Shown here in pieces: positions 1-27,552 of a stretch of DNA of 27,552 bases. The position numbers and the translations under genes are program-made. Under the pieces are notes generated by a model, which saw only the letters and a program-made list of their open reading frames with translations, made no database searches and was not told the origin of the DNA. This DNA is from a virus, in IMG/VR virus record IMGVR_UViG_3300046820_000267, positions 1 to 27,552 of that record; one strand, written 5' to 3'. The number at the start of each line of letters is the position of its first letter. Position 1 is the first letter of the stretch.

Positions 1-76
1 CTTGCAATTGCTTTTGCAAGTACTCAATCTGTGCTAAACAATCATAAGCGGATGCCTTCAGTTCAATAAGTGTCAT
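1..76 (-). CDS. small coiled-coil protein, cut by left edge
   Basis: An ATG at 76 opens a frame that stays open to the window edge. The 25 visible residues begin MTLIELKASAYD and end in IEYLQKQLQ, an amphipathic helix rich in Leu, Glu, Lys and Gln. I associate short coiled-coil proteins of this kind with the end of Bacteroidetes phage structural operons, but I cannot assign a role. It starts 10 nt after the stop of the preceding 99-residue gene, so it is probably co-transcribed with it. The C-terminus lies outside the window. Confidence 0.55.
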   Translation of the reverse strand, partial: MTLIELKASAYDCLAQIEYLQKQLQ

Positions 77-86
77 AGTATTTAAT

Positions 87-386
87 TTAATGTAAAATTA
101 CTAAATTTAATTTATCCGCTGACCACTGATAAATCCAAGCATTTATACTCATTGCGGGTTGGTCTCCCCATGCTATGTAATCAGCACCATCAATTGTCAA
201 GTTTCCTTGAGCAACTTGCTCACCCATTGATTCAACACCTTCGGCATCTACGTTCTTGGTGAACAACTGCCAATAGTTTGTTGCTGAATTTTCGTAGTTG
301 TCATTAATGCAAGTAACTTGAAAATACTCTGCTGATTTGCTTTCGCCATTTACCCATACTTGTTGTGGTTGGATTTTTTTTGCCAT
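87..386 (-). CDS. small structural-operon protein of unknown function
   Basis: The 99-residue protein starts MAKKIQPQQVWVNG and is rich in aromatic and polar residues (many W, Y, N, Q). It has no signal peptide or membrane segment and looks like a small beta-rich, virion-type domain. The start follows an A/T-rich stretch with no clear Shine-Dalgarno site, as for its neighbours. It begins 12 nt after the fibre stop codon, so it is probably co-transcribed and may be a fibre-associated protein or chaperone. That role is inferred only from position; I do not recognise the family. Confidence 0.7.
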   Translation of the reverse strand: MAKKIQPQQVWVNGESKSAEYFQVTCINDNYENSATNYWQLFTKNVDAEGVESMGEQVAQGNLTIDGADYIAWGDQPAMSINAWIYQWSADKLNLVILH

Positions 387-398
387 TTTTATATTTGT

Positions 399-3068
399 TT
401 AAAAGTTAATCCATGTTGTGCCATTGTAATATGACATTTGATTCAATGTTGTATCATACACTTGCAACCCTGCCGTTGGTGTACTGATTGCGTTCTTTTG
501 TGTTGTTGTCATCCGAGGTGGGAGGAAACCTTTGGTGGTGGAATCTGCTGCAAGTATTGCTGATGGTACATTTGTTGTTGAACCTACAAGCAAATTTCCC
601 GTTTCAGTAATTCTGAATCGTTCAGTTAATACGTTTGATGCATTATTTGTACTAAATGCTAAAACAGAATTCAAATAACTTGATTGTATTCTTGTACGAA
701 TACTTGCCATCAAAGTTGTTGTACCTCCATAATAATTTATTCCAGCACCGACATTTCCTGAACCACCTGTATCAATTAGACTAATTCCGTTCCCGTCTTG
801 ACTTGAACTATTAACTGAAATATTTAATTTATCTGGCATTGATGAATTTTCATCATTACCTATAACTACATTTCCATTTGAATACTTAAATGCTAAATAC
901 ACTAAACCATTTATTCCACGCATCCTTGAACCGCTACCACCAACTTGTATGAGCAAATTGCTTGATGAATAAGGCATATACAATGTTGTACCTAATGTAG
1001 TATTAGTGTCAACAACAGTCATAGTATAACCCGTAGAACCACTTGTTGCTGCACTCACCCTTGCCGTTCCGTTGACATCAAGACGGAAAGTTCCCTCATC
1101 AGTAGTCCCCAACAATAGGCGACCTGCTGCGGTGATTCTTGCTTTCTCTGTTGATGTACCTGCATTGGTTGTATTGAAATACAAATATCCTGAATGTGAA
1201 CCCGCGGTATTGGTTTGTATTCCACCGAAAACACTTGCATATTCTACTGCTGCCGAACTTGAATCATTTAATCTAAAAGATGTACCAACACCACCGCCTA
1301 CACTATTAAATTGTCTTGATAAATTCAGGGATGTATTTGTTCCCGTTGCAAAAACAAAATCAAAAGATTGGTTAGAGTTTGTCATTAAAAACTCTGCACC
1401 ACCTCTTACATAAAAAGCATTATTTGTGTTTATTGAATTATTCCCGCCCGTATTTATACCTACTTGACCACCGCCAACATTTAATTGTAATTTTGCAACT
1501 GTTGATGTTGCGAAATTTGCAGTTGCAGCAATATTCCCACCATTTATATTATAGAATAAAGAGACACCCGAACCCGATGTTGGAAAACTCGCAACACCTT
1601 GTGCGGTTACTGTTTGAGTAGATTGAATAAATCCCGTTACTCTTGCATCACCCACCGCATCAAAAATAAACGTACTCTCACTCGTAGTCCCCAACAATAG
1701 GCGACCTGCTGCGGTGAGGGTCATTTGAGCGGTACTAACTGCACCTGCTGCAAATTTTATATTACCATTACTTTGGTCGCATAACAAAGAAAGGTCACCT
1801 CCTTGTGTATAAACAAATCCGTTTCCTCCAGTAATTGTTTTATAACTATACGAACTTGATGCTTTACCAAAATATGCTATATTATTTGCATTGTTTCGCA
1901 TTAATATTGATGCAGTAGTTGTAGTTCCAGCACTACCATTAGTTATATTTATTCCTACATCTGAAGTTACTGATTTGTTTATTGAAACAACCCCAGTAGA
2001 ATCATTATACACCAATCCTGCACTTGCCCCTAATGCACCGCCATTATTATATTGTATTTGAGTATTACTTCCTGCTGGTGCTGCACTAACTGTAAATGTC
2101 CTATCGGCACTCAAATCCTGCGATGTGCCATTGATGGTTAATGTGCGTGTGGTTGGAACGGGTGTATATCCCAACGCTGATGCTATTGTCTTGTTCTTCC
2201 AAAGCGAGGTGCTTGATTCGTAAATTAGTGCCTCATTGTTTGCAGCACTAACTATTGAAACATCATGGAGTTCATCCAATTCCCATCCGTTCATTACCTT
2301 CACATATATCTTTCCATTATTAGCATGGGCATACTCAACATAACCGATGACTACTATATGACCTGCACCCGTTGGTTTGACCTTTGTAATCGCACCAGGT
2401 GTTGTAGGACTCAAATAAAGCACATCCCCATCAACCCACGTTTCACCTTGTAGTGAACCAGTAGTATTGATGTTCTCAAGTTGACCAACAGTTATAATAA
2501 ACCCTTCTTGATTTGTTGGGATTGTTTCAGTAACAAGTCCTATCGTGTCAGCACTATTCGCATCGTTATTCGCTTGAGCAAATGATACCGCTAACCTCTG
2601 ACCTTGTGCACCACTTACCCGAACTGCTTGGTATGCTGCCTTTGTTAGTGTAGTATTCGGTGTAACCTTGTTTACAATCCTTGCGACCAAGTCAACGCCA
2701 TTCTTTAGAATAACGCTACCACCTTTTAAGGTTGTTTCGCTGCTACCTATTGTGTTATTCCAACGAGTAGTACCTACGGTAGCCGTACCGGTAGGAGAAG
2801 TATCTAGCGTTAATTGTCCGGCGGATAAAGCGTACTCTCCCAAGTTAACATCACCAGTTGCACCACTATAAGGAACACCTCCACCATCTAATGCCCAATA
2901 AGTATCGTAGTTGGTATTGCTAAACTTCTTCAATACCTGACCCGTAGTTCCACCAACAGGAACACCTACACCAGCAGGACCTGCTGCATTGCTAACGTTA
3001 ACCGTTATGTCTTCACTGCTCTCAGTAACAATGACTAAATCATTCTGTACGTTTACATCAATACTCAT
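399..3068 (-). CDS. tail fibre / receptor-binding protein
   Basis: This 889-residue protein has a composition typical of phage fibres: very rich in Gly, Ser, Thr and Asn, and poor in Cys and charged residues. The N-terminus (about 30-60) contains VPVGGTTGQVLKK, a common fibre motif preceding a YDTYWALD segment. The middle holds two copies of an AAGRLLLGTT motif and many short beta-strand-like repeats (GSVILKNG, NVVIGNDENS). The last 45 residues include GFLPPRMTTTQKNAIS and end YYNGTTWINF, a C-terminal module I associate with Bacteroidetes phage fibres. No peptidase-like autocleavage (chaperone) domain is obvious. It is the probable host-recognition protein, placed after the baseplate-type gene at 3072-3419. 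Fibre identity is confident; the receptor is unknown. Confidence 0.85.
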   Translation of the reverse strand: MSIDVNVQNDLVIVTESSEDITVNVSNAAGPAGVGVPVGGTTGQVLKKFSNTNYDTYWALDGGGVPYSGATGDVNLGEYALSAGQLTLDTSPTGTATVGTTRWNNTIGSSETTLKGGSVILKNGVDLVARIVNKVTPNTTLTKAAYQAVRVSGAQGQRLAVSFAQANNDANSADTIGLVTETIPTNQEGFIITVGQLENINTTGSLQGETWVDGDVLYLSPTTPGAITKVKPTGAGHIVVIGYVEYAHANNGKIYVKVMNGWELDELHDVSIVSAANNEALIYESSTSLWKNKTIASALGYTPVPTTRTLTINGTSQDLSADRTFTVSAAPAGSNTQIQYNNGGALGASAGLVYNDSTGVVSINKSVTSDVGINITNGSAGTTTTASILMRNNANNIAYFGKASSSYSYKTITGGNGFVYTQGGDLSLLCDQSNGNIKFAAGAVSTAQMTLTAAGRLLLGTTSESTFIFDAVGDARVTGFIQSTQTVTAQGVASFPTSGSGVSLFYNINGGNIAATANFATSTVAKLQLNVGGGQVGINTGGNNSINTNNAFYVRGGAEFLMTNSNQSFDFVFATGTNTSLNLSRQFNSVGGGVGTSFRLNDSSSAAVEYASVFGGIQTNTAGSHSGYLYFNTTNAGTSTEKARITAAGRLLLGTTDEGTFRLDVNGTARVSAATSGSTGYTMTVVDTNTTLGTTLYMPYSSSNLLIQVGGSGSRMRGINGLVYLAFKYSNGNVVIGNDENSSMPDKLNISVNSSSQDGNGISLIDTGGSGNVGAGINYYGGTTTLMASIRTRIQSSYLNSVLAFSTNNASNVLTERFRITETGNLLVGSTTNVPSAILAADSTTKGFLPPRMTTTQKNAISTPTAGLQVYDTTLNQMSYYNGTTWINF
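1102..1135. repeat. 34-nt direct repeat in fibre gene, copy 1
   Basis: An exact 34-base match to 1684-1717. It encodes the AAGRLLLGTT repeat of the fibre on the minus strand. Identity at the base level, not just the protein level, suggests recent duplication or ongoing recombination between the modules. Confidence 0.85.
1684..1717. repeat. 34-nt direct repeat in fibre gene, copy 2
   Basis: Second exact copy of the repeat at 1102-1135, 582 bases away and in the same reading frame of the fibre gene. Recombination between the copies would delete 194 codons in frame. Confidence 0.85.
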
Positions 3069-3071
3069 CTC

Positions 3072-3419
3072 TTATGGTTTAGTTACATCATCATAAACAA
3101 TAAAATCACCCTCAAGGTACGTCTTAACAACACCACTTGTAAAAGTCACCTGCATATCCCAAACGTAATTACCTTTGGCAATATCTACCAACTTGTTAAC
3201 TGTAATTTGGTTATTACTCACTCCTCCGATAGTTACACCGCTTCCATTAGTCAAAGTCAATGCAAGAGTACCTGCACATCCTTTGCGGACCTGAATGTAA
3301 ACTGTTGCACCTGATAGGTTGATTGGTGTGGTATCTGCTAAAAGAGTAAACACCTGCTGCCAAGTGTCATTCCTCCACATTTGTATGTCAAGTTTCCCTG
3401 GTCTAAAATCTGATGCCAT
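3072..3419 (-). CDS. BppU-like baseplate/fibre adaptor domain protein
   Basis: The 115-residue protein starts MASDFRPGKLDIQMWRND, followed by alternating beta strands (QVFTLLADTTPINLSG, VYIQVRKG) and a final GDFIVYDDVTKP. Short all-beta proteins with a 'low-complexity input, linear beta sandwich' pattern like this resemble the N-terminal domain of phage upper baseplate proteins (BppU type) that anchor fibres. It ends 3 nt before the fibre start, and that adjacency supports a fibre-attachment role. The family assignment is by eye and tentative; a structural role is fairly safe. Confidence 0.6.
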   Translation of the reverse strand: MASDFRPGKLDIQMWRNDTWQQVFTLLADTTPINLSGATVYIQVRKGCAGTLALTLTNGSGVTIGGVSNNQITVNKLVDIAKGNYVWDMQVTFTSGVVKTYLEGDFIVYDDVTKP

Positions 3420-3440
3420 TTTATTTTTCTTTAAATAGAT

Positions 3441-3890
3441 TTAAGAAGGATATGTGTAGTCTGTTGGAACTTCACACCTATTTTGCAAATAAGGTAAGTC
3501 AAGAGCAATAGTTGCACTAACTCCTGCAAGATACTCAGGTGTGTCTTCCGTAAAGAAGTCAAGCGTTACTGCATCTTGAAGAACGAAATCGTAGTTATTA
3601 TAGTGCAATTGTGCAACTATATCTTGAGCAGTCAGTAACTGGTCAGACAAGACCTCTTGCTCATTTGATTGTTCAGGAAGTACCCTATCACAAAAAAACA
3701 ATGTGAAGTTGATAGTTGAACTCTTGCCATTGATGGATGCACCCGTGAGGTCAAAAAATAAAGCAGGGTAGACATTGTCAGTACCCTTGCTCAAGAAATC
3801 AAAAGCATTTCCGTAAAATGTTGTCTTGATTTGTTGATGGGCATTTCCCAAGTCCTCTATTGTCTTTATTAGATTGTTTAGGGTTGTCAT
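3441..3890 (-). CDS. neck/tail-completion type protein (possible tail terminator)
   Basis: The 149-residue protein has a helical N-terminus (TTLNNLIKTIEDLG) followed by beta strands (YPALFFDLTGAS, NFTLFFCDRV) and a mixed C-terminus. The size, fold pattern and place just after the portal and connector genes fit head-tail joining or tail terminator proteins of siphoviruses. I see no diagnostic motif, so the exact role is inferred from position. Translation starts at an ATG preceded by a long A-rich stretch. A possible short GTG-start gene (3799-3957) overlaps its first 92 bases in another frame. Confidence 0.6.
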   Translation of the reverse strand: MTTLNNLIKTIEDLGNAHQQIKTTFYGNAFDFLSKGTDNVYPALFFDLTGASINGKSSTINFTLFFCDRVLPEQSNEQEVLSDQLLTAQDIVAQLHYNNYDFVLQDAVTLDFFTEDTPEYLAGVSATIALDLPYLQNRCEVPTDYTYPS

Positions 3891-3957
3891 TTTTTATTTT
3901 TTCAAGATAGACACGCAGTTTCTCTTGGTTCTTTTTAGTGTATGTTTTATTCGCCAC
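3799..3957 (-). CDS. possible lysine-rich 52-residue protein, GTG start
   Basis: A frame starting GTG at 3957 overlaps the last bases of the connector gene and encodes MANKTYTKKNQEKLRVYL followed by EKIKNDNPK. This part reads like a genuine charged, helical small protein. The remaining 26 codons overlap the start of the next gene in another frame and look like a shadow. The 56-nt gap between the flanking genes would be unusually large for this operon, which favours something being encoded here. It could equally be a leader with no product. Confidence 0.35.
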   Translation of the reverse strand: MANKTYTKKNQEKLRVYLEKIKNDNPKQSNKDNRGLGKCPSTNQDNILRKCF

Positions 3958-4540
3958 AACAACGGTTTATATCTCCTTGATATTTTTCTTCAAAAGTTTT
4001 GTACCTACCGCAGTCATAATCACCCAACCATATTGTAGTAGTGTAAGCATCATTGTCAGGTACGATGGTATCTACTCCAGTGCCAGGGTTTATGTACTCA
4101 GGATATTTTGCAGATGCTTGAGATTCTTGCTTGAGGTACTTGATTAACCTCTGCTTGTAAAATTCTGCCCTTGCCCCATAACGATTGGCAACATCTGCCA
4201 ATTCTGATGCACTCGGTTCTGTTTGATTATCACCCGATTTTCTTACCACTCCTTTGTTGTAGAATTGGTATGACAATGCCATTGGCAACTCACTCATAAC
4301 GTAGTAAACAAGGCAAGGTGTTATGTAAGTGTTCAGCAAGGTTTCTTCATCACAATTCAAGTCACCGCATTCAATACCTGTCTGTAACTTCTCATAAAGT
4401 GCAGTTCCAAGTGCAGGGAGGATATATGCATCCTGTGCATAAAGGATATCAGGGAAGACCAACTTAGGGTCTACGTTAACGTGCAAACCTGTTCTGTCCT
4501 TTATCGTATCAACTGAGATAAATAATATATTCCTGCTCAT
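3947..4540 (-). CDS. head-tail connector/adaptor protein (DUF6712-like)
   Basis: This 197-residue, mainly helical protein begins with MSRNILFISVDTIKDRTGLH and has a YILPALGTALYEKL segment and a C-terminal Cys pair (RCCGE). I associate this pattern with the DUF6712 group, found next to the portal in Bacteroidetes phages and thought to be head completion/adaptor proteins. Its ATG shares one base with the portal stop codon (TAATG), implying coupled translation. The adaptor role rests on family memory and on adjacency to the portal; no catalytic motif is visible. Confidence 0.65.
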   Translation of the reverse strand: MSRNILFISVDTIKDRTGLHVNVDPKLVFPDILYAQDAYILPALGTALYEKLQTGIECGDLNCDEETLLNTYITPCLVYYVMSELPMALSYQFYNKGVVRKSGDNQTEPSASELADVANRYGARAEFYKQRLIKYLKQESQASAKYPEYINPGTGVDTIVPDNDAYTTTIWLGDYDCGRYKTFEEKYQGDINRCCGE

Positions 4541-6528
4541 TATTTTTTCTTTTTAACTACTACGTTCCGAACCCATTGGTGTCTGCAAGATGGAGAATCT
4601 CCCCACCATCCACCCCCTCTGTCAAATACTGAGTACCCAAGTCTTGCACTTAACATCTCAATACCTGCTCTACTCCAAAGTCTTTGCTCTCCATATAACT
4701 TGCGACAAAAAGACCTTGATGGATGTGCGTTGGTATCTCTTTCCTCAGATGGCACAATCGGTTTCCACTCGTATGAATACTTAACCTCAAAGGTTGTCAC
4801 ATCCATATCATCAACCAACTTGCTCAGTGGTTTGGTAAGTTTCCTTTCCTCAATCTTTGGGTCATAACTTACTGCACCCGATTCAACCAAGTAACTCAAT
4901 CTCCCTTGTACTACCTCTCTTGTTTTCCTTACCGCACTTGCAATGTCATCAATGCTTATCTTCTTGTCCTTATCAATCAATGCAAGTATTTGCTTATCAA
5001 GTGTCTTGTCTATCAAATCACCCTCTGCAAACGCATCCCGACTGCTAAAAACTGCCTTTGAGTTAATTATGGTATAATCACTCTTCGGTTCACCAACCTC
5101 TCTGAATAAGCCTATAACAGTGTCCTCATCTAATGCAGAAAAACTGAAGTCTTCTGTCATTGGGTCTTCATCTATTCCAAGCATAGCATTCACCTCATTG
5201 TCTGTCATGCCAAGACCTGATTTGAGCATAGTGACCGCAATCTCTTTGGATATCTTACCCTGTGAGAACTGCCTAATAACTCGCATCAAGTGTTGGTATT
5301 GCCTACCGCTAAGGTTCTTCAGATTGTCATTCGTTTCAATCTGTTGCTGATTTGCAGATGGTTGCACCGCTTCAGTTGGTGCATATTTTGCAACATCTAT
5401 ACCTGCCTTCTCAAGCAACCATTCTTTAGGAGCAATTTGTAAAAGTGCTTGTTCACTTAACTCAAATCCGATAGGTTCTACTGGTATAATGCTAATTTCA
5501 GAAGTAGCACCTTTTAGGACCGCTAACTGATTGAATATAGATTCAAGGAAGTGCTGCTTATCGTTTACATAGGTATTCTTGAAGATTTCATAAGAATCAC
5601 GCATCTGTGTTCTGCTACCCAACTGACCAGGTTCTGCAATACCAAAAAGACTTGGTGAGGTAATCTGATGACCTGCGAACAAATTGTTCTGAATAATCAA
5701 ATCAACATTGGTGAAGTTCTCTTTTGTAATATCACTTGCACCGAGGTCCTCTATAATAGGTTTCCTTGCAGGGTCAGTGGTAAATGATAAGATAAACTTC
5801 TTGCCATCACTTCCGCTAAACCTATCCGTAAACCTTCTTTCAATGTTCCTCTTCTCATCGGGAGAAGGTTCACCATTTGGAAGAGTAATAAGTTTGGATG
5901 CACTGAATCCCGTTTGAGCATTCCCCAAAACGTGCCGTGAGACTTCTATATCAGATTCAATATAGTTCAATGCACCCATATACCCTGGGAGAGCATAAGT
6001 GTCCAAACCTGGTCTATACTCCTTTATGTAAAGTATCTGTTTACCTTGACGGACCTTTGTGTTAAATGCCATTAAAGGTATTAACTCATCCTTTCTCTCA
6101 TTCCAATCCTTCTTGTACCAAAACTGAGTATTATCCGTGTTGGACCTTATTTTGGTATAGTCAATGTGAAGCACATCTGTCAACTGCCCACCAGTTACGG
6201 ACCAAATCACTTCAAGGTAAGCACCTCCAAAGATTTCAATATCTATGGATACCTTCCTTGTTAAATCTGCTAAAGATTCAAACTGATTAGGTTGAGCAAT
6301 GAACTGCTCTGCAATCGGGTCTGCCTCATCTGCCTTCCATCCGTTTCCGATAATGTAGTTGACCTTGCCTTTAACAATAGCATTATGTTTAGCACTCTTG
6401 TTGTAAAGTGCCAAAAGATAGTTAGGGTAATCATTCTTTTCACCGAACTCAATATACCCCTTACCCCTTTTTTCTCTGTATTCAGGTTGCCTTGCCTCTT
6501 GGAAATTAAGTATTACTAAATCATTCAT
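4540..6528 (-). CDS. portal protein with C-terminal winged-helix-like and MuF-like segments
   Basis: The 662-residue protein resembles phage portals over residues 1-370: an N-terminal YPNYLLALYNKSAKHNAIV segment, KVNYIIGNGW near 55-64, the GGAYLEVIW strand near 101, and a helical FAGHQITSPSLFGI stretch near 284-296. The rest exceeds a usual portal (roughly 400-500 residues). Residues about 512-556 look like a winged helix-turn-helix (helix-turn-helix plus RLSYLVESGAVSY). Residues about 600-655 carry FCRKL, LGYSVFDRGGGWW and CRHQW, reminiscent of the CRH-type end of MuF/minor head proteins. The portal forms the DNA-packaging ring at one capsid vertex. It sits between an unknown small protein and the connector. 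Portal identity is good; the two extra domains are inferences. Confidence 0.85.
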   Translation of the reverse strand: MNDLVILNFQEARQPEYREKRGKGYIEFGEKNDYPNYLLALYNKSAKHNAIVKGKVNYIIGNGWKADEADPIAEQFIAQPNQFESLADLTRKVSIDIEIFGGAYLEVIWSVTGGQLTDVLHIDYTKIRSNTDNTQFWYKKDWNERKDELIPLMAFNTKVRQGKQILYIKEYRPGLDTYALPGYMGALNYIESDIEVSRHVLGNAQTGFSASKLITLPNGEPSPDEKRNIERRFTDRFSGSDGKKFILSFTTDPARKPIIEDLGASDITKENFTNVDLIIQNNLFAGHQITSPSLFGIAEPGQLGSRTQMRDSYEIFKNTYVNDKQHFLESIFNQLAVLKGATSEISIIPVEPIGFELSEQALLQIAPKEWLLEKAGIDVAKYAPTEAVQPSANQQQIETNDNLKNLSGRQYQHLMRVIRQFSQGKISKEIAVTMLKSGLGMTDNEVNAMLGIDEDPMTEDFSFSALDEDTVIGLFREVGEPKSDYTIINSKAVFSSRDAFAEGDLIDKTLDKQILALIDKDKKISIDDIASAVRKTREVVQGRLSYLVESGAVSYDPKIEERKLTKPLSKLVDDMDVTTFEVKYSYEWKPIVPSEERDTNAHPSRSFCRKLYGEQRLWSRAGIEMLSARLGYSVFDRGGGWWGDSPSCRHQWVRNVVVKKKK

Positions 6529-6902
6529 CTTGTTATATATGTATTGTCAACCTCGTGCTGCGTATATTCAAAAGTGGTTGATGGTGACAGTTTCATTATC
6601 CCTTCCTCAAGTAATCCCGTTGCTTGGGTATAGTCTACATTATAAGCACTTGATTGCTCATAGACATAATACAACCACTCCCCAATGTTTCCTAATCCAA
6701 AGTATTTAGGTACTTTAATACTGAACTTATTGTACCTATCCTTATAAGGTGATACATCAAGAGCATTCAGCAAAACAAAAGCAACCTCATCCCGTGTGGT
6801 TCTATTCACAAAACGGAATAGATAGTTAGGTGAAGTCAGTGTCTGCTTCTCCGTTAATGTTAGGTAAATGAACTCAGTTGAACCTTGTGTCAGTTGTATC
6901 AT
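6525..6902 (-). CDS. conserved phage structural-region protein of unknown function
   Basis: I place the start at the ATG at 6902, giving 125 residues beginning MIQLTQGSTEFIYLTLTEK. The longer frame would run back through the intrinsic terminator at 6937-6968, which is implausible. The protein is beta-rich (YLFRFVNRTT, FVLLNAL, EWLYYVYEQ), has no membrane segment, and ends EVDNTYITR. It overlaps the portal start by 4 nt (ATGA), so translation is probably coupled. I associate proteins like this with Bacteroidetes phage head operons but know no function; a head-tail joining or decoration role is possible. Confidence 0.7.
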   Translation of the reverse strand: MIQLTQGSTEFIYLTLTEKQTLTSPNYLFRFVNRTTRDEVAFVLLNALDVSPYKDRYNKFSIKVPKYFGLGNIGEWLYYVYEQSSAYNVDYTQATGLLEEGIMKLSPSTTFEYTQHEVDNTYITR

Positions 6903-6936
6903 TGTATCTAAATAGACAATCCTTTGACTTTTACCC

Positions 6937-6968
6937 AAAAAGAAAGGGCATCCAAAATGGACACCCTT
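6937..6968 (-). terminator. intrinsic terminator after the tail-tube-like gene
   Basis: On the minus strand an 11-bp stem (AAGGGTGTCCA with TGGATGCCCTT, two G-U wobbles) and a short T loop is followed by TTTCTTTTT. It lies between the stop at 6991 and the start at 6902, where it would limit read-through from the abundant capsid/tube transcript into the portal genes. Confidence 0.75.
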
Positions 6969-6990
6969 ACTCAATTCTAAACCTTCCTAT

Positions 6991-7503
6991 TTACGCAGTT
7001 AATCCTGCAATTATCGCACTTGAAACTTCAGGAGCAAGTGCAGGTTCATTGCCTGTAAAGGTCAATGTATAACCATTCCTATCTCCGAAAGCAGTACCAG
7101 TTGAACCATTACCACCAGTCAAATCAGCACCATTAACCTTACCAAGTAACCAATATTTATCGTTACCATCCTGAACTACTGCAAGGAGATTATTCTTAGC
7201 AAGAAGCAAAATCTCGTTCCTTGTGTTTGCTTGTAGTTTATTGAGGATGATAGATAATTCTTGAGCATAGAACACAGTGCCATTCTCAACAGAGGCAGTG
7301 ATATTCTCGGTAAGTGAAGAGGTTTGCTTTACAAGTTGGTACTTGTAGAAAACCTTTCCTGATGCTTTTGTGATAGTAGTAACAACACCTGATGCTTCAG
7401 TTATTGCAGTGACATTCTCAAAGGGTATAAACCATACCGCCTTGATGCCACCAATGGACTCTTTACAATCCAATACATATCCTTGAGTTAAAGCACACGG
7501 CAT
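6991..7503 (-). CDS. major tail (tube)-like structural protein
   Basis: The 170-residue protein starts MPCALTQGYVLDCKESIGG and shows long beta strands (GIKAVWFIPFENV, KVFYKYQLVKQT) around a single central helix (AQELSIILNKLQ). This is compatible with the tail-tube fold of siphoviruses. It ends in GNEPALAPEVSSAIIAGLTA. It follows the major capsid gene, has a strong hairpin in front and a terminator behind, and so is arranged like an abundant virion protein. The tube assignment is inferred from size, strand pattern and context; an alternative is a head decoration protein. Confidence 0.65.
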   Translation of the reverse strand: MPCALTQGYVLDCKESIGGIKAVWFIPFENVTAITEASGVVTTITKASGKVFYKYQLVKQTSSLTENITASVENGTVFYAQELSIILNKLQANTRNEILLLAKNNLLAVVQDGNDKYWLLGKVNGADLTGGNGSTGTAFGDRNGYTLTFTGNEPALAPEVSSAIIAGLTA

Positions 7504-7521
7504 ATTATAAATTTTTATAAT

Positions 7522-7554
7522 GAAGGCAAGAGATGTTTACCACCCCTTACCTTC
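7522..7554 (-). promoter_or_regulatory. 14-bp stem-loop between capsid and tube genes
   Basis: Between the capsid stop (7563) and the next start (7503), the minus-strand RNA folds into a continuous 14-bp stem (GAAGGTAAGGGGTG with CATCTCTTGCCTTC, three G-U pairs) with a 5-nt loop. No T-tract follows, so it is unlikely to be a full terminator. It is better read as an mRNA end-stabiliser or processing site. An 8-bp palindrome (ATTATAAA/TTTATAAT) lies between it and the next ATG. Confidence 0.6.
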
Positions 7555-7562
7555 AATGTTAT

Positions 7563-8513
7563 TTAAGTGAAGAACTTAACAATCTCATCAGGGAAAGCAA
7601 AGTTGATTCCCATTTTGAATTCAGATACGAACCTTACTTGGTCTGCTTCCTTAGCGTAGAAGATTTCAAATCTTTCTTCTTCGTTCAAAAGGTCAGTACC
7701 GATGTAGAAGTTAGAAATCCTTGCAGCAACGATGTCACCTGTGCCATTCAGACCTTGTACGGCAATAACTCTTACGTTAGTCCCTGGGAGGAAGAATTGA
7801 CCATTGGCAGCCTCATCGTATTTGTAGTGGAACAAGTTAGAAGACTTCAACTTCACAGTGTAAGTACGGAAAACATCCATACCGCAGAAGATAACCATAT
7901 CATCCTTGTCAACAACTTGGGCAGGGATTGCCTTGTAGATGTCATCAAAAATGCTGATTACGTTTGCATCAGTGATAGATGTCTCAACAACTCCGTGAAG
8001 AGCAACACTATTAGCATTTACAACTGCTGCACCTGCTGTATTAATCAAAGAGATAAGACCGTTAAACTTATTCAAGTTAACATCAACGCTTCCAGTTGTT
8101 CCTTGCCACAATGCTCTTTCAAGTTGAGAAGAAATTTTTTCTACTTTACGATTTGTAAACTCTTCAGAGAATACCATTGAATCATACATAGAACCAGCAG
8201 GGAGTGCCTTTTGAAGATACTTTGCTTCCAGGTCCTTCATACACAATGCTTCGTTAACCTTGATTTTACCAACGGTAACTGTACGCTGTGTGAAAGAAGT
8301 CAGACCCGATGCATTGAATCCGCAAGATGAACCATCTTGGAAGATTGCATCTGTATCCATAATGTTGATGGTCTCTGCGGACTTAACTCCAACCATCACT
8401 GTTCCTGCCTCTTTAATCAAAGAAGCAGTTTTGCTACCAAGTACAGAAGATGCTACAAGCAGTTGCTCGTTCTCTTTTGTATAGTTTGCCAATGTGCCTA
8501 CTGAAAAACTCAT
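7563..8513 (-). CDS. major capsid protein
   Basis: The 316-residue protein matches the pattern of HK97-fold capsid proteins of Bacteroidetes phages. It has an early helical arm (LANYTKENEQLLVAS), a VGKIKVNEALCMKDLEAKYL stretch resembling the E-loop/spine region, and late strands (VRVIAVQGLNGT, IVAARISNFYIGTDL). It ends in EADQVRFVSEFKMGINFAFP, as is common in this group. It follows the protease and scaffold-like genes, the canonical position for a capsid gene. Hairpins on both sides fit high expression. No long N-terminal delta domain is seen, in line with a separate scaffold gene. Confidence is good although no homology search was run. Confidence 0.85.
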   Translation of the reverse strand: MSFSVGTLANYTKENEQLLVASSVLGSKTASLIKEAGTVMVGVKSAETINIMDTDAIFQDGSSCGFNASGLTSFTQRTVTVGKIKVNEALCMKDLEAKYLQKALPAGSMYDSMVFSEEFTNRKVEKISSQLERALWQGTTGSVDVNLNKFNGLISLINTAGAAVVNANSVALHGVVETSITDANVISIFDDIYKAIPAQVVDKDDMVIFCGMDVFRTYTVKLKSSNLFHYKYDEAANGQFFLPGTNVRVIAVQGLNGTGDIVAARISNFYIGTDLLNEEERFEIFYAKEADQVRFVSEFKMGINFAFPDEIVKFFT

Positions 8514-8543
8514 TTTATTTAATTTTTATTGTTTGAGAAATTT

Positions 8544-9134
8544 TTACTTAATAGATTTAGCAAAATCAAGAAAGCGACTAATTTTATCTTCTTTCTTTTC
8601 AATGTGCTGATTAAACTTTTCCTTTGGTGCTTCAGTTGCATTTGCAGATGGTGTGTTCAACAATTGAATCAAAACATCTGAAACATCACTCATGCCCTTG
8701 CTAAACTTTGCTTCTTGAGATGCTAATTTGGCATCGTATGCCATCTTAATTTCATCAAGTTGCTTCTGCATCTCTTCAATCTTCTTCTTCATCATGTCCT
8801 CTTCTTGCTTAGATTCAACAGAAATCTCAACCTCAGGGACTTCAGGAAGTTCTACTTCAGGTACTTTGATTTCAGTGATGATGCTATTTTCATCAAGAAG
8901 GATAACAGAACCATCAGCAAGTTCATGTTCACCAGCAGGAGCAGGAACTTCGTTACCACCCTCGTCTACCAGTGTAACCTTACCACCGACTTCTAACTTA
9001 TCAATCATAACCTTCGCACCACTCTTAAGCGTATATTCCGCAAAAGATTGGAGAGGTTCAGCAGATGCCACAGGCAGTTGACCTGCGTCTGTGAACATTT
9101 GTTTAATCATTTTTACTGCTTCTAAAGTTGTCAT
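8544..9134 (-). CDS. head scaffold-like protein
   Basis: I choose the ATG at 9134, giving 196 residues starting MTTLEAVKMIKQMFTDAG. The longer frame (from 9221) would be read through the terminator at 9184-9213. The protein is acidic, with Val-Pro-Glu repeats around residues 100-117 (VPEVELPEVPEVEISV), then a strongly predicted coiled coil (EEDMMKKKIEEMQKQLDEIK) and a basic C-terminal helix (KISRFLDFAKSIK). Acidic coiled-coil proteins with a basic end placed directly before the capsid gene are typical phage scaffolds, which guide shell assembly and are then removed. The role is inferred from composition and position. Confidence 0.75.
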   Translation of the reverse strand: MTTLEAVKMIKQMFTDAGQLPVASAEPLQSFAEYTLKSGAKVMIDKLEVGGKVTLVDEGGNEVPAPAGEHELADGSVILLDENSIITEIKVPEVELPEVPEVEISVESKQEEDMMKKKIEEMQKQLDEIKMAYDAKLASQEAKFSKGMSDVSDVLIQLLNTPSANATEAPKEKFNQHIEKKEDKISRFLDFAKSIK

Positions 9135-9183
9135 AATAACTTTTGGTAATAAATAGGAGTCATTTATCAATGTACCATATAAG

Positions 9184-9213
9184 AAAAAAGGCAAGGTGTG
9201 GAAACACCCTGCC
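9184..9213 (-). terminator. intrinsic terminator between protease and scaffold genes
   Basis: The minus strand reads GGCAGGGTGT, a short loop, ACACCTTGCC and then six T. The stem is nearly perfect. It separates the upstream tail/protease transcript from the scaffold-capsid genes and also rules out the longer start of the scaffold gene. Confidence 0.8.
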
Positions 9214-9237
9214 TTAATCAAATGCTATGAAAAAATG

Positions 9238-10134
9238 CTACTTGACTTTAGATAGCACTTCTAACACATTTTGCCAAAGTTGCTCAATCTTTTTATCTCC
9301 TGTCTTCTTGTAATTAAACTGACCCTCTACGGAGAATCCCCGTACATTCCCTGCTTTTATCTCTGCCCATACTTCAGGATTATCTACCTTGAACGAACCA
9401 AACCAAGACCCATCAGGTACATCCTCAAATCCTTTCATCGGGTAGATTCCTCTTACCTTGTCACTGATAAAAGATTCAAACATTGTTACCCCTTCAACCG
9501 ACTGCCCTGAATCGTGCATAAGATTCACGTTTGCTTGATACCCTTTCTTGAAGTACCTCTGTGCAATCTTTTTTATCGTTTCCTTTGTGAATACAACATA
9601 ATACTCCCCATTGTGGTCATTCCTGTAAATGGGAGTATCTGCTAACATTAGCGGACCGCTTATTATTTGTTGGTCTTCATCTTGTATAATAAACTTCTGC
9701 TTATCAATTTGCTTCAGTTTATTACTTGCCCATTCAATCATGGAAGTCCCACCCCAAGCATCCCACATTAAACCACCACATCCTTCTGAATAAGGTACAT
9801 CTTTATTTTGCTGATGCCGTTTGAATCCGCTAATCCTTGCAATGGTATCCCTCGTGATAGGTTCACCCTTTGCGATGGTGTTTGCTCTTATTTTGCCAGT
9901 TGCCTCACCACAAGAACCCCATCCGTGCTTCTCTACCCAATCCAATGCCCTTTGTGCATTATTCTTTGCACTTTCGGGATAGTCTGTGTAAGATTCAGCA
10001 AACTCATCCTCATTAAAGGCAAGGAAAGACCTCTCTATGGCAGGTCTGTCAACCAAACTTATTACGTCTACCTCTACATCATCTTCAAGGTCATTGGTTA
10101 TCTCAAGGTTGAAAATTGGTATATTCTTTTCCAT
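9238..10134 (-). CDS. prohead protease, XkdF-like, with inserted domain
   Basis: The 298-residue protein begins with the pattern DVISLVDRPAIERSFLAFN, characteristic of XkdF-type putative serine proteases of phage heads. The protease-like core resumes at about residue 150 (SGPLMLADTPIYR, YYVVFTKETI, VNLMHDSG, GSWFGSFKVDNPEVW, GFSVEGQF), with His and Ser candidates in LMHDSG and GFSVEG. Residues about 52-135 form an extra module with WVEKHGWGSCGEATGKIRA and GCGGLMWDAWGG, which I associate with marine/gut phage proteins of unknown role. It would mature the prohead by cleaving the scaffold and/or capsid. It lies directly upstream of the scaffold-like and capsid genes. The inserted module could be a separate activity or a binding domain. 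Confidence 0.75.
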   Translation of the reverse strand: MEKNIPIFNLEITNDLEDDVEVDVISLVDRPAIERSFLAFNEDEFAESYTDYPESAKNNAQRALDWVEKHGWGSCGEATGKIRANTIAKGEPITRDTIARISGFKRHQQNKDVPYSEGCGGLMWDAWGGTSMIEWASNKLKQIDKQKFIIQDEDQQIISGPLMLADTPIYRNDHNGEYYVVFTKETIKKIAQRYFKKGYQANVNLMHDSGQSVEGVTMFESFISDKVRGIYPMKGFEDVPDGSWFGSFKVDNPEVWAEIKAGNVRGFSVEGQFNYKKTGDKKIEQLWQNVLEVLSKVK

Positions 10135-10157
10135 TGTTACTTTTTTTATTGTTTATA

Positions 10158-11798
10158 TTACCCAAGTCGTGCTGCTCGGTTTATTCTTACTATCTTTTCT
10201 TGTTGATTAGTTATGTCAGATTCAACAACGTATGCTCTACCTGCTGCTGACCCCATTTGATTTATTGACTGCTGACTTAATGAGGTTACTGTGTTCTGAA
10301 TTGGTGCAGATGGTGCTATTGGTGCAGATGCCATAGACATTGAAGGAGAACCTGATTCAGCAACATTGCCAGTACCTTTTGCAGATGGTACTTTTGTACT
10401 GATAATCTTTTTAACATTTATCAATCCTGCTGCGATGGTCGCTGCTGCTGCCACAGGTCCAAAGATACCACCTTGTGCCAATGCCTTAGATGCACCTTGG
10501 TAAGTGTTTATGATTGCTTGTGTAACCGCTATTGCCTTACCTGCTGCACTATTTTGGTCCACAAGTCCACCAACTATTGCAAGCGTTTGGGTAGCAAGAC
10601 CTAACTGAGCATTAAATTTTTCTTCTTCAAGTTTTTTCTCATAATCGGTTAACTGCTTCTTCGCATCTGCTTGTTGTGTAGCACTTACAATGATTGCATC
10701 TGTTACACCTTTAGCAACCACTTGAGTTGCAACAAGTGCATCCTTACCTGCTGCCGTTACTCCAAGAATTTGTGTAGTAGTTAGATTTGTTGCAAGTTCC
10801 TTTTCTCTACGGATTAACTCTTGTCCTTCTTCATAATCTTTTCTTATTCTATCTTTTTCCTTTTGCCTTGCTTCTGCTTCTTTCGCTGCTTGTGCATTTT
10901 TATCAGCAATTCTTTTCTTTTCTGTTGCATCAAGGACCGCACTCTCAACCTTTAAATCTCTAAATCTTTTTGCTTCTTCCTCTGTCAGCGTTCCAGTAAG
11001 TTTCAGCCTTTCACGCAGTGCATTTGTTTCATTCTTATTTGCTTCCTTTTGCAGTGCATAAATTTCCTTTTCTTTACCACCCTGTGCAGTCAATAATTTT
11101 ACCCTTGCCTCTATGCTTTCATTCGCTTTTGCATTTGTCTTGCTTAATCTTTCCAATGCTCTATCTGCCTCAGAAGTTACACCGATAAAATCAGTAAACT
11201 TCTGAACAAGATTTCCTACAAAGTCTGCAAGTTTCCCAATGCCAGGAATAAAGTTGAGGACTACCTTTTTAACAGTTTCAAAGTTGGCAGCAACAAGTCC
11301 AAGTGCAACAACAAAAGCACCTATACCAGTAGCAATCAAACTACTTTTTAATGTGCTGAATGTTGTCTTTATTGATGAACCAAAAGACTTAAAAGTGTTG
11401 GTGATTGCTCCTCTAAACTCTGCAAGGTTTTGAACTGCATCACCAATTGCAAGTGCAGATTGAATCTTTGCAAGTTGTTTTATTGTGTCCTCACCTGCAA
11501 CACCTGTAAGTTCTAAAGCACCTTGAACACCACCATAGGCAGCAGACAATGCAGTAACAGTCTTTGCAGCATCATCAATCCTTTGATTCTGTTGTTCAAT
11601 CTTTTTGTTAGTGATGTCTTGCAGTTGTGCTAATCGTTTCTGACCTTCAATTGCTTCCTTACTTTGTTCTCCGTAGGCTTGTTGCAACCTCTTAACCTCT
11701 GCCTCTGCTTCTACAATTTTTTTTCGTAAATCTCCTACTGACTTATTCATGTCAGTAGCATCCACCTGTATCTTGACACCTACTATCTCTTCTGCCAT
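10158..11798 (-). CDS. tail tape measure protein
   Basis: The 546-residue, Ala/Lys/Glu-rich protein has an N-terminal coiled coil (about 15-75), a hydrophobic segment near 154-172 (ATGIGAFVVALGLVAANF), a long central coiled coil (about 220-395) and a second hydrophobic stretch (about 400-465, including GIFGPVAAAATIAAG). This is the standard tape measure layout: it sets tail length and helps DNA entry. At about 0.15 nm per residue it implies a tail near 80 nm, short for a siphovirus. It lies after the two large tail proteins and before the protease, an unusual order. It has no peptidase or lysozyme domain. Confidence 0.8.
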   Translation of the reverse strand: MAEEIVGVKIQVDATDMNKSVGDLRKKIVEAEAEVKRLQQAYGEQSKEAIEGQKRLAQLQDITNKKIEQQNQRIDDAAKTVTALSAAYGGVQGALELTGVAGEDTIKQLAKIQSALAIGDAVQNLAEFRGAITNTFKSFGSSIKTTFSTLKSSLIATGIGAFVVALGLVAANFETVKKVVLNFIPGIGKLADFVGNLVQKFTDFIGVTSEADRALERLSKTNAKANESIEARVKLLTAQGGKEKEIYALQKEANKNETNALRERLKLTGTLTEEEAKRFRDLKVESAVLDATEKKRIADKNAQAAKEAEARQKEKDRIRKDYEEGQELIRREKELATNLTTTQILGVTAAGKDALVATQVVAKGVTDAIIVSATQQADAKKQLTDYEKKLEEEKFNAQLGLATQTLAIVGGLVDQNSAAGKAIAVTQAIINTYQGASKALAQGGIFGPVAAAATIAAGLINVKKIISTKVPSAKGTGNVAESGSPSMSMASAPIAPSAPIQNTVTSLSQQSINQMGSAAGRAYVVESDITNQQEKIVRINRAARLG

Positions 11799-13832
11799 TT
11801 AAATATAGTTTAATTCAATTACTTTAAGAAGTTCCACCTTTGTCACGTTAAAGTCCATTGGGTTATAATCCAAGACCTTATTCAACCGCCAAAGTGAACC
11901 ATCAATATAAATCAGTTTACTAAAATCAAGGTTATAAATATCAACCTCATTCAACTTCACAGAGCAGGTCAGTAACTTACTATCCTTATCTGTAATCTCT
12001 GCAATGTACTCGGACCAATAACCATTAAACAAGTTAGATGCCGTGACAGATGTTGGATTATAGTACACCTCTTTAGTTGCTCCCCAATTGATATCTGCTT
12101 GAGGATTATACGGGTCATCCAAATGCCCTGCATAACCATAATCACCATAGGATGCGATTACACTGCCACCGATACCATTGCGAATGTTCCAAGAACTTAC
12201 ACCAGTTATCTTCTTTGCTTGAAGAATCCTGATAACAGAATCCATCTTATCTTCTTTGGTGTTCTCGTTAGATAGTTTGTAAATGGCAGGATATATCTTA
12301 TCTGTTCCTGTTTTTCTGTATAGGACCGTACCTGCAAATACTATTTCTGTTGCATCTACTTCCTTTACAAACTCGTTCATACTATCATAAATGTAATCAC
12401 CATACCCCTCATTGAACTTCTTTCGATAGTTTTCTGCATAGAAGTCATTGTCTTGCTTATACTTATAATCATAGTACCTCGCAGTAAACTCACTCATAGG
12501 TTTCAACCTCATTACACTTCCTCGGTCCACCTTATCAGTCCAATCTATCTTAGTCCCATCATAGAAATCTATGAATGGTTTAATTATAAGTTTCTTCTCT
12601 ACAAGTTTGTCCTCATAGACATAAAGGTTAAACATCTTAACAATTGATGCAAAGAAATCCTTCTGAAAGACCCCCTTGGGTATGGTGTTGTTTATTACAA
12701 TGCTATCACCATAGTTAACAGTGACCTCTGTTGGATTGCTTGAGATTACGCTAAAGTTTCCCGATTCAATATCTAAATCTGAGAAGTTACCTACCAAGTC
12801 AACATCTAAAGTATCAGTATTGACAAGCGTAACCAATGCCACACTAAGGTCTGCATTGAAGTTATAATTACTTCCAGGGGTAGTGTAGGTAACACCCGAA
12901 ATAGGTGTACCATTTTTCCGCAGTTGAATAGTAAAGTCACTTGATGGACTGATTGCGTTAATCACTCCTGATATGTTCAAGGTTATGCTTCCTGAGAATG
13001 CCGTTGCTGAATTATAGGTAAAGTCACTACCACTTCCCGTTATGGTGAAGTTTCCTGCATTAAGAATGTCAAATTCTACATTCCCACTTGCATTGATATA
13101 ATTCTTATACTTTGCCGTTGCAAGTAAGTTTAAAGCAGTGCTTTTGGTTAGTGTCTTCTGATTGTGAGGTATGACCAATCTATTCATCAATGCCGTACTA
13201 AGCAAAGGGAAGTCATAAGTATAACCTGACCCATCAAGTATCTTGGTAAGGTATTGCTTAACATACAAAGCAGGTCTGAAGGCATCAAAAGAAAAGTCTA
13301 CCTTATTGGTTGATTCTACCCCATAGTCAATCAATGGAAAATAAACACCTGTACCGCTAATGTTATCCCAACTATTCTGAATGTTGGTGTAATTCCAAGT
13401 AACATCTGCAATTCCAAAGTCAATGTCTTCTAACTTACTATTCCCAAGTGCATTGATAAAACCACCTAACTCACCAAAGACTGCAACCTCATACTCTATG
13501 CTTCTGTCATCTATGATGATTTCAAGCATCCTAAGAACACCCTTAAATATCTGTATCTTATCTACCAAGATAATACAAGGTACTGACTTGGTAGCATTGA
13601 AGTTGTAACCCACGTTGGGTTGTCCTTCATTGTATAGATTGGCATTTCCGAACTCAAATATATTACCGAATAACTTATTATTTGTATCATTGCCTGGTAG
13701 TACAATTGTTTTACTAAACGAGGTGTTTCTTGTTGCAAAGTCTTGTATCTCATCAATCGCATAGGTGAACTCTGCGGAGATGTTCTTTGTTAAATCAAGT
13801 TTATAGTTATCTATGTATATCTCAGTCCTCAT
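11799..13832 (-). CDS. large tail/baseplate protein
   Basis: The 677-residue protein begins MRTEIYIDNYKLDLTKN with the NTSFSKTIVLPGNDTNNKLF segment near residues 38-57, a pattern I associate with a conserved tail protein of Bacteroidetes phages. The middle (about 240-370) is Ser/Thr/Asn-rich and Ig-like; the rest is beta-rich with many aromatics. By position it is a distal tail/baseplate component, perhaps the tail hub. It overlaps the preceding gene by 4 nt and abuts the tape measure start, so the three are probably translated together. Precise role unknown; a structural role is well supported by context. Confidence 0.65.
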   Translation of the reverse strand: MRTEIYIDNYKLDLTKNISAEFTYAIDEIQDFATRNTSFSKTIVLPGNDTNNKLFGNIFEFGNANLYNEGQPNVGYNFNATKSVPCIILVDKIQIFKGVLRMLEIIIDDRSIEYEVAVFGELGGFINALGNSKLEDIDFGIADVTWNYTNIQNSWDNISGTGVYFPLIDYGVESTNKVDFSFDAFRPALYVKQYLTKILDGSGYTYDFPLLSTALMNRLVIPHNQKTLTKSTALNLLATAKYKNYINASGNVEFDILNAGNFTITGSGSDFTYNSATAFSGSITLNISGVINAISPSSDFTIQLRKNGTPISGVTYTTPGSNYNFNADLSVALVTLVNTDTLDVDLVGNFSDLDIESGNFSVISSNPTEVTVNYGDSIVINNTIPKGVFQKDFFASIVKMFNLYVYEDKLVEKKLIIKPFIDFYDGTKIDWTDKVDRGSVMRLKPMSEFTARYYDYKYKQDNDFYAENYRKKFNEGYGDYIYDSMNEFVKEVDATEIVFAGTVLYRKTGTDKIYPAIYKLSNENTKEDKMDSVIRILQAKKITGVSSWNIRNGIGGSVIASYGDYGYAGHLDDPYNPQADINWGATKEVYYNPTSVTASNLFNGYWSEYIAEITDKDSKLLTCSVKLNEVDIYNLDFSKLIYIDGSLWRLNKVLDYNPMDFNVTKVELLKVIELNYI

Positions 13833-15016
13833 CGGAATTGACTATATTTTTTGTTAGCAATCTGCACATCTAACTCAAGATTAAACATCTTGTCTGCTAT
13901 CCTCTTCTTCTCTTCCCAATTGTTTGTCATAGTGACTATTGGATAGTAGTACCCACCTTGCTCAAAGTAGACTTCAGGTGATTGGATTAACTCCGCTAAC
14001 CAGTTATAGTCTTTTACATTTAAGTAATTACTTCGCAGTTTGTACATAGTGGTATGCTCAACCACATACTTAGTTGCACCTGGGTTGATTCTGTTGTAGT
14101 CATCATAGGACCGCATTGCAGTTGCAGATGCATTGTACCTAAACTTGCTACCCTCATACTGCTTTGATTCCACATTCCTTGCTTCTTTATTTACCAATCT
14201 GAAGTGCATTGTATCATATCCCCCTAACTGATTTAAAAAGTGCAATGCGATTGGTGTGTAGTTAGGATTGCAAACAAGTTTAACCCTTACCTCATCCCCG
14301 AATCCTGTGCCATTGTGCAATTTTATGCCGTATGAGTACGCAGATTGTGGGATGACAGTTGAACCATACCAAGAATTTATCCCACTTGGTGAGATATCAA
14401 GCAGACTAAAAGATTCTTGTGGGTCTGTTGCAGTAGTTACTGCACTACCGTTTGTAGTACCATTTTCGTTGTATAATTGTACTGAAGGATACACATTTGT
14501 AGTTACTCCTGATGCGTACATATACCCAATATGTAATTTATCCGTAAAAGCACATTCCACATTGCTTAAGTCCCTATTGGTTAACCATTCGTTGATATAT
14601 GACTTAAAATATGTTGGAGATTGTGCAGGATTGTAAAAGTCGGGATAGTAAAAGTTGAATGCCACATAAGTCTGCTCAAGAAGATTGGTGTAAGTAGTTC
14701 CACCGTACTCTTCTCCGTATTTTATGGTATATTCCTTATAGATATTGTCAGTAGATGAACTGAATAAGGTTGTAGCAGTATTCGGAGTAAAGTATGAAGA
14801 TGCATAGTTCCTCATAATGTTACCTGCGTTAAATATCCCCTTGGTACTGGTTACATCAGGGAACTGCTTAATCCTTGCCACCAAGGTTGCATCTACATAG
14901 ATATCAAAGACATACTTAAAATTAGTTGATGCCTTATTGGTGCTATCCACTACAAACCAAAGGTCATCGTGTAGGGATGCGTATTGTTCGGGTATGCTAT
15001 TTACTGTTATTGCCAT
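13829..15016 (-). CDS. tail/baseplate protein (possible distal tail protein)
   Basis: The 395-residue, beta-rich protein starts MAITVNSIPEQYASLHDDLW and contains FDIYVDATLVARIKQFPD and many Tyr/Asn-rich strands. It has no membrane segment or enzyme motif. Pairs of genes like this and the 677-residue neighbour occur together near the tape measure in Bacteroidetes siphoviruses; by position this one is a distal-tail-type protein. It starts 3 nt after the gp10-like gene and overlaps the following gene by 4 nt. The assignment is contextual. Confidence 0.6.
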   Translation of the reverse strand: MAITVNSIPEQYASLHDDLWFVVDSTNKASTNFKYVFDIYVDATLVARIKQFPDVTSTKGIFNAGNIMRNYASSYFTPNTATTLFSSSTDNIYKEYTIKYGEEYGGTTYTNLLEQTYVAFNFYYPDFYNPAQSPTYFKSYINEWLTNRDLSNVECAFTDKLHIGYMYASGVTTNVYPSVQLYNENGTTNGSAVTTATDPQESFSLLDISPSGINSWYGSTVIPQSAYSYGIKLHNGTGFGDEVRVKLVCNPNYTPIALHFLNQLGGYDTMHFRLVNKEARNVESKQYEGSKFRYNASATAMRSYDDYNRINPGATKYVVEHTTMYKLRSNYLNVKDYNWLAELIQSPEVYFEQGGYYYPIVTMTNNWEEKKRIADKMFNLELDVQIANKKYSQFR

Positions 15017-15018
15017 AA

Positions 15019-15711
15019 TTACTTGTTCTCTTCATTAATTAGCGAAGCAGCCTGTTTTATGTACAACCTAACATCTCCGCCTAATGCTTCTGCCATTTTG
15101 TTATAAAATTGCTCATTAAAGACCTGGTCAATGGCATCATCAAAGAATCCTGTCCTCGGTAATCCCCTTTGCTTAATTTTCCTTGCTATCAGGTAGGAAG
15201 TGGTACGACCAGTGTTTAATTGTGCAACTGACTTCCTCTTTTTCTGTAAACCGCTAAGATTAAACCTTTGGTCTTCCCTTCTTGAGGATAATGCGTTTCT
15301 CTTGACCCACTTCTGAATGGCATTAACCATTGGTCCATTCATAGAAGGGTAAGCAGACCTGAACCGATAAGGTGAGTTAGGTTGTTTAGAAACAAACCCC
15401 TTTACCCCCTTATTTACATAATCGTAATAGTTAGCACTTTCTGAACTCTTAGGGTATCCAATATCTAAAAGATAACTTCCCCCAGTCTTGATTAAATCCC
15501 CCTGCTGAATATCCCTTTCAAGTGTTCCTGTGTCTACCTTGTTTGCTTTGATTAAGTTCTTCTGTACCTGAATGATGAACTGAGCAGCATAACTGATAAT
15601 GGTCTGCTCCACAAATGGCAACTCACCTAAAGAGGCATAGTCTTTTTTTTCTAATGCCTTGTCTGCTATCGCAGCATCATCAACAATCACATCAAAATCA
15701 ACCTTTGCCAT
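15019..15711 (-). CDS. HK97 gp10-like neck/tail-completion protein
   Basis: The 230-residue protein has the features of gp10-like proteins: a helix with FIIQVQKNLIKANKVDTGTLERDI (a VDTGxL motif near residues 58-63), a YYDYVNKGVKG strand, and a basic C-terminal half ending in helices (EQFYNKMAEALGGDVRLY). Such proteins join head and tail or complete the tail. Here it comes after the tail assembly chaperone frames rather than in the head module. It overlaps the frameshifted chaperone end by 14 nt. Function is inferred from the motif and family, with moderate confidence. Confidence 0.65.
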   Translation of the reverse strand: MAKVDFDVIVDDAAIADKALEKKDYASLGELPFVEQTIISYAAQFIIQVQKNLIKANKVDTGTLERDIQQGDLIKTGGSYLLDIGYPKSSESANYYDYVNKGVKGFVSKQPNSPYRFRSAYPSMNGPMVNAIQKWVKRNALSSRREDQRFNLSGLQKKRKSVAQLNTGRTTSYLIARKIKQRGLPRTGFFDDAIDQVFNEQFYNKMAEALGGDVRLYIKQAASLINEENK

Positions 15712-15979
15712 AACTCTTACGTATTAGTTCATTATCGTGTTCCATCTTCGCTTTGAGGTAGGCAAGGTCATTGAGAAAGTTTATGACAGGTAAGTTAAAT
15801 GCTTGGTCAAGTGTGATTCCTTCAAACTCGGCAACCAGTTTGGTTTGGTAAATCCATCCATAATGGTGCATAAAACCTGATGCACTTCTTCCGCTTTCAT
15901 CTTCTCCACTCCCTGCTCCATCATCTGTTGGACCATATAATCCTTTGAATTCTTTATCCAAAGTCTGTATACTTGATAA
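15698..15979 (-). CDS. tail assembly chaperone, frameshifted T portion
   Basis: This frame is open from the slippery run (codon TTA at 15979) to the stop at 15698 and has no ATG near its beginning; a TTG at 15961 is the only early start-like codon. Read as a -1 extension of the preceding gene, it adds 93 residues (LSSIQTLDKEFKG, then GWIYQTKLVAEFEGITLDQ and LNDLAYLKAKMEHDNELIRK) and gives a fusion of about 253 residues. This G/GT layout upstream of the tape measure is the classic tail assembly chaperone arrangement. The fused and unfused forms bind the tape measure during tail tube assembly and are not in the finished virion. It overlaps the 3' end of the unshifted frame by about 180 nt. Confidence 0.75.
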   Translation of the reverse strand, partial: LSSIQTLDKEFKGLYGPTDDGAGSGEDESGRSASGFMHHYGWIYQTKLVAEFEGITLDQAFNLPVINFLNDLAYLKAKMEHDNELIRKSYGKG

Positions 15980-16458
15980 AAAAAAACCACCGAACCAAGA
16001 ACGGATTGGATAGGTGCTTCAAGCATATCTTGAGCATAGTCTGAATGCTTACTTGCATCATACTTGTCATCTACCCATCCAAACCATCCCCTCTTCTGTG
16101 GGATAACCAAACAAGACATAATCTTGTGCAGATTACCCATCACATCAGAACTGAAGTGCTTAGATTCAATGTACCTTGAAGCAGGTATATTCCGCACATC
16201 ATAAACGCACTTATACCTTCTGCCATTAATCTTTAGCACCTTTACCGCTTCAGGTTTAATCTCTTCATTGATAAATGCAATGGATTGCAATAGTGGTCCA
16301 AGTTCCTTAACGGGTAATGAATCAATCTGATTTTCGGTCTGATTAGTAAGTATTGAGGCAACCTTTACGCTTATATCAAGGTCAGTAAGGTCATTGCTAT
16401 TGGCATAAAGTTCATTAATCTGTTGGTATTGGAATACTGTTACTTGTGACCAATTCAT
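15781..16458 (-). CDS. tail assembly chaperone, unshifted G product
   Basis: The unshifted protein is 225 residues, starting MNWSQVTVFQYQQINELY. Residues 1-160 precede the slippery site; a mixed alpha/beta region contains LKINGRRYKCVYDVRNI and HKIMSCLVIP. The last 65 residues share DNA with the T frame. Like lambda gpG, the G form should outnumber the fused form and act with it in building the tail around the tape measure. It is the first gene of the structural operon and is preceded by a structured leader. The frameshift and gene order support the role more than sequence similarity does. Confidence 0.75.
   Translation of the reverse strand: MNWSQVTVFQYQQINELYANSNDLTDLDISVKVASILTNQTENQIDSLPVKELGPLLQSIAFINEEIKPEAVKVLKINGRRYKCVYDVRNIPASRYIESKHFSSDVMGNLHKIMSCLVIPQKRGWFGWVDDKYDASKHSDYAQDMLEAPIQSVLGSVVFFYQVYRLWIKNSKDYMVQQMMEQGVEKMKAEEVHQVLCTIMDGFTKPNWLPSLKESHLTKHLTYLS
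15979..15985 (-). promoter_or_regulatory. programmed -1 ribosomal frameshift site (T TTT TTT)
   Basis: A run of nine T on the minus strand (15978-15986) lies at codons GTT TTT TTT TAT of the G frame. It includes the canonical X_XXY_YYZ heptamer T_TTT_TTT in exactly the zero-frame phase. A -1 slip enters the open T frame (next codon TTA). The two frames are offset by exactly -1, as needed. Confidence 0.75.
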
Positions 16459-16730
16459 AATGTTAAATAGTTTAAATGTGGTTTAGTGTATAAGGTAATC
16501 TTAATCTATACCCGAACAAGGTTATGAGGGAAGTTGGTCAGAACAGAAGTTGCCCCCTACCCCCAATAGGAAACAACTACTGACCTAACTATACCGTCAC
16601 ATAGGTAATCGGGTTTATCGGCTGCAAAGGGAAAAAGTTACATCCTTCTTTGCATTTAACAGATTTAAACTCCTTGAATTCAGAACTTTGAGAGGTAGGC
16701 GACTACTTGCAGGTCATCCAAAGTTAGGGT
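16459..16730 (-). promoter_or_regulatory. long structured leader of the structural operon
   Basis: About 270 bases between the candidate sRNA terminator and the chaperone start hold no convincing complete gene. At 16533-16589 the RNA can pair GTTAGGTCAG with CTGACCAAC (one bulge) and inner AGTTG with CAACT, enclosing an unusually G-rich stretch (GGGGG TA GGGGG). Two short overlapping frames (16680-16745 and 16589-16702) read somewhat like peptides, but neither is a clear gene. The leader may regulate late translation or hold a packaging signal. Confidence 0.4.
16719..16726 (-). promoter_or_regulatory. possible -7 element of the structural operon promoter
   Basis: The minus strand reads TAACTTTG, a perfect match to the Bacteroidetes -7 consensus TAnnTTTG, just after the upstream terminator and ahead of all structural genes. 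No TTG is found 17-23 nt upstream, where the terminator stem lies, so a primary-sigma promoter is uncertain. A phage-specific factor could be used. Confidence 0.3.
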
Positions 16731-16767
16731 AAAAAAATAACCCATACAGATTACGGCTGCATGGGTT
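16731..16767 (-). terminator. intrinsic terminator with 7-nt loop
   Basis: AACCCATGCAG pairs with CTGTATGGGTT (11 bp, one G-U) around the loop CCGTAAT, followed by ATTTTTTT on the minus strand. It would end the candidate small RNA and any read-through from the terminase region. Confidence 0.75.
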
Positions 16768-16838
16768 TGAAAAGAGAACTCTTTTATAGAGGTCTATAAT
16801 CAGACCCGAATAAACACCGTAATTATCTAATCGGATTG
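16731..16838 (-). ncRNA. candidate pseudoknotted small RNA, about 108 nt
   Basis: A promoter-like pair at 16845-16873 predicts a start near 16838. The RNA would contain stem-loops at 16791-16806 (GGTCT/AGACC) and 16770-16785 (AAAAGA/TCTTTT), then an 11-bp terminator hairpin at 16739-16767 ending in a T-run. The 7-nt terminator loop, CCGTAAT (16756-16750), is exactly complementary to ATTACGG at 16823-16817 near the 5' end, predicting a pseudoknot. No open frame of credible length fits. It is bounded by terminators on both sides, so it would be an independent transcript. Expression is not shown; the 5' end is a prediction. Confidence 0.5.
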
Positions 16839-16844
16839 ACTATG

Positions 16845-16873
16845 CGAAAATACTAAATATTTTAGAATGCCAA
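16845..16873 (-). promoter_or_regulatory. Bacteroidetes-type promoter for the candidate small RNA
   Basis: TTG (16873-16871) and TATTTTCG (16852-16845), separated by 18 nt, match the Bacteroidetes promoter pattern with one mismatch in the -7 box. The spacing is the same as for the promoter at 17153-17183. Confidence 0.4.
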
Positions 16874-16893
16874 GTTTTTTAGCAGAATATTTT

Positions 16894-16919
16894 AAAAAAA
16901 AAGGGAGGCGAACCTCCCT
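16894..16919 (-). terminator. strong UUCG-loop terminator
   Basis: GGGAGG-TTCG-CCTCCC followed by nine T on the minus strand: a perfect 6-bp GC-rich stem with the very stable UUCG tetraloop. It lies immediately after the 69-residue gene stop at 16924. Confidence 0.9.
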
Positions 16920-16923
16920 AAAA

Positions 16924-17133
16924 TTAATATCTATTTTTATGCTGAGACCATTCATAGTCCCATCTTTTCTCCCAAATCTTCTCACCATAATCTAACACTT
17001 CTTTAATATCAGATATTAATGATTCATCTTTAGAAGAATGCATAATATCCTTTAATAAGTTTTCATAAAAATCTAATAGTCCTCTTGAATTGCTTTTGTA
17101 ATTCTCAATTAATTTAATTTGTTCTTGGTTCAT
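16924..17133 (-). CDS. small monocistronic protein of unknown function
   Basis: I place the start at the ATG at 17133 (69 residues, beginning MNQEQIKLIENYKSNSRG); the frame extends to a TTG upstream, but the promoter at 17153-17183 overlaps that extension. The protein is helical and charged, with LLDFYENLLKDIMHSSKDES and a C-terminal EKRWDYEWSQHKNRY. It has no membrane segment and no motif I recognise. It has its own promoter-like sequence and a strong terminator, unlike its neighbours, so it is probably made at a different time. A regulatory or host-takeover role is possible but only inferred. Confidence 0.65.
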   Translation of the reverse strand: MNQEQIKLIENYKSNSRGLLDFYENLLKDIMHSSKDESLISDIKEVLDYGEKIWEKRWDYEWSQHKNRY

Positions 17134-17152
17134 TGTGTTGTGATTTGTTTTG

Positions 17153-17183
17153 TAAAAATACAAATTAAATCAATACTGCAAAA
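17153..17183 (-). promoter_or_regulatory. Bacteroidetes-type promoter of the 69-residue gene
   Basis: TTTTG (17183-17179), 18 nt, then TATTTTTA (17160-17153), a near match to TTG-N17-23-TAnnTTTG. It is 20 nt upstream of the ATG at 17133. Confidence 0.5.
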
Positions 17184-17218
17184 CTTTTTATCATTTATTT
17201 CAAAAAATATTTTAATTA

Positions 17219-17241
17219 GGGAAGATTGGGAAGATTGGGAA
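17219..17241. repeat. tandem 9-nt repeat after terminase
   Basis: The unit gggaagatt occurs twice in tandem followed by a partial third copy (gggaa), between the terminase stop (17255) and the next promoter. It could be a protein-binding iteron or a packaging-related site; nothing further is visible. Confidence 0.7.
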
Positions 17242-17254
17242 ACCTACAAAAACC

Positions 17255-18412
17255 CTACAAGAAACTATACCTCCCACTACCGACATTCTTTTGTAGGTGC
17301 ATCCATGCAAGTGCAAGTGAACAGACTGCATCATCCGTAAAACCTTGAGGTGCTGAGTACTTTACTCCGAAGGATGTGTACTGGTACTCAAAGATTTCAA
17401 GTTCATCCACGATAGGACCTGGTGGGAATGTTATTTTCCTTTGGTGAATAGCGGAGGCAAGACCCTCCATGAGCATCTGTTTACTTGTACTGCTGAACTT
17501 ATACCCTTGCACATCAAGACCCTCACGTTGCATATCTTCAAAGATTGGGTCTCCTACCCCCGTAGAATCCATCAGGATTGGTGCTTTAGGTAAATTGATA
17601 ATATACTCCTTAGTTTGCCTCCAATCCCTTTGGAAGCGTTCATAATGGCACACAGACCCATTCTTGTCAAGTCCTATCACCACAGTCCAGTCAACTGCTT
17701 TAGCAAGGTCAATGCCATAACAAGCAACAGGACCAGTAGACATTGGGAAGATGCATTGGCGAATGTAAGCAGACCCAAAAGGATTGGCAGCGTTCTCCGC
17801 AGGGTTCGCCATGTACTCTTGCTCAAAGACCACCTCAGGCAGTTGCATCCTTGCAGAATCAACCTCTGACTTATCTATGTAAGGATTATCATAGGTGCTG
17901 AACTTAAATGATTGCCAATCTTCTTCGCCTCCATTCCCTTTCATAAAAAGTGAGTAAAAGTAGTTCTTACCCTTTGGAGTAGACAAGAACAATGCCTTGC
18001 CCTTATAATCTGTCAAGGTAGGTCTTATACTATTTAACCAACCGCCCTCAAGGTCAGGGATGAATGATGCCTCATCCACTACAACTAAGTGAAACTTCCT
18101 GCCTCGCAGGTTATCTAAGCGTTCACCTGTAAAAAATTGGACTGAACCCCCATTAGGGAACTCAATAGTCAAATCTGACCGATTAGAGGCGAATGGGACT
18201 GCTTTTGCAAGTTTGTCAAAGAAAGTCTTGGCAAGGTTATAAGTCGGGGTAATATAGGCAACAGTTTGCCCTACAATGGCATTCTTAATAATCTCTACCT
18301 GTGATAGTTCAGACTTGCCAAACCTCCTGCCACACATCACTACCCTAAACCTTGCAGGGGATTCAATTATCTCAACTTGGTTCTTATGTGGTTCAGGTAG
18401 TTCAATTATCAT
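17255..18412 (-). CDS. terL: terminase large subunit
   Basis: The 385-residue DNA-packaging motor has an ATPase domain with Walker A CGRRFGKSE (about 28-35) and Walker B LVVVDEASF (about 109-117), a coupling-type LFLSTPKGKNYFY segment (141-153), and a nuclease domain with candidate metal ligands in YGIDLAK (D235), ILMDSTGVGD (D282) and FTDDAV near the C-terminus. It translocates DNA through the portal into the prohead and cuts concatemers. The length is at the short end for the family, but all motifs are present. It overlaps the small subunit by 4 nt. Function is confident; the packaging mode (cos, pac or other) cannot be told from it. Confidence 0.95.
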   Translation of the reverse strand: MIIELPEPHKNQVEIIESPARFRVVMCGRRFGKSELSQVEIIKNAIVGQTVAYITPTYNLAKTFFDKLAKAVPFASNRSDLTIEFPNGGSVQFFTGERLDNLRGRKFHLVVVDEASFIPDLEGGWLNSIRPTLTDYKGKALFLSTPKGKNYFYSLFMKGNGGEEDWQSFKFSTYDNPYIDKSEVDSARMQLPEVVFEQEYMANPAENAANPFGSAYIRQCIFPMSTGPVACYGIDLAKAVDWTVVIGLDKNGSVCHYERFQRDWRQTKEYIINLPKAPILMDSTGVGDPIFEDMQREGLDVQGYKFSSTSKQMLMEGLASAIHQRKITFPPGPIVDELEIFEYQYTSFGVKYSAPQGFTDDAVCSLALAWMHLQKNVGSGRYSFL

Positions 18413-18777
18413 AGAATCGTTTTGCCCTTAGTAAATACGACTTCAATCTTACCATCATTGGTTATGTGCGCAGTCTCCTTTGGTTTGCCATACACCCTGG
18501 TCAATAAGGTATCTATTGAATAAAGACTTCCCTTCTCCAATGACTTTCTTAATGCTCCTGCAATGGTTTTCTCCAGCACAGTTGCTTTCGGGTTATCCCA
18601 TACCGCTTTAAGTTCTTGCATATCCATTGACATAATTGCTTGAATGCAATCATTAACCTCTGCTAACTTGTACCCCTGCTCTTTGAGAAGTGATACATAT
18701 TTTCTTGGTCTGCCGTTTGGGTTCATCGTTTCACCCTTTTTCATTTTGTACTTTTCTATATTCTGTGGGTTTGGCAT
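18409..18777 (-). CDS. terS: terminase small subunit
   Basis: The 122-residue protein has NGRPRKYVSLLKEQGYKL at its N-terminus, then helices with LKAVWDNPKATVLEKTIAGA and the SLYSIDTLLTRVYGKPKET segment, a pattern I associate with small terminase subunits of Bacteroidetes phages. It recognises phage DNA and loads the large subunit. It overlaps the large subunit start by 4 nt. The ATG at 18777 is used; internal ATGs at residues 12 and 18 are alternatives. It lies 21 nt after the folE-fusion stop, so packaging may be co-transcribed with the modification genes. Confidence 0.8.
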   Translation of the reverse strand: MPNPQNIEKYKMKKGETMNPNGRPRKYVSLLKEQGYKLAEVNDCIQAIMSMDMQELKAVWDNPKATVLEKTIAGALRKSLEKGSLYSIDTLLTRVYGKPKETAHITNDGKIEVVFTKGKTIL

Positions 18778-18798
18778 CGCTGTAATTTCGCTGTTTAT

Positions 18799-19623
18799 TT
18801 ATTTCAAATAAGTAACAAATTCATTCCTTGCTTTGTCATCTTCTTTAAACAAACCGAATAATTTTGTTGTAGTTGTCCAAGTGTCATACTTCTTCACTCC
18901 TCTCATACACATACAAAGATGCTGTGCTTTAAGAGATACTGCTACCCCTTTTGGATTAAGTTCTTGTTGCAACCTTTGAGCAATCTCACTGGTTATCCTT
19001 TCCTGATTCTGCAACCTATTTGCATACAGGTCCAAAGTTCTTGCAAGTTTACTTAAACCGACTATCTTACCATTAGGGATGTATGCTATGGTTCCAACCC
19101 CAAAGAATGGTGCTATATGGTGTTCGCATAGTGAATAGAATGGTATATTAGATTGAACTATCATCTCATCTGTACCCTCTGCATCAAATGTAGTGAAGTT
19201 AAATTCTTTAGGATTAAGAAATTCTTTCAAGAACTTGATATATCTTTTTGGAGTTTCTTTAAGTCCTTCACGATTGGGGTCTTCTCCCAGGTATTGCAAT
19301 ATTCTTACGAAGTTGTTTTCAACTGGTTCTTCTTTAACTTCCCAAGGAAATACTAACCACCTTCCTTTCAGGTCTTCTTCTGTTTGTTTATTGAATAGTG
19401 CTACGAATGGTTTATTATACACTTTGTAATCTTGTTCTGTCTTACCACTATCAATTAGGTCATCTATGATTATATCTGCTTCCTCAATAGTATCTACAGG
19501 ATTGAGCATTGCTGATATGTATTGCCCTCCTCTCGGTACTCCATAATACTTTTTAGTTTTATCTAACTTGTTAACCCTTTCGGTAATCTCTGCCCAAGTT
19601 ATACTCCTGTTTTCTTGTTCCAT
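18799..19623 (-). CDS. folE: phosphoribosyltransferase-like / GTP cyclohydrolase I fusion
   Basis: The 274-residue protein joins two domains. Residues about 1-95 resemble a short type I phosphoribosyltransferase: YGVPRGG (27-33) and the PRPP-loop-like IIIDDLIDSGKT (51-62). Residues about 100-274 are GTP cyclohydrolase I, with zinc ligands in SLCEHHIAPF (C166, H169) and HLCMCMRG (C237), which converts GTP to dihydroneopterin triphosphate, the first step to 7-deazaguanines. It overlaps queE by 25 nt, tying it to the modification operon. The PRTase piece is much shorter than a full enzyme (about 150-200 residues), so it may be a base-recycling, regulatory or degenerate domain. The FolE half is secure. 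Confidence 0.9.
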   Translation of the reverse strand: MEQENRSITWAEITERVNKLDKTKKYYGVPRGGQYISAMLNPVDTIEEADIIIDDLIDSGKTEQDYKVYNKPFVALFNKQTEEDLKGRWLVFPWEVKEEPVENNFVRILQYLGEDPNREGLKETPKRYIKFLKEFLNPKEFNFTTFDAEGTDEMIVQSNIPFYSLCEHHIAPFFGVGTIAYIPNGKIVGLSKLARTLDLYANRLQNQERITSEIAQRLQQELNPKGVAVSLKAQHLCMCMRGVKKYDTWTTTTKLFGLFKEDDKARNEFVTYLK

Positions 19624-20321
19624 ATTTCAATATGTAATCTGTTAGTAAATTTTAGATATTCTTTTTTACAAATGTCTGCTACCTGTTTCTTTGACTTATT
19701 GATTTCTGCCTTTGTGCTTCCTGAAGGCATTAACCAAATCTTATTTCTGTTAATTTTTGCATAAGTTGTTTGGACTTCCTTGTAGTCTTGTTTGGTTGAT
19801 ATAACGAATTTGAAGATTGTGTTTAACTTATTAAGTGTTGAGATTGACTTCTCAATGTATGTCTTAGATATAGGCATACCACTATTTGATAACTTTGGAC
19901 TGCAATTCCATTGGTTGACCAGTCTTTGCATTTCTTCGTTTGGTTCAATAGTTCCATTCGTTTCAATCTCAACATAGCAATTATTGTTATGCCTTTCCCT
20001 TATGTACTTTATAAATTCCGCTACATTGGATTGTTGCATTAATGGTTCACCCCCTGTTATGATAACATTTGCTCCATTTATGATTGCTGCTATGCATTCA
20101 TGGTCAAGTATAGTATCAAATTCCTTTGCTTTACTTTTCATCCATACCTCAATTGAATCGCATCTCCAGGTTGCTCCGTTATGTAATTGTCCATCTCTTT
20201 GTGTACCTTCTCCTCCACACATTAGGTTGCAGCCTCCAAGTCTTACGAAGACTGCAGGATATCCTGTTGTTATCCCTTCTCCTTGAATGCTATAAAATAC
20301 CTCACTTACTGCTAACTTCAT
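19599..20321 (-). CDS. queE: 7-carboxy-7-deazaguanine synthase
   Basis: This 240-residue radical SAM enzyme makes 7-carboxy-7-deazaguanine (CDG) from carboxytetrahydropterin. It has the N-terminal SIQGEG motif (11-16), the GGEPL SAM-binding motif (about 95) and ETNGT. The iron-sulfur cysteines are spaced C31-x3-C35-x18-C54 (GGCNLMCGG ... WRCDS) rather than the standard CxxxCxxC; variant spacings are known in QueE. It overlaps QueD by 20 nt and the FolE fusion by 25 nt. Function is confident. Confidence 0.9.
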   Translation of the reverse strand: MKLAVSEVFYSIQGEGITTGYPAVFVRLGGCNLMCGGEGTQRDGQLHNGATWRCDSIEVWMKSKAKEFDTILDHECIAAIINGANVIITGGEPLMQQSNVAEFIKYIRERHNNNCYVEIETNGTIEPNEEMQRLVNQWNCSPKLSNSGMPISKTYIEKSISTLNKLNTIFKFVISTKQDYKEVQTTYAKINRNKIWLMPSGSTKAEINKSKKQVADICKKEYLKFTNRLHIEIWNKKTGV

Positions 20322-20712
20322 ATATTACTTTTGATGTTTTTGTTTCTGCCAGTTCTATTTTAACTATTGGAAGTCCTGCATTCTTGATTTGTGTCAGTAT
20401 CCATATTGACATATTCTCTGCTGAGGTTTCAAAAGGTAGTTCTGTGAATGGTTCGTTATTTAACTCCAACACTTTTACCAGTGGGTCTTTATCATAGAGC
20501 AGAAAGGTATGGTCATATTGCTTTATGATTGGTTCTGCTATCTTATCAATGTCGCTGAATAACATTGTTAATCCATTTACTATACTATTGAATTCAAAGT
20601 GACAGATTACATCATAGGTATGTCCGTGTATCCTACCACACTTCTCTCCTGCTTCTTTGTTCCTGTGTGCTGCATAGAAATGATATTTTTTTTCAATCTT
20701 GATTACCTGCAT
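20302..20712 (-). CDS. queD: 6-carboxytetrahydropterin synthase
   Basis: The 136-residue protein has the QueD signature: zinc ligand H16 (YAAH), catalytic-type Cys25 in GEKCGRIHGHTY, and H29/H31. It also has a YDHTFLL segment and a C-terminal AETKTS with the family Glu. It converts dihydroneopterin triphosphate to 6-carboxytetrahydropterin, the QueE substrate. It overlaps dpdA by 20 nt upstream and queE by 20 nt downstream. Unlike the paralogue at 21580-21915 it keeps the catalytic cysteine. High confidence. Confidence 0.92.
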   Translation of the reverse strand: MQVIKIEKKYHFYAAHRNKEAGEKCGRIHGHTYDVICHFEFNSIVNGLTMLFSDIDKIAEPIIKQYDHTFLLYDKDPLVKVLELNNEPFTELPFETSAENMSIWILTQIKNAGLPIVKIELAETKTSKVIYEVSSK

Positions 20713-21583
20713 AGTTTGAATATTGATTAATTAATTCATTTACTTGAAATGCTAAAATACCTGACCTCATTCCACTTGTTATTTTTGCTCCAGTTTCTTT
20801 ATGAAGTCTAATTACATCTTTCAAATATGGTTCATAATGTTCTTTCCTTAATTTGCTTATATGACCTTTCTTTCCATTTCTTAATGTTATCAATCCATAT
20901 CTCACTCCACTGTTCCAAGATGTGCTATCACTACTGCTACAGAATGATAAATTTTTTAGCAGTTTTAATTCAGTGCAACCTAAGAGATGAATATCTATAG
21001 ATGGTTTTTTATTTTTAATATAGTGAGCAAGATGTTCAGTATAGTTTTTTTGACCTAAGAATCTCAACTCAGGCACAGAGATTGCAATGTAATCTGAAAA
21101 TTCTATCATCCTATCTAATCCCTTTCGCCCATCTTCCTTATGGAATACGTTTATTTGTCTGTTATTAGGTAAATCATTTTTCATTCTTTGTCTAAACTCC
21201 CAAGCCTTTTCTACTCCTAAAACTTTTTGGCAATCTACTTCAACGCAGGTTCCTTTATATCCTCTATCTGAAACATAACCTATCAATTCACTATACCATT
21301 TATTAATAAACTTTTCATCCTTCTGTCCCTTATGACTACCAAACATCAAAGTAAATAGACCGCTATCCATTATGCAGTGGTTTGAATTCTCGTATACTTT
21401 TTTTGCAGTATTAGTAATTTCATTACCATAAGGAACAGTCTTGATGCCAAACTTTTGACATATTAAAGGAAACACAGTGAATAGCAAATAATTTGCTCCA
21501 CCTGCTTTAAGTTCACAAAAATGATTATTATTTTCTGCTGCTGCAAAATGTACTTTGAGATTGGATTGGTTTTGTACTATCAT
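20693..21583 (-). CDS. dpdA: DpdA-type DNA guanine transglycosylase
   Basis: The 296-residue protein resembles phage DpdA, relatives of tRNA-guanine transglycosylase that swap guanine in DNA for a 7-deazaguanine base. Visible motifs: CIMDSGLFTLMFG (D73, like the TGT DSGxFQ base-binding Asp), VEVDCQ (115-120), HLLGCTELKLL (199-209) and SSDSTSWNSGVRYG (217-230). It has no long C-terminal zinc-binding tail like TGT, as expected for phage DpdA. It is encoded between the QueD-like gene (4-nt overlap) and queD, which strongly supports the role. I cannot place it in a DpdA subfamily by eye. Which base it inserts is inferred below. Confidence 0.85.
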   Translation of the reverse strand: MIVQNQSNLKVHFAAAENNNHFCELKAGGANYLLFTVFPLICQKFGIKTVPYGNEITNTAKKVYENSNHCIMDSGLFTLMFGSHKGQKDEKFINKWYSELIGYVSDRGYKGTCVEVDCQKVLGVEKAWEFRQRMKNDLPNNRQINVFHKEDGRKGLDRMIEFSDYIAISVPELRFLGQKNYTEHLAHYIKNKKPSIDIHLLGCTELKLLKNLSFCSSSDSTSWNSGVRYGLITLRNGKKGHISKLRKEHYEPYLKDVIRLHKETGAKITSGMRSGILAFQVNELINQYSNYAGNQD

Positions 21584-21915
21584 AATTCAACTCTTGCACC
21601 TCCTGTATTTTCTTCCCATACTGAACACCATATCATTCCATCTTCCTGTCCGAATTCTAATATTTCTTTCGCTATCATTTCGCAACTCATATTTTTGAAT
21701 TCGCAAGGGTAACCATACCCTTCAATGATATAGTCTTTAACAATATCCCTGCATATAAAGATTTCCTTTTCCCTATTCAAATCGTTTACCAAGTAACCAC
21801 ATTTGACTATGAAAGTGTGTCTATGATTGTGAGATAAGAACTCTACTTCAACTGGTGCATTAGGATAGTGATGGAATCCTTCTATTTCAAATTGTAACTC
21901 AACTACTGTTTTCAT
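21580..21915 (-). CDS. QueD-like paralogue lacking the catalytic Cys; candidate CDG decarboxylase
   Basis: The 111-residue protein aligns with the QueD fold: FHHYPNAP, then SHNHRHTFIVKC, then FKNMSCEMIAKEIL and an acidic SVWEENTGGARVEL end. His16, His31 and His33 could form the zinc site (HRH in place of the QueD HGH), but the Cys25 position is not cysteine (EVEFL there). Losing the catalytic Cys argues against another QueD. A phage 7-carboxy-7-deazaguanine decarboxylase (DpdL) has been proposed, and I recall it being QueD-related; if so, this gene fits. It overlaps dpdA by 4 nt and the ParB-like gene by 4 nt. QueD-like fold: good; decarboxylase: inference. Confidence 0.65.
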   Translation of the reverse strand: MKTVVELQFEIEGFHHYPNAPVEVEFLSHNHRHTFIVKCGYLVNDLNREKEIFICRDIVKDYIIEGYGYPCEFKNMSCEMIAKEILEFGQEDGMIWCSVWEENTGGARVEL

Positions 21916-22451
21916 AGACCTAATAATTTATACACTGCATCTTCAGGAGTTTTGCCGTGCTTAAGCAATTCACTGTTAACTAAATTGTATTCTTCTTCTA
22001 CATATTCCAATATGATTTTCTTCTTCCCATCTACAGATTCAATTGGTCCTTCCTCAAAAAAGTCATCAAGGTTTACGTTTGAATTAAAGTTTGGAATACT
22101 CAATCCCCATTCTTCAAGTTCTTCGCTATCCCATTGATTAGATAACATCTCCCAATCCCATTCACCGAACCCGACATTATCCTTAATGATAAACTGCTTC
22201 TGCTGGTCCTCTGTTAGGTCCTCTGCCTTGATGATTGCTACATATTTAAGTCCTGCTTCCTTACAAGCCTTTAATCGCATATTGCCACCGAGTACAACCA
22301 TATCCGCATTGACCACTATTGGTCTAATGTTAAGCATCTCAGGGAACTCTTTGATTGACTTGACTAACTTTTGGAACTTGTCATCCTTGATTATTCTTGG
22401 ATTGTTCGGGTTAGACTTTACCTCGCTGATTTTAACTGTGATTGGATTCAT
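21912..22451 (-). CDS. ParB-like domain protein
   Basis: The 179-residue protein carries a ParB/sulfiredoxin-type N-terminal domain (about 1-95): VKISEVKSNPNNPRIIKDD, then VVLGGNMRLKACKEAG, where GGNMR replaces the usual GxxRR motif. It continues with a QQKQFIIKDNVGFGEWDWEML segment typical of the ParB-like proteins found in phages and next to DNA methylases. Family members may bind DNA or act as nucleases, and some hydrolyse NTPs. It lacks a long DNA-binding half, so it is not a partition protein. Being translated just ahead of the DNA-modification genes suggests a role in directing or regulating them; this is inference. Confidence 0.75.
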   Translation of the reverse strand: MNPITVKISEVKSNPNNPRIIKDDKFQKLVKSIKEFPEMLNIRPIVVNADMVVLGGNMRLKACKEAGLKYVAIIKAEDLTEDQQKQFIIKDNVGFGEWDWEMLSNQWDSEELEEWGLSIPNFNSNVNLDDFFEEGPIESVDGKKKIILEYVEEEYNLVNSELLKHGKTPEDAVYKLLGL

Positions 22452-23123
22452 TTATTTAAGTTTAGTTAATACTCTGTTATGGACCAAGTTAAGTTCATGC
22501 TTCCATTGTTCTGTCTGTCCTTCCTTTGGGAGGAATTGGTCCACTGCGTTGGATACCGATTGAATACCTGCGAAGTAACCCCAAGGCATCTGTACTCCAT
22601 TATTGCAGTCATCAATTACCAGTGTACCGCCAACCTTTAGGATTGGCAGATAGTTCTTTAGGTCACTCATTACCACCTCATAGGTATGCCCTCCATCAAT
22701 GTAGAGGACATCAGGAGGATTCTGAGAGGCAAGTTTGACCGCTACGGGATTAGTTGAGTCAAGTGTGATTAGTTCGTAATCATCGGGAATGTAAAAGGTA
22801 TCATGCAGTTTCTTAATGTCTGCTTCATAGTCAGATTCCCAATGTCCGTCACTTGTATCAAGTGGAGTGATTCCGATTCGTCTAATCTTCTTTCCGTGTC
22901 TGTCTGCAAGTAGTTTAACAAGTCCGAGTATCTGACCTCTGAAGACCCCTATCTCCATAAAGGTGAACTCATCAGGCATTCTCTTGATGATATCATTCCA
23001 CATCCAAAGAAAGCATCTTTCCCCGAACCCGAAAGCGTTTGCTTCTATCCAGTCCCGATATGCTTTTAACTCTATGTCAGCGTTTACCTTGTCGGTATAT
23101 TCCTTAACTATCCATTCCATCAT
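22452..23123 (-). CDS. class I SAM-dependent methyltransferase
   Basis: The 223-residue protein has a Rossmann methyltransferase pattern: FMEIGVFRGQ (55-64, motif I), YIDGGHTYEV (141-150), and VGGTLVIDDCNN (164-175). It resembles the Methyltransf_24/cephalosporin-hydroxylase-like group often found in sugar or small-molecule modification clusters. It lacks the N6A or C5 DNA methylase signatures (DPPY, PCQ), so it is unlikely to be a normal DNA methylase. It is directly followed by the ParB-like gene and overlaps a glycosyltransferase by 4 nt, so methylating a glycan on the virion or a modified base is the likely context. Confidence 0.75.
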   Translation of the reverse strand: MMEWIVKEYTDKVNADIELKAYRDWIEANAFGFGERCFLWMWNDIIKRMPDEFTFMEIGVFRGQILGLVKLLADRHGKKIRRIGITPLDTSDGHWESDYEADIKKLHDTFYIPDDYELITLDSTNPVAVKLASQNPPDVLYIDGGHTYEVVMSDLKNYLPILKVGGTLVIDDCNNGVQMPWGYFAGIQSVSNAVDQFLPKEGQTEQWKHELNLVHNRVLTKLK

Positions 23124-23743
23124 AGTGCGTAAAATTTACTCATGTCAGTCTTTCCATTCCCGTGAATAAACATTGGGAAGGTATGGGTTTTATTGTTGTA
23201 TAACCTGTTATAGGTTAGAGTGAAGTCACCTTCAACCTCAAACGCTACTGATTGGAAGATGTTGCAGTAATCAAGTCCTATCTTATCAGGCATTGCAAGG
23301 AAGCGTTCAGTGTACCACCTTTGGTCATCATCTTCAAACATCGGAGGATTGCTATGATAGACATCAAGGAAGTCCTTTTTGTTTCCATAAATCTGTCCAC
23401 TATTTAAGAACTTCCATTCATGGTCTACCACAGGAAACTTGCCCATATTCTGTACATCAGGATAACACCCTTTCTCGGAACTTATAATCAGACCGCTTTG
23501 CCCTCTATGCTTATAGTTAAACTCATCAGGATTAGAAATGCAATAATTATCATAAGCATCCAAGTAGATGAAGTCCTCCGTATCAGTTGCACATAGGTAC
23601 TCATAAAGTCCTATAATCTTAGTACCAAACCCTTTCCACTCTCTGACTATTGGATGATAAGACCACCCGTGTTGCTTGAGTGATTCCTCCAATTTCAACC
23701 AACCTGCGTGATTCGGATTGTCAAGTGATACGATTACTTTCAT
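23120..23743 (-). CDS. PLOD-type glycosyltransferase
   Basis: The 207-residue protein resembles the glycosyltransferase domain of procollagen lysyl hydroxylase (PLOD)-like enzymes, seen in several large and bacterial phages. It has LDAYD (61-65, a DxD-type metal site), FLNSGQIYG (112-120), DDDQRWYTE (138-146) and MFIHGNGK (191-198). It overlaps both flanking genes by 4 nt. It transfers a sugar from a nucleotide sugar to an acceptor unknown here. The three GT genes and the methyltransferase suggest synthesis of a decorated sugar. Family call by pattern, fairly good. Confidence 0.7.
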   Translation of the reverse strand: MKVIVSLDNPNHAGWLKLEESLKQHGWSYHPIVREWKGFGTKIIGLYEYLCATDTEDFIYLDAYDNYCISNPDEFNYKHRGQSGLIISSEKGCYPDVQNMGKFPVVDHEWKFLNSGQIYGNKKDFLDVYHSNPPMFEDDDQRWYTERFLAMPDKIGLDYCNIFQSVAFEVEGDFTLTYNRLYNNKTHTFPMFIHGNGKTDMSKFYAL

Positions 23744-24522
23744 TGAAAAGGATTGTAGTATATTGGTCTTGTTCCATGATAATATTCATGGGTCATTTTT
23801 ATCACCTGTTGGGTTACCTCTGCACTATGCTTCTCCTTCCACGTTTGGCATTCCGTTTCTCCTTTGTCAATGTGTTCTATCTCTATGTGAGGCAAAAAGA
23901 CATTCCACATCCCTGCAACTGTTGACCTATGAGATGCAAGAACATCATCATACCCGTATAAATTAGGTTGGCAAAGGTAACCAATTTTATCAAGCAAAGC
24001 GGAAGAATACATCTGACAAGTACCTATAATGTGATGGCACTTCTCAACTATAATCCATCTTTGACCTGCGAAGTGTGGTAGCATAATCAATTCACTTCTC
24101 CAATCAGGTAGTGCATGGTTCGGTTCTTCCCAACAATCTTTTCTCTTCAATCCGACAATACCAATCTTAGGTTCTCTTTCAATTGCCTCCACCATTTCCT
24201 TAACCCATTCAACATTGTCTATAATTACATCGTTGTCCATCTTTATGCAGTGCTGACCTGGTTTACGATGCTTCCAAGCAAGGTTAACCGCCTCTGCCGT
24301 TCCTATGTTCTGCTCATTGGTGATAAGATTTATATACCCATCCTCTGACCAAGATTGAAGAATCTCCTTAGTTGCATCGCAAGAATTGTTATCTACGACC
24401 CAAAAGTCATGGTCTTCAAAATAATCTTGATTGTATAGACTATTGAGTACCCTTTCGGTCAATTCTGACCTTTTATTCTCTTCAGTGTCATGCACTGCCA
24501 TTGCGATTAGTACCTTATCCAT
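23740..24522 (-). CDS. GT2-family glycosyltransferase
   Basis: I place the start at the ATG at 24522 (260 residues, MDKVLIAMAVHDTEENK); the longer frame overlaps the gene at 24515-24682 and is unlikely to be translated. The GT2/GT-A core shows VVDNNSCDAT (42-51), NIGTAEAVNLAW (72-83) and the DxD metal site as MDNDVI (95-100). It lacks transmembrane helices, unlike processive GT2 enzymes. It overlaps the PLOD-like gene by 4 nt and shares 8 nt with the preceding small gene. It adds a sugar to an unknown acceptor. Confidence 0.8.
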   Translation of the reverse strand: MDKVLIAMAVHDTEENKRSELTERVLNSLYNQDYFEDHDFWVVDNNSCDATKEILQSWSEDGYINLITNEQNIGTAEAVNLAWKHRKPGQHCIKMDNDVIIDNVEWVKEMVEAIEREPKIGIVGLKRKDCWEEPNHALPDWRSELIMLPHFAGQRWIIVEKCHHIIGTCQMYSSALLDKIGYLCQPNLYGYDDVLASHRSTVAGMWNVFLPHIEIEHIDKGETECQTWKEKHSAEVTQQVIKMTHEYYHGTRPIYYNPFQ

Positions 24523-24682
24523 TGCGTTTAGTTTTTGTGTTCTTTTCCTTTGGTTTCTTGTATGAATATTTACCCCCTGCAAGTATTGCGGTCCATACCT
24601 CAGTCGCTTTCTCTTTGGTATCATAGATACACTGACCCGACCCTATGCGATATTTTCCGTTGCTGCATTTTATAACTGGCAT
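24515..24682 (-). CDS. small conserved phage protein (MPVxKC...GKYRIG type)
   Basis: A 55-residue gene starting ATG at 24682: MPVIKCSNGKYRIGSGQCIY and then DTKEKATEVWTAIL, ending in a Lys-rich tail. This short pattern (MPVxKCxNGKYRIGxGxC, then a helix) is one I recognise from many tailed phages. The two Cys could bind a metal, but nothing is established. The gene starts 2 nt after the neighbouring stop and overlaps the GT2 start by 8 nt, so it fills what would otherwise be a 162-nt gap. Existence is well supported; function unknown. Confidence 0.8.
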   Translation of the reverse strand: MPVIKCSNGKYRIGSGQCIYDTKEKATEVWTAILAGGKYSYKKPKEKNTKTKRNG

Positions 24683-24684
24683 TC

Positions 24685-24927
24685 TTATTGTATTAATTCT
24701 GATATGATAATGTTATGGTCACTCATCAATAATTCAAACTCATCAAAGACCAACTCAACTGCTTCATATTCGCTAAGTCCTTTCTCCTCTACCAAGTTTA
24801 TTAACCTCTTTTTAGTATTATAGTGGAAGGTATGAATAGCAGACATCAATGCCTCAGACTTAATGCACCTTAAATGTGCAGTCCTTTCATCAATATTATC
24901 AAGGTCAAAGGTTAACTGTGCTTTCAT
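24685..24927 (-). CDS. small conserved phage protein
   Basis: The 80-residue protein begins MKAQLTFDLDNIDERTAH, followed by a helix (RCIKSEALMSAIHTFHYNT) and an acidic helical C-terminus (YEAVELVFDEFELLMSDHN). The start (MKAxLTFDL) resembles a widespread family of small phage proteins of unknown role, often near replication genes. Nothing catalytic is seen. It ends 2 nt before the 55-residue gene and starts 12 nt after the GT4 stop, so it is in the same operon. Its acidic net charge leaves a binding role to a basic partner possible. Confidence 0.7.
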   Translation of the reverse strand: MKAQLTFDLDNIDERTAHLRCIKSEALMSAIHTFHYNTKKRLINLVEEKGLSEYEAVELVFDEFELLMSDHNIIISELIQ

Positions 24928-24939
24928 TTGAATTGTTTT

Positions 24940-25944
24940 TTATTTAAGTGATTCAAAAACTTGACTTCTTAACTTGTTTACTTTAATTAAATCAAAGTTC
25001 TCCCGACACCATCCCCCATTAGCAAGACCCATCTCTTGTCTATAAATAGCATCTTTGACAACTTTTTTAATATTTGTAAACCAATCTGATTGATTGTTTA
25101 CTCGGATGATATGCTTACAATCTGAATAAGGTTTGACATTGGAACAGATGACAGGTGCATTCTTAGTTGCTGCCTCAAGGACCTTTAGGTTAGACTTCAT
25201 AGAATTGAACTTTGAATCTACCAAAGGAACAAGACAAGCATCTGCCTCATTATAAAAGTTCATATATTGGTCCACTGGTAACGCACCCCGTATGTACCCA
25301 TCTACCTTAAACCCACACATATAATCATTTATCATCCTGCCCCATTGGTTAACTACTTCCTTATCCTCTGAGTAACCGCATAGTATAAAGGTTGTGTTAT
25401 TCTTTACCATTGTATCCCCTGCAACTCTTTTCATAGGATTCTTGAGGATTGCAATGTCCTTCTCGTGAGTTACTGAACCTGCATAGACAAAGCGTACCTT
25501 CTCTGATTCTGTTTTGACATCTGTAAACTGGTCTTCACCATAAGGTAATGCGTTTGGTATTACTATCCAATTCGGATTAAGTTCATCAATGTGGACCGCT
25601 AAATCATTGTTAGAGCAAGTTACCAAGTCTGCTATCTTGATATGGTCTATGACCTTTTTGGTAGGGTATTTGCCGTATAAGATATGCCAAGCATCTAAGT
25701 TCCAATAATCATCCACATCCACTACCAACTTGAATCCGTACTTCTCCCTTAACCTTATAACCTCATCAACCTCCATTCCTGCTATGTACCTATTGATAAA
25801 AAGGATATCATAACCTTTCTCAAGTTCTTCCTCAGTAAGTACATCTGTCATCATTGCATATTCCTTCGGAAGGTATATTATTGGATTAAACAATCTATGA
25901 AAAGATACCCCTGAGTTTCTTTGACCGACTGTGATAATTCTCAT
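24940..25944 (-). CDS. GT4-like (GT-B fold) glycosyltransferase
   Basis: The 334-residue protein fits the GT-B fold: an N-terminal half with GVSFHRLFNP (12-21), VVDVDDYW (74-81) and TCSNNDLAVHI, then a second half beginning VRFVYAGSVTHEKDI and ending with ADACLVPLVDS and SNLKVLEAATKNAPVICSN, the GT4-type donor-sugar region. It would act as a cytoplasmic sugar transferase on an unknown acceptor. It overlaps the preceding gene by 4 nt. With the GT2 and PLOD-like genes it gives three different GT folds in 2.8 kb. Confidence 0.8.
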   Translation of the reverse strand: MRIITVGQRNSGVSFHRLFNPIIYLPKEYAMMTDVLTEEELEKGYDILFINRYIAGMEVDEVIRLREKYGFKLVVDVDDYWNLDAWHILYGKYPTKKVIDHIKIADLVTCSNNDLAVHIDELNPNWIVIPNALPYGEDQFTDVKTESEKVRFVYAGSVTHEKDIAILKNPMKRVAGDTMVKNNTTFILCGYSEDKEVVNQWGRMINDYMCGFKVDGYIRGALPVDQYMNFYNEADACLVPLVDSKFNSMKSNLKVLEAATKNAPVICSNVKPYSDCKHIIRVNNQSDWFTNIKKVVKDAIYRQEMGLANGGWCRENFDLIKVNKLRSQVFESLK

Positions 25945-26243
25945 TGCTTATTTTTAAATGGTCTACCTTTCTTCTTTGGTACTTGTACAGGTTCTTGTAC
26001 TACTTCTGCATCAAGGACCTTCTTTGCTTGGTATTCATCCCAAAAGTTAATCAGTCGCTTCATCATGCTACTCACACACGAACTGCACCAACTGGTAAGG
26101 ATAAAACCAGGGTCAAGGTATCTCCTGTAAATCTGCTCATACCCAACTAAGATGTGCAAAGGTAGGTTCTTCATGAATCCAATCTTTACGCACTCAAAGT
26201 TGTAAATATTGTCTTGAATAAACTTTTCGTCTTCCTGGTTCAT
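25941..26243 (-). CDS. small phage protein with WCSSC motif
   Basis: The 100-residue protein has a helical core (PLHILVGYEQIYRRYLDPGF), then a TSWCSSCVSS segment with two close Cys (54 and 57), and a basic tail PKKKGRPFKNKQ similar to an AT-hook-like (GRP) DNA-binding motif. I associate the YEQIYRxYLDP...WCxxC pattern with small proteins of Bacteroidetes phages; the role is unknown. The CxxC could be redox-active or bind zinc. It overlaps neighbours on both sides by 4 nt. Confidence 0.6.
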   Translation of the reverse strand: MNQEDEKFIQDNIYNFECVKIGFMKNLPLHILVGYEQIYRRYLDPGFILTSWCSSCVSSMMKRLINFWDEYQAKKVLDAEVVQEPVQVPKKKGRPFKNKQ

Positions 26244-26431
26244 TTGTTATATGTTTCGTTGTAGTATTGTTGTATGTCATTTTCATCAAAAGGATAATCA
26301 GCGAATTGCCGAGAAGCATTTAATATCTGCTCCTTCTCCATTGCTTTTGCTTGTTCAAATACTTCTTTAATATCATTTGCTAATATTCTTTGATAAAACC
26401 ATTCTACTGCTGTGACCGTTTGTTTCTCCAT
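26240..26431 (-). CDS. small conserved phage protein (TAVEW...QYYNETY type)
   Basis: The 63-residue protein, MEKQTVTAVEWFYQRIL then EQAKAMEKEQIL and a C-terminal QQYYNETYNK, matches a short helical protein family I have seen in many Bacteroidetes phages. It is highly charged, with no motif of known function. It overlaps the upstream gene by 28 nt and the downstream gene by 4 nt. The conserved ends suggest a functional protein, but no role can be given. Confidence 0.7.
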   Translation of the reverse strand: MEKQTVTAVEWFYQRILANDIKEVFEQAKAMEKEQILNASRQFADYPFDENDIQQYYNETYNK

Positions 26432-26652
26432 TGTGTATTAATTAAATTGTCAAATTGTTTAAGTCTATCTTTCAAGTCTTTTATTCTATTATCGTCTAAT
26501 ATGTTAGAAATTATACTATGCAGATAATTATTTTCATATTCCTCAACCATGTCAGGATTAACTGCAATCCTTGTTTTAATGTCTTCTATTATTTCATTTC
26601 CTAGAATAAGCATTCTGTCAAACTTCTCGTATACGTCTTCTGTTTGTGCCAT
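26404..26652 (-). CDS. small helical protein of unknown function
   Basis: The 82-residue protein is all-helical and acidic (VYEKFDRMLILGNEIIEDIK, then KDLKDRLKQFDNLINTQ), with no cysteine and no membrane segment. The 3' end overlaps the next gene by 28 nt. The family is not recognised. It probably belongs to the early/accessory operon because all these small genes are nearly contiguous. Confidence 0.6.
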   Translation of the reverse strand: MAQTEDVYEKFDRMLILGNEIIEDIKTRIAVNPDMVEEYENNYLHSIISNILDDNRIKDLKDRLKQFDNLINTQWRNKRSQQ

Positions 26653-26655
26653 AGT

Positions 26656-26874
26656 TTATTTTTTAAAATATTTATTTTTAAATTCTTCATCAGTTATGAT
26701 TCCGCTATAATTAGCAAATTCAGATTTGCATTCAGGACATTCTAAAAATTCAGGCATTTTATATTCTTTATTTTCTGTCAATTGTATGTACTCAACTTCA
26801 ACTACCGCAGTCCATTTGTAACTGCAATTTTTACAAAAACCATGACTGATTAAATAATTGATTCCTGATTTCAT
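26656..26874 (-). CDS. zinc-ribbon small protein
   Basis: The 72-residue protein has two CxxC knuckles, FCKNC (14-17) and ECPEC (46-49), about 28 residues apart with a beta-rich stretch between (WTAVVEVEYIQL), as in zinc ribbons. Such proteins often bind nucleic acid or act as transcription accessories. It is near the sigma-like gene, but any transcription role is inference. Start at the ATG at 26874; it ends 3 nt before the next gene. Confidence 0.65.
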   Translation of the reverse strand: MKSGINYLISHGFCKNCSYKWTAVVEVEYIQLTENKEYKMPEFLECPECKSEFANYSGIITDEEFKNKYFKK

Positions 26875-26910
26875 TGTAGTTAATTTATTAATGACTAATT
26901 ACTTTGATTA

Positions 26911-27162
26911 TCATTTTTTAAAAAATATGTTATTCATTAGGTTTCTAAATAATGGAGCAGATACCCCTGAGATAAATGCCACTAAAACGCAATTCAAGAC
27001 CATTACAGGCACGAAGTACAAAATGATGGCAATATATACGGATAGGCACATATTACACGAGAATGGTTTAAAATTGATTTTTAACTTCTCAGGAAGTCTT
27101 GCCATGTCTATAAAGTAAAAGACAAAGAAAAGGGATGCGATAACGATTTTAAGTAAGTGCAT
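26911..27162 (-). CDS. small membrane protein
   Basis: The 83-residue protein has hydrophobic segments at about 3-18, 41-58 and 58-74 (SVYIAIILYFVPVMVLNCVL, AFISGVSAPLF) and a Lys-ending tail. PFSCNMCLSVYIA places a CxxC just before the second segment; I associate this feature with small inner-membrane proteins of Bacteroidetes phages. Holins are a possibility because of the size and helices, but no endolysin gene is next to it. It overlaps the sigma-like gene by 14 nt. Confidence 0.6.
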   Translation of the reverse strand: MHLLKIVIASLFFVFYFIDMARLPEKLKINFKPFSCNMCLSVYIAIILYFVPVMVLNCVLVAFISGVSAPLFRNLMNNIFFKK

Positions 27163-27552
27163 GGTTTTTGATTTTATATTTTAAAAGTGTCTTGGTCTTA
27201 TTAATTGTCTTCATAAGGGAACGATAAGGTATGCCAGTATCTCGTGAAAGACTCATTATGTTATGTCCATTCTCAGAGTATAAGCGTAGTATCTCAAGTT
27301 CATACCAATGCAGAATCTTTAAAGAGTTGTTCAGTTTAATAGTTATCTCATCGGTTTGGATGGTATCACTTACATCGGGTGCATCGTGCTTCTCGGTCCA
27401 TTCGGTAAAGACCTTTCTGAATTTATTGAAGAAGGTTGACCTATCAGACTTTATCATTGTTAGCATTGTGCGGACCAAGTAGAACTTCAAGAACCCTCCT
27501 TTATGGTATGACATAAACTTTTCTTCATCCATCTCACATAGTACCATGAACA
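27149..27552 (-). CDS. sigma-like / HTH protein, start beyond right edge
   Basis: The frame stays open to the right edge, so the N-terminus is missing. The C-terminal 132 residues contain MDEEKFMSYHKGGFLKFYL and, near the end, LHWYELEILRLYSENGHNIM followed by SLSRDTGIPYRSLMKTINKTK, a helix-turn-helix like sigma-70 region 4. Proteins with this layout occur in Bacteroidetes phages and may redirect host RNA polymerase to phage promoters. The HTH is fairly convincing; the sigma role is inferred. It is the first gene seen in this direction. Confidence 0.6.
   Translation of the reverse strand, partial: FMVLCEMDEEKFMSYHKGGFLKFYLVRTMLTMIKSDRSTFFNKFRKVFTEWTEKHDAPDVSDTIQTDEITIKLNNSLKILHWYELEILRLYSENGHNIMSLSRDTGIPYRSLMKTINKTKTLLKYKIKNHALT

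Follow-up and report, generated by a model that had tools for sequence, protein, structure and literature searches.

Organization of the small-RNA locus

The window considered here is the complete 27,552-base virus record IMGVR_UViG_3300046820_000267 of IMG/VR. Its main genes lie on the minus strand, which also carries a small RNA of ~105 nt, located in what in this phage group is an accessory site between the gene for the large terminase (TerL) and the next gene. The preliminary description had placed the RNA between terminase and structural genes; RNA and terminase gene do not directly adjoin here because a small ORF (16,924-17,133) intervenes. No ORF of at least 60 aa overlaps the RNA. From upstream to downstream, the elements of the locus are:

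16,924-17,133, minus strand: interchangeable small ORF of 69 aa, upstream of the small RNA, with a promoter and leader common to unrelated ORFs in relatives
16,902-16,919, minus strand: terminator of this preceding small ORF, from the terminator scan
16,871-16,873, minus strand: −33-like TTG of the small-RNA promoter, from homologue comparison
16,845-16,852, minus strand: −7 box TATTTTCG, one mismatch from the Bacteroidota consensus TAnnTTTG
16,731-16,841, minus strand: small RNA, with a predicted 5′ end at about 16,841-16,840 and a 3′ end in the U-tract 16,738-16,731, from the fold and 54 distinct homologues
16,798-16,841, minus strand: P1, the 5′ hairpin, whose stem pairs 16,841-16,824 with 16,816-16,798
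16,817-16,823, minus strand: L1, the complete 7-nt apical loop of P1 (AUUACGG)
16,775-16,795, minus strand: P2, the middle hairpin, in a variant form in the window, from the fold and covariation
16,739-16,767, minus strand: P3, an intrinsic terminator hairpin followed by the U-tract, from the terminator scan
16,750-16,756, minus strand: L3, the complete apical loop of P3 (CCGUAAU), from the terminator scan, fold and covariation

The segment 16,860-16,731 folds into three hairpins with a minimum free energy of −36.3 kcal/mol, compared to −20.1 ± 3.0 kcal/mol for dinucleotide shuffles (z −5.4); the elements proposed at the outset are all present, on the minus strand. P1 consists of an inner stem that co-varies and a lower stem (GUCAAUCCGA/UUCGGGUYUGAUU) that is nearly invariant; in most relatives P2 is a co-varying stem of 4-5 bp closed by an AACC or AACCC loop, and the U-tract that follows P3 is kept in all 42 aligned homologues (at least six T within the 8 nt past GGGUU).

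The −7 box of the window stands 4 nt ahead of GUCAAUCC. The same arrangement recurs among the homologues, with TAnnTTTG exactly 4 nt ahead of an invariant GUCA in 39 of 46 copies and TAnnTTCG in six; with one-mismatch variants included, a promoter box is found at this fixed offset in 45/46, the background of the motif in these contigs being 0.0005 per position. Of the 46 homologues, 30 have a TTG at a distance of 17-22 nt on the upstream side of the −7 box, and the remaining 16 have a GTTAG variant. TAnnTTTG is the −7 box consensus of Bacteroidota (PMC7366714); the promoter suspected in the preliminary description is thus present, but its sequence fits the Bacteroidota type and is not sigma-70-like. 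Among the best matches listed from cultured phages, TerL has distant relatives only (≤35% identity), so that the host assignment is an indirect one: to judge from promoter type and leader style, the host probably belongs to the Bacteroidota.

The terminator at 16,902-16,919 isolates the small RNA from upstream transcription, and the sequence upstream of the promoter differs between phage groups. Everything from the promoter through the hairpins to the U-tract terminator is conserved across these differing genomic settings, and so is the complementarity of the loops, which bears out the original proposal of a separate, pseudoknotted RNA. With a promoter and a terminator of its own and no ORF, the small RNA has the makings of an independent sRNA gene, and we infer that it is transcribed as a stand-alone phage gene from its own Bacteroidota-type promoter to its own intrinsic terminator.

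Covariation of the two apical loops

A terminase search of IMG/VR retrieved 80 related loci, about two dozen of which gave significant blastn matches to the small-RNA region; the RNA is carried by L009 too. Further homologues came from pattern scans that specified only the P1 stem and never included the loops, and four more were added through scans for the regions downstream. In total, 54 distinct small RNAs from uncultured phages were compared, with one strong copy per phage record; the main alignment comprises 42 sequences, the promoter comparison 46, and the held-out set 15 further matches, 13 of them distinct.

That the terminator loop CCGTAAT is a complete loop, exactly complementary to an upstream ATTACGG, was stated in the preliminary description and is confirmed, on the minus strand; what had been overlooked is that the partner, too, makes up an entire 7-nt apical loop, that of the first hairpin. 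The stem of P2 and the inner stems of P1 and P3 all co-vary, which establishes both L1 and L3 as apical loops, and the interaction is therefore a loop-loop kissing pair rather than the binding of a loop to a single strand.

L1 and L3 are perfect Watson-Crick complements in 54/54 homologues, without a single mismatch or G-U pair across 21 different loop versions, an unusually clean body of evidence that supersedes the 0.6% chance estimate made from the one sequence. Within the main alignment the loop-loop helix is paired in 286/286 cells and all seven pairs have changed on both sides, with a covariation score of 0.703 against 0.182 ± 0.021 for shuffled and at most 0.153 for slid partners (n=42). 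The held-out sequences, aligned to a model that lacked the loop-loop pairing, are paired in 91/91 cells, again with both-sided changes in 7/7 pairs. When mapped on a tree from which the loops had been excluded, the two loops underwent at least 30 parsimony changes as a pair, each position having changed equally often on either side; moreover, loop lengths change together, one group having 6-nt loops on both sides (GUAGAG/CUCUAC). Covariation between loop and partner, put forward as a check when the RNA was first described, is thus observed across the homologues. A chance match of the loops was considered as well and is ruled out by the covariation, held-out data included. L1 and L3 almost certainly bind each other in a kissing interaction; as read from the alignments, this pairing is one of 7 bp, sometimes 6, with selection acting on complementarity only and not on sequence.

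The same freedom of the loops weighs on the idea that the small RNA is a trans-acting antisense regulator, whose L1 or L3 would act as a seed against mRNAs of the phage or of the host. The gene does resemble that of an sRNA and exposed loops could serve as seeds, but the loops change freely, unlike conserved seeds, yet remain mutually complementary. Regulator and decoy, as suggested at the outset, are both conceivable functions. Elsewhere in the same phages, however, loop matches do not significantly exceed those of swapped-loop controls (33 versus 24.9 ± 6.5, and 24 versus 16.6 ± 5.1), and elsewhere on the same strand of the window there are none, so an antisense role through L1 or L3 appears very improbable.

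Genomic setting and the regions that follow

Relatives without the small RNA (L008, L026 and L027) have merely ~40 nt at the accessory site. L008 is informative for another function suggested early on, that of a packaging RNA, which would be of the phi29 type and assist the terminase motor. The RNA of this phage group does lie downstream of the TerL gene and does have two mutually complementary loops, as would suit such a function; however, the TerL of L008 is 96% identical and there is no copy of the RNA at the site or in the whole 33-kb record, and in several phages of 49-64 kb the RNA is found not beside the terminase but elsewhere, near other genes, for instance after one for a dNMP-kinase-like protein (named from its sequence). 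On this comparative evidence, the missing copy, the lack of linkage to the terminase in the larger phages and the absence of an Rfam match, a part in packaging is largely ruled out and is the least credible of the functions considered.

Several features of the surrounding genes can be recorded. In the window and in L003, L007, L009, L018, L019, L023 and L028, the small ORFs that separate TerL from the small RNA are unrelated to one another but share one promoter and leader (17,133-17,210 of the window, minus strand; ...TATATTTGAAAAACAAATCACAACACAATG), in the manner of an exchangeable cassette; in other relatives this position is occupied by HNH-like, GIY-YIG-like or methyltransferase-like genes. 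Positions 18,799-21,583 (minus strand) encode GTP cyclohydrolase I, a QueE-like radical SAM protein, a QueD-like PTPS and a possible DpdA-like protein, a set that suggests 7-deazaguanine modification of DNA. ORFs 15,781-16,458 and 15,698-15,961 (minus strand) overlap in different frames at a T run (GGTTTTTTTTTATCAAG) that is conserved in relatives, and this overlap looks like the programmed frameshift of a tail-assembly chaperone pair.

Downstream of the small RNA, the window contains one further ORF-less element:

16,501-16,711, minus strand: large, ORF-less, RNA-like region of type A, directly downstream of the small RNA, with co-varying stems

Type A includes 11 pairs with changes on both sides. 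A conserved, ORF-poor region of ~200-350 nt lies directly 3′ of the small RNA in all 45 copies with enough sequence, and these regions fall into five unrelated types (26 A, 7 B, 5 C, 3 D and 4 E; the count for C includes one missed by the anchor pattern, L103, a duplicate of the type-C copy L016). Conversely, when types A and B were scanned for independently, the small RNA lay upstream in 30/30 and 13/13 loci, respectively, among those with upstream sequence, one contig that ended too early having been set aside. When folded, types A, B and C are slightly better than shuffles and types D and E are not better. At a low threshold, types A, C, D and E gave no convincing Rfam match; type B was covered by the whole-locus scans of L024 and L010. 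The genes that lie downstream of the small RNA differ between phage groups.

Examples of the large types are found at 16,501-16,711 of the window and in L003, L009, L101 and L151, and in L089 and L119 the small RNA is separated from the type A or B region by an inserted tRNA-Leu-like gene. Just past the terminator U-tract of the window, TAACTTTG (16,719-16,726, minus strand) corresponds to TAnnTTTG, and a similar box occurs in several relatives; the large region may accordingly have its own promoter there.

The obligate adjacency of small RNA and large region is the best clue to function, and the strict coupling to large RNA-like regions that are unrelated to one another points to an RNA-based phage system missed by protein-centred annotation.

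Modes of loop pairing and relation to known systems

The explanation that we favour, and consider reasonably probable, is that of a stand-alone phage small RNA, locked by its kissing loops, that acts with the large RNA that follows. L1 and L3 would pair for the most part inside the same molecule and give it a compact, closed fold with a protected 3′ end, in which the invariant lower stem of P1 and the AACC loop of P2 would be exposed as binding surfaces; within a two-RNA accessory cassette, the small RNA would be the constant component and the large RNA the exchangeable second one. Joint action of the two is something we infer from their adjacency.

Covariation fits pairing within and between molecules alike, and the geometry of the former is demanding. 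By a rough length estimate, a straight rod made of P1, the kissing helix and P3 would measure ~101 Å against a linker reach of ~62 Å when P1 is fully formed, and ~87 Å against ~98 Å, by the same rough estimate, when lower P1 is open; since the rod exceeds the reach of the linker in the first case, kissing in cis becomes feasible if the rod bends or if lower P1 opens. This strain, together with the equal expectation of covariation, is one reason to consider that L1 of one copy pairs with the L3 of a second copy, so that dimers, chains or rings would form, comparable to the phi29 packaging RNA or to the cages of ROOL and GOLLD; in that case the diversity of the loops would prevent cross-assembly among the RNAs of co-infecting phages. 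Fully paired 7-nt loops would suit such strong intermolecular contacts, and precedents with covariation exist among phage RNAs (PMC12286853; PMC12670572); on the other hand, local concentration favours pairing in cis, which becomes feasible once lower P1 opens. Pairing between molecules is, on balance, a credible reading but a somewhat unlikely one. More speculative, and unlikely as matters stand, is a self-assembling phage RNA with lineage-specific lock-and-key loops which, together with at least five interchangeable large RNAs, would build an RNA-centred particle or scaffold during infection.

A different reading starts from RNAalifold, which draws no pseudoknots and prefers a long nested rod in which helices 1:4 and 2:3 are added to the pairing of L1 with L3. 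The RNA might then be a transcription attenuator, in which P1 and the terminator (1:2, 3:4) alternate with an antiterminator (2:3 + 1:4), the loops being paired in both states, and which would control read-through into the large RNA and the downstream genes. Besides being the RNAalifold consensus, the alternative is nearly isoenergetic in 38/42 sequences (B−A +0.3 kcal/mol), and it is favoured by the conserved linker, as only ~6% of random linkers are as stable. Nevertheless, outside P2 the private 2:3 helix has one-sided changes only; the covarying inner P1 and inner P3 stems exist in the other state only; and in the window's own type (four sequences) the alternative is 7 kcal/mol worse (+7.0). 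Because downstream genes differ between phages, an attenuator would moreover lack a common regulated gene. Overall, attenuation is a distinctly doubtful account of the RNA: a terminator/antiterminator switch is possible in most relatives and unlikely as a general function. As the loops vary freely yet stay complementary, the three models (in cis, in trans and switch) lend themselves to direct tests with simple loop-swap mutants.

The small RNA is an uncatalogued structured RNA that so far comes from uncultured phages only. Neither the window nor six homologue loci gave a match to Rfam 15 at the gathering score (cmscan), the best sub-threshold match at the small RNA being an unconvincing one to the trpB motif (20.6 bits versus 59), and the window contains no tRNA or tmRNA. 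There was no match in cultured phages and plasmids; a pattern scan of genome contigs gave eight matches, none with promoter, loops and terminator; and 395 + 397 Bacteroidota genomes gave none, a weak negative given stricter filters and no positive control. A description of the RNA was not found in the literature, as far as open papers are covered.

In ColE1, RNA I and RNA II form a loop-loop helix through fully paired 7-nt apical loops, whose complementarity arises from transcription of opposite strands. The small RNA likewise has fully paired apical loops in a loop-loop helix, but both are on the same strand, within one transcription unit, so that here complementarity must be selected. With transcription attenuators and riboswitches it has in common an intrinsic terminator and, in most relatives, a predicted competing pairing; unlike these, it is not followed by the same gene throughout, and for the copy in the window the competing pairing is disfavoured. 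Similar to the phi29-type pRNA, whose complementary loops co-vary between phages (PMC12670572), it is a phage RNA of the 100-nt class with two complementary, co-varying loops. However, pRNA is part of a packaging motor and uses 3-4 nt to pair between molecules, whereas the loops of the small RNA pair over 6-7 nt and one of them belongs to a terminator; moreover, its fold consists of three serial hairpins and has no match to the pRNA covariance model. ROOL and GOLLD, which have intermolecular kissing loops supported by covariation (PMC12286853), differ in being several hundred nt long and forming cages, compared to ~105 nt and no Rfam sequence or model similarity for the small RNA; what they share with it is that they are phage or prophage non-coding RNAs of unknown function, with covariation-supported kissing loops and sometimes located near tRNAs. 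In summary, we rate the small RNA as a new family within a known kind, that of phage-encoded structured RNAs with kissing loops.
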